This document shows positions 1 through 64,000 of a stretch of 64,000 bases of DNA, piece after piece (positions within the stretch are counted from its first letter, which is position 1; each line of letters begins with the position of its first letter). The translations under genes were made by a program, and so were the position numbers. The stretch is from assembly GCF_000174415.1 (NCBI RefSeq), contig NZ_ACJM01000006.1, positions 62,001 to 126,000 of the forward strand. Direction: 5' to 3'. The notes under the pieces are model-generated. The model saw nothing but the letters and a program-made list of their open reading frames with translations. It did no database searches and was not told the DNA's origin. Source of the stretch: Dethiobacter alkaliphilus AHT 1. Lineage in GTDB: Bacteria; Bacillota; Dethiobacteria; Dethiobacterales; Dethiobacteraceae.

Positions 1-1461
1 TTTACCCTTGCTCAGGTTTTCATCCCGCCGCTCCTTTTTAAACCAGGTACGAATCTTGGCTCTGGCACCGGAGCTTTTCACCATCTTGAGCCAGTCCCGG
101 CTGGGCGAGCCCTGCTTGGCGGTCATAACCTCCACTATATCGCCGGTTTTTAACTCATAATCAAGGGGTACCAACCGGCCGTTTACCCTGGCGCCGATGC
201 AGCGGTGTCCGATGTCGGTATGAATTTTATAGGCAAAGTCCAGCGGGATGGACCCTGCCGGCAGGTCAATTACATCCCCTTTGGGGGTAAAAACAAATAC
301 TTCATCGGCAAACAAATCCAGTTTGACGTTTTCCATAAACTCGGAAGCATCCTTGGAATCCTGCTGCAGCTCCATTATCTGGCGCAGCCAGGTGAGCTTA
401 TTGTCGATGGAGTCATCATCCCGGATATCGCCTTCTTTGTATCGCCAGTGGGCCGCAATCCCGAATTCCGCCGTCCGGTGCATTTCCCAGGTGCGGATCT
501 GCACTTCCAAAAGCTCATTTTTGCCCACCATCACCAGCGTGTGCAGCGACTGATACATGTTAGGTTTGGGCATGGCAATATAGTCTTTAAAGCGGCCGGG
601 AATGGGCTTCCATAAAGTATGAACAATTCCCAGCGCACCGTAACAGTCCTTTAGTGAATCCACAATAATGCGGATAGCCGTCAGGTCATAGATTTCATGA
701 AACTCTTTGCCCTGCTCCTTCATCTTCTGCGAAATACTGTACAAGTGTTTGGGGCGGCCGGAAATGTGCGCTTGAATCCCCACATCCTCCAGCTTGGGCT
801 CCAGCGTGTCCATAATCTGCCCGATAAACTGCTCCCGCTCCTGGCGCTTTTTAGCCAGTTTATCCACCAGGGCATAGTAGCGATCCCGCTCCAGGAAACG
901 AAACGCCAGGTCTTCCAGCTCCCACTTTATCTTGTAAATCCCCAACCGGTGGGCAAGCGGCGCATAGATCTCCAGGGTCTCCCGGGAGATGGCCTGCTGC
1001 TTAATGGAAGTCAGGTATTTCAGCGTCCGCATGTTATGGGTGCGGTCAGCCAGCTTAATTAAAAGTACCCGGATGTCTTTGGCCATGGCGATAAACATTT
1101 TGCGCAGGTTTTCTGCCTGATGCTCTTCCTTGGATTTATACTCCAGCTTGGACAGTTTGGTCACACCGTCCACCAGCATGGCAATCTCCTCGCCGAATTT
1201 TTCCTCAATATCTTCCAGGGTAACCTCGGTATCCTCCACCACATCATGGAGCAGTCCGGCCACAATGGTATCCATATCCATTTCCAGCTCCGCCAGAATA
1301 TGAGACACCCCTAAAGGATGGGTAATATAGAGCTCGCCGGAAAAGCGCTTCTGACCCTGATGCGCTTCAACGGCAAACTTATAGGCTTCATTTAGCCGGC
1401 TCCAGTCCGGTTCCACCGGGTAATATAATTTAATTTTTTCTTTTAATTCTGCAAGACTCAT
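1..1461 (-). CDS. relA: Bifunctional (p)ppGpp synthetase/hydrolase, RelA/SpoT family (3' end outside window)
   Basis: Makes and degrades the stringent-response alarmone (p)ppGpp in the cytosol. The 487 codons visible begin MSLAELKEKI and contain the HD hydrolase domain (RFSGELYITHP near residue 40, HDVVEDT near 72), the synthetase domain (GRPKHLYSISQKM, then YDLTAIRIIV around 240-270) and the start of the TGS domain (VFVFTPKGDVIDLP near 410). An intact HD signature argues for a bifunctional enzyme rather than a synthetase-only RelA. The C-terminal helical and ACT regions lie beyond the left edge. Its ATG overlaps the recJ stop (ATGA), so the two are probably translationally coupled; recJ-relA adjacency is common in Firmicutes. 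Confidence 0.95.
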   Translation of the reverse strand, partial: MSLAELKEKIKLYYPVEPDWSRLNEAYKFAVEAHQGQKRFSGELYITHPLGVSHILAELEMDMDTIVAGLLHDVVEDTEVTLEDIEEKFGEEIAMLVDGVTKLSKLEYKSKEEHQAENLRKMFIAMAKDIRVLLIKLADRTHNMRTLKYLTSIKQQAISRETLEIYAPLAHRLGIYKIKWELEDLAFRFLERDRYYALVDKLAKKRQEREQFIGQIMDTLEPKLEDVGIQAHISGRPKHLYSISQKMKEQGKEFHEIYDLTAIRIIVDSLKDCYGALGIVHTLWKPIPGRFKDYIAMPKPNMYQSLHTLVMVGKNELLEVQIRTWEMHRTAEFGIAAHWRYKEGDIRDDDSIDNKLTWLRQIMELQQDSKDASEFMENVKLDLFADEVFVFTPKGDVIDLPAGSIPLDFAYKIHTDIGHRCIGARVNGRLVPLDYELKTGDIVEVMTAKQGSPSRDWLKMVKSSGARAKIRTWFKKERRDENLSKGK

Positions 1462-3824
1462 GGTAAGTTTTCCCCTTCCGGGACAATCATGTCGGTGTCT
1501 TGTGTCAGGTGTCGTGCCAGATCCTTGGCAGGCGCTTCCCACCACAGGGCCTGAAACTTTCTAAATGCCGCCAGCGCCTCACAGCACTGACAAAAGGTCT
1601 CCGATTTCTCCAGATTGGCAAGCTGCAACCTTTGTTCCTGCCGTTTTTGGCCGGCCAACTCCGCAAACACAGTACGGGCCTGATTCACTAAGTATTGGGT
1701 TACAGGAAAAGATAACTCCTTGCGGGCCAGCTCCGGTGTCAGTGGGTCCTTGCTTTGTTCCAGGCAGGCTGCCAACTGCTGCAGCGTTTTCTCACTGGGA
1801 ATGGTGGCGGCAAAAATACGCTCGTTTAAGTGCAGCTCCTCACTGCCATAACAGAGGCAGATCTCCGGTTCGCCGCTAAACTTTATTGTTCCCAAAAGCC
1901 GGCCCACCGCATTTTGGTCAAATGGCAAATGATAAAACACCAGCATATCACAGCTTACATGCTCTGCATTTCGCCCCAACTGGGTCACCTCAACCCGGCT
2001 GCCAAGCCTGGCCTCCAGGCTTTCCTTGGCCGCTTTGGTATTTACCCAAATCAAAAGCTTATGCTGCCCGGCAAGATTCTCCAGATACTTATCATTTCCG
2101 GCCACCCTTCGCCGGTCAATTATTTTCAATCCGGCGGCAGCCTGTGCCTGGCGCACATCACGCACATGCAAAGACAGGCTGGTACGGCCCTGCCAGGTGT
2201 TGGTGGTGGGAAACACCACCGCATCCACCTGCATTCCCCGGGCAATATCCGCCTCACCACCGCCAAAACAGATGCCGGCGTAAACCGGTCCCCCGTTTTT
2301 AAGCTTCATCTGCAGGTGTTTGCCGTTATTGCCGACCCGTCGCGCGGCAGCTACTTCCACATCCCGTACCAGAAACAGCGGTTCCGGGTTCCCCTGGCCA
2401 AAAGGCTCCAGGGCCGCCAACTCTTCCACCAACTCTAAAGACAGCTCAGCCAGCACCGCTTCCGCCGCCACCTGCTGCCGCTGCTCTTCCTTTGTCTTTT
2501 GGGTGGCCACCGCACGGCAAAAAGCTTCCCTGAACGCTTCCAGGCACTGGGTGTCCACCGTCAGCCCCGCCGCTTCCGGATGGCCGCCAAAGCGGGCCAG
2601 ATGCTCGGTGCAGGCCTGCAGGGCATCCACCACATCACAGCCGGGTACAGAACGAATAGAGCCGTTACCCTGGGTGCCATCCACCGCCACCAGAGCCGAT
2701 GGCTTGGCAAATTCGGAAGCCAATCGTCCGGCCACAATTCCCACCACGCCGGGATGCCAGGTATCACGCCACAAAACCAGGGCCGGCTTGTCGGCCTGCG
2801 CTGCCGCCAACTCCCTGGCCTCCGCCAGAATATCTTTTTCCACCTGCTGTCGCTGGCGGTTTTTCTCATCCAATTCATGAGCCAGGGCCTCGGCGTCGGC
2901 CTCGTCGGCCAACAGCGTCTCCACCGCCGGAGCCGCATCACCCAACCGGCCCGGCGCATTTAGCCTGGGAGCCAGCACAAACGCCACTTGGGTAGCAGAA
3001 AGTTTCTGCTCTCCCACGTTACCCACCCGGGCCAGGGCAGCTAAACCGGGCCGGGGCCTCTCCGAGAGTTTCTCCAGCCCGTACTTAACCAGTATACGGT
3101 TTTCCCCCAATAACGGTACCACATCGGCGATGGAGCCCACCGCCACCAAATCCAGATATTCGGCGGTTTCGGCAAAGGGCACTCCCAAAAGGCTGTGCAG
3201 CGCCCGGGCCAGATTCCAGGCTACCCCCACACCGGCCAGATTTCTCTCTGAATAGCCACATTCTTCCTGCTTGGGGTTTAATACGGCAAAGGCATTGCGC
3301 TGGCCGTCAAAGCATTCATGGTGGTCGGTGACAATTAAATCCAGGCCCAGCTCTTTTGCCAACTCCATCTCGGCAAAGGAGTTAATACCGCAGTCCACCG
3401 TCACCGCCAGCTTCCCGCCCCTGCCGGCAAACTCTTCCAGAACGCTGCCGTGCAGCCCGTATCCGTCACCCAAACGGCTTGGGATATAGTATTCCACCGA
3501 AACCTCTAATTTCTGCAGCACCGCCATTAAAAGCGCCGTGGATGTCACCCCATCAGCGTCATAATCTCCATAAATTAAAACCGGTTCCCGTTCTCTGACG
3601 GCCAGCGCCAGCCTCTCGGCGGCCTTGGCCATGCCCGCCATCTTAAACGGGTCCCCCAGATCGGATAAGCTGCCGGCCAAAAAAAGGCGCGCCGCCTCCG
3701 TGGTGGTCACGCCCCGCTGCGTCAGGCATGCCGCCGTCAGCCGGTGCAGCCCCAACGCTTCAGCCAGTTGCTGTACCGCCGGATTTTTCTCCGGTACGGT
3801 CCACGGCCATACTTTAGTTGTCAT
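1458..3824 (-). CDS. recJ: Single-stranded-DNA-specific exonuclease RecJ
   Basis: 5'-3' exonuclease on single-stranded DNA used in recombination and repair. The DHH domain carries YGDYDADGVTS (about residue 85), VTVDCGINS and IVTDHHE (about 165), which hold the catalytic Mn ions; the DHHA1 domain has GGHPEAAGLT, and a long C-terminal OB and accessory part follows. I choose the start MTTKVWPWTVPE (788 aa) because the longer frame adds only a basic, low-complexity stretch lying inside the previous gene. GGAGG stands about 14 bases upstream. It overlaps the lapA-like gene by 11 bp and relA by 4 bp. Confidence 0.95.
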   Translation of the reverse strand: MTTKVWPWTVPEKNPAVQQLAEALGLHRLTAACLTQRGVTTTEAARLFLAGSLSDLGDPFKMAGMAKAAERLALAVREREPVLIYGDYDADGVTSTALLMAVLQKLEVSVEYYIPSRLGDGYGLHGSVLEEFAGRGGKLAVTVDCGINSFAEMELAKELGLDLIVTDHHECFDGQRNAFAVLNPKQEECGYSERNLAGVGVAWNLARALHSLLGVPFAETAEYLDLVAVGSIADVVPLLGENRILVKYGLEKLSERPRPGLAALARVGNVGEQKLSATQVAFVLAPRLNAPGRLGDAAPAVETLLADEADAEALAHELDEKNRQRQQVEKDILAEARELAAAQADKPALVLWRDTWHPGVVGIVAGRLASEFAKPSALVAVDGTQGNGSIRSVPGCDVVDALQACTEHLARFGGHPEAAGLTVDTQCLEAFREAFCRAVATQKTKEEQRQQVAAEAVLAELSLELVEELAALEPFGQGNPEPLFLVRDVEVAAARRVGNNGKHLQMKLKNGGPVYAGICFGGGEADIARGMQVDAVVFPTTNTWQGRTSLSLHVRDVRQAQAAAGLKIIDRRRVAGNDKYLENLAGQHKLLIWVNTKAAKESLEARLGSRVEVTQLGRNAEHVSCDMLVFYHLPFDQNAVGRLLGTIKFSGEPEICLCYGSEELHLNERIFAATIPSEKTLQQLAACLEQSKDPLTPELARKELSFPVTQYLVNQARTVFAELAGQKRQEQRLQLANLEKSETFCQCCEALAAFRKFQALWWEAPAKDLARHLTQDTDMIVPEGENLP

Positions 3825-4254
3825 CCTTTTTTTCTTCCTCCACAATCTCCTGCTGGTCAGTGGCTTCAGCGGCCACTTCTTGTTGTGCCGCCTCCTCCTC
3901 ACATTCTGCCAGCTCTATTTCCTTTTGCCGCAAAATTTCCTCACACTCAGCGTTAACATAGGAAAGATCGTCGGTCAAAGCTTTCTTCTGCTCCTGCAGC
4001 TGTGCCACTTCCTTGGCCAGCCGCTCCACTCTGTTTTGATAATCCCAGAAGGCAAAACCGGTGCGAATTTTAGTAACCAAACCAAACATCCCCACCGCCA
4101 AGGCGCCCGCCAGGGCAGAGCCCAGCACCACAATGGCTACGCTGGCGTAAACCTGTCCAAAAAAGTAATTTACAATAATGGTTTCCGTATTTAACATGGC
4201 AAAAAACGCAATTATCACGCCAAACACCAGGCCCACAATCACACCTAACTGCAT
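3814..4254 (-). CDS. LapA-domain (DUF1049) membrane protein
   Basis: A 146-residue protein with two membrane helices at about 4-26 and 38-62 joined by the loop NTETIIVNYFFGQV, the pattern of the LapA (formerly DUF1049) family. A charged coiled coil (about 75-115) and a very acidic tail ending EEEKKDDN follow. The family is named after an E. coli lipopolysaccharide-assembly protein, but Gram-positive members occur routinely next to recJ, so an LPS role is unlikely here. Probably a cytoplasm-facing scaffold anchored in the membrane; this is inference. Confidence 0.75.
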   Translation of the reverse strand: MQLGVIVGLVFGVIIAFFAMLNTETIIVNYFFGQVYASVAIVVLGSALAGALAVGMFGLVTKIRTGFAFWDYQNRVERLAKEVAQLQEQKKALTDDLSYVNAECEEILRQKEIELAECEEEAAQQEVAAEATDQQEIVEEEKKDDN

Positions 4255-4292
4255 CGCTATCCCCTCCGGTTTTAACCTTTCTCACAAATTCG

Positions 4293-5219
4293 TCAAACCC
4301 GGTCAAAATCCCTCTTTTCCTCACAAGCACGGCAGGGATTAACATGAATGAGGACGTTGGTGATTTCCTCTTGCTTTGCCAAAAGTTCCTGCTTTACCCG
4401 TCGAGCCACATCATGGCCTTCCCGCACAGAAATATCCCCGTCCACACCAATTTCCAAATCCACAAACTTATGGGGCCCGGCGGCGCGCACCCGGATTCCG
4501 TGCACCTCTAAAACGCCGTCCACTGCCAGAATCAGTTTTTCCAGCCCGGCGATAAACTCCGGGTCCTCCTGGGCATCCATCAGTTCACTGGCCGCTTCTA
4601 TGGCAATATGCCATCCCATCCGCACGATAAACACCGACACAATAATCCCCGCCACCGGATCCAGATAGGCCAGCTGCGGCAAGCCATAGGCAGCACCCAA
4701 CAGCGCCCCGCCAATTCCCAACAGTGCCGCCACAGAAGAGAGCGCATCGGTGCGGTGCTCAAAGGCGTTGGCCACCAGTGCTTTGCAGTTGGTCTCCCGG
4801 CCAATCCGGATGGTGTAGCGAAACAGTGTTTCCTTAACCACAATGGATATCAGGGCGGCATACAGGGCCATCTGCCCCGGCACCGGTAAATCGGCCTGAA
4901 ACAGCGCCTGCAGGGAAAAGTAGCCGATATTTAGACCGGCCAGAATAACTATAATGGAGACAATTTTACTGGCTATGGATTCGGCCTTGCCATGCCCGTA
5001 AGGATGCTCATCATCCGCCGGCTTGCTGGCCACCCGAATACCCACATAAACCACACCGGAAGCCACAATATCGGCAAAGGAATGAAGTGCATCGGCCATC
5101 ATGGCAAAACTGCCGGACATTATACCGGCGCCGGCCTTAAGCACGGCCAAAAACAGATTGACTATTATGCCTGCTCTGGCCCCGGACAGGCTGTTTTCAA
5201 CGCGGTCGTGGGAAACCAT
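4293..5219 (-). CDS. Cation diffusion facilitator (CDF) metal exporter
   Basis: Proton-coupled export of divalent metals such as Zn, Fe, Mn or Co across the cytoplasmic membrane. About 308 aa with six predicted helices; the metal site shows as DALHSFAD in helix 2 and HRTDALSS in helix 5, with YGHGKAES between helices 2 and 3. The last 80 residues form the usual cytosolic ferredoxin-fold domain. The start MVSHDRVENS is preferred because AGGGGTGAG lies just before it; a longer frame begins nine codons upstream. Metal specificity cannot be read from the sequence. Confidence 0.92.
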   Translation of the reverse strand: MVSHDRVENSLSGARAGIIVNLFLAVLKAGAGIMSGSFAMMADALHSFADIVASGVVYVGIRVASKPADDEHPYGHGKAESIASKIVSIIVILAGLNIGYFSLQALFQADLPVPGQMALYAALISIVVKETLFRYTIRIGRETNCKALVANAFEHRTDALSSVAALLGIGGALLGAAYGLPQLAYLDPVAGIIVSVFIVRMGWHIAIEAASELMDAQEDPEFIAGLEKLILAVDGVLEVHGIRVRAAGPHKFVDLEIGVDGDISVREGHDVARRVKQELLAKQEEITNVLIHVNPCRACEEKRDFDRV

Positions 5220-5259
5220 TATCTCACCCCTAATAATCATTTTCAATATGTAAAGGAAA

Positions 5260-5283
5260 AGCCTAAAGCGGATGCTTTAGGCT
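5260..5283 (-). terminator. Rho-independent terminator of secDF
   Basis: Ten-base perfect arms AGCCTAAAGC and GCTTTAGGCT around a 4-base loop, followed on the minus strand by TTTTCCTTT. The hairpin overlaps the secDF stop codon. Confidence 0.85.
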
Positions 5284-7409
5284 GTTTTGGTACGAGTATT
5301 TTTCCCTGCTTCCGCCTCTTTCCAGGAAAGCCAGACCGGGCTGGCAATGAAGATGGAGGAATAGGTGCCGGCAAACACACCTACCAGCAAAGCGCTGATA
5401 AAGGCCTGCAGTGTTACGCCACCAAAAATGTACATGGTCAGCAGTACAAGCAGGGTGGTCAGCGAGGTAATAATGGAACGGCGCAGGGAAGAGCGGATGC
5501 TCATGTTCACCACTTCCGTCAGCTTGTCTTTATGACGGTTTTTCAGGTTTTCCCGGACCCGGTCAAAGATTACGATGGTATCGTTAATGGAATAACCGAG
5601 AATAAAGAGGATAGCCGCAATAAAGGGCCCGTTTACTTCTACCCTGAACACCGAGAAGAAAGCCAGCACAATCAGGGCATCGTGAAGCAGTGCCACAATG
5701 GCAGATAAAGCAAAGCGATACTCAAAGCGCAGTGTAATATAGGCAATCATGGCAATGCTGGCCAACAAAAGGGCAATCAGTGCCTGGCGGGTCAACTCGC
5801 CGCCCACCACAGCGCCTACACTTTCCACACTATAGTCATCTGTTGTAATGTTATATTGTTCCTGAAAAGCAGCTAACACCGCATCTTGCTCTTCAGGGGT
5901 CAGCTCATGGGCCTTAATCAGAAGCTCCTGGGCCTGACCTTCACCCAGTCCAGTGGCACCCACCTGCTGCAGCGTGGCACCTTCCAGACCCAGCGGCTCC
6001 AAGACTTCCCGGGCCTCTTCCAGGGTAAAGTCCTGGCCAATATTTAAGTGAATATTTGTCCCGCCGGTAAAATCAATACCGAAATTCATCCCGGCAGTAC
6101 CCATGGAAGCAATCCCGACAATGATCAGTACCGCAGACAGAATAAAAGCAATTTTACGCATCCCCACAAAGTTTACGCCTCCGGCCAAAACACCTGCATC
6201 TTTAGCCGCATCGTTTTGCGGAGTCCTGAGGATTTCCGCCTTGTTAAACGAACGCAGCAGGTAGCGTGTGAGGAAAATGGCCGTTACCATGCTGGCCAGA
6301 ATACCGATGCTCAGCGTTACGGCAAAGCCGCGCACCGGCCCGGTGGCAAAGTAGAAAAGGATAGCCGCCGCAATCAGCGTGGTTACGTTGGCATCCAAAA
6401 TAGCGCTAAAGGCATGGTCAAAACCGGCTTCAATGGAAGTACGCATGGTGCGCCCGGTTTTAATCTCTTCCTTAATCCGTTCAAAAATAATAACATTGGC
6501 ATCCACCGCCATACCCACCGACAAAATCAAACCGGCAATGCCAAACAAAGTCATGGTGGCATTAATGGCTGTCAAAAGCGAGAACACCAGTGCCAGGTAG
6601 GTAATCAGACTCACAGAGGCAATGATGCCAAACACGCGATAGTAAACAAGCATAAATACCAATACCAGAATCAACCCGGCAACACCGGCCTGCACGCTGC
6701 GATTCAGGGAATCCTGACCCAAAGTGGGGCCAACGGCACGGGTCTCCAACTCCACCAACTCCACCGGCAGTGCACCGGAGCGCAGCATCAGCGCCAGGTT
6801 GCTGGCCTCTTCTACATTCTCCTGATTGGTAATAATGGCATTACCGTCAGTAATAATGGTCCTTACCTCAGGGTTGGAGATCACTTCATCATCCAACTGA
6901 ATATAGATGATTTGACCCAAATATTTTTCCGTAGCTTCGGCAAACTTCCGGGTACCTTCCGGGCTAAACTCCAGGGAAACTGCGGGCCGGTTACGCTCAT
7001 CAAAGGTAACACCGGCATTACGCAGGTCGCCTCCGGTGAGAATAGTCTCACCATCGGGGCCCACAAAGGTTAACATGGCAGTACGCCCGATTACTTCCCG
7101 GGCAGCCTGCTGGTCTTCAATCCCGGCCAATTCAACACGAATCCGGTCGTCACCTTCCCGCTGGATTACCGGCTCAGCCACACCCAAACCGTCAATCCGG
7201 TTACGGATAACGCTAATGGCCCGGTCAATCCGGTCGGTGCCCACCGCACCCGTATCATCGGCTTCCACCGCCTGATACAACACATAAACGCCGCCACGCA
7301 GGTCCAGGCCAAGGTTCATATTATTTACAGCCTGGTTTACTGCCAGTCCGCTGGCGGCCAACAGTAAGACAACAACAACAACCAAAGTAAGGAGACGGTT
7401 GTTTTTCAT
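5277..7409 (-). CDS. secDF: Fused protein-export membrane protein SecDF
   Basis: Proton-driven motor that helps pull secreted proteins out of the SecYEG channel. SecD and SecF are fused in one 710-residue chain, as in Bacillus. The SecD half has MNLGLDLRGGVYVLYQ near residue 30, the periplasmic-type domain, and six helices; the SecF half starts near 415 with NFGIDFTGGTNI and ends with six more helices including GYSINDTIVIFDRVRE. Start MKNNRLLTLV follows GGGAGGGTACCGG; an upstream in-frame ATG lacks such a site. A cytochrome-exporting cell depends heavily on this machinery. Confidence 0.97.
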   Translation of the reverse strand: MKNNRLLTLVVVVVLLLAASGLAVNQAVNNMNLGLDLRGGVYVLYQAVEADDTGAVGTDRIDRAISVIRNRIDGLGVAEPVIQREGDDRIRVELAGIEDQQAAREVIGRTAMLTFVGPDGETILTGGDLRNAGVTFDERNRPAVSLEFSPEGTRKFAEATEKYLGQIIYIQLDDEVISNPEVRTIITDGNAIITNQENVEEASNLALMLRSGALPVELVELETRAVGPTLGQDSLNRSVQAGVAGLILVLVFMLVYYRVFGIIASVSLITYLALVFSLLTAINATMTLFGIAGLILSVGMAVDANVIIFERIKEEIKTGRTMRTSIEAGFDHAFSAILDANVTTLIAAAILFYFATGPVRGFAVTLSIGILASMVTAIFLTRYLLRSFNKAEILRTPQNDAAKDAGVLAGGVNFVGMRKIAFILSAVLIIVGIASMGTAGMNFGIDFTGGTNIHLNIGQDFTLEEAREVLEPLGLEGATLQQVGATGLGEGQAQELLIKAHELTPEEQDAVLAAFQEQYNITTDDYSVESVGAVVGGELTRQALIALLLASIAMIAYITLRFEYRFALSAIVALLHDALIVLAFFSVFRVEVNGPFIAAILFILGYSINDTIVIFDRVRENLKNRHKDKLTEVVNMSIRSSLRRSIITSLTTLLVLLTMYIFGGVTLQAFISALLVGVFAGTYSSIFIASPVWLSWKEAEAGKNTRTKTA

Positions 7410-7516
7410 CCGGTACCCTCCCTTAATAAGCAAAAGTAGAAAAAAAATAAGACATAAAACAAAAATAGGGCGCTTGTCCAGATCGCACCGGCGAGACTGG
7501 AACAGTCCCCTAAGTT

Positions 7517-7545
7517 ATTATAAACGCTCACTGGGAGCTTGTCAA
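7517..7545 (-). promoter_or_regulatory. secDF: Consensus sigma-A promoter of secDF
   Basis: TTGACA (7540-7545) and TATAAT (7517-7522) with 17 bases between, a full match to the consensus, reading leftward. It overlaps the last codons of the small P-loop gene, so secDF can be transcribed independently of the genes upstream. The transcript would have a leader of roughly 100 bases containing GACTG-TTC-CAGTC. Confidence 0.85.
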
Positions 7546-7899
7546 TTTGTGTTTTTCATTCACAATCTCCACAACCGCCTGTAAAACCTCGCTTTTTGTC
7601 ATTTCATCGGTGGCCAGAAACAGGTGGCAATTCGCCCGCGCATGGGCCAGGCGCTCCCACTGATCGTCCAGGCGCTGCTGGGTCCAATAAATCTCCCGCC
7701 TTTTTTTGGCAGTCTCCAGCGTACAGGAGAGGCACACCAAAAAGTCGGGATTTTTTCTCTGCCATAGCTTTTGCGCCGTGGAATGCTCCTGAGCAATATT
7801 GACGGCTCGATACCCAAGCTCATTAAGCCCTTTAACCAGCGTAGTCTTACCAGAGGCACAGTTTCCCACCACTCCAATGATTCCCTCATATTTGCTCAA
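7528..7899 (-). CDS. Small P-loop NTPase of unknown function
   Basis: A 123-residue protein with a Walker A motif near the N-terminus (GVVGNCASGKTTLVKGL), then a hydrophobic strand DFLVCLSCTLETAKKRR and a helical C-terminus. The size and layout resemble small nucleotide-kinase-like or AAA proteins; the Ala before Ser-Gly-Lys and the short length make a full kinase domain doubtful. I do not recognise a named family. It follows the PP2C-like gene by 13 bp and probably shares its message. Confidence 0.65.
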   Translation of the reverse strand: MSKYEGIIGVVGNCASGKTTLVKGLNELGYRAVNIAQEHSTAQKLWQRKNPDFLVCLSCTLETAKKRREIYWTQQRLDDQWERLAHARANCHLFLATDEMTKSEVLQAVVEIVNEKHKLTSSQ

Positions 7900-7912
7900 A
7901 AACTTCCACCTC

Positions 7913-8614
7913 CTAAACCGGATAGGTCAGATGCAGCCTTCCTGTCCTTTCATTATTATTACCGTTAACTCCCAGCGCCAACAGTGTCATATCATCGCCG
8001 GGCCGGTTCTCTTCCCGTTCCACCGCCAGGGAGAAGACCTGGCCGGCCAGCTGCCGGACATCGGCCGCCGTGGCCTCCAACAGCATTTTTGTCAATGTTT
8101 CCATCTCCAACTGCCGCCCGTACTTACGCCCGGCATGGAGAATTCCGTCGGTAAATGTCAAAAGAATAGTTTCTTCTTCCATGGAAATTTCATGAATCAC
8201 CGGTTTGACAAATTGGTGAAAACCGATGGGGTTCACCTTATCGGCCAGAACATGGACCCGGTCTCCCTGTTTCACCAGCACCGGACAATGGCTGTTGCGG
8301 GAAATGACAATGGTGCGGCTGTTTAAATCGGCAGACAGCATGGTAAGCGTTGCAGAAACTTTACCGTCCCGCAGCGCAAACAGGTAATCATGGGTGGCGC
8401 GGGCCACCGCACCGTCCCGGGTCCCGTCGGCCACCAGCGACATGGCTTTGCTGACCACCAGATTACTGATAATCTTTGCCGAGCGTCCACTGCCCTGGCC
8501 GTCCACCATCAGCGCCGTCACCCCGCCTTTGGGGCGCTCCACCACTTCCGCCGAATCGCCGCTTTCCCCCACCGCGTATTTTGATGTCTTGTTTACCGCC
8601 ACTTCAATCTGCAT
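7913..8614 (-). CDS. SpoIIE/PP2C-type serine phosphatase domain protein
   Basis: About 233 aa, a stand-alone PPM/PP2C (SpoIIE-like) catalytic domain: ALMVDGQGSGRSAKIISN supplies the metal-binding Asp-Gly, LLTFTDGILHAGRKYG the DG motif, and RPGDDMTLLALGV the C-terminal GDD motif. No sensor or membrane part is present. Such proteins dephosphorylate anti-anti-sigma factors in other Firmicutes; no such partner is in the window. Start MQIEVAVNKTSKY is chosen because it gives an 11-bp overlap with aroB; the 39 codons before it are an out-of-frame reading of aroB's end. Confidence 0.8.
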   Translation of the reverse strand: MQIEVAVNKTSKYAVGESGDSAEVVERPKGGVTALMVDGQGSGRSAKIISNLVVSKAMSLVADGTRDGAVARATHDYLFALRDGKVSATLTMLSADLNSRTIVISRNSHCPVLVKQGDRVHVLADKVNPIGFHQFVKPVIHEISMEEETILLTFTDGILHAGRKYGRQLEMETLTKMLLEATAADVRQLAGQVFSLAVEREENRPGDDMTLLALGVNGNNNERTGRLHLTYPV

Positions 8615-9719
8615 CGGGCAACAAGCTCCCTTCCGCATCAAGATATGCCGCCAAAACATCGGACACCGCCTGTGGATCCACATCCTTAAACGAGCGTACC
8701 TTACCGATTGTTTCCGGCAGGATAAAGACAATATCGTCGCCTTCCCGCTTCTTGTCCTGCTTTAAGGCACCAAGCACCGCCTCCGCCTGCAAACCAGGCG
8801 GCGCCGGCTTCAGGCCCACCCGGGCAAACAGCCTTAAAAGCCGCCGGGCCTCCTCCTCAGTCAACAACTCCCGCCGCTGTGCCAGCTGTACCGCCAGCAC
8901 CATCCCGGCCAAAACCGCCTCGCCATGTAAGTAATATTTATAAGAAGTGGCGGTCTCCAGCGCATGGCCCAAGGTATGACCAAAATTCAAAATAGCGCGC
9001 AGTCCGCCCTCCCGTTCATCCTCTGCCACCACCCGCGCTTTCAGCGCACAGCAGTCACCGATCACCTCTGTCAGCACCGGGGTTTCCCCGGCTATAAAGC
9101 CGTCCCACTGCTTTTCCAAAAGCGTAATAAGCGGTTCATGTAAAATAACACCGTATTTCACCACTTCCGCCGCCCCGGCCAGATACTCCCGCTTAGGCAG
9201 CGTGGAGAGTGTCTCCAGCTCAATCCAGACCAGCTGCGGCTGATAAAAGGCGCCGATCAGGTTCTTACCCAGACGGTGATTAACCGCGGTCTTGCCCCCC
9301 ACACTGCTGTCCACCTGAGCCAACAGCGTTGTGGGCACCTGCACAAAGGGCACACCGCGCAAATAGGTGGCTGCCACAAAACCGGCCAAATCACCAACAA
9401 CGCCGCCGCCCAACGCCACAATAAAGCCGCTGCGGTCAAGCCCAGCTTCAATGGCCGCCGTATACAGCGTATCGGCCCACTTTAGGGTTTTACTCTGTTC
9501 CCCCGCCGGCACCACCGCCGGCGTCACGGAAAAACCGGCCTCATGTAGTGCGGCAATCAGCTTGCCGCCATAGAGTCCAAACACATTCTCATCGCTGACC
9601 AGTAGAACCTGTCCCGGCTTAAGCCTCTGCGGCCAAATCTCGTTAATTGCCGGCCAGATATTTTCTCCGATATGGATATCATAACTCCGCTCACCCAGCG
9701 GCACCTGCACCATCCGCAT
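8604..9719 (-). CDS. aroB: 3-dehydroquinate synthase
   Basis: Second step of the shikimate pathway: DAHP to 3-dehydroquinate, with NAD and a divalent metal. The 371-residue chain has the NAD-binding stretch ALGGGVVGDLAGFVAATYLR and DSSVGGKTAVNH, and the metal ligands in AAEVVKYGVI (Glu), NFGHTLGHALE and HGEAVLAGM. It lies 12 bp after aroC, so the shikimate genes are split between this locus and aroA-aroF around 27-30 kb; aroD/E/K are not in the window. Confidence 0.97.
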   Translation of the reverse strand: MRMVQVPLGERSYDIHIGENIWPAINEIWPQRLKPGQVLLVSDENVFGLYGGKLIAALHEAGFSVTPAVVPAGEQSKTLKWADTLYTAAIEAGLDRSGFIVALGGGVVGDLAGFVAATYLRGVPFVQVPTTLLAQVDSSVGGKTAVNHRLGKNLIGAFYQPQLVWIELETLSTLPKREYLAGAAEVVKYGVILHEPLITLLEKQWDGFIAGETPVLTEVIGDCCALKARVVAEDEREGGLRAILNFGHTLGHALETATSYKYYLHGEAVLAGMVLAVQLAQRRELLTEEEARRLLRLFARVGLKPAPPGLQAEAVLGALKQDKKREGDDIVFILPETIGKVRSFKDVDPQAVSDVLAAYLDAEGSLLPDAD

Positions 9720-9731
9720 TACGTTTCACTC

Positions 9732-10895
9732 CTAACGCCGTGCCAAAAGCTCCAGATAATTTTCCAGATTGGCTTTCATTTCTTCTGTGGAGTCGCCCCC
9801 CAATTTTTCCCGCAGCGCCACCGCCACTTCCCAGGCCACCACCGCTTCTCCCACAATCGCCGCCGCCGGTACCGCACAGGCATCGGAGCGCTCTACCGCC
9901 GCTTCAAAGGGCGCATGGTCGGTCATATCCACACTGCGAAGCGGCTTATATAAAGTAGGAATGGGCTTCATGGCTGCCCGCACCATCAGCGGTTCCCCGT
10001 TGGTAATGCCGCCTTCCAGGCCGCCGGCCCGGTTCGTCAGACGAAAATAGCCGCGCCCGTCCTCATAGCCGATTTCATCATGCACCAGAGACCCGGGGCG
10101 CACCGCCGCAGCGAACCCGGCGCCAATCTCCACCCCTTTAATGGCCTGAATGCTCATCAATGCCCCGGCCAGACGGCCGTCCAGCTTCTTATCCCACTGC
10201 ACATGGCTGCCCAGGCCCACCGGCACACCCTGCACCACCACTTCAAAAACTCCGCCCAGCGAATCACCATCGGCCTTGGCCCGGTCAATTCGCGTCTTCA
10301 TTTTCTCTTCGGCCACAAGATCCGCCGAGCGAACCGGCGAATTTTCCACTTTCTCATACTGTATGACCAACTCATCCGGCGACAGGGTATCTGCAGCTAT
10401 CTCCCCGATGGAGACAACCTGCGAATATACAGAAATGCCAAACGCCGCCAACATTTCTTTGGCCACAGCGCCCACCGCCACCCGGGCCGCCGTCTCCCGG
10501 GCACTGGCCCGCTCCAGCACATCCCGCACATCGGCCAGATTATACTTTTGCGCCCCGGCCAAATCGGCATGGCCCGGCCGCGGCCTGGTCACCGCATCCA
10601 ACTCCTCAGGCGCCTCGCCATCGGGAGCCATTTTGCCGGTCCAATTCTCAAAATCCCGATTATTTATCCTCAGAGTCAAAGGGCTGCCCAGCGTCCGCTT
10701 AAAGCGCAGGCCGGTCAACACCTCCACCCGGTCTTTTTCAATTTTCATCCGCCCGCCGCGGCCATATCCCTGTTGGCGCCGCGCCAACTCACGGTTCACC
10801 GCCGCCGGATCCACTCTCAGATTGGCAGGCAAACCTTCCACTATGGCACACAACGCGGGGCCGTGTGACTCCCCCGCCGTCAGAAATCGCATCAT
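9732..10895 (-). CDS. aroC: Chorismate synthase
   Basis: Converts EPSP to chorismate with reduced FMN, the branch point for aromatic amino acids. The 387-residue protein opens with [16 protein letters not shown] and contains [27 protein letters not shown] and the C-terminal [14 protein letters not shown] signature. Its start overlaps the lgt stop by 4 bases (ATGA). Length is normal for the family. Confidence 0.97.
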
Positions 10896-11665
10896 AGATA
10901 GATCCCTCCATCAATGTTTTTGGACTGCTTCGCCCGCCGTTTCAGATACCACAAGACCAACAGCCCGCCGTGAATCAAAATCAGGCTCACCACCTGCCCC
11001 GCAGGCATTCCACCCCAATAAGGCACGTCGGCTCGAATCCCTTCAATCCAAAACCGGCCCGCCGAATACCAAATCAGGTAACGCAGAAAAATTCCGCCGG
11101 CCACCGTTTCACCCTTACTCTTATACAAAAGAAAAGCAAAAACACCAAGATTCCAGATAAACTCATAAAAAAAGATGGGATGGCGCATGGCCCCGTCAAT
11201 ATACAATGCCCAGGGAACGCCGGTTTCAATCCCGTAGGCTTCCTGATTAAAAAAGTTTCCCCAGCGGCCGATGGCCTGCCCCAAAATCAACCCCGGAGCA
11301 CAAACATCACCCAGGCGCCAAAACGATATCCCGGTCCGCCATGTATAGAGCACTGCCGCCAGAACTCCGCCCAAAATCCCGCCATGAATGGAGAGCCCGC
11401 CGCCACGCAAATCAAACATGGCCAGCCAGTCCCCCCCATAGTGAGATAAATTAGTCACCACAAAGATAAAACGGGCCCCGGCTATAGCCATTGGGACCGC
11501 CAAAAGTAAGAAACCCAGCACCCGGTCTTCAGCAATTCCGTACCGGGGGGCACGATTTTTTGCCACCAGCATTCCGGCAAAAATACCCAGGGTAATCATC
11601 ACCCCGTACCAGTACACCGCCAAACCAAACAGGCGAAACGCCACCGGATCAATCTGAATATGCAT
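10892..11665 (-). CDS. lgt: Prolipoprotein diacylglyceryl transferase
   Basis: Integral membrane enzyme that attaches diacylglycerol to the lipobox cysteine of prolipoproteins. About seven helices in 257 aa; the signature [13 protein letters not shown] around residue 96 and [17 protein letters not shown] around 133 are diagnostic. At least two lipoproteins in this window (50.1 and 54.6 kb) would be its substrates. It sits between ogt and aroC in one tight minus-strand run. Confidence 0.96.
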
Positions 11666-11676
11666 GTCTTCCTCCC

Positions 11677-12144
11677 TTACGCCTGCTCCAGCTGCAACAA
11701 CCGTTCTTTCCAGGAAAGGCCGCTGCTAAAACCGCCCAGGCCGCCGTCGCTTTTTACCACCCGGTGACAGGGAATCACCAGCACCGTCCGGTTGTTGGCC
11801 ATGGCCTGCCCCGCCGCCCGTACCGCCTTGGGCGAACCGGCCTCCCTGGCCAACCAGCCATAACTGCGGCTCTCCCCATAAGAAATAGTCCTACAGGCCT
11901 CCAGAACCCGCCGAAAAAACGGCGGATACCCGCCATAGTCCACGGGACACCTAAAAGAAACTCTCTTGCCGGCAAAATAATCCTTTAAATCAGCGGCCAA
12001 CTGCCTGACCCACTGAGGATCAGCCGCCGCCACAGCCGGACAATCACCGCTCTCCTGCCCCGGCAACCCCAACTGCAAAAGCCCGCCATCCCCATAAACC
12101 AAACAAACAACCCCGGCCACCGTCTCCACAAACCTCTTCTCCAT
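11677..12144 (-). CDS. ogt: Methylated-DNA-[protein]-cysteine S-methyltransferase
   Basis: Suicide repair protein that removes methyl groups from O6-methylguanine onto its own cysteine. The active site VIPCHRVVKSDGGLGGFSSG is intact and preceded by the DNA-recognition helix (KAVRAAGQAMANN). Start MEKRFVETVAG (155 aa) follows GGAGGTTGGG; a frame running 70 codons further upstream is just the dispersed repeat at 12.2-12.4 kb read as protein and should not be included. Confidence 0.93.
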   Translation of the reverse strand: MEKRFVETVAGVVCLVYGDGGLLQLGLPGQESGDCPAVAAADPQWVRQLAADLKDYFAGKRVSFRCPVDYGGYPPFFRRVLEACRTISYGESRSYGWLAREAGSPKAVRAAGQAMANNRTVLVIPCHRVVKSDGGLGGFSSGLSWKERLLQLEQA

Positions 12145-12245
12145 CCCAACCTCCACATGAAACCGCGAAGTCTTAAGTATGCAAAAACCTGCAAAATCCT
12201 GCAAAAAAAGGACCGTCCCCAATTCGCACCCAATTCGCACGCTTC

Positions 12246-12373
12246 CATCCCGGCCGGGCCGGCTGTTTAGAAGCAAGCAGGTCGACGGGCGCAAAGGGTT
12301 CCGGCACCGGAGGCGTATATGTAATACGCTGAGGATGCCGGGTTCCTGCGGCAACCTAGAGATGCGCCGCTTA
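12246..12373. repeat. Dispersed structured repeat, copy 1
   Basis: About 128 bp that recur with high similarity at 33490-33614. Both copies share the blocks AGAAGCAAGCAGGTCG, GGTTCCGGCACCG, GAGGATGCCGGGTTCC and GATGCGCCGCTTA. Inside is a nested hairpin, CCGGCA...TGCCGG enclosing GCGTAT-loop-ATACGC. Just outside (12179-12245) are degenerate TGCAAAA units and AAAGGACCGTCCCC. The copy ends about 20 bp downstream of the rrf2 stop codon. It probably is a REP-like or transposon-derived element; no transposase is in the window. Confidence 0.8.
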
Positions 12374-12393
12374 TAAATAGCCGGACCTACTAC

Positions 12394-12843
12394 CTAAATG
12401 TAGTACATGTATCCCTTGCCGCTCATTTTGCGTTGCTCTTCTACGATTTGGGCCAGGGTGATGCCGTCCAGGATTTCGTTGATCTGGTCGCGGACGTTGC
12501 CCCAGATGCTGCGCATGACACAGTCGGTGGAACGTTCGCAGCTCTCGTGGCCGTCGTCGTCAATGACACATTCGGTGGGTGCGATGGGTCCTTCCAGCAC
12601 CCGGATAATATCACCCAGCGTAATTTCTTCCGGTGGACGGGCCAGGCGATAACCTCCCTGGGCTCCGCGCACACTGCGGATCAGTCCGGCCTTTTTCAGG
12701 CTGGCAAACAAATGCTCCAGATATTTTTCCGAGATATGTTCCCGCTGCGCCACACTCTTTAGTGCAATGGCTCCTTCGCCACTGTGCAAAGCCAGGTCAA
12801 ACATGGCACGGACGCCATACCTGCCCTTGGTTGATAGCCGCAT
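12394..12843 (-). CDS. Rrf2/IscR-family transcription regulator with Fe-S-type cysteines
   Basis: A 149-residue winged-helix protein beginning MRLSTKGRYGVRAMFDLAL, the hallmark of the Rrf2 family, with the recognition segment SEKYLEHLFASLKKAGLI. Three cysteines near residues 92-107, spaced C-X9-C-X5-C, resemble the IscR cluster ligands (C-X5-C-X5-C in E. coli), so binding of a [2Fe-2S] cluster is likely but the spacing is longer. No cysteine desulfurase follows it, unlike the usual iscR-iscS arrangement. It follows hisJ by 35 bp. Confidence 0.9.
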   Translation of the reverse strand: MRLSTKGRYGVRAMFDLALHSGEGAIALKSVAQREHISEKYLEHLFASLKKAGLIRSVRGAQGGYRLARPPEEITLGDIIRVLEGPIAPTECVIDDDGHESCERSTDCVMRSIWGNVRDQINEILDGITLAQIVEEQRKMSGKGYMYYI

Positions 12844-12878
12844 CGATTTCCCCTGCCTTTCAAAAATAATAGTAATCT

Positions 12879-13706
12879 CTAAAGCGAAATATTAGGTTCC
12901 ACTGTCAGCTCCAGAGGACGCATGGTGCGCTTTCCTCCGGCAAAGGATGCAACTTCTGTGAATCCTATTTTATCTAAAATTAACGCCGCCCGCCGCAGGC
13001 CGCAGCCCACTTCCTTGGGCCGGTGGGCATCGGAGCCCATGGTAACGGGAATCCCTATATCCTGGCACTGGGCCAAAAACGCTTCCCCGGGATATGCTTC
13101 CCTCACCGGAGCCCGCCAGCCGGAGGAGTTTAACTCCACGCAGATATCCGCTTCTTTTAGGATGCGACAGGTTTCTTCCACCAGATGGTCCCACGATTTA
13201 CGGGGAAAGAAGGAAAACTTTTTCACCACATCCAAATGGCCCACAATATCAAAGAGGCCGCTTTTTGCCATCCGGCAAACCTCAGCAAAATACTCTTCAT
13301 AGAGTTTATCAATGTCGGCCCACTCATAGCGTTTGATATAGTCGGGATGGGTAAAGTCCCAGTCCTTTACAAAATGAATGGAGCCAATCACATAATCAAA
13401 GGGATATTGCTGTAAAAGCTGTGCCGTTAACTCTTCCTGTCCCGGCAGATAATCCACTTCCACACCCAGGCGCACCGGGATAGAGGCACTTTTTTGCAGC
13501 GCATGCACATCGGCAATGTATTCGTCCAGTTCATCAGGCTGCATGGATACCGGTTCATCCAGATCAACGCCCAGCATCCCCAACGGAAAGTGGTCGGCAA
13601 AGCCGATTTCCGCCAGTCCTTTTTTCTCCGCCTCCGCCAGATACTCCCTCATCTCGCCGGAGGCATGACAACACCGCCAGGTATGGATATGGTAATCTAG
13701 CATCAT
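12879..13706 (-). CDS. hisJ: Histidinol-phosphatase, PHP family (HisJ/HisK type)
   Basis: Removes phosphate from L-histidinol phosphate, the penultimate step of histidine synthesis. The PHP metal site begins DYHIHTWRCCHASG (His6, His8) and continues with EIGFADHFPLG, GVEVDYLP, IGSIHFV, DIVGHLDVVKKF and SDAHRPKEVG. At 275 aa it matches the Bacillus HisJ/HisK type, not the HAD-type HisB-N phosphatase. It is the last gene of the his operon, 5 bp after hisIE. Either of the first two Met codons could start it. Confidence 0.92.
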   Translation of the reverse strand: MMLDYHIHTWRCCHASGEMREYLAEAEKKGLAEIGFADHFPLGMLGVDLDEPVSMQPDELDEYIADVHALQKSASIPVRLGVEVDYLPGQEELTAQLLQQYPFDYVIGSIHFVKDWDFTHPDYIKRYEWADIDKLYEEYFAEVCRMAKSGLFDIVGHLDVVKKFSFFPRKSWDHLVEETCRILKEADICVELNSSGWRAPVREAYPGEAFLAQCQDIGIPVTMGSDAHRPKEVGCGLRRAALILDKIGFTEVASFAGGKRTMRPLELTVEPNISL

Positions 13707-13711
13707 AATCT

Positions 13712-14344
13712 TTACTGCCCCTCCGCGGGTTTGGGACGATGGCGCCGGGCCAGCTCACTGAGCACCTCGGAAACCGCCACGTCTTTTTCCGCCAGTAATA
13801 CAAGCAGGTGGAAAATCAAATCTCCGGACTCATAAATCAACTCATTCCGGTCTTCGTTTTTGGCGGCGATGATTACCTCGCCCGCCTCTTCCCCAACTTT
13901 TTTCAAAATCCTGTCCAGGCCCTTGTCAAACAGCTTGGCAACATAGGAGCCTTCCGGCTTGTTTACTTTGCGCTCCGCAATAATGCGCTCCAGCTCCGGC
14001 AGGAAATTACCGATATCCAGATTCTCCGCACCGGAGAGGGACTGGTAGAAACAGGTGGCCGCTCCGGTATGACAGGCCACTCCGGTCTGCTCCACCTGCA
14101 CCAAAAGCGCATCTTTGTCACAGTCAAAATCTATGCGCCGCACTTTCTGGATATGGCCCGATGTGGCCCCTTTGTGCCACAGCTCATTGCGGCTGCGGCT
14201 AAAGAACCAGGTTTCACCGGTCTCCACCGTTTTCTTAAGCGATTCCTCGTTCATATACGCCAGCATCAGTACACGGCCCGTCTCTGCATCCTGAACCACT
14301 GCGGGGATCAGGCCGTTTTGATCAAACTTCAGGTTGGTGATCAT
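13712..14344 (-). CDS. hisIE: Bifunctional phosphoribosyl-AMP cyclohydrolase / phosphoribosyl-ATP pyrophosphatase
   Basis: Catalyses steps 2 and 3 of histidine synthesis. The HisI half (1-115) has the zinc and catalytic motifs [29 protein letters not shown] and [13 protein letters not shown]; the HisE half (about 120-205) is the helical pyrophosphatase with [22 protein letters not shown] and the acidic [13 protein letters not shown]. Its start overlaps hisF by 23 bp. Confidence 0.96.
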
Positions 14345-15101
14345 ACCGTACAGGCACCCCCCGCTCCACTAAATATTGTTTCACCTCGGCCACGCTAAAC
14401 TCTTTGTAATGAAAGACAGAAGCGGCCAGTGCCGCGTCTGCGTTTGCCTCACCCAGCACAGTATGGAAATGCTCCATGGCTCCCGCACCGCCGGAGGCAA
14501 TAACGGGAATTCTCAGCTCTTTGGCCACCGCCGCGGTTAGCGGCAAATCATAGCCGTCTTTACTGCCGTCGCAGTCCATGCTGGTTAAAAGAATTTCTCC
14601 CGCACCCCGCCGCTGCGCCTCCGCCACCCAGGCCAACACCGAACGGCCCGTGGGGGTGCGCCCGCCATGGGTATACACTTCCCAGTCTTTTTGCTCTTCA
14701 CTCCATTTGGCATCCACCGCCAAAACGATACACTGAGAGCCAAAACGCTCTGCCGCAGCGGTGATTAATTCCGGGTTCTCCACCGCCGCCGTATTCAGTG
14801 ACACTTTATCAGCGCCGGCCACCAGCATCTGCCGCACATGCTCCAGCTCACTGATGCCGCCCCCCACAATAAAGGGGATAAAGACCTGCTCGGCAGTGCG
14901 GCGCACCATCTCCAGGGTGGTACCCCGCCCCTCATGGGAAGCGGTTATATCCAGAAATACCAACTCATCGGCGCCGGCCCGGTCGTAAAACTTGGCCAGC
15001 TCCACCGGGTCTCCCGCATCGCGCAGGTTCACAAATTGTGTCCCCTTTACCACCCGCCCGTCTTTCACATCCAGGCAGGGGACAATGCGCTTGGCAAGCA
15101 T
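14322..15101 (-). CDS. hisF: Imidazole glycerol phosphate synthase, cyclase subunit
   Basis: TIM-barrel subunit that uses ammonia from HisH to form imidazole glycerol phosphate and AICAR. The 259-residue chain starts [20 protein letters not shown], with the catalytic Asp11 in CLDVKD and Asp130-equivalent in VLAVDAKW; phosphate sites are GGGISELE and [10 protein letters not shown]. Directly follows hisA with no gap. Confidence 0.97.
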
Positions 15102-15830
15102 TTAACGCTCCTCCGTAATCTTTAAGGCTTCGGCCAGGTTCACATTGCCGGTATAGAGTGCCTGTCCCATAATCACGGCGGTAACACCATACTGCTCCAG
15201 CTTCTGCAGATTAGAGATATCCTCCAGTGACGACACCCCACCGGAGGCAATCACGCCCAAGGGCACCGCTTCGGCCATTTCCTGCAGCGCTTCCAGATTC
15301 GGCCCCTGCAGCGTTCCGTCGCGATGAATATCGGTATAGACAATTTCCTTTACACCCAGCTCTGCCATGCGCAGCGCCAGGTCAATGGCTTTTTCCTTTG
15401 ATTCCTCAACCCAACCGCGGATGGCCACATAGCCGTTTTTGGCATCAATGCCCACCACAATCTGGCCGGGATACTTTTTACACAGCTCCTGGACCACATC
15501 CGGCTCGGTTACCGCCACGGTTCCTAAAATAACCCGGGCCACGCCGCGCTTTAGCAAATCCGCCGCAGTCTGCACGTCACGAATACCGCCGCCCACCTGC
15601 ACCGGAATCTTTACCGCCTGCACAATGCGCTCAATAATATCGGCATTTTTCATGGCGCCTTCAAAGGCTCCGTCTAAATCCACCAGGTGCAGCCGTCCGG
15701 CGCCCTCTTTTTCCCAGCGCTTGGCCGCCTCCACCGGATCTTCATGATAAACCGTTTCTTTATCCAATTCCCCGTGCACCAGCCGCACACAGCGGCCGTC
15801 ACGGATGTCCACTGCAGGGATGATTAACAT
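15102..15830 (-). CDS. hisA: ProFAR isomerase (HisA)
   Basis: Amadori isomerisation of ProFAR to PRFAR on a (beta/alpha)8 barrel. The 242 aa include IPAVDIRDGRCVRLVHGE (catalytic Asp8), VQVGGGIRDVQTA, VVGIDAKNGYVAIRGW and YTDIHRDGTLQGPN (second Asp). Its start overlaps the hisH stop by 7 bp. Confidence 0.97.
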   Translation of the reverse strand: MLIIPAVDIRDGRCVRLVHGELDKETVYHEDPVEAAKRWEKEGAGRLHLVDLDGAFEGAMKNADIIERIVQAVKIPVQVGGGIRDVQTAADLLKRGVARVILGTVAVTEPDVVQELCKKYPGQIVVGIDAKNGYVAIRGWVEESKEKAIDLALRMAELGVKEIVYTDIHRDGTLQGPNLEALQEMAEAVPLGVIASGGVSSLEDISNLQKLEQYGVTAVIMGQALYTGNVNLAEALKITEER

Positions 15831-16432
15831 TCCACCAGCTCCCCGAAATTTTTTAGTATCAACAAACCCAGCCGGCTGCTCTTCTCCGGATGAAACTGAA
15901 TGCCAAAGACGTTATCTTTTTGCACCACAGCAGAAAACTCACTGCCGTAATCTGCCGTGGCCAGATTAACCGCCGGGTCTTTGGGACGTACATAATATGA
16001 GTGCACAAAATAAAAATAGTCGCCATCCTTAATCCCATTTAACAAAGGATGCTTTCGTTTTATGGACAGCTGATTCCAGCCCACCTGGGGTACCTTCACC
16101 TCTCCGGTAAAGGGCACCACTTCACCGGGGATTAAACCCAGTCCCCTGTGTTCTCCCATTTCCTCACTGCTGTCAAACAACAGCTGATGACCCAGGCAAA
16201 TTCCCAACAAGGGCACTCCTTTGGCCACCTGCTGATAAATAGCTTTGTCCAGCCCTTCTGCCTGTAAGCTCTCCCTGGCCTGACCAAAGGCGCCTACTCC
16301 GGGCAGCACCAAGCCGTCGGCTTGTACTAAATCTTTGGGGTCCGCAGACACCACCGTGGCAAAACCAGCTTGGGCAAACCCGTTTTGAACACTGCGGAGG
16401 TTACCCATGCCATAGTCAATGATGACAATCAT
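15824..16432 (-). CDS. hisH: Imidazole glycerol phosphate synthase, glutaminase subunit
   Basis: Class I glutamine amidotransferase that feeds ammonia to HisF. The triad is visible: Cys in LLGICLGHQLLFDSS, His and Glu in GIQFHPEKSS. Start MIVIIDYGMGN (202 aa) is chosen because GGAGGTAGAAGAG precedes it; a start five codons earlier would put the ribosome-binding site inside the gene. A 73-bp gap to hisB holds no terminator that I can see. Confidence 0.96.
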   Translation of the reverse strand: MIVIIDYGMGNLRSVQNGFAQAGFATVVSADPKDLVQADGLVLPGVGAFGQARESLQAEGLDKAIYQQVAKGVPLLGICLGHQLLFDSSEEMGEHRGLGLIPGEVVPFTGEVKVPQVGWNQLSIKRKHPLLNGIKDGDYFYFVHSYYVRPKDPAVNLATADYGSEFSAVVQKDNVFGIQFHPEKSSRLGLLILKNFGELVEC

Positions 16433-16505
16433 CTCTTCTACCTCCACCTTTATCCTATTCCATAAACGCAGAAAAAAATCCTGCTAATTCACTAGGAATA
16501 CATAA

Positions 16506-17096
16506 TTATAATACTCCCTTGGTAGACGGAATTCCCTCTACCCGCGGGTCAAGCCCCACAGCCTCATCCAGCGCCCGGCCCAGCCCTTTAAAGGCCGCCT
16601 CCACAATATGGTGGGTATTGGTTCCCGTAAGTAACCGCACATGCAGCGTACATTTGGCCCGGTTCACAAAGGCCCGCAAAAATTCTTCCACCAGTTCCGT
16701 TTCGAAATTCCCCAACCGTGATGCGCCCAAAGGCAGCTCAAAGCCCAAATACGGCCGACCCGACAAGTCCACCGCCACCAGCACCAGCGCCTCATCCATA
16801 GGCAAAATCACCGAACCGTACCGCCGGATACCTGCTTTATCACCCAGCGCCTCATCAAAGGCATCGCCCAGCACCAGGCCCACATCTTCCACCAGGTGGT
16901 GAGCATCCACCGGTAAATCGCCCTCGGCGTTAATCTCTAAATCAAAAAAACCGTGACGGGAAAACAAAGTCAGCATATGTTCAAAAAACGGCACCCCAGT
17001 CTCCAGGTTTGCCCGGCCCTGGCCGTCTAACTCCAGCTTCAGCTCGATTTCCGTCTCTCCGGTTTTGCGATTAATTACCGCTTCCCTTTTCTTCAA
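16506..17096 (-). CDS. hisB: Imidazoleglycerol-phosphate dehydratase
   Basis: Mn-dependent dehydration of imidazole glycerol phosphate; monofunctional 196-residue form without the phosphatase domain, consistent with a separate HisJ. Metal-binding repeats are seen as PFFEHMLTLFSRHGFFD, DAHHLVEDVGLVLGDA, THHIVEAAFKGLGRAL. The ATG lies 26 bp inside the end of hisD. Confidence 0.97.
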   Translation of the reverse strand: MKKREAVINRKTGETEIELKLELDGQGRANLETGVPFFEHMLTLFSRHGFFDLEINAEGDLPVDAHHLVEDVGLVLGDAFDEALGDKAGIRRYGSVILPMDEALVLVAVDLSGRPYLGFELPLGASRLGNFETELVEEFLRAFVNRAKCTLHVRLLTGTNTHHIVEAAFKGLGRALDEAVGLDPRVEGIPSTKGVL

Positions 17097-18369
17097 GGTA
17101 CTCCCTCCTGATCTTTACCGCCTGTCCATGGGCCGTGAGCCCCTCCACCCGGGCCAACCCTTCAATCTTTTGGGCCGACTTTAAAAGTGCCTGCGGCGAG
17201 TAATAAATTACACTGGTCTTCTTCACAAAATCATCCACCGACAGCACCGAGGAAAAACGCCCCGCTCCGGCGGTGGGCAGCACATGGTTGGGCCCGGCCC
17301 AGTAGTCACCCACCGGCTCCGGCGTATAGGGCCCCACAAAGACAGCGCCGGCATTTTTCACCTTACCCAGCGCTTCCCAGGGCTCTGAAAGCTGCAGCTC
17401 CAAATGCTCCGGTGCCAGCTCGTTTACTATCTCCAGCGCTTCATCCAAAGAATCCACAATCACCAAAGCGCCTTGCTGTTGCAGCGATTCCCGGGCCACA
17501 TCACAGCGCTCCAGCTGTGCACACTGGCGCTTCAACTCCTTTTGCAAATCCAAGGCCAGCCTGGCTGATGTGGTCACACAGTAGGAAGCAGCCATCACAT
17601 CATGCTCCGCCTGGGACAACAAATCCGCCGCCACAAAGTCGGCCCTCGCCGAGGCATCGGCCACCACCAGCACCTCACTGGGTCCGGCCAACATATCAAT
17701 GCCCACCATCCCCGAGACTTCCCGTTTGGCCAGCGTCACATATAAATTGCCCGGCCCCACAATCTTATCCACTTTGGGCACCGTCTCCGTCCCGTAGGCC
17801 AGTGCCGCCACCGCCTGGGCGCCGCCGCACTTGTACACCGCATCGGCCCCGGCAATCTTTGCAGCCACCAGCGTATACGGGTTTATCTCTCCCCCGGCCT
17901 GCGGCGGAGTTACCAGCACCACTTTTTCTACCCCGGCCACCCGGGCCGGAATTACCGTCATCAAAACCGAGGAAGGATAGGCAGCCCCTCCGCCGGGAAC
18001 ATAGGCTCCGGCCTTCTCCACCGCCGTCACTCTCTGCCCCAGCGCCACCCCGTCAGCCTGGTGTTCCAGCCAGGAGTTTTGCACCTGCCGCCGGTGAAAG
18101 TCACGGATATTTTCCGCAGCCTCCACCAGGCTCTGCCGCACCTCAGGGTCCACCGCCTCTTCTGCGGCGGCAAACTCCTCTTCACTGACCAAAAGCGTTT
18201 CCAGCTCCACACCGTCAAACTTCCTGGTGTACTCCAGCACCGCTTCGTCGCCGCGCTGATTAACCTCAGCTAAGATATCCCTTACCGCCTGGGTGGCCTC
18301 GGGGTAATCATCAAAGCCGGCCCGGGTAAAGGTCTCCCGAAATGTCCGGCCGTCAAATTCCCTTAGCAT
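17071..18369 (-). CDS. hisD: Histidinol dehydrogenase
   Basis: Zn/NAD enzyme oxidising histidinol to histidine in two steps. The 432-residue protein has AYVPGGGAAYPSSVLM, DKIVGPGNLYVTLAKR, DMLAGPSEVLVVAD (NAD site), SQAEHD and ELAPEHLEL with the catalytic Glu-His pair, and ends near GPNHVLPTAGAGRFSS. Overlaps hisG by 7 bp and hisB by 26 bp. Confidence 0.97.
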   Translation of the reverse strand: MLREFDGRTFRETFTRAGFDDYPEATQAVRDILAEVNQRGDEAVLEYTRKFDGVELETLLVSEEEFAAAEEAVDPEVRQSLVEAAENIRDFHRRQVQNSWLEHQADGVALGQRVTAVEKAGAYVPGGGAAYPSSVLMTVIPARVAGVEKVVLVTPPQAGGEINPYTLVAAKIAGADAVYKCGGAQAVAALAYGTETVPKVDKIVGPGNLYVTLAKREVSGMVGIDMLAGPSEVLVVADASARADFVAADLLSQAEHDVMAASYCVTTSARLALDLQKELKRQCAQLERCDVARESLQQQGALVIVDSLDEALEIVNELAPEHLELQLSEPWEALGKVKNAGAVFVGPYTPEPVGDYWAGPNHVLPTAGAGRFSSVLSVDDFVKKTSVIYYSPQALLKSAQKIEGLARVEGLTAHGQAVKIRREYLEEKGSGN

Positions 18370-19016
18370 GGTTTCACCTCATTTACGTCCAGCACCTGCT
18401 CCAGCCGGTTTACCAAATCCATAACCCGGCCGCCCTTTACCTGGTAACTGCCGGGGTTGGCCACCAGCCGGGAGGTAATATAGGCGATGGTTTCCGTTTC
18501 CACCAGGTTGTTTTCCACCAGCGTCTTTCCGGTGGACACCAAATCCACAATTACATCGGCCAGATTCAAAAGCGGCGCCAGCTCAATGGAGCCGTGCAGC
18601 TTAATCACCTCAAACTGCTTGCCCTGCCCCTGAAAATGCCGCTCCGCCGTCCGCGGATATTTAGTGGCCACATAACCGCCGCTAAAGTCCTCACACCCCG
18701 CCTTTCTGGCCACCGACAAACGGCAGGGCCCGATACCCAGGTCAAGGAGCTCATAGAGTTCCTTGTCCTGCTCCATCAATACGTCTTTGCCCACCACGCC
18801 CAAATCCGCCACGCCATACTCCACATAGGTGGGGATATCGGTGGGTTTGGCCATGATGAAACGCAGTTTATGTTCTTCCAGGGTAAAAATCAGCTTGCGC
18901 GATTCTTCCCGCACCTCGTCACAGTTAATGCCCGCAGCTTCAAACAAATCCAATGTGGGCGGCAGGATTCTTCCCTTGGCCAAAGCTATGGTCAACCAGT
19001 CATTGGCAGCTAACAT
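18363..19016 (-). CDS. hisG: ATP phosphoribosyltransferase, short form
   Basis: First committed step of histidine synthesis. At 217 aa it is the short HisG that lacks the C-terminal regulatory domain and needs HisZ; the two genes overlap here by 7 bp. Motifs include LTIALAKGRILPPTLDL, YVEYGVADLGVVGKDVL and the PRPP loop DVIVDLVSTGKTLVENNL. Confidence 0.96.
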   Translation of the reverse strand: MLAANDWLTIALAKGRILPPTLDLFEAAGINCDEVREESRKLIFTLEEHKLRFIMAKPTDIPTYVEYGVADLGVVGKDVLMEQDKELYELLDLGIGPCRLSVARKAGCEDFSGGYVATKYPRTAERHFQGQGKQFEVIKLHGSIELAPLLNLADVIVDLVSTGKTLVENNLVETETIAYITSRLVANPGSYQVKGGRVMDLVNRLEQVLDVNEVKPC

Positions 19017-20245
19017 CCCGCATTCCTCCCCTCGTCGGCCAAACGAAACGTCTCCGTGTTGTCCGCACTATGATATATTAGCTGAGCCGCACCCAGCTTT
19101 AGTCCCAGCTCTTTTGCTTCCTCTGCACTGCGCGGCGCCATATCCACCAGCACTTCATCTCCGGCCTGGCGCAGCCTTTGTGCCGCCAAAAGCGCCGCCG
19201 CCCGGCCGTCTTCACCGTAGCCCACAAACACCGGCCGGTTCTGTGGCGCCAGTTTTTTCAGCCGCTGCAGCTTGGTCAGCAGATGGTCAATGTTTAGAGC
19301 AAAGCCCACCGCCGGCAATTCCGGCCCGAAGTTTTCCAACAGCTGATCATAACGTCCGCCGCCGCAGATGGGATAACCCAAACCACCGGTATAGCCCTCA
19401 AAGACAATGCCGGTGTAATAGTCCATCATCCGCACCAGGCCTAAATCCAAAGTAATAAACCGGGTGACGCCGTAATCCTCCAGCACATCCCAGGCCTCTT
19501 CCAAGACCGCCAGCGGCCCCGCCGCCTCGCCAGCGGGCACCAGCGCCGCCGCAGCCTCCAGCACCTCTTTGCCGCCGCGCAAATGGGGAACGCGCAAAAT
19601 GGCATCCTTGGCCTCCTGGCTAATGTCCAGCGACCCCACCATTTCCTTTAAGGACACAAAGTCCTTTTTATTAAAGTAAACAATAATATTTTCCCGGTCC
19701 TCTGCCTCCACCCCATGGGCATTAAGGAGAGTCTCCAAAAATCCGGCATGGCCCAGACACAGGGTAAATTCCTGCAAACCCAACTCCTGCAGCACATCGG
19801 CGGCCAGCGCCATCACTTCCGCATCGGCTCCGGCACCGGCAATACCTATAAGCTCCACTCCGGCCTGGGTCTGCTCCCGCTGCTTGCCCTGCTGCGACGA
19901 GGCGTAGCGGTAAATACTGCCGCCGTAACACAACCTCAGCGGCTTTGGCCCCCCCGCCAAATGGGTGGCCGCCACCCGGGCCAAAGGCAGCGTAAAATCC
20001 GGACGCAGCACCAAAGTGCGCCCCCGTTCATCAGGAAAACGATATACCTTGTCCTCCAGATCCGCCTTCATCTCCGCCACAAAGTTGGCACTATACTCAA
20101 AGGCCGGTGTGGCTACCTCCCGGTATCCCCATCGGCCAAAGATCTCCTGAATCTTTCCTTCCAGTTCCCGCTTCTGCCGCGCCAAACCGGGCAGCAAATC
20201 GCGGACACCTTCCGGCGTCAGCAGTCGTTTCATTTTATCATTCAT
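19010..20245 (-). CDS. hisZ: ATP phosphoribosyltransferase regulatory subunit HisZ
   Basis: Histidyl-tRNA-synthetase-like protein without aminoacylation function that carries the histidine feedback site for short HisG. The 411 aa contain class II synthetase motifs, LTPEGVRDLLPGLARQKREL, RTLVLRPDFTLPLAR and GGGRYDQLLENFG, and end in a short anticodon-domain-like segment. A true HisS would normally be longer in its motif 2 to 3 insert and carry a full anticodon-binding domain; the position ahead of hisG decides for HisZ. First gene of the his operon. Confidence 0.93.
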   Translation of the reverse strand: MNDKMKRLLTPEGVRDLLPGLARQKRELEGKIQEIFGRWGYREVATPAFEYSANFVAEMKADLEDKVYRFPDERGRTLVLRPDFTLPLARVAATHLAGGPKPLRLCYGGSIYRYASSQQGKQREQTQAGVELIGIAGAGADAEVMALAADVLQELGLQEFTLCLGHAGFLETLLNAHGVEAEDRENIIVYFNKKDFVSLKEMVGSLDISQEAKDAILRVPHLRGGKEVLEAAAALVPAGEAAGPLAVLEEAWDVLEDYGVTRFITLDLGLVRMMDYYTGIVFEGYTGGLGYPICGGGRYDQLLENFGPELPAVGFALNIDHLLTKLQRLKKLAPQNRPVFVGYGEDGRAAALLAAQRLRQAGDEVLVDMAPRSAEEAKELGLKLGAAQLIYHSADNTETFRLADEGRNAGC

Positions 20246-20258
20246 GTAGATACCCCGC

Positions 20259-20288
20259 TTTAATACGTTAAAGTGATAACGTATTAAA
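20259..20288. promoter_or_regulatory. Palindromic operator at the his operon start
   Basis: Perfect 12-base arms TTTAATACGTTA and TAACGTATTAAA around a 6-base spacer. It begins at the -10 box and covers the expected transcription start, 14 bp before the hisZ ATG. The position is that of a repressor site. A TrpR-like HisR/YerC-type repressor is one possible binder, by analogy only; no regulator gene is adjacent. Confidence 0.75.
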
Positions 20289-20316
20289 TTTTAACATGCA
20301 CAAGGCGCCGTGTCAA
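20288..20316 (-). promoter_or_regulatory. Consensus promoter of the his operon
   Basis: TTGACA (20311-20316), 17-base spacer, TAAAAT (20288-20293), reading toward hisZ. No terminator is seen between bshA and this promoter, so some read-through from the bacillithiol genes is possible. Confidence 0.85.
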
Positions 20317-20332
20317 TAATTTTAGTACAAAG

Positions 20333-21472
20333 TTAACAACCTTTACCCCTGTTTTCCAGTACTTCCCGGTAAAACTCTTCATACTGCGGCACAATCCGTT
20401 CACTGTCAAACACATCTTCAGCCCGCCGGCGCGCCGCCTCACCCATCTTTTGCAGCTTCTCTTCACTTTCCAGCGCCTGCAGGGCAAAACCGGCCAGCGC
20501 CTCCACATCACCCACCGGCGCCAAAAAACCTGTCTCACCGTGCACCACCACTTCCGGCAGTCCACCGGCCTCCGAAGCTATCACCGGCACACTGCAGGCC
20601 ATGGCCTCCAGCGCCCCCAGCCCAAAACTTTCCTTGGCCGAAGGCAAAAGAAACAAATCCGCCGCAGACAGTATAGGGATGATATTATCCTGGGTGCCCA
20701 TAAAACGCACATCATCCTGCACCTGCAGCCGCTGTGCCGTTTCCTGCGCTTCCATTCGCTGCACGCCGTCTCCCACTAAAAGCAGCTTGGCATTCATTTC
20801 TTTTCGCACCCGGGCAAACACTTCCACCACGTCCGGCACCCTTTTTACCGGCCGGAAATTGGAGACATGCACCAGCACCTTACAGTCTGCCTGCGGGCAG
20901 CCCACCTGCTCCCGGCTGCCGGGCAGGCGAAACACCTGCCTGGTATTGATGAAATTATAAATGGGCCTAACCGGCTTGGTGACCCCGAATTTCTCCACCG
21001 TCTCGGCGCATAAACTCTCAGACACCGCCGTAACCCCATCGCTTTTTTCAATGCTGTAGCGGGTAATACGGTTAAAGGAAGGGTCGCTGCCCACCAGGGT
21101 AATATCGGTGCCGTGCAGCGTGGTCACCACCCGCACACCGCAGTCCTCCAGAATCTCCCGCGCCATATGGGCACAAAAAGAATGAGGTATGGCATAGTGG
21201 GCGTGAATGATATCCAGCCCCTCCCGCTCCACCAGCTCCGCAATCTTATTGACCAAAGCCAAAGTGTAGGGCGGATACTTAAACAAAGGATAGCCCAGCA
21301 TGTCCACCTCATGGTAATAAACGTTTTGCTGGTAGCGATCCAATCTAAAGGGCAGCTGATAAGAAATAAAGTGCACAGTATGGCCCCGCTGCGCCAGTTC
21401 CTTACCCAGCTCCGTGGCCACCACCCCGCTGCCCCCATGGGTGGGATAACAGATAATCCCTATCTTCATCAC
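20333..21472 (-). CDS. bshA: N-acetyl-alpha-D-glucosaminyl L-malate synthase BshA
   Basis: GT4 glycosyltransferase joining UDP-GlcNAc and L-malate, first step of bacillithiol synthesis. The 379 aa begin MMKIGIICYPTHGGSGVVATELG, typical of BshA, with IIHAHYAIPHSF, the retained GSDPSFNRITRYSIEKSDGV stretch and the C-terminal donor site SFGLGALEAMACSVPVIAS. The neighbouring bshB1 and bshC confirm the assignment over other GT4 enzymes. Overlaps bshB1 by 4 bp. Confidence 0.95.
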   Translation of the reverse strand: MMKIGIICYPTHGGSGVVATELGKELAQRGHTVHFISYQLPFRLDRYQQNVYYHEVDMLGYPLFKYPPYTLALVNKIAELVEREGLDIIHAHYAIPHSFCAHMAREILEDCGVRVVTTLHGTDITLVGSDPSFNRITRYSIEKSDGVTAVSESLCAETVEKFGVTKPVRPIYNFINTRQVFRLPGSREQVGCPQADCKVLVHVSNFRPVKRVPDVVEVFARVRKEMNAKLLLVGDGVQRMEAQETAQRLQVQDDVRFMGTQDNIIPILSAADLFLLPSAKESFGLGALEAMACSVPVIASEAGGLPEVVVHGETGFLAPVGDVEALAGFALQALESEEKLQKMGEAARRRAEDVFDSERIVPQYEEFYREVLENRGKGC

Positions 21473-22218
21473 TTCACATCCTTCTTGACCCTTTCCATGA
21501 CCAACTTCGGCAGCCGGCCCCTCAGGGACATTAAGTCTTCCTGCTCCATGGGCTCCGACAGATATATACCTTCCCCATACATGACCTGAATCTTGGCCCC
21601 CACATACTGGTCCCGGCTCTGAATCATGCGCATAAACGCCGGATCATTGACCAGCGTCTTCCAGTCCGTATCCTCAGACATGCCAAACTGGCTCTCATGG
21701 GCACAAAGCGCCCCCATTTTCTTCTCATAATGATCACTGATGTCCACAATCACCGTGGGCTCATCATCAAGGGCCAGGAAAAACTGTGCCATCACCGGCG
21801 GCCGATGCGGCTCCCCGTCTGCGGGATACCGCCACAACCCCGCCAGATGGGCCGCTTCCTGCACCAACTGACTGGCCCGCAAATGGTCGGGATGCCGGTC
21901 CTTAAAGTACGGCCCGATCACCACTTTAGGCTGGTACTTGCGAATCACCTCAATTACCACCCGCAAGCTATCTTCATCCACCTTCAGCCTGGCATCGGGC
22001 AGTCCCAGGCAGTCCCGCACTTCCATACCCATAATCTCCGCTGCCTTAAGCGCCTCTTTTCTACGAATTTCCGGCGTGCCATTACTGCCCATCTCTCCCG
22101 CCGTCAGATCCACAATCCCACACTTATAACCCATGGCCGCATGCTTAATCAACGTCCCGCCAATGCCAATCTCCACATCATCGGGATGAGCACCAAAGGC
22201 CAATATATCCAACTGCAT
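21469..22218 (-). CDS. bshB1: Bacillithiol biosynthesis deacetylase BshB1
   Basis: Zn-dependent LmbE/PIG-L-type deacetylase acting on GlcNAc-malate. 249 aa; zinc motif FGAHPDDVEIGIGGTL near the N-terminus, then the conserved LTAGEMGSNGTPEIRRKEA that typifies BshB1, and GPYFKDRHPDHLRAS with the second metal ligand. Middle gene of the bshC-bshB1-bshA run. Confidence 0.95.
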   Translation of the reverse strand: MQLDILAFGAHPDDVEIGIGGTLIKHAAMGYKCGIVDLTAGEMGSNGTPEIRRKEALKAAEIMGMEVRDCLGLPDARLKVDEDSLRVVIEVIRKYQPKVVIGPYFKDRHPDHLRASQLVQEAAHLAGLWRYPADGEPHRPPVMAQFFLALDDEPTVIVDISDHYEKKMGALCAHESQFGMSEDTDWKTLVNDPAFMRMIQSRDQYVGAKIQVMYGEGIYLSEPMEQEDLMSLRGRLPKLVMERVKKDVK

Positions 22219-22229
22219 AAAAATACCTC

Positions 22230-23855
22230 CTATTTACCTGGATAAAACAGATGATGTCCCGGCTGCTCTGGAAACTCCTCTACCAGCTGCTCCCAAAAAC
22301 CGGGCCCGTATTTCATCAGATATGTAAACACACAAAACACCCTCTCCTGCAGTTTGCCGTTGGGCTTTAAGCCTTGCTCCAACGCCGCAAAATGCCGGAT
22401 CATCACTTCGTTTTTCTTCTTGTATTCTTCCTCTGCCTTATCTTCCAGATAACGCACCTGACTATAAACGTGCTGCAGGTTCTTCTCCGCCAGCTTCTCC
22501 AGCTGCGGATTGAGCTTAACCAGCTCTCTTTTTAAATGGTCATACTCCAGCTTTAAATGACTGCGCAGATGTTCAAAGACACTGTCAATGTCCATATCAT
22601 TTTTTTTCTTTAGCTCCCGCTGGAGCACATCCCCTAAATCCCTCAACAATTCCCGCTCCGGCACGTCATACTTCTTAAGATACCTGGCCAGCCTGGGCTC
22701 CACCACCGTCACCCCCGGCCTGGGCCACAACACCGGCGGCTCAATGCCAAACACCGCATACATGGCCGTAACCTGAGCAAAGTACGACGTTTCCCCCGGC
22801 CCGGGAATAAAGGCCACCGTGGGAAAAATACTGTCCTGCACCAAAGGCCTTAAAAGCACATTGGGACTTAACTTCTCCGGCCTCTCAGCAATCAAAGCCA
22901 AAAGATCATCCTCACTGTAGGAAACGGCCCCGTCCCGGGTCGAAAAATACTCTCCCCGTTTATACAAACCGGTGCGCCGCCCCTCCACCAACAGCAAAAA
23001 GGAAGCATCATCCTCCCGCTCCACCTGCAGCGGATACCCTTCGGCCCGAAGCGCCGCTTCCCGCTCGGAAAGCGCAGCCTGCACCTCCTGGCGCCGCCGC
23101 ACCACCTGTGCAAAAACAGGCGCAGCCAAAGCCCTGGCTTCCTCTAAAAGCGGATTAAACAGCACCAATCCCTCCGCCGCAAAAAGCTTTGCCATAATCC
23201 GGGCAAACCAGTCCGCCGGCGTCTGGGATTCCCTTCGCGTCTCCTCCAGCCAGGCCAGAATATCCGGCACAAATTCCGTCTGGGGCACCCGCGCCTTAAG
23301 CACCTCCAGCACCTCTTGACCCGCTTCGGCTGTAAGCCGCATCTGTCCCACCGGCTCTCCTTCATGTTCCAGGTCCAAATCGATACGCTGCGGCTTATTT
23401 TCCTTATCCAGCACATAACAATTGTTAGCTTCGGAAAAGTCATGGTCCTCGGCAGCTATCCAGAAAACCGGCACCACCGGCCGCGCCAGTTCCTGCTCCA
23501 GCCTGGCCGCCAGCTTCACCGCACCCAGCGCTTTATAAATGGTATATAGCGGCCCGCTTAACAAACCGGTCTGCTGTCCGCACAGCACAACCACCGCCTG
23601 CTCATCCAGTAATTTTTCAATCTGTTTTTCCGTTTCCTCCGAGCAATCCAAATCCCGGTTATAGTCCCAAAGCATACGAAAAAGGCGCTGCCGGTCTGTT
23701 TTATACCCGGCACAAACCCGCTGGGCCTTTTTGGCAAACACCCCTGACTCATTATAGTGCTCACCAAGAAACCGCACCGCCTGCGGCAAATTTTGCAGAT
23801 AGTCTTTGTAGATTCCCGGCAGCTTTTCACCGGGCAGCATATAAGTTTTCAGCAT
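22230..23855 (-). CDS. bshC: Putative cysteine ligase BshC (bacillithiol biosynthesis)
   Basis: Adds cysteine to glucosaminyl-malate to finish bacillithiol. 541 aa with the family pattern: VVLCGQQTGLLSGPLYTIYK near 95, PVFWIAAEDHDFSEANNCY near 130, PRPGVTVVEPRLARYLKKY near 385, and a C-terminal coiled coil. Start MLKTYMLPGEKLPG follows ACAGGAGTAATCTAT. First gene of the bacillithiol group and divergent from vapBC. Confidence 0.94.
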   Translation of the reverse strand: MLKTYMLPGEKLPGIYKDYLQNLPQAVRFLGEHYNESGVFAKKAQRVCAGYKTDRQRLFRMLWDYNRDLDCSEETEKQIEKLLDEQAVVVLCGQQTGLLSGPLYTIYKALGAVKLAARLEQELARPVVPVFWIAAEDHDFSEANNCYVLDKENKPQRIDLDLEHEGEPVGQMRLTAEAGQEVLEVLKARVPQTEFVPDILAWLEETRRESQTPADWFARIMAKLFAAEGLVLFNPLLEEARALAAPVFAQVVRRRQEVQAALSEREAALRAEGYPLQVEREDDASFLLLVEGRRTGLYKRGEYFSTRDGAVSYSEDDLLALIAERPEKLSPNVLLRPLVQDSIFPTVAFIPGPGETSYFAQVTAMYAVFGIEPPVLWPRPGVTVVEPRLARYLKKYDVPERELLRDLGDVLQRELKKKNDMDIDSVFEHLRSHLKLEYDHLKRELVKLNPQLEKLAEKNLQHVYSQVRYLEDKAEEEYKKKNEVMIRHFAALEQGLKPNGKLQERVFCVFTYLMKYGPGFWEQLVEEFPEQPGHHLFYPGK

Positions 23856-23938
23856 ATAGATTACTCCTGTTGGCAAGATTTACAATCAGTATTCCACAAA
23901 ACCCGCGTTTATCCTTGTTAATAAAGGACATTGCATAA

Positions 23939-23987
23939 TTGACCGTGAAATGTAATTATTTTATAATATAAGTAAGAATTCCTTACT
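23939..23987 (+). promoter_or_regulatory. Promoter and palindromic operator of vapBC
   Basis: TTGACC (23939-23944), 17-base spacer, TATAAT (23962-23967), immediately followed by AGTAAG-AATTC-CTTACT (23971-23987). A palindrome at the start site fits autorepression by the antitoxin, as is usual for toxin-antitoxin operons. Confidence 0.8.
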
Positions 23988-24003
23988 GTAAGGAGGAGTA
24001 GTT

Positions 24004-24282
24004 GTGAATAAGGTTAAAATCACTTCCAAAGGACAAATCACACTCCCGAAACAGCATCGGGACCAACTTATGCTTCGTGAAGGAGACTACCTTAATGTAT
24101 ATATTGATAATGATAGTATTGTTCTAAAACCTGAATCTAATAAAAGTGAAAAGGAAGCAATTTATGAGTACTGCCGAAAGCACGGCAGCAAGAATACTGA
24201 TTTAGCTGAGGCCAGGCGCATTCTTGCCAAAGTGCCTTATTCACTGTCCGAACAGGTTCGTAAACTTCGGGAGGAAGAATAA
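24004..24282 (+). CDS. AbrB/MazE-fold antitoxin (VapB-like)
   Basis: 92 aa starting at GTG after AAGGAGGAG. The N-terminal SpoVT/AbrB swapped-hairpin domain is clear: NKVKITSKGQITLPKQHRDQL followed by LREGDYLNVYIDNDSIVLKP. The charged C-terminal half would wrap the toxin. The stop codon overlaps the toxin's ATG by one base (TAATG), so the pair is coupled. One of only three plus-strand genes in the window. Confidence 0.9.
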   Translation: MNKVKITSKGQITLPKQHRDQLMLREGDYLNVYIDNDSIVLKPESNKSEKEAIYEYCRKHGSKNTDLAEARRILAKVPYSLSEQVRKLREEE

Positions 24283-24740
24283 TGTCCTGGTATTTTTTAG
24301 ACACCAGCGCCCTTTTTAAGCGCTATATTAACGAACCAGGTAGTGAAGGTCTAAACCTGCTTTTCGGTAGTGATAATGTCCTTACAATTTCATCCCTGAC
24401 AATCTGTGAAATAACTGCAAATTTACGAAGGCTCGTTGACGTGGATTACATTATTTCAGAAGATGAGTTTATAAGGTTAAAAGAAATATTCCTTGGTGAA
24501 ATCGGCGCACAATTATACGATATTATACCGTTTGATAAAGATATCCTCTTCTCCTCTTTAGACATATGTGCTCAGCAGTTTATCACCCCGGTTGACTCAA
24601 TCCAACTGGCTTCCGCCTTAACCATGGAAAATCCCCCAACCTTTGTCTGCTGTGATAAAAAATTATTACACCTGGCTCAGCACTATGGACTCCAAACACT
24701 AAATCCCATGGATACCGCTGCTGAGGACTTGGACGCGTAA
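24282..24740 (+). CDS. PIN-domain ribonuclease toxin (VapC-like)
   Basis: 152-residue PIN nuclease: the acidic catalytic residues are seen in WYFLDTSALFKRYINEP (Asp7), SLTICEITANL (Glu) and ITPVDSIQLASALTM (Asp). In this family the enzyme cleaves tRNA or rRNA when the antitoxin is degraded. AT content is higher than in the neighbours and the strand is opposite, which fits acquisition by transfer. Confidence 0.9.
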   Translation: MSWYFLDTSALFKRYINEPGSEGLNLLFGSDNVLTISSLTICEITANLRRLVDVDYIISEDEFIRLKEIFLGEIGAQLYDIIPFDKDILFSSLDICAQQFITPVDSIQLASALTMENPPTFVCCDKKLLHLAQHYGLQTLNPMDTAAEDLDA

Positions 24741-24760
24741 CAAAAAGAGGACTACAAAGA

Positions 24761-24785
24761 AAGCACGCCCTATTGAGGCGTGCTT
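24761..24785. terminator. Bidirectional terminator between vapC and the cytochrome gene
   Basis: Nine-base arms AAGCACGCC and GGCGTGCTT with a 7-base loop, lying between two genes that converge. On the minus strand it is followed by TCTTTG, on the plus strand by CTTCATT, so neither U-tract is strong. Confidence 0.7.
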
Positions 24786-24790
24786 CTTCA

Positions 24791-26734
24791 TTACTCTTCG
24801 CTTTCAGTTTCGGTTTCATCCTTTTCAGAATCATCTTCCCGGAGGATGGCAGCCTCTCCGTCCGGATCATCCAAGGGTTCTTCTTCTTCCTTATCTCCCT
24901 CCGGCTCACCGTCGGATTCTTTCTTTTCATCGGTGCCGTTTTCCGGCTTATCGCCATCGGTACCATCTGGTTCCGTATCACTGCCGTTTTCCGGCTCAAC
25001 TTCGCCGGAACCGTCAGGTTCACCTTCCGGCTCCTGAGGCGAAACATCATCACCTGTTTCTTCCTCAAAGGCCTCTTCACCTTCCGGTTCTTCACCGCCA
25101 TCTTCGGTTAATTCTTCTTCTTCACCATCAGGAACATCCGGCTCTGAATATTCAACTCCGTCCAAGTCTGCATAATTACCGTAGGGCAACTGCAGCTCAT
25201 CAACTTCATGACAAACAAAACACATTTCCCATGCGGTTTCATCGGCAGCGCGGCCAAAACGCAGATGATACGTGTTCTCCGGAATATCTTCTTCTTCACC
25301 GCTAGGATACATTATCTTCAGTTCCCGGTCCATCATTAACAGGGTATCGGTACCGTGAGCGAAGTGGCAGGTAAGGCAAACCAAGCGCTGCTCAAAGTCA
25401 TCAGTTTCCCAGTACCGGCTCTCCTCCAGTTTCAGCATATTTCCCCTGCCGGAAATGGTAAACTCATCGTCACCATTTTCCTCCGTACCGTTATCTCCGT
25501 TATCTCCGTTATCTCCGTTATCTCCGTTATCTCCGTTATCCCCACCGTCACCATTATCACCAACATCGGCAAGGACCATATTTGCATCGTCAAAGAGATG
25601 GGCAAGATTCTCATCGATAACATGGGTCCACATCGTCTCCGGGTCTTCCCTGTCACCATGTACCACAACGGTCTGATCCTGGTAGTTTTTATCCACATAG
25701 CCAGTATGGCATGCTGTACAGTATGCTACCGTCCCACCGTAATAGACCGTATCTTCCCAAATTATATTGCCTTCTTCATCCAGTTCGCGTTCCACTTCCA
25801 TATCTAAAACTGTGGCCTGGCTAAAGAAGATAATATACCGTCCGTCTTTCAAGCCGTCCTCAATTAGTTCCTGCTCTTCTGCCGGCAGGTCGTCACTGAT
25901 TTGCACATAACCTTCCGCGTAATGGACAAAGAACAAATCGGTAGCCTCAACCAGTTCGGAAGCTTCTACAACCTCATATATTACCAGCCCGTATTCTTCA
26001 AAATAAGGTGATTCAGTGTCATAGTAAAGCCAGGGAGATGTCTCATCCAATAAATCCGGCCGATACTTCTCCTCATCATATTGGTCAGGCACCAGCAAAA
26101 CACCCTCATGCCTCTCGGCGCTACCGTTGATATTCATATTAAAGTGCCGCTCGCCGTAGGCTCCGTGGGGAGCATGGCAGGAACCACAGGTAAAGGGCTG
26201 GTCCCACCAACCTTCATCTTCCTCCGGAGCCCCGGCTCCCGGGGCCTCGCCTACCAGAACAAAACCGGTTGCTAAATGAAATGAAACGCCTCTGCGGCTG
26301 GAATTAGGCTGATTATCGCCGTCATAAAACCGGCCGCCCGGCAAAGCTGTATCATCATGGATATTGTAAGTATTCATGGAAGAGTCAAAATGGCAGGTAG
26401 AACAGGTATTATAGATAGACCGCTGGAAAATAAGCCCTTTTCCCTGACCTGTATGGGTCATATGGCATGAGGCACAGGAGTTGGTATTGACCGAGAAACC
26501 GGAATGTACCTTTTGTCCCTCTACATTACGGCTGTACCCGTCAAAACCGGCCACTTCATCGTATCCGGTTCGGTTGGCATTATATATGCCTTCCTCAGCC
26601 AGCTTAATCCTGTCAACCGGGTTATATTTATCGCCCCAGGCTGAGCCGGCGGCCACGCCAACACTGAATTTCATAAACGGCAAAAGCACTGCCATGGTCA
26701 GTGCTAGAATCCGCAGAGTGTTTTTATTAACCAT
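24791..26734 (-). CDS. Secreted hexahaem c-type cytochrome with acidic C-terminal tail
   Basis: 647 aa with an N-terminal signal/anchor helix (about 6-29) and six CXXCH sites: CASCH, CSTCH, CGSCH, CTACH, CLTCH, CFVCH. The first and fifth read CXXCHxTH or CXXCHxAH, the doubled pattern of this family. It is a distant paralogue of the hexahaem proteins at 46.8 and 58.5 kb: GxxVHxxFSxNTNSCASCHMTHT is shared. Differences are an internal Asp-Asn-Gly repeat (near 400) and about 100 acidic C-terminal residues. Single gene, terminator downstream; likely outside the membrane as an electron carrier. Confidence 0.85.
   Translation of the reverse strand: MVNKNTLRILALTMAVLLPFMKFSVGVAAGSAWGDKYNPVDRIKLAEEGIYNANRTGYDEVAGFDGYSRNVEGQKVHSGFSVNTNSCASCHMTHTGQGKGLIFQRSIYNTCSTCHFDSSMNTYNIHDDTALPGGRFYDGDNQPNSSRRGVSFHLATGFVLVGEAPGAGAPEEDEGWWDQPFTCGSCHAPHGAYGERHFNMNINGSAERHEGVLLVPDQYDEEKYRPDLLDETSPWLYYDTESPYFEEYGLVIYEVVEASELVEATDLFFVHYAEGYVQISDDLPAEEQELIEDGLKDGRYIIFFSQATVLDMEVERELDEEGNIIWEDTVYYGGTVAYCTACHTGYVDKNYQDQTVVVHGDREDPETMWTHVIDENLAHLFDDANMVLADVGDNGDGGDNGDNGDNGDNGDNGDNGTEENGDDEFTISGRGNMLKLEESRYWETDDFEQRLVCLTCHFAHGTDTLLMMDRELKIMYPSGEEEDIPENTYHLRFGRAADETAWEMCFVCHEVDELQLPYGNYADLDGVEYSEPDVPDGEEEELTEDGGEEPEGEEAFEEETGDDVSPQEPEGEPDGSGEVEPENGSDTEPDGTDGDKPENGTDEKKESDGEPEGDKEEEEPLDDPDGEAAILREDDSEKDETETESEE
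25490..25543. repeat. 9-bp tandem repeat inside the cytochrome gene
   Basis: Six units of GTTATCTCC (the last with one change), encoding repeated Gly-Asp-Asn on the minus strand. Unit number could vary by slippage without breaking the frame because the period is a multiple of three. Confidence 0.9.
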
Positions 26735-26971
26735 GCAAGCCTTGCCTCCCCCAGATGATATTAATCAATATGTCCCCCGAATGCTTACACATGTACCATT
26801 CGACATTTAGGCCAAATGTCCTGTTAGTACAAATTATTTTTTTAACAAACAGCCTTCAAAACAGCACTATTTACAGGATTTTCACATTTAAAACCCAATT
26901 GCCACATTATATACGCTTATAACGATATTAATTCCTAAAACTAAAAAAAGAGCGAAATATTTCGCCCTTTC
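26735..26971. other. Intergenic region upstream of the acidic-tail cytochrome
   Basis: No gene. It holds a TATAAT box (26906-26911, minus strand) without a good -35, giving a leader of about 165 bases, and TTAGTACAAAT (26824-26834), a motif also met upstream of two other cytochrome operons. Confidence 0.5.
26948..26969 (-). terminator. Terminator of the aroF-tyrA-aroA operon
   Basis: Hairpin with GCGAAA/TTTCGC core extended by AAG/CTT, followed on the minus strand by a seven-T run. Confidence 0.85.
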
Positions 26972-28270
26972 TTAGAATCCTGACACCCTGCATCCCAGTT
27001 CTTGCAGCGTATCCCAGAAGTTCGGGTAGGAAATAGCCACGCTTTCCGGCTCCTCTACCGTAACCGCCCCTTGTGCGGCCAAAGCCGCCACACAAAGGGA
27101 CATGGCAATGCGATGATCCCCGCGGCTGTGGGCGATAGCGCCACTTAGTGGCCGTCCACCTTCCACCACAAATCCATCCTCTGTGGCAGTTACCGCCGCC
27201 CCCAGCTTGTCGAATTCTTCTACCACCGCAGCAATCCGGTCGGTCTCTTTTACCTTCAATTCCGCCGCATCGCGGACCACCGTCTTGCCCTTGGCAAACA
27301 TGGCCGCCACCGCCAGCACCGGCAGCTCATCTATCAGCCGCGGCACAATATCACCGCCGATTTCCACTCCTTGCAGCTCTTTAGCCCGCACGCGGATATC
27401 GGCCACCGGTTCACCGCTTTCCACCCGCTCGTTAACCAGCTCCAGGTCGGCACCCATATCTTTTAGTACCTCCAGCACACCGGTACGGGTGGGATTGACG
27501 CCCACGTTCTTCACCAGCAAATCGGAGCCGGGCACAATGCTTGCCGCAACCAGAAAAAAGGCGGCAGAAGAGATATCACCGGGCACCCGGACGGTCTGTC
27601 CCTGCAGCTTGGGCTTACCATGAACCCGCACCGTATTGCCGTCTACCTCTACCTCGGCACCAAAAGCCGCCAGCATCCGCTCCGAATGGTCGCGGCTTTT
27701 CTCCGGTTCGGTCACCGCCGTTACCCCGTCGGCAAAAAGACCCGCCAACAGCACCGCAGATTTCACCTGGGCACTGGCCACCGGCGAATTATAATGAATG
27801 GGGCGCAAACGTCCGTGCAGCACAGAAAGGGGCAGCAGCTTACCATCGTCTCTGCCTAAAATCTCCGCCCCCATCTGCTTTAGCGGCTTGGTCACCCGGC
27901 CCATGGGGCGTTTGCGCAGCGAAGAATCCCCGGTCATCACCGAGTAAAAGGGCTGACCTGCCAGCACGCCTAAAAGCAGCCTGGCGGTAGTTCCCGAATT
28001 ACCGCAATCCAAAATATCCTCCGGCTCCCGTAGGCCCTCCAGGCCCACACCATTAACGGTAACATCTGAGCCGTTTACCTGCACCGGCACACCCAGCTTC
28101 TGCATGCAGCTTACGGTGGAAAGACAGTCTTCCCCGGTTAAAAACCCGGAAATCCTGGTTTCCCCGTTGGCCAGAGACCCCAGAAGCACCGCCCGGTGGG
28201 AAACCGACTTATCTCCGGGGACTGTAATCTCTCCCGTTAACGGCCCCGCTCCCTCAATGGTAACACTCAT
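26972..28270 (-). CDS. aroA: 5-enolpyruvylshikimate-3-phosphate synthase
   Basis: Sixth shikimate step, transfer of enolpyruvate from PEP to shikimate 3-phosphate. The 432 aa have [37 protein letters not shown] (PEP site; Gly retained in the NSGTT segment), [12 protein letters not shown] and [15 protein letters not shown], and end with [16 protein letters not shown]. Two bases after tyrA; last gene of a three-gene aromatic operon. Confidence 0.97.
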
Positions 28271-28272
28271 CT

Positions 28273-29373
28273 CTAGCCCTCCTGTAGTTCAGTACGATAG
28301 CCGTGCTTTTTCAAAACGCCTTCGGCCAGCCGTAAACTATCCTCTGTAATAAAGCCTAACCGAAGCGGCCCGCCTTCTTCTTCCCGGACCCGCAACAGTT
28401 CAATCTCAGCAATATTAATGCCGGCATCACCCAACAGGCCCGCCACTTCACCGATAACACCGGTCTTATCCGGCACATACACAAACAAATTATACACCGT
28501 GGGCAGAATCCCTTTGCCGCGGCCGGGCACCTGACGCCTAAAATCCCGGGCCCGCTCAAAGTGCTCCAAAAGGCCTGTGCCGTCACCTGACGCCACCAAA
28601 TCCCGCACCTCTGTCAGCTCCTTAATGTAGGTATCCATCAAATCTGTAATATGCTCCTGATTTGTCAAACAGATATCCCTCCACATCTGCGGGCTGCCCA
28701 TGGCCACCCGGGTAGTATCGCGAAAGCCACTGGCTGCCAGAGTCATAATCCGTTCCCGGTCCTCATCATTGGCCGCCACCGTCTCCGCCAGAGCAGAGGC
28801 CGCCATATGCGGCAAATGAGACACAGAGGCCACCACCCGGTCGTGCTGCCCTGCGTCCATCTTAACAGGTACCGCACCCAACTTTTCCACCAAAGTGGCA
28901 ACCCGGTCGCCCTGACTGTCACCGGCACCGTAAGTTAGCACATAAACCGCATTTTCAAACAGGTTTTCATCCAGTGCTTCCACACCGTCTTTTTCCGAAC
29001 CGGCCATGGGGTGCCCACCTACAAAGGTAACACTCCCCGGCAGTACTTCTGCCGCTTTATCCATCACCATGGCTTTGGTACTGCTCACATCGGTAACCAC
29101 AGCCCCGCCCTTTAACAGGGATGCCAACTGCGGCAAAAGTTCCAGAACTGCCATCACCGGCGCCGCCAACACCACCAAGTCGGCATGGGCTACTCCCTCT
29201 TTTAAGGTAGCGGCGGTCTCTGTCACAGCGCCTAACTCCAATGCTTTATCTGCGCTGGCAGGATCAATGCCCACCACGTCTTTTACCAGGCCGCGCCCCA
29301 GCATGGCCCGGCCCAGGGAGCCTCCCACCATGCCCACGCCCACCAGGGCCGCACGCTCAAAGATAAACCCCAT
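28273..29373 (-). CDS. tyrA: Prephenate dehydrogenase with C-terminal ACT domain
   Basis: NAD-dependent oxidation of prephenate to 4-hydroxyphenylpyruvate, committing flux to tyrosine. 366 aa: Rossmann motif [16 protein letters not shown], catalytic-region [18 protein letters not shown] and [15 protein letters not shown] with the active-site His, then an ACT domain (about 295-366; [20 protein letters not shown]) that probably binds tyrosine. Stop and start codons overlap with aroF by one base. Confidence 0.95.
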
Positions 29374-30398
29374 TAATCCACCTTCTTCAGCCGCCGCCCC
29401 AGCACCCGGGCCACCTTATCCAGATCCTCGGTCAACGCTTCAAATTTCTCCACCGTCAAAGACTGCGCCCCGTCACAGAGAGCTTCCTCAGGCCGGGGAT
29501 GGACTTCCACCATCAACCCGTCGGCACCGGCGGCCACCGCCGCCCGGCTCATGGACGGTACCCAGCGCCAGTTGCCCGTACCGTGACTGGGATCCACAAT
29601 CACCGGCAGATGGGTTAAATGCTTTACCACCGGAATAGCACTTAAATCCAAAGTATTTCTGGTAGCCGTCTCAAAGGTACGGATACCCCGCTCACATAAA
29701 ATCACTTTACGGTTCCCGCCGGAAGCAATATATTCCGCCGCCATCAGCCACTCTTCAATGGTGGCCGACAAGCCCCGCTTAAGCAATATGGGCTTATCCA
29801 GCTTACCCAACTCCCGCAGCATGTAGAAATTCTGCATATTGCGGGTTCCCACCTGGATAATATCGGCGTATTCCGCCACCACACCCACGGTGTGCTGATC
29901 CATCACTTCCGTGACAATGGGCAGGCCTGTCTTTTCCCGTACCCGGGCCAAGATCTTTAGTCCTTCTTCCTCCAGACCCTGAAAAGAGTACGGCGAGGTC
30001 CGCGGCTTAAAGGCTCCACCGCGCAGAATCTGTGCCCCGGCAGCTTTTACGCCCTCCGCCGACTCCAATAGCTGCTCTTCACTCTCCACTGCGCAGGGGC
30101 CGGCCATTACCACCACTTCATCGGCACCGATGGTACAGTTGCCCACATTAAAAGAAGTACTCTGCTCCTGAAACTCACGGCTCACCAACTTAAAAGGCTT
30201 GGTAATGGGCAGCACTTTCTCCACAAAGGGCAGTGCATCCAAGGCCAACTCCCGTACTATCTTCTCATCGCCGATGGCGCCAATAATAGTTTTAAACTCA
30301 CCCACCGAAAGATGGGTACCCAAACCTGCTTTTACCAAACGGTCCACCACCTGTTGAACCTGATCTTCTTTTACACCTGTTTCCATTACAATAATCAT
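29373..30398 (-). CDS. aroF: 3-deoxy-7-phosphoheptulonate synthase (type I-beta, with N-terminal regulatory domain)
   Basis: Condenses PEP and erythrose 4-phosphate, the entry to the shikimate pathway. 341 aa: an N-terminal ferredoxin-like regulatory domain (about 1-70, [19 protein letters not shown]) and a catalytic barrel with [65 protein letters not shown] and [12 protein letters not shown]. The layout matches the Thermotoga-type enzyme that is inhibited by Tyr/Phe. Preceded by a T-box and by a tyrosine-rich short ORF. Confidence 0.96.
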
Positions 30399-30463
30399 GG
30401 TTACATTTCCTCCTCAAATTTACAGACCAAAGCCTGTATTTCCTATTTTTCCAAACCAACCCA

Positions 30464-30523
30464 CTAATTACTCACAACACCTGTACATTTCAGTTTGTTT
30501 GGATAATAATAGTCGGCATCCAT
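30464..30523 (-). CDS. Putative tyrosine-rich leader peptide upstream of aroF
   Basis: A 19-codon ORF, MDADYYYPNKLKCTGVVSN, with AGGTGG six to nine bases before the ATG. It has three consecutive TAT tyrosine codons and lies between the T-box terminator and aroF, an aromatic-amino-acid gene, which is the layout of an attenuation leader. Downstream, TACAG-GCTTTGGT-CTGTA can form a small hairpin before the aroF ribosome site, and the leader itself contains another TACAG that could compete for CTGTA. I see no U-tract, so any control would be translational. Not a recognised leader family. Confidence 0.45.
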   Translation of the reverse strand: MDADYYYPNKLKCTGVVSN

Positions 30524-30556
30524 GTAACCACCACCTAAATTTGCTTTAATAAAAAC

Positions 30557-30817
30557 AAAAAACCGCCCCTGTAAGGGACGGATTCTATCCGCGGTACCAC
30601 CCAATTTGGCCTAATAAAAGGCCCGCTTAAAAAGGCACGTCCTCTGTCAGGATTATGCCCCTTCCCTTTTAACGGCGGGAACCCGTCGGAGCCTACTAAA
30701 CTTCGGTCCGCCGCTCAAGGGGGTAATTTCAACACGGCCCGGATACCGGTTCGCAGCTACCACCGGCTCTCTGAGATCCATCTGCCCTGCCTACTGTTTC
30801 CCTGTCATCGCGTTATT
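30557..30817 (-). promoter_or_regulatory. T-box riboswitch controlling aroF-tyrA-aroA
   Basis: Reading leftward: stem I start GATGACAGGGAAACAGTA (the AGTA of the loop-E motif), the distal stem AGAGAGCCGGTGGTAGCTGC, the specifier side TTGAAATTACCC (GAA of loop E), the T-box GGGTGGTACCGCGG (complement of 30589-30602) and a terminator CCGTCCC-loop-GGGGCGG followed by six T. Uncharged tRNA would pair with the specifier and T-box and prevent termination. The specifier codon is uncertain; see findings. Confidence 0.92.
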
Positions 30818-30823
30818 AAAACA

Positions 30824-30852
30824 ATTCTATCGACTTCACCCGGTCCTGTCAA
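30824..30852 (-). promoter_or_regulatory. Promoter of the T-box-aroF operon
   Basis: TTGACA (30847-30852), 17-base spacer, TAGAAT (30824-30829). Places the transcript start near 30817, just ahead of the first T-box helix. Confidence 0.85.
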
Positions 30853-30883
30853 GCTTTTTTTAGACAGGAGACCCTGCTTAAAA

Positions 30884-30913
30884 ACGCCCGCCTGTTTTTT
30901 ATCAGGCGGGCGT
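30884..30913 (-). terminator. Terminator of asd-lysC
   Basis: Eleven-base perfect arms ACGCCCGCCTG and CAGGCGGGCGT, followed on the minus strand by TTTTT. Confidence 0.92.
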
Positions 30914-30931
30914 CAGTATTTTTGTTAGTTA

Positions 30932-32191
30932 TTAGGCCAGTACGCGTTCGTCGTCTCCTGGAGGTGCAGAAAGGCGGAAATGATCGTGCAGGATACACAG
31001 CGCCTCGGACAAGTCGCTTTCGGGAATAAGTAGCGAAATGGTAATGTTGGAATCTCCGGTCTGCAGGATACGAATACTCTTTTCGTTTAGGGCTTTAATG
31101 ACCCGCGCCATTACACCGGGCAGGTTGCGCATACCCAGTCCCACCACAGAAACCTTGGCACAGCCGGAAGTAATCTTATAGTCCACACCCAGCTTCTTTA
31201 AGGTGGCTTCTGCCTGCAGTTGTTTTTCTTCTTCAATGGTAAAGTTCTTGCGTTCCGGGAAAATGGAAATCATATCAATGGAGATATCAGACTCCGCCAG
31301 CCGGTCAAACATGGCCAATTCCAGATCCGCATCGTCGGCACCCATATCCACCGTCACCTGAGCCAGGCCCGGAGTATGGGCAATCCCGGTAATAACATGG
31401 GAGTCACGCTGGCCAAAGCGGCCTTCCCCCATATAATTGCTTTCGCTGCCGATCATGGTGCCGTCGCCGCTCTCAGACAGGTGCTTTACCACCAAAGCCA
31501 CGTTATGATGCATCGCCACTTCCACCGCCCGGGGGTGAATGACCTTGGCCCCTTCATAAGCCAGCTGACACACTTCATTGTAGGTGATGTTATCAATGAT
31601 GCGAGCATCGGAGACCAGCTTGGGGTCCGCCGTCATAATACCGCACACATCGGTGTAGATCTCAACCCGGTCGGCACCCAGGCCGGCGCCCAGAATCACC
31701 GCACTGGTGTCGCTTCCACCGCGGCCTAAAGTGTTTAGCTCGCCTTCATGGCTCATGCCCTGGAAACCGGTTACCACCACAACTTCATCGTTTCGCAGAT
31801 GAGCCTGCAAACGCTCCGGATTAAATTCGATCACCTGAGCATTGCCGTAGTTACCGTCGGTAACCATCCCCGCCTGACCACCGGTCAGCGCCAAAGAGGG
31901 AATATCGTTGGCACACAGGGTAGAGGACATCACCACAGAAGAAATAATCTCCCCGCAACCCATAATCAAATCCATATCCCTCAGCGACTGCTCCCCGCAG
32001 CCGCAGTTAGAAACCATTAAATCCTTAAGCGTATCGGTGGCATAGGGATCACCGGAGCGACCCATGGCCGAAACCACCACCACCGGCTTATAACCTTCAG
32101 CCCGGGCTTCTTGAACTCTTTTTACCACTTCTTCACGCAGAGCAGGATTGGCAACAGATGTGCCGCCAAACTTCTGTACAACTATCTTCAC
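30932..32191 (-). CDS. lysC: Aspartate kinase with two ACT domains
   Basis: Phosphorylates aspartate, first step to lysine, threonine and methionine. 419 aa: VQKFGGTSVANPALREEV, ALTGGQAGMVTDGNYGNAQV, GRGGSDTSAVILGAGLGADR and YTDVCGIMTADPKLV in the kinase domain (1-240), then ACT domains at about 265-340 and 345-410 for feedback control. Follows asd by 11 bp. Unlike lysA it has no riboswitch directly in front. Confidence 0.96.
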   Translation of the reverse strand: MKIVVQKFGGTSVANPALREEVVKRVQEARAEGYKPVVVVSAMGRSGDPYATDTLKDLMVSNCGCGEQSLRDMDLIMGCGEIISSVVMSSTLCANDIPSLALTGGQAGMVTDGNYGNAQVIEFNPERLQAHLRNDEVVVVTGFQGMSHEGELNTLGRGGSDTSAVILGAGLGADRVEIYTDVCGIMTADPKLVSDARIIDNITYNEVCQLAYEGAKVIHPRAVEVAMHHNVALVVKHLSESGDGTMIGSESNYMGEGRFGQRDSHVITGIAHTPGLAQVTVDMGADDADLELAMFDRLAESDISIDMISIFPERKNFTIEEEKQLQAEATLKKLGVDYKITSGCAKVSVVGLGMRNLPGVMARVIKALNEKSIRILQTGDSNITISLLIPESDLSEALCILHDHFRLSAPPGDDERVLA

Positions 32192-32202
32192 GTCGGTACC
32201 TC

Positions 32203-33240
32203 CTATAACAGGCCGCGCGCGATTAGTTCCTCTGCAATCTGAATGGAATTAGTCGCCGCGCCCTTGCGGATATTATCAGCCACCACCCAAATGTTCAAGC
32301 CATTTTCCACGGAACGGTCTACACGAATACGGCCTACAAAAACCTCATCGCGTCCATCCTGTGGAACAGGCATGGGGTAGCTCAACTCTTCTGGATTATC
32401 CATCACCACAACACCGGGAGCTTCGCTCAATACTTTACGGGCCTCATCGGGGCTAAGAGCTTTTTCCAGCTCCACATTAACCGACTCGGAGTGGCCGTTT
32501 ACCACCGGCACCCGTACCGTGGTGGAGGTGATCTTTAATTCAGGCAGACTCATAATCTTCTTGGTCTCCTGCATAATCTTTCTTTCTTCTTTGGTGTAGC
32601 CGTCTTCCACAAACACATCCAGCTGCGGCACCACGTTAAACGCAATCTGATGCCCCACCTTGGCACCCCCATGGGGAATACGCTCCTTGGGGAAATCGGT
32701 CTTGCCGTCCAAAATGGCCTGTGACTGGTTCTCCAGCTCATCCACCGCTTCTTTACCGGCACCGGACACAGCCTGGTAAGTGGAGACCACCACCCGCTTT
32801 AAGCCCGCAGCCTTTTGCAGCGGCTGCAGAGCCACCACCAGCTGAATGGTGGAACAGTTAGGATTGGAAATCAACCCTTTGTGTCCTTCCACCGCTTCCG
32901 GGTTCACCTCCGGCACCACCAGCGGCACCCCTTCGTCCATGCGAAACGCGTTGCTGTTATCCACAACCACACATCCGCGGCGAACCGCCTCGGGGCCCAG
33001 TTCTTTACTGATGTCCCCGCCGGCACTGAAAAACGCCACATCCACGCCTTCAAATGCCTCCGGCTTTGCCTCTTCAATTTTGTAGCTTTGTCCGTTAACC
33101 TCCACAGTGAGTCCGGCAGAACGACTGGACGCCAAAAGTTTCAGATTGCCCACCGGAAAATTCCGCTCCTGCAGAACCTGAACCAATGACTGCCCAACCA
33201 TTCCCGTGGCCCCTACAATGGCCACATTGAGCTTCTTCAC
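32203..33240 (-). CDS. asd: Aspartate-semialdehyde dehydrogenase
   Basis: NADPH-dependent reduction of aspartyl phosphate to the semialdehyde. 345 aa starting at GTG (KKLNVAIVGATGMVGQSLVQVL) after GGGAGGAATTTGA; catalytic Cys in ISNPNCSTIQLVVALQPL, His in IPHGGAKVGHQIAFN. A TATACT -10 lies about 30 bp upstream but its -35 is poor. Confidence 0.97.
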   Translation of the reverse strand: MKKLNVAIVGATGMVGQSLVQVLQERNFPVGNLKLLASSRSAGLTVEVNGQSYKIEEAKPEAFEGVDVAFFSAGGDISKELGPEAVRRGCVVVDNSNAFRMDEGVPLVVPEVNPEAVEGHKGLISNPNCSTIQLVVALQPLQKAAGLKRVVVSTYQAVSGAGKEAVDELENQSQAILDGKTDFPKERIPHGGAKVGHQIAFNVVPQLDVFVEDGYTKEERKIMQETKKIMSLPELKITSTTVRVPVVNGHSESVNVELEKALSPDEARKVLSEAPGVVVMDNPEELSYPMPVPQDGRDEVFVGRIRVDRSVENGLNIWVVADNIRKGAATNSIQIAEELIARGLL

Positions 33241-33611
33241 TCAAATTCCTCCCTTAAATCAATTTTTTATATCTAAGTATAGCATAACGCTGAAAAACAA
33301 ACCCCGTGCAAATATTCCCAACAATTGAACCACGGAAACGGATTGTCAAGCCCCCTTGAAAAAGAACCCGCCTCAGCCTGCACAATCTTGCACGGTTTGT
33401 GCGAAAAAAGGTCCGTCCCCGTTTCGTGCGTTTTGCACAATCTTGCATGGTTTGTGCGAAAAAAGGACCGTCCCTGTTTCGCACTCTTTCATCCCGGCCC
33501 GCCGGCCGTTCAGAAGCAAGCAGGTCGCGAAGCAAGGGGTTCCGGCACCGCAGGCGTATTACTAATACGTTGAGGATGCCGGGTTCCCGCAGCGACAAAG
33601 AGATGCGCCGC
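33241..33611. other. Repeat-filled gap between dapL and asd
   Basis: No gene. From left to right: the asd leader and a TATACT box, two tandem 55-bp units with the GGWCCGTCCC core, and the second copy of the dispersed repeat. An open minus-strand frame across 33254-33721 is only the repeats read as protein. Confidence 0.8.
33379..33488. repeat. Two tandem 55-bp units with GGACCGTCCC-type hairpins
   Basis: Units start at 33379 and 33434 and share TGCACAATCTTGCA, then GGTTTGTGCGAAAAAAGG, then CCGTCCC. Each can fold with GTGCGAAA pairing to TTTCGCAC or TTTCG across an AAAGGWCCGTCCC interior. Related sequence lies beside copy 1 of the dispersed repeat (12179-12245) and, with different flanks, at 42806-42836. 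Confidence 0.75.
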
Positions 33612-33614
33612 TTA
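33490..33614. repeat. Dispersed structured repeat, copy 2
   Basis: About 125 bp matching 12246-12373 in the same orientation. The central hairpin is kept, with a different loop (GCGTAT-TACTA-ATACG against GCGTAT-ATGTA-ATACGC). Its last three bases are the dapL stop codon, so the element abuts the gene exactly. Confidence 0.8.
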
Positions 33615-34799
33615 TGGACGGCCGGCAGCGAGTGCATCCTTGATGCGGCGCATGGCTTCTGCCATGCGCTCCGCATCAACGGTAAGCGCGATGCGGAAGT
33701 ATCCTTCGCCATGTTCGCCAAAGCCGCGGCCCGGGGTGACTACTACGCCGGTTTCTTCCAGGATGTAGCTGACAAACTCGGTGGAGTCGGCAAAGCCTTT
33801 TGGCACCGGTGCCCAGACATAGAAGGTGGCTTTGGGTGCGCGCACATCGATACCCATCTCTTTTAAGGCATTAACCACCACATCACGGCGCTCTTGATAC
33901 ATCTTGCTTATCTCGGCCTGAAACTCATCCTTGGCGGGGTTGGTAAAAGCTTCTACCCCGGTATACTGAATGGCTTTAAATGTGCCGGAATCAATGTTTG
34001 TTTTGTAGCGGGAGAGCACTTCCACCACTTCGGCGCGACCCACCGCATAGGCCAGGCGCCAGCCGGTCATGTTAAAGGTTTTGGACAGGGAACCAAATTC
34101 AATGCCCACTTCCTTGGCACCGGGCGCTTCCAGAAACGACATGGGCTTGTAGCCGTCATAGGCGATTTCGCTGTAAGCCTGGTCGTGGCAGATAATAATG
34201 TTATTCTCCTTGGCAAACTGTGCCGCCTGGGCAAAAAACTCCGGAGGAGCCTCCGCTCCGGTGGGGTTGTTGGGGTAATTTAAGAACATTAACTTGGCTT
34301 TTTTAGCCACTTCTTTATCCACCGCCGAGAAATCCGGCAGGAAGTTGTTTTCGGCCAATAGCGGCATACGGTACACATCACCGCCGGCAAACATGGTGCC
34401 GATGCTGTACACCGGGTAGCCGGGGTCCGGCACCAGGTTTAAATCCCCGGGATTGACAAAGCAGGCGGAGATGTGGGCAATGCCCTCTTTGGAGCCCAGA
34501 AGCACACATACCTCTTTTTCCGGGTCCAGTTCCACATTGTGGCGCTCTTTGTAGTACGCCGCCACCGCTTCTTTAAATTCCGTCAACCCTTCATCGGGGG
34601 GATAGGTATGGTTGGCGGGCTTTTGCACCTCTTCTATGGCCCGCTTTACGATGTAGTCAGGGGTTGGCTGGTCCGGATCACCGATGCCCAGCTTAATCAC
34701 ATCCACCCCTTTTTCCACCGCCGCCCGGATTTTTTTATCGATCTCCGCAAAAAGATACCTTGGGAGTTTATTTATTCTGTCAGCTGGCTGGATATGCAT
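33612..34799 (-). CDS. dapL: LL-diaminopimelate aminotransferase (DapL-type)
   Basis: PLP enzyme converting tetrahydrodipicolinate directly to LL-diaminopimelate, bypassing the succinylase/acetylase steps. 395 aa from MHIQPADRINKLPRYLFAEI; the fold-type I signatures are GIGDPDQPTPDYIV, NYPNNPTGAEAPPEFF, DQAYSEIAYDG and the PLP lysine in SLSKTFNMTGWRLAYAVG. Family members are easily confused with alanine or glutamate aminotransferases, but the dapF-lysA context supports DapL. Starts one base after the dapF stop. Confidence 0.9.
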   Translation of the reverse strand: MHIQPADRINKLPRYLFAEIDKKIRAAVEKGVDVIKLGIGDPDQPTPDYIVKRAIEEVQKPANHTYPPDEGLTEFKEAVAAYYKERHNVELDPEKEVCVLLGSKEGIAHISACFVNPGDLNLVPDPGYPVYSIGTMFAGGDVYRMPLLAENNFLPDFSAVDKEVAKKAKLMFLNYPNNPTGAEAPPEFFAQAAQFAKENNIIICHDQAYSEIAYDGYKPMSFLEAPGAKEVGIEFGSLSKTFNMTGWRLAYAVGRAEVVEVLSRYKTNIDSGTFKAIQYTGVEAFTNPAKDEFQAEISKMYQERRDVVVNALKEMGIDVRAPKATFYVWAPVPKGFADSTEFVSYILEETGVVVTPGRGFGEHGEGYFRIALTVDAERMAEAMRRIKDALAAGRP

Positions 34800-34800
34800 T

Positions 34801-35673
34801 TTATGCACGCCCTTTCCTGAGATATTTGTTCTTGAATTGCTCATCGGTGACCAGCTCGCCGCGAAATACTTCGGCAGCCGGTCCGGTCATATACACATGG
34901 TTGTCATCCCGCCACTCAATCTCCAGAGACCCGCCGGGCAGATGCAGGGTGGCTTTGCGGTTTAGCTTATCGCTTAACACACCAGCCACCAGCACCGCAC
35001 AGGCTCCGGAACCACAGGCCAGTGTGGCTCCCGCACCGCGTTCCCAAACCCGAAACGCAGCTTCATCTCTTGAACGGACTTCTACAAATTCCACATTGGT
35101 CTTTTTGGGAAAATCGGGGTGGGCCTCAAGGGCCGGACCCCAGGTCTCCAGCGGCACCGCCGCCGTCTCGTCCACAAAAATAACACAATGGGGATTACCC
35201 ATGGAAACCGCCGTCATGACAAACTTTTCTCCGGAGGCAGTAACTTCTTCGTTTACTGCCTGCCGCCGCTTGCCGGCCACCGGAACCAAATCACTCTCTA
35301 AGATAGGCTCGCCCATATCCACTTCCACAGACTGCACAACGCCGTCTGTTACAGCCAGACGCAATACTTTAATTTTATCGTACATCTCCACCGGGATTAC
35401 AGTTTCACCGGTGTGTCCTTTTTCATACAAATACTTTCCTGCACATCTGAGCAGGTTACCGCAAAGCTCCGCTTCACTGCCGTCGGGATTAAAAATCCTG
35501 ACGCGAAATGCCGCCTGCTCTGACGGCTGCAAAAGTGCCAATCCATCGGCGCCGATGCCGAAATTACGGTTGCATAGCCCCATTGCCAGCTCCGCATAAT
35601 TGGTAAGTCCAAGGTCAAAGTCTTCCACAATGACAAAATCGTTTCCCAGACCATGCATCTTCGTAAATCTCAT
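34801..35673 (-). CDS. dapF: Diaminopimelate epimerase
   Basis: Cofactor-free racemase converting LL- to meso-diaminopimelate for lysine and peptidoglycan. 290 aa: KMHGLGNDFVIVED at the N-terminus, catalytic cysteines in SEAELCGNLLRCAGKY and LACGSGACAVLVAG. Lies 12 bp after lysA and one base before dapL. Confidence 0.96.
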   Translation of the reverse strand: MRFTKMHGLGNDFVIVEDFDLGLTNYAELAMGLCNRNFGIGADGLALLQPSEQAAFRVRIFNPDGSEAELCGNLLRCAGKYLYEKGHTGETVIPVEMYDKIKVLRLAVTDGVVQSVEVDMGEPILESDLVPVAGKRRQAVNEEVTASGEKFVMTAVSMGNPHCVIFVDETAAVPLETWGPALEAHPDFPKKTNVEFVEVRSRDEAAFRVWERGAGATLACGSGACAVLVAGVLSDKLNRKATLHLPGGSLEIEWRDDNHVYMTGPAAEVFRGELVTDEQFKNKYLRKGRA

Positions 35674-35685
35674 CGGCTCTACCTC

Positions 35686-37026
35686 CTAATTGGCAGCTTT
35701 CTTAGCTGCCGGTGCCTGCATCCGGGCCGGAATTATGTCGTTTTGCACCAAATCGTCATACGATTCACGCGCCACAACCAAATCCGCCTGGCCGTCTTTT
35801 ACAAACACCACCGGAGGTCTGGGGAACCGGTTATAGTTATTAGCCATGGAATAATGGTACGCCCCGGTGGAAAGCACCGCCATCAAATCGCCGCGCTGCA
35901 GTTTGGGCAGTTCAATATCCCAGATTAACATATCTCCCGATTCACAGGCCTTACCGGCGATGGAGACCTTTTCTTCCGCCTGGTCATTCATCCGGTTAGC
36001 CACAACCGCTTCATATTTTGCTTCATACATGGCAGGACGCAGGTTATCCATCATGCCGCCGTCCACCGCCACATACTTGCGCACACCGGGGATCTCCTTA
36101 ACGCTGCCCACGGTGTAGAGGGTAATTCCCGCCTCCCCGATAATGGAGCGGCCCGGCTCCACCAACAGCTTTGGCAGTGGATAGTTATGCTCTGCACACT
36201 TATCCTTTACCGTCTTGGCAATCAACTCCACAAAGCCGGAGAGGGAATAAGGCGAATCTTCTCTGGTATAGCGGATACCAAACCCACCGCCTAAATCCAG
36301 CTCGCCAATCACGGTGCCGGTCTTCTTCTTAATCTCCTGCATAAAGTCCACCATCACTGCTGCGGCCATCTGGAAAGGCTTTAAGTCAAAAATCTGGGAG
36401 CCGATATGGCAGTGCAGGCCCTTTAGCTCCACATGCTTCATCTTAGCCGCCATTTTCACCGCCGTCATGGCTTCACCGTCGGCCAGACCCATACCGAATT
36501 TGGAGTCCACCTGCCCGGTCTGAATGTAGTGGTGAGTATGGGCTTCAACTCCGGGTTTGATGCGCAGGTACAGCCCGGCAACTTTTCCGGCCTCACCCGC
36601 CAGAGCATTTAATAACTCCAGCTCCGAGTAGCTGTCCACCACAAACCGGCCCACACCGTTTTCCAGCGCCATCTCAATTTCTTCCGGCGTCTTATTGTTG
36701 CCATGGTACAGCATCTTCTCCGCCGGGAAACCGGCTGCAAGCGCAGTATGAATCTCGCCGCCGGAAACCACATCCAGCGCCAGTCCTTCGTCATCCACCA
36801 GGCGGCACATGGCTTTGGTTAAAAAGGCCTTGCCGGCATAAGCTACCTGGCTGTTCGGATAGTGCTCCTTAAATGTGTCACGGTATTCAGCACAGTTCTT
36901 GCGGATCTGCTCTTCATCCATGACATACAGAGGAGTGCCGAATTCTTTTGCCAAATCGAGCGTATCACAGCCGCCCACCTCTAAGTGGCCTTTGCTGTTG
37001 ACACGCATGGTGCCCGTCAAAAACAT
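35686..37026 (-). CDS. lysA: Diaminopimelate decarboxylase
   Basis: PLP enzyme for the last step of lysine synthesis. 446 aa: PLP lysine in QVAYAGKAFLTKAMC, GGEIHTALAAG, HCHIGSQIFDLKPF, LDLGGGFGIRY, VEPGRSIIGEAG and ACESGDMLIWD. The start ATG at 37026 is chosen because GGAGG lies seven bases before it; the ATG six bases upstream is almost inside the ribosome site. First gene of lysA-dapF-dapL, under a lysine riboswitch. Confidence 0.96.
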   Translation of the reverse strand: MFLTGTMRVNSKGHLEVGGCDTLDLAKEFGTPLYVMDEEQIRKNCAEYRDTFKEHYPNSQVAYAGKAFLTKAMCRLVDDEGLALDVVSGGEIHTALAAGFPAEKMLYHGNNKTPEEIEMALENGVGRFVVDSYSELELLNALAGEAGKVAGLYLRIKPGVEAHTHHYIQTGQVDSKFGMGLADGEAMTAVKMAAKMKHVELKGLHCHIGSQIFDLKPFQMAAAVMVDFMQEIKKKTGTVIGELDLGGGFGIRYTREDSPYSLSGFVELIAKTVKDKCAEHNYPLPKLLVEPGRSIIGEAGITLYTVGSVKEIPGVRKYVAVDGGMMDNLRPAMYEAKYEAVVANRMNDQAEEKVSIAGKACESGDMLIWDIELPKLQRGDLMAVLSTGAYHYSMANNYNRFPRPPVVFVKDGQADLVVARESYDDLVQNDIIPARMQAPAAKKAAN

Positions 37027-37110
37027 CTTCATTCCTCCCTTTTGTTCTCAGGCTTTACCGGAAAAACTTTTCTATACGTTGTTCTTAGCTTTCCCGCACA
37101 AAATAGAAAT

Positions 37111-37372
37111 GCCGACAGGTTTGCTGTCGGCGACTAAGCCTGGACGCATACCCCAACACCCTTGTTGTGAGATAGTTCTCCACCGCATGTCAGGGTACAT
37201 ACGGTGACAGTCCGGCAGTTATTCACTGACGGCCCAGCTCAATGCCCTGAGGAAGGCACCGGCTTCGGCGGTGTCCCCTTTCTTACCTGATCATCAATCT
37301 CCCCGATTTCCCAGATAATACTCTTGGATCCCCGCGCCTCTACCCCACCCACGTTGGTGAGGTATGTGATTA
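37111..37372 (-). promoter_or_regulatory. Lysine riboswitch (L box) upstream of lysA
   Basis: Reading leftward the conserved lysine-aptamer blocks appear in order: GTAGAGGCGCGG, CCAAGAGTA, GAAAGGGGACACCGCCGAAG, GGGCCGTCAGTGAATAACTG, GGACTGTCA and GGAGAACTATCTC. The expression platform ends in GCCGACAG-CAAAC-CTGTCGGC (37111-37131) followed by ATTTCTATTTTG. Lysine binding should turn off lysA-dapF-dapL. Confidence 0.93.
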
Positions 37373-37383
37373 AGTTTGCAAAG

Positions 37384-37412
37384 ATTTTACCATAGACTGC
37401 CGAATCTGTCAA
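37384..37412 (-). promoter_or_regulatory. Promoter of the lysine operon
   Basis: TTGACA (37407-37412), 17-base spacer, TAAAAT (37384-37389), starting the transcript just upstream of the riboswitch. The stretch 37413-37579 holds no gene; a hairpin with CCGGCAGAATTCCCC near 37565 lies after the flavoprotein stop. Confidence 0.88.
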
Positions 37413-37579
37413 ATGAGCCTGTCCCGGCCAAACACATAAGAAATGCACGTTTTTTCAGTTCCCTCAGCGCGTGCATTTCAATACTGGTTTCCTTAGCAGC
37501 TTCGCAAATTGCGAAGCGTTATAATTTCAAACCAGTGAAAGAAACCGGCGAATCCATGGGGAATTCTGCCGGTCTCCAA

Positions 37580-38146
37580 TCATTTTTTTGCTGCTTGTGC
37601 CCCTAAAGCTCGGGCTTGATGTAAATATTCAGGTGAGTCCTTTACCACGCCTTTTTCATCCATGCCGCGCACCAACAGACTCCCTGCCAGATCAAAGCCC
37701 GCCGCATCATAATAATACTTTACCGTCAGTTCGGCACCGTCAAATAACTTAGCGCCTTTTGTTGCGCCCACACCGATAAAGTATCCGTTCTTCTTGGCGG
37801 TATAGCGCTCATCCTTTAAGACATACTTTCTGGCCCACAGAGCCTGGCCCCTGTCAATGGCACCTTTAGCCCAGGCAGATACCGCATAAAAGTAGATGGG
37901 TGAGGCAAAGATCAAAGCATCTGCAGCACCGATTTTATCATACAAAGCCTGCATATCATCATCAAAAACACAATCCCCGCTTTCTTCACAAGCACCGCAG
38001 GAAATACAGGGGGTAAAATCAAGCTCGCTGAGCATCACTTTCTCCACAGCAGCCCCTGCTTCTTTGGCACCTGCCAGGGCTTCATCCAGCAAAGTTTCCG
38101 AATTGCCGCCCCTCCTCGGACTCCCCGCAAAACCCAGAACTAACAT
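37580..38146 (-). CDS. Iron-sulfur flavoprotein / NADPH-dependent FMN reductase family
   Basis: 188-residue flavodoxin-fold protein: phosphate loop LGFAGSPRRGGNSETLLDEA for FMN, then a compact cysteine motif CISCGACEESGDC (C-X2-C-X2-C-X5-C) as in archaeal Isf proteins, which bind a [4Fe-4S] cluster beside FMN. Probably a cytosolic electron carrier between ferredoxin or NAD(P)H and other acceptors. Overlaps the rseC-like gene by 7 bp, an operon also known for redox-maintenance proteins. Confidence 0.88.
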   Translation of the reverse strand: MLVLGFAGSPRRGGNSETLLDEALAGAKEAGAAVEKVMLSELDFTPCISCGACEESGDCVFDDDMQALYDKIGAADALIFASPIYFYAVSAWAKGAIDRGQALWARKYVLKDERYTAKKNGYFIGVGATKGAKLFDGAELTVKYYYDAAGFDLAGSLLVRGMDEKGVVKDSPEYLHQARALGAQAAKK

Positions 38147-38589
38147 TGTTCATCCTTAGGTCCCGCATCGGGCTCCTCAATAATCTCGATTACCGAGGCG
38201 GGCTTTTCACCTGCTGCCATCTTCTTATCGTAGCCGCGCACCACCAGATAGGAACCCACCAAAAAGATGATCCCCAAAACAATATCAAAGCGCGCCATCA
38301 CACCGAATTCACCGTCGATGACCTGGCCCAGCCAGATACCCAACAGCAAAAACAGCATGGGTACGATATAAACTACAAAGGAAGCTTTCAGCACATTGCT
38401 GGTGTCGGTGGCCACCTTAACAGTCTGTCCCACCACCGCATTAACCACATTCTGTGCTTCAATGTAATTGTCGCCACGCCCGCTGACAGCCACACCACAG
38501 CCTCCGCATTTACTGCAGGTTTCATGGCGGCGCACTGCCACAATCGCTATATCATCTTTAACATCTACAACGGTTCCTACTTGTTCCAT
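38140..38589 (-). CDS. RseC/MucC-family membrane protein
   Basis: 149 aa; N-terminal soluble segment with the cysteine cluster ETCSKCGGCG (about 24-33), two membrane helices at about 68-90 and 100-120, and a short cytosolic tail. RseC homologues act with Rnf-type complexes to re-reduce SoxR or modulate sigma-E; in Firmicutes they are usually near electron-transfer genes. Start MEQVGTVV is preferred over a GTG that lies in the GGAGGTG ribosome site. Confidence 0.85.
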   Translation of the reverse strand: MEQVGTVVDVKDDIAIVAVRRHETCSKCGGCGVAVSGRGDNYIEAQNVVNAVVGQTVKVATDTSNVLKASFVVYIVPMLFLLLGIWLGQVIDGEFGVMARFDIVLGIIFLVGSYLVVRGYDKKMAAGEKPASVIEIIEEPDAGPKDEQC

Positions 38590-38639
38590 AATCTGCACCT
38601 CCCTATATGTAGTATTCCCAGACTATACCTTCTATGTTC

Positions 38640-38668
38640 ATTATACAGACCACAGCAAATATTGCCAA
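38640..38668 (-). promoter_or_regulatory. Promoter of the rseC-flavoprotein operon
   Basis: TTGGCA (38663-38668), 17-base spacer, TATAAT (38640-38645), about 45 bases before the likely start codon. Confidence 0.75.
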
Positions 38669-38778
38669 CAAGTACAACTAAAAAGCACAGTAGTTTAACG
38701 TTTCGTTAACAGAATAGCCATAAATAAGGCGCTTTTTATACCGCATACCTTGCTATAATTATTATACCCAGCAAAAAA

Positions 38779-38797
38779 AGCGGTTCGCTGAACCGCT
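38779..38797 (-). terminator. Terminator after the hexahaem cytochrome at 38.8-40.2 kb
   Basis: AGCGGTTC-loop-GAACCGCT followed on the minus strand by a seven-T run. Confidence 0.9.
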
Positions 38798-38805
38798 TTT
38801 TCCTT

Positions 38806-40218
38806 TTACCACTGTGCTCCGGGAGTATTACCCCAAACCTGATCCAAATGGCATTCCAGGCATATCCCCATGCCTTCACGCCGTTTAAGCATGGAGCTGT
38901 AGGTCACTTCTGTTCCGTCATCCAGCCTGTCGTAGATCCGGTTGCCGTCAGCGTCATATTTGTAGCGGTCACGTTCGGCAAGACGTGGATCCTCCGCCAA
39001 CTCCGGTGATGCCTGATCAGCATTGTGCAGCGCCGCACCATGGGCCACATGGCATGTTCCACACGTCATGTACTGCCGATTATTACGGTGCTCCAACGGC
39101 AAGGTGGTCTTTGGCGTTCCAATCCAATTGGTGATATCTATGCCGGTGGGATGACGGTAATAATCTCCTGCCTTTTGAATTCCCTCATACATGGTATGTT
39201 CTGTGTAACCCATGGGATTGTTTCTTGACCCGTAATCATATTCTGCATGGCACTGCCCGCAAAACTGGTTCATACCGTCCACATAAAGCACCCTGTATTC
39301 ACCGCCGCGCACATAAGAATAGGCGTTAACCTCCGGGGCGCCTTCGGGAAACTTAAGCAGTCGGTACCGGCTGCTGGTGTCGGTGACGTGGGCGCTGTGG
39401 CAATTGGTACAGGTCAGGTTCATCCGGTCTCCGCCGCTACCCGGTGCATACAATAAGAACTGCTGATTCAGCGGGGTATCGAAAGCATCTTCCAGAAACA
39501 CATTATGAAACGAAGTGCTGGGATTATCCTCAGTACCCACAAACGGCCCGGCCGGGGCCGCTACCCATCCCCCAGGAACCCGCGCTACCCCCCGGATCAC
39601 ATCATAGGAACTGGCGGAACCATCATGGCATTCAATGCACATCTCCTGCATAATCTTCCGACTCAAAAGCATGGGGTGCTCCGCATAGTGGGTCCGGTGG
39701 CATCCGCTGCAGGTATCGGAATTCTTCTGGTAGTTGGTATGGGCATTGGGAATGGGTGGATAAATCCGCGCTTGCTGGTACGGAGCAGAGCTCCCCACCT
39801 CAATAATATAATTTATGTAATTATTCAACTGCGCGTTGTTAGCTGTATGGCTTGCCGGATAACGGTAGTAGCCAATATAATTCTTTTCATATTCCCTGGC
39901 ATTACCGGGCGTTACCCGCGCACCTCTGCCCAGATTTGTTCTGGAAATTCCGGTTTCACTGGTATTCACATTAACCTGATACACACTGTGCCTTGACTGT
40001 GACTGCGTATTCCCCGGCTCCTCCCAATAAATTACCACAAAAGATTTCCCGCTATCAGCGGTAACTGTTTGGGTAGGCGTCAGACGTAGCGTCCTCTCAA
40101 TCATAACCTCCAAACGGGGAGGTGCGCTGCCGCTAGCTCCGGTTACAAAACCTATACTAAGAGCAACAACAACAATAAGGATGAAGGAAATTTTAATTAA
40201 CCGATTCAATAAAATCAC
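38806..40218 (-). CDS. Secreted hexahaem c-type cytochrome (module 1)
   Basis: 470 aa with a signal peptide (about 8-30, ending near GASGSAPP). Six haem sites, in order CSGCH, CIECH, CTNCH, CGQCH, CGTCH, CLECH, three of them in the form CXXCHxxH. The first 150 residues lack haem and may form a beta domain. Weaker similarity to the other hexahaem proteins (TCTNCHSAHVT, TCGTCHVAHGA, and a final ICLECH). Last gene of a TPR-NHL-cytochrome operon; overlaps the NHL gene by 4 bp. Confidence 0.87.
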   Translation of the reverse strand: MILLNRLIKISFILIVVVALSIGFVTGASGSAPPRLEVMIERTLRLTPTQTVTADSGKSFVVIYWEEPGNTQSQSRHSVYQVNVNTSETGISRTNLGRGARVTPGNAREYEKNYIGYYRYPASHTANNAQLNNYINYIIEVGSSAPYQQARIYPPIPNAHTNYQKNSDTCSGCHRTHYAEHPMLLSRKIMQEMCIECHDGSASSYDVIRGVARVPGGWVAAPAGPFVGTEDNPSTSFHNVFLEDAFDTPLNQQFLLYAPGSGGDRMNLTCTNCHSAHVTDTSSRYRLLKFPEGAPEVNAYSYVRGGEYRVLYVDGMNQFCGQCHAEYDYGSRNNPMGYTEHTMYEGIQKAGDYYRHPTGIDITNWIGTPKTTLPLEHRNNRQYMTCGTCHVAHGAALHNADQASPELAEDPRLAERDRYKYDADGNRIYDRLDDGTEVTYSSMLKRREGMGICLECHLDQVWGNTPGAQW

Positions 40219-41222
40219 CTCCCGGAAGTAAGCGTGGGATAGCCAAACACACTGATCCTGCCTAACGCCCGCTCTGTAACATAAATGTTTCCGTTATCAT
40301 CAAAATCCAGGCCATAGGGGAAATATAATTCCCCTTCTCCAATACCAAGGCCGCCAAAGGATGTCATTAACTGCTCCCCGTTAAACACAAATACCCGGTG
40401 ACTAAAAGTATCAGTTATCCAAATATAACCGTTTCTGTCCACAGCTACATTACCAGGTCTGCTTAACTGTTCGTTGTCGGCACTCCCCCCGTAAATGACA
40501 TAGAGCACTTCCGTTCCGTCGGGGTTAAAAACCTGGACCCGGGCATTATTGCCATCGGCCACATAAATGTTTTTATCAGCATCCAACGCTATTCCCCCGG
40601 GGTAGGCAAAGCTGCCTTCAGCCTCTCCGGTGCCGCCGAATTCAAAAAGCACTTCTCCGTCCCGGGTAGCGACAATTACCCGGTGTTCCGCAATATCAGT
40701 AATATATAAGTTCCCTGTATCCGGATCCGCTGTAATCCCTGTGGGCCTAAACAGCCCCAAATCCTCGTCACCGCTGGCCAGAATCGTGCCCATATGGGAG
40801 CCGCCAAAATTAAAGCGCTGCACCATTCCGGCAATATGATCGGTTACAAAAACAGCTCCGTTGTGCGCCACCAAATCAAACGGCGCCTCTAAATGTTCCT
40901 GGCCAAAATCATTGACTGCCCTGCCGTTTTTATCAAAGACACGAACTCGACGGTTACGGTTATCAGCCACATACACATTGTCAAAGGGGTCGGAAGAAAC
41001 CCCCCGCGGCGTATCCAGGCCGGCCGAATCAAAGTGAAACAGAAAATCCGGAGTCAGCATCCGGTCCGGCAAAAGAGGTACATTCCACAGCAGTGGATTC
41101 TTTGTCAAAAACAAATACAAAAAGAGTAGTACCAAAGCAATTAACAACCCGAGGACAATCTGAATATACTTGTGCTTTTTGGGGTTCGACTTATTTTCCA
41201 CAGGAATTTCTGCTTGCGTCAT
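40215..41222 (-). CDS. Membrane-anchored NHL-repeat beta-propeller protein (module 1)
   Basis: 335 aa: a short cytosolic N-terminus, one membrane helix (about 21-42), then about six NHL blades from residue 60 onward with repeats such as PRGVSSDPFDNVYVADNRNR, PTGITADPDTGNLYITD and PGGIALDADKNIYVADGNN. It should sit outside the membrane as a propeller. NHL proteins often accompany multihaem cytochromes in Geobacter and related metal reducers, where their role is not settled; docking or maturation is a guess. No haem motif. Confidence 0.85.
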   Translation of the reverse strand: MTQAEIPVENKSNPKKHKYIQIVLGLLIALVLLFLYLFLTKNPLLWNVPLLPDRMLTPDFLFHFDSAGLDTPRGVSSDPFDNVYVADNRNRRVRVFDKNGRAVNDFGQEHLEAPFDLVAHNGAVFVTDHIAGMVQRFNFGGSHMGTILASGDEDLGLFRPTGITADPDTGNLYITDIAEHRVIVATRDGEVLFEFGGTGEAEGSFAYPGGIALDADKNIYVADGNNARVQVFNPDGTEVLYVIYGGSADNEQLSRPGNVAVDRNGYIWITDTFSHRVFVFNGEQLMTSFGGLGIGEGELYFPYGLDFDDNGNIYVTERALGRISVFGYPTLTSGR

Positions 41223-41234
41223 TTTTATCCCCCT

Positions 41235-41864
41235 CTACCGCTTCTGCTCTACTCTCCGTATTTCCCTGTTTAACTGGTCTACCAGTTCGGGGGAAAAGCG
41301 ACCGGCATCTTCCAGCAATTCAATGGCCTCGTCTAGCATACCCTCGGCCTCATAAGCACCGGCCAGGCTGATTAACACATCGGAGGTATTAGGCATCCTT
41401 TCACGAGCCATCAGGTAATAATCTATAGCACTTTCATAATCGTTTTTGGCCATGGCCACATCACCCAGCGCATAATACAACTGGTCAGGATACCGGGCCA
41501 GGGACACAGCCTGTCGCAAATATTTCTCAGCCTCCTCATATTCCTCCAGGCCCATCTTAGATAACCCAAGGTAATAAGTAGCCTCACTGTTTTCCTCATC
41601 CATCTGCAAAGCATCTTTGAACAACTCCGCCGCCAAAGCATATTCTTTCCGGTAGTAGTACGCCTTGCCCAACACAATCTTGGCATCCCAGTTATAGGGA
41701 TTGGCCTCCACCGTCTGCCTGGCCAGCTCAAACTCATAATCAGAACGCTCCATTCGTTCCACTGCAAACAAATCATCGTGAAAATAAACCGCCACATAAG
41801 CAGCTCCCAGCAGAATCACCAACACCGCCACCAAATACGTTGTTGCCGAACCTTTCTCACTCAT
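41235..41864 (-). CDS. Membrane-anchored TPR protein (module 1)
   Basis: 209 aa: membrane helix at about 9-28, then roughly four tetratricopeptide repeats (NWDAKIVLGKAYYYRKEYAL, EATYYLGLSKMGLEEYEEAE, DQLYYALGDVAMAKNDYESA, VLISLAGAYEAEGMLDEAIE). The TPR part faces outward if the short N-terminus is cytosolic. First gene of the TPR-NHL-cytochrome operon and similar in plan to the TPR protein at 61.4 kb. Likely a protein-interaction scaffold for cytochrome assembly. Confidence 0.85.
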   Translation of the reverse strand: MSEKGSATTYLVAVLVILLGAAYVAVYFHDDLFAVERMERSDYEFELARQTVEANPYNWDAKIVLGKAYYYRKEYALAAELFKDALQMDEENSEATYYLGLSKMGLEEYEEAEKYLRQAVSLARYPDQLYYALGDVAMAKNDYESAIDYYLMARERMPNTSDVLISLAGAYEAEGMLDEAIELLEDAGRFSPELVDQLNREIRRVEQKR

Positions 41865-41917
41865 TATACGTTACGCTCCTGATGTGAAATTAAGAACAAC
41901 TACTCAATTTAAAAAAA

Positions 41918-41933
41918 TAGTACATTTGTACTA
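41918..41933. promoter_or_regulatory. Palindrome upstream of the TPR-NHL-cytochrome operon
   Basis: TAGTAC-ATTT-GTACTA, perfect 6-base arms, 54 bp before the TPR start codon. Its right half ATTTGTACTA recurs upstream of other cytochrome genes. Confidence 0.5.
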
Positions 41934-42023
41934 ATCCATATATTCGACGCACCGCTAAATAATTCCTCTACGGCCAGTCGCAAACAAGACATATTTTAGT
42001 AACAATTTATCCTCAATTAAAAA

Positions 42024-42044
42024 ACAGGGCTTTATCAGCCCTGT
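42024..42044 (-). terminator. Terminator of the 42.0-kb membrane-protein gene
   Basis: ACAGGGCT-loop-AGCCCTGT followed on the minus strand by six T; overlaps the stop codon. Confidence 0.88.
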
Positions 42045-42703
42045 CAGCCGCTTCTTTTCAAATCCGCCACCCTCGGCACAAAAAACCCCCGCAGTTTCTT
42101 TTGAAACTTCAACATATACTCATTCATCAAGCCCTCAATATCTTCTTCCACCTGTTCCAAAAGATCCATGGATACACTCTTATCACTAAGCGCCATATCA
42201 ATCTTCAAATAGATATTAAGTAAATCCTTCTTTATCTCCCGAAACTCCTCTCTCATCTCCTTAGGATAGCGCACATCATACTCCACCAGTTCATACCCGT
42301 TTTCCTTCACCTTGTGGACCAGCTTCAACAATTCCATCCTGGCCCGGGCATCAAACTGAATATCCGTCTCCCTCAAAGCCTCCAGCTCTCCCGAGATCAA
42401 AACCAATGAGCGAATGGTCTTCCTTGAAGAAATTATCAAATCCCTTACCAGCTGCCGGTAGGACAAATAAACAGAAACCGAGACCCCCACCAAAACACCG
42501 GAAAATACAGAGATTAAAATATTGCCCACCTGCCGGGAAAAAAAGGCCACAAACAGCGGAATATCAAAAAACAAAACCGCCGCCGTAAACATAGCCCCCA
42601 GCACAAAGGAAACCAGCACCACCGGCAGCCTGTCCATCGTTTTATAAAAAATAATTATCACAATTTCAAAGATAAACTCTGTCATTCTTCTTAACATGGC
42701 CAC
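42044..42703 (-). CDS. Membrane protein with two helices and a long cytoplasmic helical domain, unknown function
   Basis: 219 aa. Two or three hydrophobic helices lie in residues 10-85 (EIVIIIFYKT, VVLVSFVLGAMFTAAVLFF, ILISVFSGVLVGVSVSVYL), followed by about 130 charged residues predicted to be helical or coiled-coil (DLIISSRKTIRSLVLISGEL, EFREIKKDLLNIYLKIDMAL). No enzyme motif, no haem motif and no recognised family. It stands alone between etfA and the TPR operon with its own terminator. The start could be the first or third Met-like codon. Confidence 0.6.
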   Translation of the reverse strand: MAMLRRMTEFIFEIVIIIFYKTMDRLPVVLVSFVLGAMFTAAVLFFDIPLFVAFFSRQVGNILISVFSGVLVGVSVSVYLSYRQLVRDLIISSRKTIRSLVLISGELEALRETDIQFDARARMELLKLVHKVKENGYELVEYDVRYPKEMREEFREIKKDLLNIYLKIDMALSDKSVSMDLLEQVEEDIEGLMNEYMLKFQKKLRGFFVPRVADLKRSG

Positions 42704-42805
42704 ATCTCCCTAAAAACCTGATCATTAATAGTTTTCTGCATTACCCTGCTAAAAATTCCCGCCTTAATTAACAGTGCAAACTAAACCACAAGATATAGGA
42801 AGATG

Positions 42806-42836
42806 TGAGACAACGAGAACCGTCCCGGGAGTCTCA
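42806..42836. repeat. Solitary GAACCGTCCC hairpin element
   Basis: TGAGAC...GTCTCA arms enclosing AACGAGAACCGTCCCGGGA. Same interior core as the units at 33.4 and 12.2 kb but different arms. Lies in a gene-free stretch (42704-42887) upstream of the 42.0-kb gene. Confidence 0.6.
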
Positions 42837-42844
42837 GCTAAAAA

Positions 42845-42871
42845 AAGCCTGCCGACAGAATCGGCAGGCTT
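42845..42871 (-). terminator. Terminator of etfBA
   Basis: Eleven-base arms AAGCCTGCCGA and TCGGCAGGCTT; the minus strand continues with TTTTTTT. Confidence 0.92.
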
Positions 42872-42887
42872 AGCTGTTGTATGCTAA

Positions 42888-44090
42888 TTAGTTAGCTTCT
42901 TTTAATTCCTGGAACTTCTTGGTCAAGATGGGTACAACCTTGTGCAGGTCGCCTACGATACCGTAAGTGGCCACCTTGAAGATGGGCGCTTCCGGATCTT
43001 TGTTGATGGCGATGATTACATCAGAGGTCTGCATACCGGCCAAGTGCTGGATAGCACCGGAGATACCGCAAGCTACATAGATCTTGGGAGCAACGGTTTT
43101 ACCGGTCTGGCCTACCTGACGGTAGTGAGGTACCCAACCGGCATCAACGGCGGCACGGGAAGCACCGGCAGCTCCGTTTAGGGCGTTGGCCAGCTCTTCA
43201 ATCAGATGGTAGTTCTCGGGACCACCGATACCACGGCCACCGGATACGATAATATCGGCTTCGGCCAGGTTCAGGGTCTTAACAGCATGCTCCACGATTT
43301 CCTGAATCTTGGTGGAGATGTCTTCTTCTTTAACATCAGATTGTACACGTACAATCTCACCGGTCTTGTTGTAGTCCGGCTCGGCTTTCTTCATAACCTT
43401 GGGACGAACTGTTGCCATCTGCGGGCGATGCTGCGGGCAGATGATGGTGGCCATAATGTTACCACCGAAGGCAGGACGGGTCTGCCACAGTTCGCGGGTT
43501 TCGGGGTCAATGCTCAGCTCGGTGCAGTCGGCAGTCAGACCGGCATGAACGCGTACCGCAATACGGGCAGCGAAGTCACGACCGTTGTTGGTAGCACCAA
43601 AGAGCACGATTTCCGGCTTGTATTCGTTAATCATATCAACGATAACATCGGTGTAGGGATCGGTACGATAGTCCTTAAATACCGGGCCATCCACCAGATA
43701 TACCTTATCGGCACCGTAAGCAAAGACATCTTTAGCCAGATCTTCCACGTCTTCACCCAGTACAACACCGGCCAACTCCACACCAAGCTCGTCGGCCAGC
43801 TTACGGCCTTCACTTACCAATTCCAGAGCAACACCGGCAATATGCTTATCGCGCTGCTCGATAAATACCCAAACGCCTCTGTAGTCTTTAATATCTACAT
43901 CAACCTTGACTTCTGTTTCTTCCACTTCAATGGCATCGCTGGGGCAGGCATCTGCACAAGCACCGCAACCGGTACACTTGTCGGTCAGAACCGCCACATC
44001 ATCTTTCATCTCAACGGCGCCAGGAAACGGACACGCATCTATACAGGCTTCACAGCCAATACATTCATCTACAATAATTTTTACACCCAT
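42888..44090 (-). CDS. etfA: Electron transfer flavoprotein alpha subunit with N-terminal ferredoxin domain
   Basis: 400 aa. Residues 1-65 form a two-cluster ferredoxin (CIGCEACIDACPFPGAVE, CTGCGACADACPSDAIEV); the rest is ETF-alpha, with the FAD-binding C-terminal stretch SGGRGIGGPENYHLIEELA and VDAGWVPHYRQVGQTGKTV. The fusion resembles CarE of Acetobacterium woodii, which takes part in electron bifurcation. No acyl-CoA dehydrogenase or FixC-type quinone reductase is adjacent, so its partner is unknown. Follows etfB by 13 bp. Confidence 0.94.
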   Translation of the reverse strand: MGVKIIVDECIGCEACIDACPFPGAVEMKDDVAVLTDKCTGCGACADACPSDAIEVEETEVKVDVDIKDYRGVWVFIEQRDKHIAGVALELVSEGRKLADELGVELAGVVLGEDVEDLAKDVFAYGADKVYLVDGPVFKDYRTDPYTDVIVDMINEYKPEIVLFGATNNGRDFAARIAVRVHAGLTADCTELSIDPETRELWQTRPAFGGNIMATIICPQHRPQMATVRPKVMKKAEPDYNKTGEIVRVQSDVKEEDISTKIQEIVEHAVKTLNLAEADIIVSGGRGIGGPENYHLIEELANALNGAAGASRAAVDAGWVPHYRQVGQTGKTVAPKIYVACGISGAIQHLAGMQTSDVIIAINKDPEAPIFKVATYGIVGDLHKVVPILTKKFQELKEAN

Positions 44091-44103
44091 TTCAAGTCAC
44101 CCC

Positions 44104-44892
44104 CTATATAACTTTCTTATCCAATAATTTTTCAACTAACAAAGTGCATACTTGGTTCTCATCGTCACCCTCGATCATTTCGCCCTGGCTCTTGCGCTCC
44201 GGAGCAAAAATCCGCTTAACACGGGTGGGGGAACCGTTCATGCCCAGCTTATCTTCATCAGCTTCGATTTCAGCAGCACCCCAGGTGGGTACTTCTTTCT
44301 TATGAGCTTTCATGGTGCCCATCATGGTGGGGAAGCGCGGCTCGTTAATGGATTTCTCCACAGCAATCATAGCCGGCAGACCCACGGTCAGCACTTCATA
44401 ACCGCCTTCGATGGCCCGCTCTACTACCAGACCGTCATCGTTGGTTTCACGGATCTTCTGTACATAAGTTACCTGCGGCAGACCGATATGCTCGGCAATC
44501 CCCGGGCCAACCTGGGCAGTGTCACCGTCGATGGCCTGCTTACCGCAAAGAATTAAGTCATAGTTGCCAATCTTTTCAATGGCCATGGCCAAAGTGTAAG
44601 AAGTGGCCCAGGTGTCGGAGCTGGCAAAGGCACGGTCGCTGAGCAGTACAGCTTCGTCAGCACCCATGGCCAGACACTCCCTTAAAGCATCCACAGCTTG
44701 CGGCGGGCCCATGGTAATTACAGTTACCTTACCGCCTTTTTCATCTCTTAGCTGCAGAGCAGCCTCCACCGCGTTCTTATCGAACGGGTTCACAATACTT
44801 GGTACCCCTTCACGCATAAGCGTACCTTTTTCAGGGTCAATTTTGACCTCTGTGGTGTCCGGTACCTGTTTGATACAGACAATAATCTCCAT
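44104..44892 (-). CDS. etfB: Electron transfer flavoprotein beta subunit
   Basis: 262 aa of the ETF-beta fold: EIIVCIKQVPDTTEVKIDP at the N-terminus, VNPFDKNAVEAALQL, SYTLAMAIEKIGNYDLILCG and DGDTAQVGPGIAEHIGLPQV in the middle, and a C-terminal arm that embraces the alpha subunit. NPFD-type sequence before the second strand is found in both housekeeping and bifurcating ETFs, so bifurcation cannot be read from this subunit alone. Confidence 0.94.
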   Translation of the reverse strand: MEIIVCIKQVPDTTEVKIDPEKGTLMREGVPSIVNPFDKNAVEAALQLRDEKGGKVTVITMGPPQAVDALRECLAMGADEAVLLSDRAFASSDTWATSYTLAMAIEKIGNYDLILCGKQAIDGDTAQVGPGIAEHIGLPQVTYVQKIRETNDDGLVVERAIEGGYEVLTVGLPAMIAVEKSINEPRFPTMMGTMKAHKKEVPTWGAAEIEADEDKLGMNGSPTRVKRIFAPERKSQGEMIEGDDENQVCTLLVEKLLDKKVI

Positions 44893-44940
44893 TCTCCAAA
44901 CCCTCCCTGTTTTATTCTCTAATTAAAATAACCTATATTG

Positions 44941-45073
44941 GTTATAAGATATAAAACTATAGTTCGACAGTTTTTAGAATATTCCTTCTTGTCATATTAT
45001 TTTTTAGAATTTTTATTTATACCTGTAAAATATTTACCCTATTAATTATATCTTATAACAAACATATGGTTAA
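44941..45073 (-). promoter_or_regulatory. etfBA promoter with a widely spaced inverted repeat
   Basis: TTAACC (45068-45073), 17-base spacer, TATAAT (45045-45050). Two 14-base arms, GTTATAAGATATAA (44941-44954) and its exact complement (45046-45059), flank the AT-rich leader; the outer arm overlaps the -10 box. Looks like paired operator sites. No gene lies in 44893-45104. Confidence 0.6.
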
Positions 45074-45081
45074 TGCTATAG

Positions 45082-45106
45082 AAAAATTCCGACAGGCGGA
45101 ATTTTT
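45082..45106 (-). terminator. Terminator of the M20 amidohydrolase gene
   Basis: AAAAATTCCG-loop-CGGAATTTTT; the arms supply the U-tract. Confidence 0.85.
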
Positions 45107-46232
45107 ACAGCCTCCCCAAAGCAACCTTGGTAATTTCCCTTAACAATTCCGCTCCCACAGACAAAACCTCTTCATTAAAGTCAAAGCACGGATGATGCAA
45201 AGGATAAGAATGCTGCTCATCACCGGTACCCAAAAACAAAAACGCTCCCGGCACCCGCTCCAACACATAAGCAAAATCTTCTCCACCCATCAGAGGCTTC
45301 TCCATCCGCACAATCTTATCTCCCACAACTTTCCCTGCCGCTTCCGTCACCACATCCAAACCACTGTTCCAATTCTTTAAAACCGGATACCCAAGCCTAT
45401 ACTCTGTCTCACACTCCGCACCAAACCCATCGCAGATACCTTTAGCGGTCCGTTCAATCCAACCCGGAAGCTTTCCCTGCAGTTCCGTACTCAAAGTACG
45501 CACAGTACCTTCCAGAATAACTTCATCGGCAATAACATTGGCCGCAGTACCACCACGAACCTTACCCACGGTAACCACCAAAGGCTCCAACGGGTTAGCC
45601 ATCCGACTGGCCAAAGCCTGCAATCCGGTAACCACATGGGAGGCCACCAACACCGCATCCACCGCTTCATGGGGCATGGCACCATGTCCACCCCGGCCCC
45701 GCACAGTCACTTTAAAGTTATCCGCCGCCGCCATAACAATATTCTCTTTTATACCCACAGCACCAAAGGGCAGCCACGGCGCCACATGCATGGCAAAGGC
45801 CATATCCACCCCATCCAGGACACCGCTTTCAATCATACCCAAAGCACCACCGGGGGGACACTCCTCCGCCGGCTGAAACATGTACCGTACTCTTCCACCC
45901 AACTCTTCTTCCTTCATTAATAAAGAGCTGCCGTAAACCATGGACATATGCGCATCATGCCCGCAGGCATGACAGCAATCCTCATGGACAGATTTATAGG
46001 CCACATCCTTACCGTCTCTGACAGGCAGTGCATCCATATCCGCACGCAGCAGTATGCAATTCTTCCCTTCTCCCGACTCAGTCACAATACCGCCGGCCCG
46101 CTCCACAGGCACAAGCCCTTCCTGGACCAACAGCTGACTAATCAGGTTCCGGGTCTTATCCAGCGCAAATCCCGTTTCTGCCACAGCATGAAGCCGGCGT
46201 CTGGTCTCACTAAGTCTGACGTGTAGATTCAT
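45105..46232 (-). CDS. M20-family amidohydrolase (N-acyl amino acid/hippurate type)
   Basis: 375 aa. Di-metal peptidase family: RRRLHAVAETGFALDKT, LRADMDALPVRDG, CCHACGHDAHMSMVYG, MFQPAEECPPGGAL and GGEDFAYVLERVPGAF are the standard M20D blocks. Family members hydrolyse N-acetyl or other N-acyl amino acids; the substrate is unknown here. Start MNLHVRLSETRR follows GAGGAGGCAGCGC. Its leader contains AGCAGCAACC-loop-GGTTGCTGCT. A shortened duplicate of its start and leader is at 49.96-50.10 kb. Confidence 0.92.
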   Translation of the reverse strand: MNLHVRLSETRRRLHAVAETGFALDKTRNLISQLLVQEGLVPVERAGGIVTESGEGKNCILLRADMDALPVRDGKDVAYKSVHEDCCHACGHDAHMSMVYGSSLLMKEEELGGRVRYMFQPAEECPPGGALGMIESGVLDGVDMAFAMHVAPWLPFGAVGIKENIVMAAADNFKVTVRGRGGHGAMPHEAVDAVLVASHVVTGLQALASRMANPLEPLVVTVGKVRGGTAANVIADEVILEGTVRTLSTELQGKLPGWIERTAKGICDGFGAECETEYRLGYPVLKNWNSGLDVVTEAAGKVVGDKIVRMEKPLMGGEDFAYVLERVPGAFLFLGTGDEQHSYPLHHPCFDFNEEVLSVGAELLREITKVALGRL

Positions 46233-46468
46233 GCGCTGCCTCCTCACAAACAAGCAGCAACCGTCCAGGTTGCTGCTCTTTCTCTGTTAGTATTATAACG
46301 CGATTCATTATAGATAGTAAAGCATAATCACCAGATACAAACCGGTATTTTCTGCTATTTGCCAATCTGCCCCCAATCTTTCACTGCCATGAATTCACAG
46401 GCCTCTAGGCAAATAACCTGTCTTCTCACTTATAACCCTTTAGTTATTAAGCCAAGAAGCAAAAAAAG

Positions 46469-46495
46469 TGGCAGGCCGATGATATCAGGCCTGCC
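46469..46495 (-). terminator. Orphan terminator resembling the one after the 10-haem gene
   Basis: GGCAGGCC-loop-GGCCTGCC with GATATC in the loop, followed on the minus strand by a T run. Same design and loop as 51255-51280. Here no gene precedes it within 300 bp. Confidence 0.8.
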
Positions 46496-46669
46496 CAGCT
46501 TACATCATTCCCCCCATTAAGGAATGAATATTGACTGCAAATATCACGACCTGCACTCGTTAAAGTCAAATCAAGTCCCTGTGCTTTCAAGTACTTCCAC
46601 TCTTCTTCCACGGCTTAACCCCCATTTGGTCAAAAAACAAAATACCTGTTCCCGGTGTGTGGACTTTGC

Positions 46670-46755
46670 CTCTCCGTTACCGCCGACGGCGCTTTCACTT
46701 AGACAGTCACCGGCTTACCTGCCGGAAAAGCGACGCCGCCTGCGGTAAGGGAGAG
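46670..46755. repeat. Long imperfect stem-loop of unknown nature
   Basis: CTCTCC-TTACCGC-CGGCG on the left pairs with CGCCG-GCGGTAA-GGAGAG on the right, with small mismatches; the apical part holds CCGGC...GCCGG. About 86 bases, GC-rich compared with its surroundings. Could be a structured RNA or a transposon end; I cannot name it. Confidence 0.6.
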
Positions 46756-46782
46756 TGAGGTGCCCCGTAGGGGACACCTCAC
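46755..46782 (-). terminator. Hairpin after the 46.8-kb hexahaem gene
   Basis: GTGAGGTG-CCCC-GTA-GGGG-CACCTCAC with one bulge; no T run follows, so it may stabilise the mRNA end. Nearly identical to 58492-58519. Confidence 0.65.
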
Positions 46783-46813
46783 AGGGTTTGTTGCTATGCT
46801 TAATTTTAACTAG

Positions 46814-48559
46814 TTAGCGGGGGTTCCAGCCACGAATGTCTTCGAAGGTATCGTCATAGTCACCAATATCGTTCCAGAAATAGTCGGTGTTCACGAAGAC
46901 ATCATTTCTTTGGCCGCTATGACAGGCCCAGCAAACAGCCATGTTGGTATGGCGCTTCAGGGCGGAGCTGGTGTTGATGTCCATGTTGTCCTCGACGTAC
47001 TCTTCGAAAGTCTTACCATTGAGCTCATATTCAGTGCCTGCTGCGCCGATAACTCTTTCGTCGGCAGTGCTCATGATCAGAGTGTCAGAACCGTGGACGA
47101 AGTGGCAGGAAACGCACATCATGTTGCCATTAACGTCAAGAATGTCCATGTTGTCGTAACCGCCGCGATAGGTGGTGTGACGGTGAGCATCGGAGTAGAT
47201 ACCGGTCAGTGTCATTGCACGGCCTTGTACCCATCTGTCACGCTCTGCCTGCCACGCTACGTCAGTATTATAGCCGATAGCGGCGTTTGTAAGCTCCATC
47301 TCGTAGTCGGTATGGCAGGCTGCGCAGAAGAAGTTATACTCCAAACCGGTCTTGTAGCGACCGTCTTCGTCTGTACCTTCAACTACCAGAACCAGTCCTA
47401 CGTCGACAGTTACAGTTGATATATCACCATCATAAATAGCTGGGTCGATGGTGCCGGCTCCAAAATCAATGTATCCGGCTACTTCAGCAGGCGTAAGCCT
47501 GTCGCCACGACCATTTCCAATAGATTCTCCGTTGGCATCATAAATCCAAAGGGAATCTATGTCGCGGCGGAAAGTCTCATAGAGCAGAGGAGCGGTTACC
47601 ATGTAGTCATCTCCCACTTCTTCAAAACCATAAGCCGGAGTAATTTCGGGATCTCTCAGCCACAGGTTACCGTTTTCATCAATCTCCAGTCCCTCAAACC
47701 AGAAACCGCCTTGCTCAGGTGTACGGTTGGAAATGTTGTTGGTGTTCCAGTGCAACAGACGGAAGCTGTAGGAACCGTGAGCAGCGTGGCAGCTGGTGCA
47801 GCTAAAGTCTGCGCTCCAGTCACCGACATCTTCCTCGTTACCAAACTTGTCAACGCCTACACGGTTACCGCCGGGGGCGGCAGCGTTGGCCACATCACCG
47901 GTTGCCAGGTGAACGGAGCCGTTCATGGCGGGGTCAACACCGAAAGTACCGGATGTTGTCCAGGTGCCGCCAAGCTGTTTACCCTCCTCATCGAAAGGAA
48001 TTGCAGAAGAAGGTTTGAATACATTCAAGAAAGCGATACCCGAGCCGTCGTGACAGGCGGCACAGGTAGCGTAGTTGTTGGCCCTAAAGAGCAGGTTGGC
48101 GCCCTGGGCGGTGTGAGTCATGTGGCAAGAAGCGCAAGAGTTGGTGTTTGTGGAAAAGCGTGTGTGGACAGCCTGGCCCGAAATGTTGCGGCGGAAGTTG
48201 TTCCACTTGCCGGTCTTTTCGCCGGAGCGGTTGGCGTTAACTACGGGGAACTCATAAGTTTCGCCATTCTGATCCACATATTCGTAGACAAAAGCTTCTT
48301 CGTCAAGCAGGCGGGGATCCAGCATATTCTGGCCATCCCATACGCCTTGGCTAAGACCATCTCCGTCTTGATTATAGTACGGCGATGTATCCTGGCTGCG
48401 GGTATATCTGGTTACAGGTTCACCATCTGGACCTTCATCATATCCGTCGTACTGCCCGCCGAAGCCTTCCAGGGAGTCGGTGGGAGCTGCCATTGCATAG
48501 CCGGCAAATACCAGCATGGCAACCATGGTCAAAACCATAATTAAACTGAACTTTTTCAT
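46814..48559 (-). CDS. Secreted hexahaem c-type cytochrome (paralogue 1)
   Basis: 581 aa with a clear signal peptide (MKKFSLIMVLTMVAMLVFAG, cleavage near AMAAP). Six sites: CASCH, CAACH, CTSCH, CAACH, CVSCH, CWACH; those at 1, 3 and 5 are CXXCHxxH. A central region of about 150 residues without haem (residues 300-450) separates sites 3 and 4. Close paralogue of the protein at 58.5 kb over its whole length. Extracellular electron carriage is likely; six-haem size and paired sites would also suit a filament-forming cytochrome, which is speculation. Preceded by a shared leader RNA. Confidence 0.88.
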   Translation of the reverse strand: MKKFSLIMVLTMVAMLVFAGYAMAAPTDSLEGFGGQYDGYDEGPDGEPVTRYTRSQDTSPYYNQDGDGLSQGVWDGQNMLDPRLLDEEAFVYEYVDQNGETYEFPVVNANRSGEKTGKWNNFRRNISGQAVHTRFSTNTNSCASCHMTHTAQGANLLFRANNYATCAACHDGSGIAFLNVFKPSSAIPFDEEGKQLGGTWTTSGTFGVDPAMNGSVHLATGDVANAAAPGGNRVGVDKFGNEEDVGDWSADFSCTSCHAAHGSYSFRLLHWNTNNISNRTPEQGGFWFEGLEIDENGNLWLRDPEITPAYGFEEVGDDYMVTAPLLYETFRRDIDSLWIYDANGESIGNGRGDRLTPAEVAGYIDFGAGTIDPAIYDGDISTVTVDVGLVLVVEGTDEDGRYKTGLEYNFFCAACHTDYEMELTNAAIGYNTDVAWQAERDRWVQGRAMTLTGIYSDAHRHTTYRGGYDNMDILDVNGNMMCVSCHFVHGSDTLIMSTADERVIGAAGTEYELNGKTFEEYVEDNMDINTSSALKRHTNMAVCWACHSGQRNDVFVNTDYFWNDIGDYDDTFEDIRGWNPR

Positions 48560-48674
48560 AAACCTTCCTCCTTTAATAGGGGTTGACTTTGTGATCTCGC
48601 ATATACGCATTGCATGCACCTCCTTTCTCGCGCAGGTTATGGAGATATAGCAGCGGTTTCCCGCGTTGCTACCA
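48560..48674 (-). promoter_or_regulatory. Conserved leader of hexahaem paralogue 1
   Basis: Reading leftward: GCGG-GAAA-CCGC hairpin, GCTATATCTCC, ACCTGCGCGAG, the perfect ribosome site AAAGGAGGTG followed by short ATG frames, then TTAAAGGAGGAAGGTTT before the gene's ATG. Nearly base-for-base shared with 60187-60300. Two ribosome sites in tandem suggest a translated leader or a structural switch. Confidence 0.6.
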
Positions 48675-48707
48675 ATAGAGGTTAACGAAACAGTCAACAT
48701 TACTGTA

Positions 48708-48757
48708 TCTGTAAACGGCCACATAGGCACCGATGGATTCGGTGAAGAGAATGCGAA
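48708..48757 (-). pseudogene. Remnant of an NHL-repeat gene 3' end
   Basis: Minus-strand reading VRILFTESIGAYVAVYR matches the C-terminus of the intact NHL protein at 60.3 kb (GRMLITDTIGARVAVYR), 10 of 17 residues, and it stands at the same place relative to the shared leader. The stop codon after AVYR is lost. The rest of the gene is absent. Confidence 0.6.
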
Positions 48758-48801
48758 CTGTACTGGTGCAAGACCCTCTTCAGCATGTGACCGCCTGCTG
48801 T

Positions 48802-48854
48802 TTGCTAATTCAGCAACCCAACCTCATTATATGTTGCCATTTCAGCAAAGTCAA
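48802..48854 (-). promoter_or_regulatory. Cytochrome promoter overlapped by two repressor-like sites
   Basis: TTGACT (48849-48854), 17-base spacer, TATAAT (48826-48831), reading toward the hexahaem gene. The spacer is filled by TTGCTGAAATGGCAA (48834-48848) and a second copy TTGCTGAATTAGCAA (48802-48816) covers the start site; centres are 32 bp apart. These are probable operators of the divergent XRE regulator. Confidence 0.75.
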
Positions 48855-48858
48855 TACG

Positions 48859-48883
48859 AATTTGTACAAATTAGCAAAGCTAA
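48859..48883. promoter_or_regulatory. Further palindromes in the XRE/cytochrome intergenic region
   Basis: AATTTGTACAAATT, a perfect 14-bp palindrome (48859-48872), followed by TTAGC-AAA-GCTAA (48871-48883). They lie between the cytochrome promoter and the XRE gene and may belong to the XRE promoter. Confidence 0.5.
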
Positions 48884-48955
48884 CTATTTTTTATCTTTTT
48901 TTAGTTATCAAAACGTGATATTATCATGAGAGTACCCACAAAGGGAGGCATTTTC

Positions 48956-49321
48956 ATGGGCGTTATAACAGGGCAAAGAATTAAATTACTTCGTGAAGAA
49001 CATGGCTATACTCAACGTGACTTTGCAAAAGTCATAGGCATAAATAATAGCGTCCTGTCAAGAATTGAAGCAGGAATAAGGCCGGTGGAAGATGAGCTTC
49101 TTTCTAAGTTCGCCAGTTTTTTTCATTGCACAGCCGACTACCTACTCGGCAGATCGGATTTCCGGCGTGGCCGCCTGGTAACAGATACCGAACTAAAAGA
49201 GTTCCTGCCCCCCGAAGTGGTAAACAAAAACAAAATAGAAATGTGGGTTGACGAAGCGGAGCTAAAGCCCGAAACAAAAAAAGAGATAACCGAGCTGCTA
49301 AAAAAGCACGGTTATCTATAA
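48956..49321 (+). CDS. XRE-family helix-turn-helix regulator
   Basis: About 121 aa from MGVITGQRIKLLREEHGY. The Cro/CI-type HTH occupies residues 5-60 (YTQRDFAKVIGINNSVLSRI is the helix-turn-helix), followed by FFHCTADYLLGRSDF, typical of phage-repressor-like proteins, and a short helical C-terminus for dimerisation. Start chosen for the GGGAGG ribosome site; ten codons lie in frame upstream. Plus strand, divergent from the hexahaem cytochrome, with repeated operator-like sites between them. Confidence 0.9.
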   Translation: MGVITGQRIKLLREEHGYTQRDFAKVIGINNSVLSRIEAGIRPVEDELLSKFASFFHCTADYLLGRSDFRRGRLVTDTELKEFLPPEVVNKNKIEMWVDEAELKPETKKEITELLKKHGYL

Positions 49322-49350
49322 AAAAGATAGGACAATTGCCCTATCTTTTT
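49321..49350 (+). terminator. Terminator of the XRE gene
   Basis: AAAAAGATAGG-loop-CCTATCTTTTT, running from the stop codon into a T run. Confidence 0.9.
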
Positions 49351-49886
49351 TTGATTTGTGAAATTTTTCTCTATAGTCGACATTTTCCACTAAAAAGTCC
49401 CACCTAATTATGATAACCTTATTACAGACTCGCAGAAGGGGGATGATTCTTTGCTTCTGATGGGCCGGATTAATGGCGTGACGGTATTAGAAAAAGTTTC
49501 TATTAAAGGGCATTGCGAATCGGTGGTAGAGTTAGCTAAAAAACGGGAGCTGGAAAACAATGAGGGTAAGGGTAGAGAAAAAAAACGGGAATTGGTACGG
49601 AACTGAGGGACGAAAGATGGGATCGTCGTCAAAAGTTATTAAGCCCTAAAAATCTATTAAGGCTTGTGAAGCTGTTCACCATTTCACAGGCCGAAACTTT
49701 TTAAGTGGACAAGCTTCTGAGCTTAACAAGGGCTGTACTTTGAACCGTCACACTCTACATTGTAGTCCATATGGCTAAAAGGATTATTGCCGCCCAAACA
49801 TGAAGCAGAACACCACCACACTAAAAGGGAATCATAACTTAGAATTTATGAACGGTAGAGTAAAAAAACGCGAACAACAAAAAAAA

Positions 49887-49906
49887 ATCCGATAAAATTA
49901 TCGGAT
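49887..49906 (-). terminator. Terminator after the truncated M20 duplicate
   Basis: ATCCGATAA-AA-TTATCGGAT followed on the minus strand by nine T. Confidence 0.88.
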
Positions 49907-49939
49907 CCGACTTTATAGAGCGGCGCCTTTCTGGCGGTA

Positions 49940-50102
49940 AAACAAACTGCCGGCGCCTTACTTAATCTGACGTTTAGATTCATGCACTGTCTACTCACAA
50001 ACAAGCAGCAACCGTCCAGGTTGCTGCTTGTTCTTAGTATTATAACGCTTTTTGTCAAGCAAAACATAATGATAATTCCCATTTTGGAACCGGTATTTTC
50101 TG
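49940..50102 (-). pseudogene. Truncated duplicate of the M20 amidohydrolase start and leader
   Basis: The leader hairpin AGCAGCAACC/GGTTGCTGCT, the TATAATACTAA promoter box and ACCGGTATTTTCTG match 46209-46352. The coding part begins MNLNVRLSK (compare MNLHVRLSE) and leaves the parent sequence after about nine codons. The ribosome site GAGGAGG is changed to GAGTAG. It abuts the stop codon of the solute-binding protein gene. Confidence 0.8.
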
Positions 50103-51203
50103 TTATTTCGTAACTTCCGCCAACCCTTCCTCTGCTAACACTTCATTAAGAAGGTTGTAATTCAGCATTTGCTCAAAGCTCTTATCCAAATGCCCGGCGG
50201 CAGACATATACTGGTACACATCTTCAAAAAATGCAATATCCGGATCATAAGTAGGCAAAGCATTTTGGTAGGTGCGGACAAAATGCTCCAGCGGATAAGA
50301 AGGATAATCTTCAGCTTCCAGCACTTCCTCAAAATAATAAGTATAGCGTTCCATTGATTTTTGCCCCAATACTTCTGCACCCGCCTGTTCTGCTGCCAAA
50401 GTAGCCCGCACATGAGCCCGTAGCATAGCTTTTACCACTTGCGGGTAGCTTTCAATGTAGTCCCTTCGCGCCAAAAGCATCACCTGGGGAACATATTCTC
50501 CAAACATATTTCCTTCATTTAGCCTAATAATCTCCTTTGCTTCCGGTACACGGTCCAGCACGTTGTCTAAGTTGGCAGCCCTGGTGGTAATGGCATCATA
50601 CTCTCCCGCTTCAAAGTTTTCATTAAAGGTATGTATCCAGTCAGTATGTTCAACCTTTACCGTACCACCAATAAACTCCGTACTAAGGCCCACCGTTTCC
50701 AACTGCCTGTTTAGCATATACTCTTCAACATAGCTGTAATTAACAATTCCCACCGTCATACCGTCCAGCTCAACCAGACTGTCTACAAACGGCCCGCCCA
50801 CAAGCACATTACCATCTTTGTTTAAAGCAGAGCCGGCTATAATCCTAAAGTTATCACTGCCGCCAAACTGGCTGGTTTCAGAAATATAAGAAGACGAATT
50901 GTTGGCCGGAATATAGATAAAATCCACTTCCAAATTGTCCATCAATGGCCCGGTGCCGTCACGGCCCCTTGTCTGCACCCACTCAACCGTCACACCCAGC
51001 TCTCCCAACAGCTCCTCAAACAGTCCCGTCTCTTCCTCCATTAAAGCCTGAGGCGAAGCTAAAGGCATGGCAATATAAGCTATCCGCACCTCTGTCAAAT
51101 CTTCCAATACAGTACCGTCCTCTGCCCCCGCACCACTTCCGCCACAACCTGCCAAACTAACACCCAGCAGCACAACAACCAAGAATGCAAACCATTTCCT
51201 CAT
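50103..51203 (-). CDS. Solute-binding lipoprotein, SsuA/NMT1-like (ABC transporter type)
   Basis: 366 aa from MRKWFAFLVVVLLGVSLAGC, a lipoprotein signal with lipobox LAGC. The rest resembles periplasmic-binding proteins for nitrate, sulfonate or thiamine precursors: EVRIAYIAMPLASPQALMEE, DFIYIPANNSSS, LDGMTVGIVNYSYVEEYML, VMLLARRDYIESYPQVVKAM. No permease or ATPase gene is near, so it is either an orphan or works as a sensor. Placed between the XRE region and the decahaem gene. Confidence 0.8.
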   Translation of the reverse strand: MRKWFAFLVVVLLGVSLAGCGGSGAGAEDGTVLEDLTEVRIAYIAMPLASPQALMEEETGLFEELLGELGVTVEWVQTRGRDGTGPLMDNLEVDFIYIPANNSSSYISETSQFGGSDNFRIIAGSALNKDGNVLVGGPFVDSLVELDGMTVGIVNYSYVEEYMLNRQLETVGLSTEFIGGTVKVEHTDWIHTFNENFEAGEYDAITTRAANLDNVLDRVPEAKEIIRLNEGNMFGEYVPQVMLLARRDYIESYPQVVKAMLRAHVRATLAAEQAGAEVLGQKSMERYTYYFEEVLEAEDYPSYPLEHFVRTYQNALPTYDPDIAFFEDVYQYMSAAGHLDKSFEQMLNYNLLNEVLAEEGLAEVTK

Positions 51204-51254
51204 CCACCTGTCCCCCTCTCTTTTGTGTAAATAATGGTCTACCGGCAAAAAAAG

Positions 51255-51280
51255 GGCAGGCCGGTGATATCCGGCCTGCC
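51255..51280 (-). terminator. Terminator of the Ig-decahaem gene
   Basis: GGCAGGCCGG-loop-CCGGCCTGCC followed on the minus strand by seven T; loop contains GATATC as in the orphan terminator at 46.5 kb. Confidence 0.9.
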
Positions 51281-51298
51281 AGATCTATCACTCCCCCA

Positions 51299-54200
51299 TT
51301 AATTGTAGACTGTCATAATCCTGTAACCCTGCCCTGTGCCACTGGTTGGTGACATGCCCTGGTAGAACATAATCAGGCAATGCCTCCGGCCTTTCTTAAA
51401 CATCAGGCTAAACGTACCGTCTTCTCCCGGCACTTCCTCAATTAAAGTCCAGCCATTCTCAGCCATCTCCGTCTTGTAGAACTGGTTAACAGCACTACTG
51501 CTTAACTGTGCCGCCGTACTGTATAACACCAAGGCCATCTCATTATTCAATTCATCAGGCAGCCAACCTTCACCAACCCAGACACTCACCGGATCCGGCT
51601 TAGACCAGCTCACCCCACCATACAGCGCAATATCATCCCGCACCACACTCATCCTCACACCATGCGGTTCTTCATGACAACCAAAGCAGGTCCGGTTCTG
51701 GAACTGAATGGCCCTCTGCACTCTGGGCTCCGCACTATCATGGCATTCCTTGCAACCTTCTCTCTCATGGTACACTTTTTCCGTCATCATGTTGCTGCCA
51801 TGGCAGTCTCTGCATTGTCCACCCAAGTTCACTTCATGCATCTCCGCATGGCCCGAACCGCCGGCATCAATGCCATGACAGGCCCCACAATCCAGATTCT
51901 TCGTATCAATGGCAGTCTGCACATCATCTCTGGTACTCTCATGACACGTCACACAGGTTATGGGCCCACCGTTTTCATCACTTCGCCCATCCCGGGCATG
52001 CTCCCTGGTCAGCGACATGGCATGACACTCGGCGCAATTATCTGCATCAGCCCTGTGAAGCTGAGGAATATCGTGATTGTTAAGCGGCTCATATACCCTG
52101 TTGGTAATTTTACGCTGTGTACCTGCTCCGGGCTGGTGGCAAATGATACAATCCCAGTTTTCCCTGTTAGTAGTAACCCGTAGCGGTACAGAATCACTGA
52201 AACTCCGTGGCGAATATGTTTTATCCGGGTTATAACCGTGCGGAGGCCAATTCGGCGCATCGTACAACTCATGGTCAGGATTATGGCAATCATCACAGAC
52301 ATCAAGATTGGTCACATAGTTATGGCAGGAATAGCAGTCCACCCTGCCGTCATGGCCATCAAAGAGGAAACCGCGATGCACTGCTTCATAATGCTCCGGC
52401 CTGTTATTCTGGGTTTCATGGCAGGCAGTACAGTTACTGATATTGGAGTCAGCCATATCCGGCCAGGTATTGATATTGAAGGACCAAGTTCTTTCGGCAA
52501 CCAAGCCAATACCGTCGGTGGCCGTCAACGTCACTGTATAATTCATCTCATTTGCCAACGGCTCAGCCGGCGTATAAGTCAACTTACCACTAACACTGTC
52601 ATATTCATAATCCTCAATAACCTCTCCATTTAGCTCAAACACAATGGAAGCCAACATATCATTATCTTTAACCACAGCAGAGATAGTGGGCTGCATATCC
52701 TCTAAACCATACTTAAACGGCGATACATTGGAAATAGTGGGCGGTGCCTCAACTTCAAATGTCCAGGTCCAAGTCCTGTTATTGCCAAACTTATCCTCGG
52801 CATAAAGCTCTAAGGTATGCTGTCCGTCACCCACAAAGTCCTCAAAAGTTACAGTAGCTTCTTTTCTGGAAGTTACTATATATTTATCTGTGCAGGTATC
52901 CCAAAACCCTCTGAACAAAAAGTCAATATCCAAAGCCTCACCGTTTACCTTTAACGTCACATTGTCTTTCATATCAACGGGATGATTAAGCCTGGCATAA
53001 AACTTCAAAATACCGTCTGTAATCTTCATCCCATCAGTGAAGAAACGCAAGTCACTTAAAGTGGGAGGCGAAGCCACAGTAACAAAACTCCACTCAGCGG
53101 TACTGCTGTTGCCCGCCATATCACTTACTTCCAGCTTAATCTGGTAATTACCATCGGGAAAATCACCACTATAGGCTACCTTCCCAGTACCCTCATCAAC
53201 ACTATGCTCCATAAGTTCCCCGTTTCTATATAGCCGTACACTATCCCAGTCCACAGCACTGTTATCGGTAACAACAGCGGACACCTCAGAAATGCCCCCC
53301 ACCTCAATGCCGTCTTCCGGATACAAATCACTGATCTTTGGAGCTTCCGCCACTGTAAACGACCAGCTTTCCTCCAACACATTACCGACCACATCGGCAA
53401 TACTTATCTCAAAGATATGCTCTCCATCCTGCAGCCCCTCTGCCTGAAAACTAATGGTACCGGACCGGTAATCATAGCCCAAAAATCCGCAGGAATCATG
53501 CAGCTCAGTGGTTCTAAATACAGCATCCACAACTTCGCCATTTAACTTAGCCGTTGCCGATTCTCCATCCAAATGGTCAAAGGTATCCGTTACCAATACA
53601 GATATTAGGGGAGACGCTGTGTCAGTAGTACCTCCCCTGGCCGGAGTCCATTCACTGGCCTTTGGCGCCGCATCCACAATAAAACTCCAGCTGGTGGCCT
53701 TATACTCGCCTTCAGCAGTATCAAACACCTCTACCCGGACAAAATTCTCACCTTCCGGCAGCCTCTCTTGCGGCGTATAGGAAATTTCCAACACATTGCC
53801 GCTTAAAGGAGCCACAGTGGCCACAACCTCATCATCATTAACAAACATCCGCACGTTATCCGCATCTTTTGTCCCATCTGCAGCCCGCACAGAAATCCGT
53901 GGCTGAGCATCCATTCTTGTACTACCGCTTGAAGGCAGCTGATTTATAAAACGCACTTGCGTCTCCACCGTAAAGGACCACTGCTCGGTAAAAGTAGTAC
54001 CGGCCCTGTCCATCACACTAATCTCCACATCATATGTACCATTCTCTAAGCCAAAGGTACTAAAAGATGCGGTCCCCTGCGTATAGTCTTCCACCACATA
54101 CCAGGAACCACAGCTATCACTTTCCCAACGCCCTTTATGCAGAAACTCCACAGCAACCGGTTCACCGTTTAACGTCCCCACAGCAGAACTTTCCTCAAGC

Positions 54201-54406
54201 CGACTGCTACCGCCAGTAATGTACACCGATACCCTGGGGTTAGAGATATTAACCGTAGCACCGTCAGCGGGGGTATGCTCACTAAAAGTACCCCCCGCCT
54301 CAGCAATAGCCAGCATGGCTACAACAACCACAAAAACCACAAGCCCAACGATCAACCGCCGTACTTGTGTACCCAAAGCCCTGCACCCCCAATGCAGGTT
54401 TTCCAT
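51299..54406 (-). CDS. Giant surface protein: six Ig-like domains fused to a decahaem cytochrome
   Basis: 1035 aa from MENLHWGCRALGTQ; membrane/signal helix at about 17-37. Six Ig-like or cadherin-like domains of 100-110 residues each end in a W-x-F strand (EQWSFTV, TSWSFIV, ESWSFTV, AEWSFVT, WTWTFEV, RTWSFNI). From about residue 660 come ten haem sites: CTACH, CYSCH, CDDCH, CIICH, CAECH, CVTCH, CGACH, CRDCH, CKECH, CFGCH. The last 110 residues have no haem and match the end of the protein at 55.1 kb. The beta-domain stalk could place the haems beyond the cell wall. I know of no named family with this exact order. Confidence 0.87.
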   Translation of the reverse strand: MENLHWGCRALGTQVRRLIVGLVVFVVVVAMLAIAEAGGTFSEHTPADGATVNISNPRVSVYITGGSSRLEESSAVGTLNGEPVAVEFLHKGRWESDSCGSWYVVEDYTQGTASFSTFGLENGTYDVEISVMDRAGTTFTEQWSFTVETQVRFINQLPSSGSTRMDAQPRISVRAADGTKDADNVRMFVNDDEVVATVAPLSGNVLEISYTPQERLPEGENFVRVEVFDTAEGEYKATSWSFIVDAAPKASEWTPARGGTTDTASPLISVLVTDTFDHLDGESATAKLNGEVVDAVFRTTELHDSCGFLGYDYRSGTISFQAEGLQDGEHIFEISIADVVGNVLEESWSFTVAEAPKISDLYPEDGIEVGGISEVSAVVTDNSAVDWDSVRLYRNGELMEHSVDEGTGKVAYSGDFPDGNYQIKLEVSDMAGNSSTAEWSFVTVASPPTLSDLRFFTDGMKITDGILKFYARLNHPVDMKDNVTLKVNGEALDIDFLFRGFWDTCTDKYIVTSRKEATVTFEDFVGDGQHTLELYAEDKFGNNRTWTWTFEVEAPPTISNVSPFKYGLEDMQPTISAVVKDNDMLASIVFELNGEVIEDYEYDSVSGKLTYTPAEPLANEMNYTVTLTATDGIGLVAERTWSFNINTWPDMADSNISNCTACHETQNNRPEHYEAVHRGFLFDGHDGRVDCYSCHNYVTNLDVCDDCHNPDHELYDAPNWPPHGYNPDKTYSPRSFSDSVPLRVTTNRENWDCIICHQPGAGTQRKITNRVYEPLNNHDIPQLHRADADNCAECHAMSLTREHARDGRSDENGGPITCVTCHESTRDDVQTAIDTKNLDCGACHGIDAGGSGHAEMHEVNLGGQCRDCHGSNMMTEKVYHEREGCKECHDSAEPRVQRAIQFQNRTCFGCHEEPHGVRMSVVRDDIALYGGVSWSKPDPVSVWVGEGWLPDELNNEMALVLYSTAAQLSSSAVNQFYKTEMAENGWTLIEEVPGEDGTFSLMFKKGRRHCLIMFYQGMSPTSGTGQGYRIMTVYN

Positions 54407-54503
54407 ATCCATATCCCCTTTCACCGTAAATGGGGCTCATATATATAGTGTCATCTAATTTATATGCTGCACGGACAAACATGTTTCTCTTAAAACCCAA
54501 AAA

Positions 54504-54523
54504 TGCCCGGCAATCGCCGGGCA
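54504..54523 (-). terminator. Terminator of the small lipoprotein gene
   Basis: TGCCCGGC-AATC-GCCGGGCA followed on the minus strand by TTTTTGGG. Confidence 0.88.
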
Positions 54524-54610
54524 CTGCTGTGTTTTTCATGTTGTATTTTCTGTGCAAAGCGAACCATAAGTACCGCAAGTACCGCAGAAATAATCCTGCT
54601 TAAAAACCTT

Positions 54611-54952
54611 CTACAGATCCAAATCCAGCGACTCTGTCCGCCACAGTCCGTTTCCTTCCTGATAAACAATGATATTAAAATTAGTACTGGCTCTCTGTCC
54701 GCCGGCAGTATGTGCTACCCTGCCGGAAAGCTCTAAGGTGCCGTCATCATGCTCGATAATATTCACAGTCTCAAACCCGGGAAATACGGCGGAATTAGGT
54801 GAAGGAAGGCGGGACTGAACTTCTCCCCTGGCATACTGGAATGCCGCTACCTCCAGTTTTTTATCCTGTTCTGCCTGACTGTTCCCGCACCCCACAGCCA
54901 CAATCGCCACAACAAAAACCAGTAAGATAAACCAAGTTGTTCTCTGTCGCAT
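54611..54952 (-). CDS. Small lipoprotein of unknown function
   Basis: 113 aa with a lipoprotein signal (MRQRTTWFILLVFVVAIVAV then Gly-Cys; lipobox VAVGC, Cys22). The mature part, about 90 residues, ends in beta-strand-like sequence (TNFNIIVYQEGNGLWRTESL). No haem motif or named family. It sits between the two Ig-haem genes, with its own terminator and a TATAAT box near 54984 with no good -35. Confidence 0.65.
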   Translation of the reverse strand: MRQRTTWFILLVFVVAIVAVGCGNSQAEQDKKLEVAAFQYARGEVQSRLPSPNSAVFPGFETVNIIEHDDGTLELSGRVAHTAGGQRASTNFNIIVYQEGNGLWRTESLDLDL

Positions 54953-55120
54953 GCCTGTTGCCCCTCCATCGTGAAAGATATAACGTTCCCATTATATATT
55001 CGCGTTTCAAGGCAAAAGTCCTGCTACAAAAGTACTAATGGGCAACAAAAAATTCCAACTTTAACGCTACTCAGGTCTTAGTTAAAGCATGGGGCAGCAT
55101 ACGCTGCCCCATGCCAAGCT

Positions 55121-57340
55121 TTAATGATATGCCACCTTCAACCTGGACCCGGCGGGATTACTTCCTTCGCCTCCGGGTACATCTCCGCTGTACAACCAAA
55201 CTGTACAATAGCGGTTTCGCTTCTTAAATTCCAGGGTAAAGCCGTCGCCATCAAGGGAACTATCCAGCAGCGTCCACCCCGCATCTTCCATCTGGCTCTG
55301 ATACAGGCCATAGAGACCGGACGCATCCAGTGTGGCCCGGCTGCTAAACAAGACCCGCCCCGCAGAGTTATCCAGCTGTGCCGGCAACCAGGCTTCTCCA
55401 CTGAAAATCTCTGCGTTCTGCGGTGTACCCCAACTCACATTACCGTACAGGAACACATCTTCCGGCACGGTGGCCATATATACCCCGTGCGGAGTTTCAT
55501 GGCAGTCAAAGCAGCTGCCCTTATTGTACAGGATAGCTTCCTGATACACTTGATTATCGCTGGCATGACAGCCACTGCAGTTATCGTTATGCTCCACCTT
55601 TTCCGTCATCATATCATAGCCGTGACATTCTCCGCACACCTCTCCATACGTCACTTCATGCGGCGGATGCACCTGACCCGCCGCTTCCCCGGTATGGCAG
55701 GCAAAGCAGTCGCGCCGGCCTTCGGCGATGGCATCCATAATAGTCTCCGATTCATGGGCGTGACAAGTCCCACAGGTATAGTCCTTACGGTTATGCTCCC
55801 TGGTCAGCACCTTGGAATGGCAGCCCCGGCAGCCAATCAGTTCTTCGGGATTTACCAGATGATCCTCGGTCATGTCATGGGGATAACTGCCAAAAGTATA
55901 GCCGTAATGTCCCCCCGGGAAATAAACACTATCCGGCGAATGACAGTCGAAGCAGGTACTGTGCCAATCATCAATATCGTAACCGTGACAATCACCGCAC
56001 AGCCTACCCTTTATCTCCGCGTTATCGTGGCAGTGGACACAACCGGATACGTCACCGGTCCCCGGCATATCACCAAAGACATCCACCAGGTAGTACCACT
56101 CTTTAGTCACACTCTGCCCTGCAGAGTTCTCCGCCGTAAACTCCAGAGTCACCTCTTCATCCAACATCCACTCATTCTGCGGCTGATATGTTACCCTGTA
56201 CTTATTGTCGCCCAGCTCAGTCCACTCAGTACCGACCACGCTGCCCTTAGTCTTCAGCGTAACACTGTCCTGAGTCAGCGCTTCACTGGAAAACACATCA
56301 ATGGTAATAATCGGCCTCTTACTGGTAATAGCAGTATTGGGAGCAGGATGAATCTCCAGAATCTTCGGCAGTGAGGCAATGGTAAACTCCCAGGTTAAGA
56401 CCCCTTCATTGCCCGCCGCATCATTGGCCTCCACCCGTACCTCCACAGTGCCATGGGGCAAAGAGGTAATCGGATAGGTGAGAGTTGCTTTCTGCTTATC
56501 GTATTTCTGAGTCCAGAGGTCATAATCAAATTCCAGCGTAGCCGCAACCACTTCGCCATTAATAAACATCTTAATCGAATCTTCAACCAATACACTTTGC
56601 TCATCGACAATCCGTACCGAAACCTTGGGAGGCCCGTTTTCCAGCACGGCACCGTCGGCAGGCACTACATTGCTAAAAGCCGGAGGTGTGTTATCGGTGG
56701 TAAAGGACCAGTTTCTTGTGGTGGAAAGGCCGGAATTATCGGTAGCCGTCAATGTTACAGTATTCTCCCCGTCCGGCAAATCCCCAGGCTCATACGAGAC
56801 ATAACCGGTTTCGGCATCAAAGTCCGCATCCACTGCCTCTCCATTTACTTTTAGCACCACACTTTCCACCGTACCGTTGGGGTCCACAGCCTTAGCCCCA
56901 ATCAAATCCACCGTCCGGTGAGCTGACTTGTCTTTAGGCTGCAGTTCGCTGATTACCGGCGGCACCGCCACCGTAAACTGCCAGGCCCTTTTCCCCACAT
57001 CGCCATTTACGTCTTCCAGCGAAAACTCCACATTATACATACCGTCGGCCAAATTCTTGGCATTGTATTTAATTTCACCGTCTTTTGGCGTAAACCACTC
57101 CGTAAAGGTAGCATTATAGGTTTCACCGTTAATGGTAATCTGTGCAGAGTTTGCCACAATGTTGGCATCCGCCGTCACAGAGGCGCGAATGGTGGTATCC
57201 GGAGATCTCACCGTCGCTCCGTTTCTGGGACTTAGTTCACTGTAATTGAAACCTCCGCCAGCCAGGGCCAACATGGCACCGGATAAAACAAGCAGAATCA
57301 ATAAAAGACCAACTAAGGGATACCTGGTTTCGGCCTTCAT
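55121..57340 (-). CDS. Giant surface protein: four Ig-like domains fused to a nonahaem cytochrome
   Basis: 739 aa; N-terminal signal/anchor helix at about 8-27. Four Ig-like domains follow (W-x-F strands KRAWQFTV, RNWSFTT, LTWEFTI, KEWYYLV). Nine haem sites from about residue 435: CVHCH, CGDCH, CFDCH, CRGCH, CGTCH, CFACH, CGECH, CSGCH, CFDCH. The C-terminal domain without haem (LYGNVSWGTP, EAWLPAQLDNSAGRVLFSS, MEDAGWTLLDSSL, LEFKKRNRYC) is shared with the 51.3-kb protein, as are the blocks LTREHxR and HGxxMMTEKVxH. The pair are paralogues with different stalk lengths. Confidence 0.87.
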   Translation of the reverse strand: MKAETRYPLVGLLLILLVLSGAMLALAGGGFNYSELSPRNGATVRSPDTTIRASVTADANIVANSAQITINGETYNATFTEWFTPKDGEIKYNAKNLADGMYNVEFSLEDVNGDVGKRAWQFTVAVPPVISELQPKDKSAHRTVDLIGAKAVDPNGTVESVVLKVNGEAVDADFDAETGYVSYEPGDLPDGENTVTLTATDNSGLSTTRNWSFTTDNTPPAFSNVVPADGAVLENGPPKVSVRIVDEQSVLVEDSIKMFINGEVVAATLEFDYDLWTQKYDKQKATLTYPITSLPHGTVEVRVEANDAAGNEGVLTWEFTIASLPKILEIHPAPNTAITSKRPIITIDVFSSEALTQDSVTLKTKGSVVGTEWTELGDNKYRVTYQPQNEWMLDEEVTLEFTAENSAGQSVTKEWYYLVDVFGDMPGTGDVSGCVHCHDNAEIKGRLCGDCHGYDIDDWHSTCFDCHSPDSVYFPGGHYGYTFGSYPHDMTEDHLVNPEELIGCRGCHSKVLTREHNRKDYTCGTCHAHESETIMDAIAEGRRDCFACHTGEAAGQVHPPHEVTYGEVCGECHGYDMMTEKVEHNDNCSGCHASDNQVYQEAILYNKGSCFDCHETPHGVYMATVPEDVFLYGNVSWGTPQNAEIFSGEAWLPAQLDNSAGRVLFSSRATLDASGLYGLYQSQMEDAGWTLLDSSLDGDGFTLEFKKRNRYCTVWLYSGDVPGGEGSNPAGSRLKVAYH

Positions 57341-57835
57341 AAGTCACCAACCTTCCCCTCTTGTTATTATTGATACAAACCCTGATAAGCTACTGCATAA
57401 GAGAAAGACAAACTATGCCCCGTCAATCCCCCCCATTTAAAGTTCACGCCCAACTCTTTTTGTATAGCGATTTAATTCCAGAGACAAAAAAAACCGGAAC
57501 ACCAATTCTGTCCAGTTCATGCAGTCAGTACTTTTTTACAATTTTATCACAAAACCGTAACAGTTTGAACACATTTCGCCGTCGCATGAATCACCAACCT
57601 TCCGCAAATACTTTCAATTTCTTTACCATAGTTATTGAGAAACAGAACGAAAGATAACCAAAACCTGTACACTTTGTAGAAAAAAAACCGGAATCCGACA
57701 AAACATCGGATTCCGGTTCTAAAAAATTATTATAGCTTGTTAAAATTCCACTCGTTTTAGTGTTGCCCTGCTGTCCTGTTTGTTGCCTATATACTCCAAG
57801 TGCCACGCCTAAGGCGCAGCACGGAAATTTCTAAT
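57341..57835. other. Gene-free leader and terminator region before the nonahaem gene
   Basis: Holds a possible promoter TTCAAA-N17-TAAAAT (57541-57569, minus strand) and a duplicated ribosome-site block: GAAGGTTGGTGA occurs both before the real start (near 57350) and near 57597, where it precedes a 20-codon frame MRRRNVFKLLRFCDKIVKKY. Also contains the terminator at 57686-57718. No larger gene is seen. Confidence 0.55.
57686..57718 (-). terminator. Terminator downstream of the 57.8-kb gene
   Basis: Thirteen-base arms AACCGGAATCCGA and TCGGATTCCGGTT followed on the minus strand by eight T. Confidence 0.92.
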
Positions 57836-58396
57836 TTATTTGGCAGACGCTACGGAGCGCATGTTGCGGTCGATGACCCAGTTGTCCTCTCCTTCCAGGG
57901 ACAGGCCAACCTCTTCCACCACATCCGCCTGGGTAACCACTTCGTTATCCCGGATAAACTGGATACTGTAGTTAAGATATACTGCGGCCAGGTCTGTACC
58001 GTCCACGCGCTGGAAGTCGATGACTCCCATCTTCAGATCGTCCAGCCGTACCTCATCAAAGGTTTCAAAAGCCCGCTCCGATACCAGGAAGGAATCGTCC
58101 CGCCATTCGGCGCGGTGTTCAGTGGAGAGTAAAGACAGCACCGCATGCTGGTCGTTTTCCACCTGGGCCTGTAAAAAGTCTTCCACCACGGAGTACACCC
58201 GGCTGTCCAGCTCGGAGACCGGGAAGCCGCTGTTACCCGTTTGCACCACTTCACTTGCTTGATCGTTATCATTGCCGGTGCCACCGGCACTTCCTACGGC
58301 TGCGCCGTCTCCCAGCAGGTAAAACCCTGTGGCGCCCGCCAGGACCACCGCGACCGCAATCACGGCCAGTAGTACTTTTTTGTTAAGGTTCTTCAT
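57836..58396 (-). CDS. Secreted or anchored protein with NTF2-like domain, unknown function
   Basis: 186 aa: N-terminal signal/anchor helix (LNKKVLLAVIAVAVVLAGAT), a Gly/Asp/Asn-rich linker, then about 115 residues (SELDSRVYSVVEDFLQAQVE onward, ending SLEGEDNWVIDRNMRSVASA) with the alpha-plus-beta pattern of NTF2-like or DUF4878-type domains. No haem or catalytic motif. It follows the hexahaem gene by 138 bp and its start has GGAGGAGAAAAC, so it may be cotranscribed as an accessory of the cytochrome module. Confidence 0.6.
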   Translation of the reverse strand: MKNLNKKVLLAVIAVAVVLAGATGFYLLGDGAAVGSAGGTGNDNDQASEVVQTGNSGFPVSELDSRVYSVVEDFLQAQVENDQHAVLSLLSTEHRAEWRDDSFLVSERAFETFDEVRLDDLKMGVIDFQRVDGTDLAAVYLNYSIQFIRDNEVVTQADVVEEVGLSLEGEDNWVIDRNMRSVASAK

Positions 58397-58491
58397 GTTT
58401 TCTCCTCCTGTAGGCTTGTATTTAAAAATGAATTACAGCACATGGTTTTCCTGCCGCACAATGCGGCGCCGGTCTGTATTTTTAAGAGAGT

Positions 58492-58519
58492 GTGAGGTGC
58501 CCCGCAGGGGGCACCTCAC
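58492..58519 (-). terminator. Hairpin after the 58.5-kb hexahaem gene
   Basis: GTGAGGTGCCCC-GCA-GGGG-GCACCTCAC; no T run. Counterpart of 46755-46782. Confidence 0.65.
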
Positions 58520-58533
58520 AGGGATTTTATTAC

Positions 58534-60186
58534 TTAGTCTCTAGCTTCCCACCAGCCGCGAGTACTGTCAAAAGTATCGTCATAAGTGTCAACATCATTC
58601 CAGAAGTAGTCGGTGTTTACGAAGACATCGTTCTTGGTGCCGCTATGGCAGCCCCAGCAAACGGCCATGTTGGTGTGACGCTTAATGGCGGAGCTGGTGT
58701 TGATGTCCTTGTTGGCATTAACAACTGCATTGAATTCTTCAGTACCAGGTTCACCGGCTTCGAGTGCCATGGTACCGATAACTCTTTCGTCGGCAGTCTT
58801 CATGATCAGAGCGTCTGTGCCGTGTACATAGTGGCAGGATACGCACATCATGTTGCCGCCAGTGTCTTGAATTGTCATTTGATCAGCAGCTGTTCTGTGG
58901 GTGGTGTGACGGTGAGCATCGGAGTAGATACCGGTCAGGACGCCTGCACCGCCGCCAGCGGGTTCGCCATCGATAACGGCGCCGGCTGTCAGCTTACGCT
59001 CGTAGTCGGTATGGCAGGCTGCGCAGTAGAAGTTGTACTCAAGACCGGTCTTGTAGTAACCGTCTTCGTCTTGGCCTTCAACAACCAGGGATAAACCAGC
59101 GTTTACTACGGTACCAGCTTCATATTCACCTGTAACGGTGGCTGCACCAAAGTCAACAGCAGTTAAATCAATGTCACGACCAGTTTCGCCATTGATGTAG
59201 ATGGAGTTTACTGCACCCCTTGAAGTTGTGTATACCAGAGGAGCGGTTACCATGTAGTTGTCGCCCACTTTTTCGAAACCGTAAACGGGAGCAACTTCGG
59301 GGTCGTTCAACCAAAGGTTACCGTTTGCATCTGTTACCAGACCTTCAAACCAGAAACCACCTTCATCAGGTGTGCGCATGGAGATGTTGTTGGTGTTCCA
59401 GTGCAAGAGACGGAAGCTGTAGGAACCGTGGGGAGCGTGACAGCTGGTGCAGCTGAAGTCTGCGCTCCAGTCGCCGGTGTCTTCTTCAGTACCGTCTTTT
59501 AAGTGACCTACACGGTTACCACCGGGGGCGGCAGCAATGGCCACATCACCGGTTGCCAGGTGAACGGAGCCGTTCATGGCGGGGTTAACACCGAAAGTAC
59601 CGGAGGTATGGTGGCCACCGCCGAGGTCCCACTCGTCCGTACCGGACAACTGAATGATTGCTTCGGACGGACGGAATACGTTCAGCATTGGAATACCGGA
59701 GCCATCGTGACAGGCGGCGCAGGTAGCGTAGTTGTTGGCCCGGAACAGCAGGTTAGCGCCCTGGGCGGTGTGAGTCATGTGGCAAGAAGCGCAAGAGTTG
59801 GTGTTTGTGGCAAAGCGGGTGTGAACAGCCTGGCCGGAAACGCGGCGGCGGAAGTCACTCCACTTACCGGTCTTTTCGCCGGAGCGGTTGGCGTTAACTA
59901 CGGCGAAGGATTCACCGGTAGGAACGCCTTCTTCATCGTAGAGTTCATATTCCCAGGCTTCTTCGTCGAGAAGACGGGGATCCATCATCATGTAGCCATC
60001 ATACTCAGCAATGCTGGAGCCGTAAACAGGCTCACCATCTACTTCACTGTAGCTGTAGTAGGGAGAAGTATTCTGGACGCCATCTTCAAAGCCTTCCAGA
60101 GTGTCGGACGGAGCTGCCATGGCATAGCCGGCAAATACCAGCATGGCCACCATGGTCAGAACCATGATTAAACTAAACTTTTTCAT
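58534..60186 (-). CDS. Secreted hexahaem c-type cytochrome (paralogue 2)
   Basis: 550 aa, signal peptide MKKFSLIMVLTMVAMLVFAG identical to paralogue 1. Haem sites CASCH, CAACH, CTSCH, CAACH, CVSCH, CWGCH at matching positions; blocks such as VHTRFATNTNSCASCHMTHT and YSFRLLHWNTNNIS are almost unchanged, while the haem-free central part and an internal linker differ in length. Start taken at the ATG after AAAGGAGGAAGATTT; an upstream ATG after the ribosome site AAAGGAGGTG is in frame and would add 19 residues. Last haem gene of the 12-haem-TPR-NHL-hexahaem operon. Confidence 0.88.
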   Translation of the reverse strand: MKKFSLIMVLTMVAMLVFAGYAMAAPSDTLEGFEDGVQNTSPYYSYSEVDGEPVYGSSIAEYDGYMMMDPRLLDEEAWEYELYDEEGVPTGESFAVVNANRSGEKTGKWSDFRRRVSGQAVHTRFATNTNSCASCHMTHTAQGANLLFRANNYATCAACHDGSGIPMLNVFRPSEAIIQLSGTDEWDLGGGHHTSGTFGVNPAMNGSVHLATGDVAIAAAPGGNRVGHLKDGTEEDTGDWSADFSCTSCHAPHGSYSFRLLHWNTNNISMRTPDEGGFWFEGLVTDANGNLWLNDPEVAPVYGFEKVGDNYMVTAPLVYTTSRGAVNSIYINGETGRDIDLTAVDFGAATVTGEYEAGTVVNAGLSLVVEGQDEDGYYKTGLEYNFYCAACHTDYERKLTAGAVIDGEPAGGGAGVLTGIYSDAHRHTTHRTAADQMTIQDTGGNMMCVSCHYVHGTDALIMKTADERVIGTMALEAGEPGTEEFNAVVNANKDINTSSAIKRHTNMAVCWGCHSGTKNDVFVNTDYFWNDVDTYDDTFDSTRGWWEARD

Positions 60187-60300
60187 AAATCTTCCTCCTT
60201 TAATGGGGGTTGTCTTTGTGATCTCGCATGTACGCATTCGCATGCACCTCCTTTCTCGCGCAGGTTACGGAGATATAGCAGCGGTTTCCCGCTTAGCTAC
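60187..60300 (-). promoter_or_regulatory. Conserved leader of hexahaem paralogue 2
   Basis: Same elements as 48560-48674: AGCGG-GAAA-CCGCT hairpin, GCTATATCTCC, ACCTGCGCGAG, AAAGGAGGTG and a second ribosome site before the gene. Here the first ATG after AAAGGAGGTG is in frame with the cytochrome; in the other copy one base is missing, which puts it out of frame. The leader sits between the NHL gene and the cytochrome. Confidence 0.6.
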
Positions 60301-60348
60301 CTTATAATAATTGTGGCTGTGTTTGCCGTTGTGGGCGGCAAGTCTTTA

Positions 60349-61347
60349 TTATCTGTAGACAGCTACTCTGGCGCCGATGGTATCGGTGATGAGCATGCGT
60401 CCCCGGCCGTCGATGAAGAGGCCGTTGGGGTGCATGAACTGGTTTTGGGCATCGCCCTGGGAACCGAAGGCGAAATCTTCGGTGCCGTCCTTGTGGAAGG
60501 CGTGAATGGTGTGGGAAAGATTTGAGACTACCATAATCCAGTCGCCACGGATACCAATGCCGCGTGGGTTGGACAGGGTGGCGGCGCCGCGTCCGTCGGA
60601 TGAACCGTTGATGATGCGGACAGGGCGGGAGGTATCGGGGCTGTAGACCACTACACGCTGACCGCCGGTGTCCACCACGTAGATGAAGCCGTCGGAATCT
60701 ACAGTAACATCATTTGGTGCAAAGACGTCGCCGGATACGGTAACGGTGTTTAGCAGTTCTTCAGAATTGATATCGAAGATGGAAACTTTACCGGTGTTGA
60801 CGTTGGCTACAAAGAGGCGGCCACGGTCATCTAAGTGCATTCCGGCGGGACCGGAGAGATAGTCGGTTTTACTGTACTCGTCGGCAAAGCGACCGATGTA
60901 CTCCCCGTCGGGGGTAAAGACCTGGATGATGTCGGAGTACATGTCGGCTACATAGACGTTACTGTCGGGGCCGATGACGATACCGTAGGGGTAGTAGAAC
61001 TGGCCGGGATCGCCTCCGCGCTCCCCGAATTTGGTAATGGGTGTACCGTCTTCTTCAAAGACCTGGACGCGCCAGTTATTAGTGTCGCTGACGTAGACGC
61101 GGCCGTTGCCGAAGGTGGCAAACATGGGCTTGTGCAGGGCGTTGTCGCCGAAATCTCCGTAAATGTAGTGGGAGAAGACCGGGGCGCCCAGGCGTCCGGG
61201 AGCAACGCTGGTGCTGCCGGGGGCGCTAGGGCTGAGGACAAACAATGCGCCAAAGGTTCCTGTTATGACAATGGTTACCGCCAGCATCAGTTTGATGAAC
61301 TTACTATAATTGACCTGTCTTAAGGGGATACTCAGAATTTGATTCAT
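60349..61347 (-). CDS. Membrane-anchored NHL-repeat beta-propeller protein (module 2)
   Basis: 332 aa: membrane helix at about 18-38, then about six NHL blades (FGNGRVYVSDTNNWRVQVFE, YPYGIVIGPDSNVYVADMY, PNDVTVDSDGFIYVVDTGG, HPNGLFIDGRGRMLITDT). Same plan as the 40.2-kb protein but only moderately similar. Cotranscribed after the TPR gene (53-bp gap). Role probably in docking or assembly of the cytochromes; not shown. Confidence 0.85.
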   Translation of the reverse strand: MNQILSIPLRQVNYSKFIKLMLAVTIVITGTFGALFVLSPSAPGSTSVAPGRLGAPVFSHYIYGDFGDNALHKPMFATFGNGRVYVSDTNNWRVQVFEEDGTPITKFGERGGDPGQFYYPYGIVIGPDSNVYVADMYSDIIQVFTPDGEYIGRFADEYSKTDYLSGPAGMHLDDRGRLFVANVNTGKVSIFDINSEELLNTVTVSGDVFAPNDVTVDSDGFIYVVDTGGQRVVVYSPDTSRPVRIINGSSDGRGAATLSNPRGIGIRGDWIMVVSNLSHTIHAFHKDGTEDFAFGSQGDAQNQFMHPNGLFIDGRGRMLITDTIGARVAVYR

Positions 61348-61400
61348 GGTAATTGCCGGATGGGCCGGCTCACCTTCCTTTCTATCGCTGGGAGTTTACG

Positions 61401-62060
61401 TTACCGGGTGAGCTGTCTGTAAAGGTCAAGCGCTTCCTGGTACTGAGGATCAAATTGCAGGGTGCGCTCCAGGTAATGAACGGCAACTTCCGGGTCATTG
61501 TCTGCCTGGGCGGTGAGGGCCAGGTTGTAGAGGACGTCGGTGGCGCCGGGGCGCAGGGCCAGGGCGCTTTCCAGCGACTCGTAGGAAATCTCAATCATGT
61601 CCAGTTCGCGATATACTATACCTAAGTTAAAGTGGCCTTTGAAATCGTCGGGGGCCAGTTCAACACATTTTTCAAAGTCGGCCAGGGCGTCGTCCCAGTA
61701 GCCCATGTCGGTGTAGACGTAGCCGCGGTTTAGGTAGGCGTCAAAGAGGTTTTCGTCAATGTTGATGGCCTCCTCCAGGTGGGCCAGAGCGCCGCGGGTG
61801 TCACCCAGGCGGTGCAGGTTAAAGCCCAGGGCTACACGGTGAGAAGGATCATCGGGTTCCATGTCCACCAGGTTGCGGTAGTAGTCCACTTCCCGCTGGA
61901 TCTGGCCGTAATCCACTTCGGACCAGAAGAAACGGTTACCTACGGCCATTCCGGTGGAGCCTAAGAGTAGGATCCAGATTAGGAAGATGGAGGCCGCTTT
62001 CCAGAAAACGATACTCTTCTTTTTAGTTGTCTTTTCCTGTTCCACTACGTGTTCAGACAT
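61401..62060 (-). CDS. Membrane-anchored TPR protein (module 2)
   Basis: 219 aa: charged N-terminus MSEHVVEQEKTTKKK, membrane helix at about 19-38, and about four TPRs (SHRVALGFNLHRLGDTRGAL, FDAYLNRGYVYTDMGYWDDA, FKGHFNLGIVYRELDMIEIS, DVLYNLALTAQADNDPEVAV). Counterpart of the 41.2-kb gene. Lies 22 bp after the 12-haem gene. Confidence 0.87.
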   Translation of the reverse strand: MSEHVVEQEKTTKKKSIVFWKAASIFLIWILLLGSTGMAVGNRFFWSEVDYGQIQREVDYYRNLVDMEPDDPSHRVALGFNLHRLGDTRGALAHLEEAINIDENLFDAYLNRGYVYTDMGYWDDALADFEKCVELAPDDFKGHFNLGIVYRELDMIEISYESLESALALRPGATDVLYNLALTAQADNDPEVAVHYLERTLQFDPQYQEALDLYRQLTR

Positions 62061-62082
62061 TTTCTTGCCCCTTTCATGCCGG

Positions 62083-63165
62083 CTAATTTTCGCGATGACA
62101 ACTTGTGCAGTTGTTCGCCGAATGGCACATATAACAAGATTGGGTCGGCCTGCTGGAGGCCGTTAAATCGGGATAATGTTTATTCTGAAAGCCCGGTGTG
62201 TGCGGGCTGGGATGACATTGTCCGCAGCTGGACCGGGTCACTCTGATTTCTCCGGTATCGCGGTTATCGTGGCAGACCATACAGCCTTCCTGACCGCTGC
62301 CACTGGTGGCGTAATCACCGTGGCGCACGGTCCAGCGTGTTTCGTGGCTGGGCGGGGTTTGGCGGTGACAGTCTACGCAGAAGGTGTTTTCCCGGGCGTA
62401 GCGTTTGATGGAGGTATTTTCGTCCACCTCCATTAACCTTGTTCCGGCGTATCCATGGCAGATGTTGCAGCCTTCCAGGTCGTTTCTTACTGCGGCTCCG
62501 TGGTTCCAGTTGAAGTCGGCAAACTGGTGGTAGCCGGGTAAGTTGAGGCCGGTGTGGCAGGCGGCGCACTCTACGGAGGCGCGGCGGCGGAAGTGGCACT
62601 GCATGCAGTCGTCCATGGGTGCTGCTGTGTTTTCCCAGGCCATGGCGCGGGCGGCCCTTTCTTCGTCCCAGGTGCTGCCGGCGCGGGTTTCGCCGCGGCG
62701 GGCGATGCCGCCGTGGGCCACCGACTTGTGGCAGGCTTCACAACTGACTCTGGAATCGTAGTGCAGTTGGTGGGGGATGTAGATATCTCCCATGGAGGAA
62801 ACCTCGCGGTCGGTGTTGTGGCAGATAAGGCACTGGTCATCCTCTACCCTGGTGAAGAGGCGGATGGGATTCATGTAAGTATTGGTTGCCTCTCTGTAGG
62901 CGTAGCGGGCCAGGTCTTGGAACAGTTCGATGGTGCCGTCCAGTCCCTCTTCCACGTGGCATTTGGCGCAGCCCGTGTTTTCGTGGGATGAGGCCTGCCA
63001 GGTGAGCTTCTGGGGCTGCATGGCGTGGCACTGGGTGCAGAAGGCGCCGGAGTTTTGATCGATATCTGTGTAGAAAACCAAGGTTGTGAGAAACAGCAGT
63101 AGAATGAAAGTGAAGAACTTGTATTTTCTTTTTCTTTTTACCCAGTAGGCGTTGTTATAGGACAT
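62083..63165 (-). CDS. Membrane-anchored dodecahaem cytochrome c, NapC/NrfH-like N-terminus
   Basis: 360 aa from MSYNNAYWVKRKRKYKFF (ribosome site AGGGGAG). A basic N-terminus and single helix (about 16-35) lead straight to the first haem, FCTQCHAMQPQKLTWQASSH, as in quinol-oxidising NapC/NrfH proteins; CAKCH follows. Twelve sites in all: CTQCH, CAKCH, CLICH, CEACH, CMQCH, CAACH, CNICH, CVDCH, CMVCH, CGQCH, CYMCH, CTSCH. Probably takes electrons from the menaquinone pool and passes them outward. First gene of module 2. Haem spacing is dense, about 30 residues per site. Confidence 0.88.
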   Translation of the reverse strand: MSYNNAYWVKRKRKYKFFTFILLLFLTTLVFYTDIDQNSGAFCTQCHAMQPQKLTWQASSHENTGCAKCHVEEGLDGTIELFQDLARYAYREATNTYMNPIRLFTRVEDDQCLICHNTDREVSSMGDIYIPHQLHYDSRVSCEACHKSVAHGGIARRGETRAGSTWDEERAARAMAWENTAAPMDDCMQCHFRRRASVECAACHTGLNLPGYHQFADFNWNHGAAVRNDLEGCNICHGYAGTRLMEVDENTSIKRYARENTFCVDCHRQTPPSHETRWTVRHGDYATSGSGQEGCMVCHDNRDTGEIRVTRSSCGQCHPSPHTPGFQNKHYPDLTASSRPTQSCYMCHSANNCTSCHREN

Positions 63166-63646
63166 ATGACATTCTCCCCTGATGAATGTACCACTTCTCC
63201 GTCTTGTCGAATATTCCTGCCACCTTGTACCCTTCTTCACAAAATTTTTATTGAGAGGATGCTATGTTTTAGAATTGGGGGTAAAAGCAACGCCGATAAA
63301 GAATGGTAATAATTTCAATTTCCATTATGAGACTTTGTCTAAATTGCGTCAAGAGGAAACGTGTCGATGAAGTATATTTAATTTTAATAACTAATATTAC
63401 TACTATTTTTAGGACCTCAGGACTAAGTTTCGACACATTTTGTAGGATATTTGTACTATTCGTGACAATTATAACTATTCGCCACTTGGGACAGAACTCC
63501 TGCTGAAAAGAAAGTATTTCTGAAATTTCATAATTGGCCAAAACCCTTTAGTTGCGGGGATTGTAGGCTCTTGGGACAATTGCCCTTTTTTGCAGGCTTG
63601 TACAATTGGTATGAGGTACATATGCCCTGGCACTGGTACATGTGTA
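63166..63646. other. Gene-free AT-rich region between two cytochrome genes
   Basis: No gene. Contains a TATAAT box (minus strand, near 63471) with a weak -35 and the motif ATTTGTACTA (63449-63458) shared with other cytochrome upstream regions. No clear terminator is seen after the cytochrome that ends at 63647. Confidence 0.5.
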
Positions 63647-64000
63647 CTATTGGATTCTGGTGTGACAGGCCATACACAGTTCGTTGGCAGGCATGATGCG
63701 CATGCGGGTGTACTCGGTGCCGTGGGGGCCGTGGCAGGAGCTGCAAAGTAAGGCGCGGCTGCGCAGATCGTCGGTGTAGATCTCCCCTACGGGGTGGTTG
63801 GAACCACTGTGCTCCAGGCCGGGGTGACACTGGGCGCATACTTCCAGCTCGGGACCTAAAAGGAGCGCGTCGTACATGGCGCCGTGGATTTCATGGCAAT
63901 CGCCGCAGCGCAGCAGGCCATGGCCTGAATCGAAGTAATATTGGCTGATGGGTCCGTGGCAGTACAGGCAGAGGTTCTCCTCCCCTTCCAGGGGAAAACG
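63647..64000 (-). CDS. Multihaem c-type cytochrome, C-terminal part (5' end outside window)
   Basis: The last 117 codons of a gene entering from the right. Five haem sites are visible: CLYCH, CGDCH, CAQCH, CSSCH, CMACH, within the doubled-CXXCH pattern (LRCGDCHEIHG, LLCSSCHGPHG). Ends ELCMACHTRIQ. It likely starts the same cytochrome cluster as the 12-haem gene 480 bp downstream. Any short internal ATG frame here is just this gene's end. Confidence 0.85.
   Translation of the reverse strand, partial: RFPLEGEENLCLYCHGPISQYYFDSGHGLLRCGDCHEIHGAMYDALLLGPELEVCAQCHPGLEHSGSNHPVGEIYTDDLRSRALLCSSCHGPHGTEYTRMRIMPANELCMACHTRIQ

Follow-up and report, generated by a model that had tools for sequence, protein, structure and literature searches.

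A conserved tyrosine-codon leader between a tyrosine T-box and aroF in Dethiobacter alkaliphilus AHT 1: a putative second reading of one tRNA

Closest described systems

The closest described system is the rtpA/yczA (anti-TRAP) locus of Bacillus subtilis, where a T-box is combined with tRNA-dependent ribosome stalling on a leader peptide, both for tryptophan (Chen and Yanofsky 2003, 2004, as cited in PMC11255114). Anti-TRAP resembles the locus studied here, which lies in a window of 64,000 nucleotides (the whole stretch of DNA analysed) from D. alkaliphilus AHT 1, in that a T-box is followed by a short open reading frame (ORF) with a Shine-Dalgarno (SD) site and codons for the same amino acid before the regulated gene, and in that one tRNA would be sensed transcriptionally and then translationally. 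The two differ in the amino acid (Trp there; Tyr here, and Leu or Phe in relatives) and in what is regulated, a regulator gene there and a biosynthetic operon and transporter genes here. The leaders described here also share an M-[DE]-x-D start, and the stop codon of the window leader lies 65 nt before the aroF ATG, as the first-pass annotation of this DNA had stated, whereas in B. subtilis the leader stop lies near the SD of the gene, so that a finishing ribosome masks it. An arrangement of the latter kind is found in one relative (G002), whose leader stops 7 nt before the aroF ATG, on the aroF ribosome site, and leaders of other relatives overlap the gene start. Two anti-TRAP-type features are found in the window, namely an SD-bearing short ORF between terminator and gene and three TAT codons in combination with the specifier UAC. 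Likened on its anatomy, the window locus may work like anti-TRAP.

Other systems share single elements with this locus. In mgtQ of Salmonella, Asp2 and Glu5 seem to make the ribosome unstable and to free a ribosome site downstream (PMC8092293), and early acidic pairs pause ribosomes in Escherichia coli, as in mgtL with EttA (PMC11282234). Like the leaders described here, mgtQ and mgtL are very short ORFs with early acidic residues, their aborted or slow translation freeing a ribosome site or altering attenuation, but they sense Mg or other cues and involve neither a cognate tRNA nor a T-box. The uORFC-13-1 motif upstream of aroF in Acholeplasma contains Phe codons, adjoins a terminator and is a proposed transcription attenuator (PMC8632094); it shares with the window an upstream ORF with aromatic codons before aroF and differs in its position beside the terminator and in having no T-box. 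Ribosome-mediated transcription attenuators of the trp, his and phe type likewise possess a leader peptide with cognate codons; here, in contrast, no terminator separates the leader from aroF. In the literature searched, anti-TRAP, for Trp, is the sole described case that we could find of a T-box with a cognate leader peptide behind it, and a T-box-coupled Tyr, Leu or Phe leader was not found in that literature, many subscription papers lying outside its scope. The first-pass statement that no described leader with this sequence was known agrees with the same search, and a precedent of the same kind exists in B. subtilis rtpA.

Anatomy of the tyrosine leader in the window

On the minus strand, a promoter-like site is followed by the T-box, its terminator, the mini-ORF, the 65-nt gap and the aroF-tyrA-aroA genes, the part upstream of aroF extending over 30398-30852 (Table 1). 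The T-box, with its core present and its terminator placed at 30581-30563, lies well above the gathering score of 93 of the covariance model, and its specifier UAC (Tyr) agrees with the function of the operon, the tyrosine branch. The mini-ORF reads ATG GAT GCC GAC TAT TAT TAT ... TAG (30523-30464) and comprises 19 codons. The peptide is identical to that given by the first-pass annotation, and the ribosome site and the three adjacent TAT codons that it reported were recovered, as codons 5-7 in the latter case. The anti-SD duplex predicted for aroF (-11.5 kcal/mol) is close to that of the mini-ORF, and across the leaders compared the predicted strength of leader sites is about that of gene sites. 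A terminator scan found no terminator-like site between the mini-ORF and aroF (30464 to 30398), and transcription attenuation downstream of the leader was rejected on that ground; a second layer of control would therefore act on translation or on message stability. Two further RNA elements were observed. A lysine riboswitch (119.2 bits, window positions 37165-37350, minus strand) lies upstream of the lysine-pathway genes of the window, and elsewhere in the same genome a Phe T-box before a chorismate-mutase-type gene (L166, G000:C5:108985-109252) is followed about 145 nt further on by a second T-box core and terminator, with a small non-cognate ORF, MTKDGWNK, between the two cores.

Table 1 Features of the aroF locus in the window (all on the minus strand)
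Feature	Position	Strand	Evidence or remark
Promoter-like site TTGACA-17-TAGAAT, upstream of the T-box	30824..30852	-	11/12 consensus matches; consensus match only
T-box leader RNA	30571..30817	-	RF00230, 135.3 bits, E 6e-30
Specifier codon UAC (Tyr)	30723..30725	-	read from ...GAAAU-UAC-CCCCUU-GAGC; position matches aligned family members
T-box intrinsic terminator and U run	30556..30585	-	sole minus-strand terminator in 30380-30950
Mini-ORF SD AGGUGGUGG	30528..30536	-	predicted anti-SD duplex -10.6 kcal/mol
Leader-start arm GUGGUUACAU of predicted long-range helix	30522..30531	-	duplex -15.5 kcal/mol; region z-score -3.1
Mini-ORF, putative leader peptide MDADYYYPNKLKCTGVVSN	30464..30523	-	reading frame and homologues in relatives
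Adjacent Tyr codons 5-7 (TAT TAT TAT), putatively regulatory	30503..30511	-	sequence and cognate residue counts in 15 leaders
Hairpin UACAGGC-UUUG-GUCUGUA ahead of the aroF ribosome site	30421..30438	-	-8.3 kcal/mol
aroF SD GAGGAGG	30409..30415	-	sequence and anti-SD duplex
aroF-start arm AUGUAACCAU of predicted long-range helix, covering part of the AUG	30397..30406	-	not conserved in relatives
aroF, DAHP synthase	29373..30398	-	NF006421, 515.5 bits
tyrA, prephenate dehydrogenase	28273..29373	-	best match NF005107, below curated cut-off
aroA, 3-phosphoshikimate 1-carboxyvinyltransferase	26972..28270	-	TIGR01356, 448.6 bits

The leader start is predicted to pair with the aroF start over 10 bp. 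The predicted fold of the region is better than that of all 200 shuffles, and 99% of shuffled leader starts leave the aroF start easier to open (p 0.01). This pairing was significant in only one of the eight loci tested, that of the window, and did not exceed shuffles in the seven others; it therefore fails as a general rule and is best regarded as a possibility specific to the window. The two TACAG sequences and the one CTGTA that the first-pass annotation had noted before the aroF ribosome site are present. The switch that it built on their re-pairing was not upheld, since it is absent from all seven further leader regions that were compared; as a general mechanism it was rejected, being confined to this window. 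Within the window the 10-bp pairing is much stronger.

Conservation and agreement with the T-box specifier

We compared the regions upstream of aroF in the genome of the window (G000), in 19 further genomes of the family and in some others. A homologous mini-ORF occupies the same place, between a Tyr T-box and aroF, in five other genera of the family, reading MDVDYDYCRY... in G002, MEPDYAYTAPQY... in G003, MESDYAYRGKPAGY... with a TTG start in G005 and MESDYAYKTLMKVRL in G011, and being decayed in G013 (MDIADYFL..., with one Tyr codon left and about 500 nt inserted behind the T-box). Conservation is limited to the start site plus the first seven codons, M-[DE]-x-D-Y-x-Y; for Tyr at positions 5 and 7 the codon is always TAT. 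Pairwise identity peaks at the SD and codons 1-7, where it reaches 73%, and is at the chance level of 22% over codons 8-14. The third positions of codons 2 and 4 vary, which argues for selection on the peptide or the codons and not on the RNA alone. The first-pass annotation had proposed that frameshifts or lost Tyr codons be looked for in relatives; where the leader is kept, its frame and Tyr codons are kept, and Leu and Phe T-boxes have Leu and Phe leaders, while many family members have lost the leader. In the aroF protein tree it is present in the early branches G005, G011, G003 and G002, and also in G000 and G013; a clade of ten, G012 and the close relatives of G013 lack it. This distribution fits presence in the family ancestor with several later losses and is compatible with other histories. 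By eye, the first half of the leader seems to be deleted in G012 relative to its sister G002. The leader is missing in more than half of the family and at several Phe, Leu and Ile T-boxes of the transporter arrays described below, and is thus dispensable.

Some leaderless members of the family (L010, L014, L016, L018) contain repeats resembling ACGGTAGG in the stretch from the T-box terminator to aroF, and in one genus (L005, L002, L003) a repeat-like insert separates T-box and aroF, the leader there being decayed or truncated. Other DYxY matches in family genomes (L111, L112, L114, L115, L118) were rejected as lying within unrelated ORFs.

A T-box-anchored pattern search over 398 genomes of the phylum gave four matches (G000, G002, G458, G397) from two classes, all directly behind UAC (Tyr) T-boxes. 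The reversed-pattern control gave five chance matches, so the raw count is no evidence by itself; by our own estimate, about 0.4 chance matches would be expected at any T-box and well below 0.1 at Tyr T-boxes. We judge the matches to lie beyond chance on their T-box context and conserved codons, and not on their count. A GGTG-anchored search of the phylum also found the match in G458, together with one in G264 that was set aside as lying inside a gene and looking like chance. A search for a Leu version across the phylum gave no match, its spacing limit also missing the known Leu case in G397. In the other class, leaders behind UAC T-boxes precede tyrosine phenol-lyase (TPL)-like genes (G458, G158) and genes for ABC-transporter binding proteins (G397, G439, G476). 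The leader of G458, MDVDYPY..., lies before a TPL/tryptophanase-family gene and in frame with it, and that of G158, where the protein is 81% identical, reads DVDYPYPY from an apparent CTG start and runs out of frame across the gene start. In G397, MESDYYYNNN... is 44 codons long and covers, in a different frame, both the ribosome site and the start of the binding-protein gene, MEPDYAYKT... in G439 is arranged likewise, and the Tyr leader of G476 is MEEGYYY-stop; in G002, G158, G397, G439 and G476 the leader overlaps or adjoins the gene start. The TPL/tryptophanase-family genes under Tyr T-boxes (L123 and L183, in G458 and G158) are an odd occurrence for a degradative enzyme. Genes of this family are usually catabolic.

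The rows of paralogous peptide-type ABC binding-protein genes in G397 (C1, L222), G439 (C151, L223) and G476 (C23, L224) allow leader and specifier to be compared among paralogs, as most of the genes have their own T-box; these T-boxes differ in specificity (Tyr, Phe, Leu, Val, Ile) and are often followed by another antiterminator/terminator module. Behind UAC (Tyr) T-boxes the leaders are MESDYYY, MEPDYAY and MEEGYYY, behind a UUC (Phe) T-box MELPFF, and behind CUC (Leu) T-boxes MESDLGLKL and MESGLALSDL, the last following CUC and AUC T-boxes in tandem; MEKYLINVF..., behind a GUC (Val) T-box, is doubtful. No leader is present at one UUC and two AUC T-boxes of the arrays, and in G439 a long stretch resembling an insert comes after a CUC T-box. 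With the seven array leaders, none of the 420 label orders except the observed one gives as many cognate residues, and for all 15 leaders 8 of 100,000 shuffles (8e-5) reach the observed match. Such shuffles remove relatedness only partly. When each specificity is represented by a single leader, the observed order ranks first of 24. The cognate residue stands at position 5 in 13 of the 15 leaders and at position 7 in 12, and 13 contain two or three cognate residues within codons 2-10, the aroF leader of G013 and the Val case containing one. Position 2 is D or E in all 15 leaders and position 4 is D in ten.

At about 80 other T-boxes, mostly before tRNA-synthetase genes, in G000, G002, G397, G439, G476, G158, G458 and G196, no cognate leader was found, and the leader was accordingly rejected as a general T-box feature of these genomes. 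It is instead linked to particular genes of biosynthesis and transport, and its codons are for the amino acid that the T-box specifies. Separately, a Trp T-box before a trpB-like gene (L268, L283) is followed by an SD-bearing ORF of five codons, MLYHW-stop in G397 and MFVNT-stop in G439, of which one only contains a Trp codon.

These comparisons bear on three other explanations. That the mini-ORF is a chance ORF with no function could be argued from its 19 codons, from its absence in more than half of the family and from the matches to the reversed pattern, but motif and frame are kept over genera and two classes between flanks at chance identity, and the codons covary with the specifier; we regard this explanation as very improbable. 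We also give little credence to a plain translated upstream ORF or small peptide that sets basal translation of aroF and has no Tyr-specific role: good SD sites and frequent loss would suit it, yet it would not predict cognate codons that track the T-box specifier. The joint retention of acidic residues 2 and 4 with the Tyr residues would be expected if the nascent chain arrested the ribosome by sensing free tyrosine or a pathway intermediate with its own residues and not through codon decoding. However, Leu or Phe takes the place of Tyr when the specificity of the T-box changes, and seven residues only are conserved, whereas arrest peptides usually need a longer stretch in the tunnel, which makes arrest of this kind a distinctly improbable explanation.

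Proposed second reading of tRNA-Tyr

The ORF, its conservation and the tracking of the T-box specifier by its codons are real; its translation, the stalling and the effect on aroF we infer. On this evidence the mini-ORF is probably a regulatory leader peptide that provides a second, translational reading of tRNA-Tyr after the T-box. The first-pass annotation had suggested two layers, a T-box and then ribosome stalling on a peptide. The conserved Tyr-coding leader between T-box and aroF gives good comparative support to two layers responding to the same tRNA, and stalling would be the manner in which the second one works.

In T-boxes generally, uncharged cognate tRNA lets transcription past the terminator, and uncharged tRNA-Tyr would thus give read-through as the first layer. 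As the second, a ribosome would start on the leader and soon reach Tyr codons 5-7. With Tyr-tRNA scarce it would wait or drop off there, leaving the aroF start open, and with Tyr-tRNA plentiful it would pass the Tyr codons and aroF translation would be held down. In the window the holding step may consist in the 10-bp helix between leader start and aroF start, masked by a ribosome on codons 5-7, which, given the usual footprint, would cover most of the leader-side arm. In several relatives the holding step may instead be a leader ribosome that runs over the ribosome site of the gene or stops on it: the leader of G002 stops on the aroF ribosome site and most of those in G158, G397, G439 and G476 extend across the gene start, so a ribosome that had read through the cognate codons would interfere with initiation. 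The sign would be the same with either anatomy, scarce cognate tRNA favouring the gene. Acidic residues at positions 2 and 4 may cause a ribosome early in the leader to pause or to leave the message, as in mgtQ and mgtL, a link to drop-off that is an idea drawn by analogy and not a result.

Several observations count against this two-sensor reading. The stop codons of five aroF leaders are 39-65 nt short of the gene, so a terminating ribosome would not cover the SD of the gene; the leader of G458 is in frame with its gene, that of G005 starts with TTG and that of G158 perhaps with CTG, and position 4 is not always acidic. The dispensability of the leader, the single Tyr codon left in G013 and the restriction of significant long-range pairing to the genome of the window also count against it. 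The leader ribosome could also act on mRNA stability and not on aroF initiation: parked, as the first ribosome after antitermination, on scarce Tyr codons near the 5' part of the message, it would shield that part from 5' decay, and more message would survive starvation. Protection from 5' decay by a ribosome has been proposed for stalled erm leaders. Stabilisation would suit a leader whose start lies a few tens of nt past the terminator, whose length and spacing from the gene are highly variable, and which has no conserved pairing to the gene start. We nevertheless consider it unlikely, as leaders overlapping the gene start at several loci suggest action on initiation and no processing site is known here.

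Returning to the leader as a second reading of the T-box's own tRNA, we tentatively propose a modular family of T-box-coupled leaders, M-[DE]-x-D-X-x-X: their constant acidic start would prime ribosome drop-off, and an exchangeable codon pair X would match the specifier. As the module spreads among genes for biosynthesis and transport, both sensors would switch specificity (Tyr, Leu, Phe) in step. That versions for Tyr, Leu and Phe occur in two other classes, with codons tracking the specifier in paralogs, suggests that sensing one tRNA twice is a design open to reuse. The question why cells check one tRNA twice becomes testable, as does the question whether the early acidic residues are a built-in drop-off signal. 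Natural matched pairs of the same module with different codons are available for experiments, and the specificity of the transporters would be predictable from two independent signals.

Follow-up and report, generated by a model that had tools for sequence, protein, structure and literature searches.

The locus considered here raises the question of how electrons find a route across the thick wall of a Gram-positive cell, a layer of 20-80 nm (PMC7911101, in the parts of the text available). The published Thermincola model of this route relies on four other proteins. Within the window, i.e., the whole 64,000-nucleotide stretch of Dethiobacter alkaliphilus AHT 1 DNA that was analysed, two genes encode proteins A and B, to which a first-pass annotation had attributed Ig-like stalks, deca- and nonahaem regions and a common, new C-terminal domain, a combination to which it could put no name. 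What these three parts are, and how they might work together, is addressed below.

Architecture of the two multihaem proteins

The features of the locus are listed below. Ig-like domains were placed by Pfam and a repeat profile, haem heads by Pfam and motif count, and signal peptides by simple hydropathy and an AxA scan. The terminator-like hairpins belong to a class with 26 sites in the region, compared with 13.0 +/- 3.8 in shuffles.

51255..51280, minus strand: terminator-like hairpin directly 3' of A
51299..54424, minus strand: protein A, 1041 aa
51302..51649, minus strand: A haem-free C-terminal tail domain, residues 926-1041
51674..52432, minus strand: A haem head, 10 CxxCH, residues 665-917
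52472..52747, minus strand: A Ig-like domain 6
52751..53071, minus strand: A Ig-like domain 5
53078..53347, minus strand: A Ig-like domain 4
53351..53671, minus strand: A Ig-like domain 3
53675..53962, minus strand: A Ig-like domain 2
53966..54295, minus strand: A Ig-like domain 1
54296..54424, minus strand: A signal peptide, about residues 1-43, AEA|GG site
54502..54525, minus strand: terminator-like hairpin between the 54611-54952 gene and A
55121..57340, minus strand: protein B, 739 aa
55124..55474, minus strand: B haem-free C-terminal tail domain, residues 623-739
55499..56041, minus strand: B haem head, 9 CxxCH, residues 434-614
56084..56374, minus strand: B Ig-like domain 4
56378..56689, minus strand: B Ig-like domain 3
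56696..56965, minus strand: B Ig-like domain 2
56969..57256, minus strand: B Ig-like domain 1
57260..57340, minus strand: B signal peptide, about residues 1-27, ALA|GG site

The coordinates, reading frames and CxxCH counts of the first-pass annotation are correct, and a repeat profile derived from A and B recovers its six and four Ig-like repeats, all N-terminal to the first haem. Big_13 is matched in A (3.7e-25, 88.8 bits) and in B (3.2e-10, 40.8 bits) above its cut-off of 27, by which both proteins are classed as tandem bacterial Ig-like (Big) repeat proteins. In A, Cytochrom_c3_2 reaches 40 bits (cut-off 25) and Cytochrome_C7 34.7 bits, while in B the latter scores 24.1 bits, just under the cut-off of 24.8. 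The two tails share 43% identity over 114 residues. The combination of Ig stalk, haem head and common unnamed end domain is thus borne out by Pfam, the repeat profile and tail identity. The description of A and B as two paralogues falls short, since the same genome encodes a third tail copy on a 491-aa, 9-haem protein that lacks Ig domains. One relative of the family has the tail as well, and it recurs widely across the phylum, so that the likeness between A and B is not due to chance.

Both proteins have a hydrophobic N-terminus followed by an AxA-type site. Of the 43 ORFs not flagged open, 42 show such a cleavage motif behind a core of hydrophobic residues; L058, counted among these, lacks a genuine signal core. 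On the strength of the CxxCH motifs, the Pfam models and the export signal, A and B are predicted to be exported multihaem c-type cytochromes. Neither contains a recognised wall or membrane anchor, LPXTG, SLH and choline-type families being absent from the Pfam matches, and the stalk may consequently not set a fixed height.

By gene counting against PMC10376724 and the locus L029, A is almost certainly DealDRAFT_1439, and B is assigned to DealDRAFT_1441. Both are reported there to be raised on ferrihydrite. Of the proposed surface electron transfer, the export signal stands, and the surface role itself is plausible in view of the ferrihydrite response reported for the two DealDRAFT proteins to which A and B are assigned. 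The same paper describes DealDRAFT_1439 and its Z-1002 homologues as 'MtoA-like' multihaems with Ig-like domains. A multihaem head and Ig-like domains are common to the published protein and A, and the Ig domains are in this respect already known; however, the paper gives them at the C-terminus, the wrong end, whereas the sequence of A has them at the N-terminus. The tail of DealDRAFT_1439 and the Ig domains of DealDRAFT_1441 go unmentioned in the available parts of that paper. In the accessible text of the literature searched, no description of the tail or the stalk series was found.

Distribution, conservation and kinship of the tail domain

A tail profile was searched against a 398-genome sample of the phylum and matched 18 genomes, 14 of which also have multihaem-protein matches. 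Most of these belong to the family containing Thermincola, where 8 of 9 genomes carry 3-8 tail places each. Counting distinct tails that score >=40 bits (n=53), 52 are borne by proteins with 8-14 CxxCH motifs, and in all 52 the gap from the last haem His to the tail is 9-13 residues. The tail ends within one residue of the C-terminus in 50 of 53, and none of the 53 shows another order of head and tail. The one exception to the haem count, retained in the 53, is L068, a 110-aa ORF with 0 haems in a 226-aa open frame. Fragments or weak matches (L082, 35.9 bits, with one CxxCH in the ORF; L083, 33.8 bits), the haem-free rows L043-L046 and L053, which has an open 3' end, were left out of these counts. 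Against a restriction of the tail to one phylum stand two loci of the Kmv33 MAG, named Actinomycetota, which also have it. Among 198 genomes around this MAG (G442), 10 matched the tail, strongly in G442 and G490 and weakly in the other 8; a MAG binning error is a possible source of the Kmv33 matches.

Of the conserved blocks proposed from A and B, SWxxP is retained (W and P each in 50/52), as is GW (G in 48/52, W in 52/52). In FKKxxRxC, the K (45/52) and R (44/52) hold, but the Cys lies under the 75% listing threshold among the 52 tails and was dropped as a conserved residue. The A tail itself deviates from most others, with R, A, A and M at positions where these keep P, P, R and E. A cytochrome-specific W/P/GE/P motif lies on the N-terminal side of the tail, adjoining the haem head.

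The end domain is unnamed, as neither Pfam nor NCBIfam contains a model of it and no PDB sequence matches, although absence from such lists does not amount to a new fold. At E 10, the first tail matched zero Pfam families, PsbP and DcrB included, and across six tail members three families appeared at chance level, each in one member. The tail profile likewise found zero matches among PDB chain sequences, which include OcwA (6I5B). The domain is, however, not brand-new. The HMM search suggested by the first-pass annotation, with and without haems, recovered both haem-borne and haem-free relatives, the latter on lipoproteins and membrane proteins that lack a haem head. HHalign relates the tail to a haem-free domain of the form 'VPxDIPxY ... 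FYxxxLxxxGW ... K..R' (97.9%, E 3.1e-13, 85 columns), and a profile of haem-free members, whose seeds were themselves tail-profile matches, recovers the B tail at 2.5e-5. Columns Y, GW and K are common to the two groups, while those for W, P, GE, P and S, kept in haem tails, are missing from the haem-free relatives. An exclusive association of the tail with haem proteins is ruled out by these profile searches and HHalign; as judged from its sequence, the tail belongs to a wider family of extracytoplasmic domains without haem, within which it forms a branch linked to haem proteins.

Structure prediction of the C-terminal domain alone yields a confident AF2 model with an alpha/beta fold (pLDDT 89.4, pTM 0.83). 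The nearest in overall fold is PA1624, at Z 9.2 (3.4 A over 110), followed by DcrB at Z 8.8 (2.7 A over 87), values little higher than the background of 7-8 for this tool, with 6-7% identity and no Pfam sequence match; PsbP, Mog1, LpqN, MTC28 and LppA reach Z 4.6-5.9. Foldseek of the model on the PDB gave no match at E 0.001, the best (E 0.022) being to unrelated proteins. Partial alignments with pyrrolysyl-tRNA synthetases rank first in this search. Modelling of head and tail together (A residues 655-1041, 12 rows) was poor outside the tail (pLDDT 56.8, pTM 0.38), with the haem part not good enough to show the haem-tail interface.

Variable stalks and the possible role of the tail

Among 52 heads, 35 have Big-type stalks, seven FlgD-type stalks and 10 none, and the stalk is thus dispensable for some members. 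Its length ranges from 0 to 10 Ig domains in the family; counts are minima for L026:1-1500, L027, L049 and L058, which are cut at the 5' side, and may likewise be minima for other rows open at that end. The head tree requires at least 5 switches between stalk types and 23 between exact counts. A single genome (G068) encodes stalks of 0, 0, 2, 5, 9 and 10 Ig domains together with one FlgD-type. Relatives with this head on zero to ten stalk units occur in other iron-reducing bacteria, which suggests interchangeable parts for carrying electrons through or beyond the thick wall.

The architecture of A and B, their export signal, the fixed haem-tail spacing, the variable stalks and the kinship of the tail, all read from sequence, lead to a model to which we give an even chance: an extracytoplasmic electron-transfer head is mounted on interchangeable spacers, with the tail docking beside the exit haem. 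A and B would serve electron transfer outside the cytoplasm of a Gram-positive bacterium that reduces iron and sulfur, with the C-terminal haem head and tail as the conserved working part and the Ig-like repeats as rigid spacers setting the distance of the head from its attachment. Electrons would pass from haem to haem as far as the last one, about 10 residues from the tail, where they may exit. Beside that haem, the tail would most likely serve as a docking site for a redox partner or a neighbouring cytochrome. Counting against the model are the stalk-less members, the poor prediction of head plus tail, the absence of a recognised anchor and the departures of the A tail from residues that most tails keep.

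The constant spacing, the same order in all 53 tails and the position of the W/P/GE/P motif beside the head, as expected of a packing surface, could also mean that the tail serves the head alone, capping it for folding or stability or forming a homo-oligomer contact, with no outside partner. Yet haem-free relatives on proteins without a head and the good AF2 model of the tail alone argue that the fold is stable by itself, and this explanation appears rather unlikely. With no anchor domain recognised and the N-terminus apparently cleaved, something else must hold the protein, and the tail or the Ig domains could attach it to wall polymers or an S-layer with the other end pointing outward. This is unlikely, as tails occur equally on stalk-less proteins with 8-14 haems and match no known wall-binding family in Pfam at E 10 or in PDB sequences.

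The signal peptide could instead remain uncut as a membrane anchor, the Ig stalk spanning the wall and stalks of different lengths forming a ladder. An Ig domain is about 4 nm long, so up to 10 would reach wall thickness, and several family members have a long positively charged stretch ahead of the hydrophobic core; the near-universal AxA-type site after the core makes this distinctly improbable. Finally, in line with its published annotation, A could be an MtoA/MtrA-type decahaem engaged in Fe(II) oxidation or a periplasmic shuttle, its extra domains being secondary. DealDRAFT_1439 and 1457 do share 22-27% identity with MtoA, but the D. alkaliphilus proteins lie on separate deep branches (PMC10376724, available parts). 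At E 0.1, neither A nor B matched TIGR03508 (DmsE/MtrA/MtoA; NCBIfam, cut-off 192.2 bits), which two of their neighbours do match below cut-off. The haem-head profile matches UndA (1e-13), MtrF (1e-12), Hmc, nitrite reductase and C7-type chains, with scores probably dominated by CxxCH. This assignment is very unlikely.

Returning to the docking model, a bolder extension, which we regard as improbable, is that heads of 8-14 haems with docking tails, borne in the same cell on stalks of 0-10 Ig domains of two unrelated types, stand at graded heights within the thick wall and past it and hand electrons on along a length-coded ladder. If true, such a ladder would take the place of the porin-cytochrome and nanowire routes that other iron reducers use. 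A constant haem-tail unit with a varied spacer suggests that components of the wall or surface have been missed, and the tail profile offers a means to find such proteins and to separate them from other multihaems.

Comparison with known systems

PF22113 (OmcA/MtrC-type, cut-off 30 bits) stays under cut-off in A (25.7 bits) and B (9.4 bits) and is exceeded in the relatives L092 (52.4 bits) and L025 (31.4 bits). The neighbours at 46814 and 58534, compared with solved nanowire cytochromes by single-sequence search, had no PDB match at E 0.01. Geobacter OmcZ/Gmet_0930 and OmcN/Gmet_0581 are extracellular multihaems that resemble A and B in having an Ig-like part; in the available text, their Ig-like fold domains are not described as a variable multi-Ig stalk and the tail is unreported (PMC10989804). 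In Thermincola, a Gram-positive multihaem chain across the thick wall is formed by TherJR_1117, 0333, 1122 and 2595 (ImdcA, PdcA, CwcA and OcwA), with 10, 10, 6 and 9 haems and no Ig stalk mentioned in the parts of the paper at hand (PMC7911101). The ANME S-layer/multihaem fusions MHC-A/B/C also place envelope non-haem domains on multihaems, and with what may be the same aim, namely, electron passage through a non-membrane outer layer. They combine S-layer, peptidase-like or pectin-lyase-like domains with 20-80 haems, and MHC types A and B have C-terminal membrane helices (PMC9012536, available parts). The present family, in which no such helix was found, instead joins Ig repeats, 8-14 haems and a C-terminal alpha/beta domain.

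Heads, tails and variable stalks

The proteins A and B display the same order of parts, i.e., a hydrophobic N-terminal segment and, after it, an AxA-type cleavage site for signal peptidase, then an Ig stalk, a CxxCH-rich head and a shared haem-free C-terminal tail.

51299-54424, minus strand: A, 1041 residues; six Ig-like repeats, ten CxxCH motifs at residues 665-913
55121-57340, minus strand: B, 739 residues; four Ig-like repeats, nine CxxCH motifs at residues 434-610

The 6 and 4 Ig-like domains and 10 and 9 haems counted in the first-pass annotation are borne out by the CxxCH motifs, by a repeat profile built from ten hand-cut repeats and by the Pfam model Big_13, which exceeds its cut-off in both proteins; every repeat lies N-terminal to the first haem. 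The shared end domain that the annotation called new matches no Pfam or NCBIfam model over the final ~115 residues of A and B, and the Pfam search recognised no anchor domain in either protein. Neither A nor B reaches a DmsE/MtrA or OmcA/MtrC cut-off in Pfam or NCBIfam. The matches of head profile A7 (UndA, 1e-13; Hmc, 2.3e-13; the c-type cytochrome 3ov0, MtrF and nitrite reductase chains) are usual for CxxCH-rich profiles, and AlphaFold run without haems gave no usable model of the head.

The architecture was counted over 53 distinct tails at 40 bits or more, with fragments and weaker hits left out. All but one of these sit on proteins with 8-14 CxxCH motifs (ten motifs in 34 of the 52), the sole exception, L068, being a short ORF. 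The tail starts 9-13 residues past the histidine of the last haem in 52/52 haem proteins and ends at most one residue from the C-terminus in 50/53. The part preceding the head varies, from zero to ten Ig domains by the repeat profile; in seven heads, a long N-terminal part replaces the Big-type Ig stalk, and the three of these proteins submitted to Pfam matched FlgD-type Ig domains there. Single genomes hold graded sets, with 10, 9, 5, 2, 0 and 0 Ig domains plus one FlgD-type stalk in the relative G068, and 8, 6, 6, 4, 2, 1 and 0 plus one FlgD-type stalk in the relative G238. On a head tree of the last five haems and the tail (52 rows; 28/49 inner branches starred), stalk type changes at least 5 times and exact Ig count at least 23 times, the latter figure being inflated by rows cut at the 5′ side. 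Of the proteins of the relative G002, the one with 7 Ig domains groups with A (100/97) and the remaining two with B (99/90).

Distribution and kinship of the tail

The tail occurs three times in its own genome: in A, in B and in a third protein of 491 aa (contig C4, L025:8912-10387), which has 9 haems and lacks Ig domains. In this third protein a haem-free stretch, at most about 135 residues long, interrupts the haem region. A search with the whole of B found matches in 2/59 genomes, its own and G002, while a six-tail profile matched 18/398 sampled genomes of the phylum (E 0.01). Four of these (G077, G111, G335, G420) show only weak matches on haem-free proteins, and therefore 14 have matches on multihaem proteins. 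The family of G068, which we infer to hold Thermincola, has matches in 8/9 genomes at 3-8 places per genome. Scanning named genomes turned up 13 loci, from Thermincola MAGs, Firmicutes/Bacillota MAGs and, for two loci, one Actinomycetota-named MAG.

The structure prediction proposed in the first-pass annotation yielded a confident model of A's tail alone (AlphaFold2, 17 aligned rows; pLDDT 89.4, pTM 0.83), with a strand-helix-four strands core. Foldseek gave this model no match in the PDB at E 0.001. VIA-align scored the model highest with PA1624 (Z 9.2), DcrB (Z 8.8) and Eag chaperones (6.7-7.6), and lower with LppA, MTC28, PsbP, LpqN and Mog1. The model suggests a DcrB/Mog1-PsbP-type fold, a lead and not proof.

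The proposed HMM search with and without haems found the tail on multihaem proteins but also revealed haem-free kin. By profile comparison, the tail belongs with haem-free domains of membrane proteins and lipoproteins: HHalign joins the two at 97.9% (E 3.1e-13), the 52-tail profile reaches haem-free loci at 6.5e-8 and weaker (hmmsearch, filters off, small ORF set), the haem-free profile recovers B's tail at 2.5e-5, and a single haem-free domain recovers a cytochrome tail at 3.7e-4. These tests are not fully independent, because the tail profile first supplied the haem-free members. Both groups share the Y, GW and K columns, which lie in the helix and in the strands that follow. A W-x-x-P...GE...P segment and an invariant S are kept in cytochrome tails only, and this segment may contact the haem head or its partner. 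The tail of A (51299-51649) and that of its G002 orthologue deviate from residues common in tails, e.g., an R kept in 47/52, so that A's tail may have switched partner or lost a function. Elsewhere in the phylum, an unnamed family of multi-pass membrane proteins (L043, L044, L112-L115) bears the haem-free form at the C-terminus.

The gene cluster

PMC10376724 describes a D. alkaliphilus cluster of multihaem proteins with DealDRAFT_14xx numbers, in which gene counting would make A DealDRAFT_1439 and B DealDRAFT_1441.

Genes of the cluster, taking A as 1439 (L029, a further locus)
1440: window 54611
1443: window 58534, multihaem
1446: window 62083, NapC-like
1449: L029:1660-2814, NapC/CymA-like (judged by eye)
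1451: L029:3778-5130, multihaem
1457: L029:10374-11453, multihaem only

The count fits, since the descriptions in PMC10376724 of 1449 (CymA-like), 1457 (MtoA-like, haem domains only) and 1439 (Ig-bearing) agree with the counted genes; it leaves out a 90-aa ORF at 63269-63541 and meets no clear gene at the place expected for 1437. For 1439 the paper gives a C-terminal position of the Ig domains, whereas they are N-terminal in the sequence of A. Significantly raised levels on ferrihydrite are reported there for 1435, 1439 and 1441, and on thiosulfate for 1443 and 1451. Flanking the A/B pair are two multihaem paralogues whose signal regions are almost identical (46814-48730 and 58534-60243), by counting 1435 and 1443; given their reported responses, the two may divide between two acceptors.

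Other genes lie nearby. A small lipoprotein-like gene (54611-54952; 113 aa, VGCGN; no Pfam match) separates A and B. A is followed by a strong terminator-like hairpin and then by an NMT1/SsuA-like protein with weak similarity to substrate-binding proteins (50103-51248). Downstream in this cluster, L029:6833-8485 encodes a protein of 550 aa whose regular repeats hold 21 CxxCH motifs; by counting it is 1454, which PMC10376724 compares to an octahaem reductase. The protein of L029:3204-3740 has one CxxCH, then a long acidic repeat of NGEEPGDGDTA type.

Proposed working and known systems

Most likely, these proteins would work as exported electron-carrying heads, which interchangeable Ig spacers would hold at differing distances; the tail, adjoining the terminal haem, would serve for docking or recognition. 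We infer the spacer and docking roles, as well as the direction of electron flow. An Ig domain is ~4 nm long, at which the six domains of A would measure some 24 nm, the four of B some 16 nm and a ten-domain stalk about 40 nm. The cell wall is 20-80 nm thick, as cited in PMC7911101. A membrane-based ladder would need an anchor, because the N-terminus appears cleaved; none was found in A or B.

The literature search found no text on the tail, on its fixed position relative to the final haem or on a series of stalks of graded length. Ig-bearing multihaem proteins themselves are already known, in D. alkaliphilus from PMC10376724 and likewise among the OmcZ/OmcN-type proteins of Geobacter (PMC10989804), while ANME archaea have multihaem proteins fused to S-layer domains (PMC9012536).
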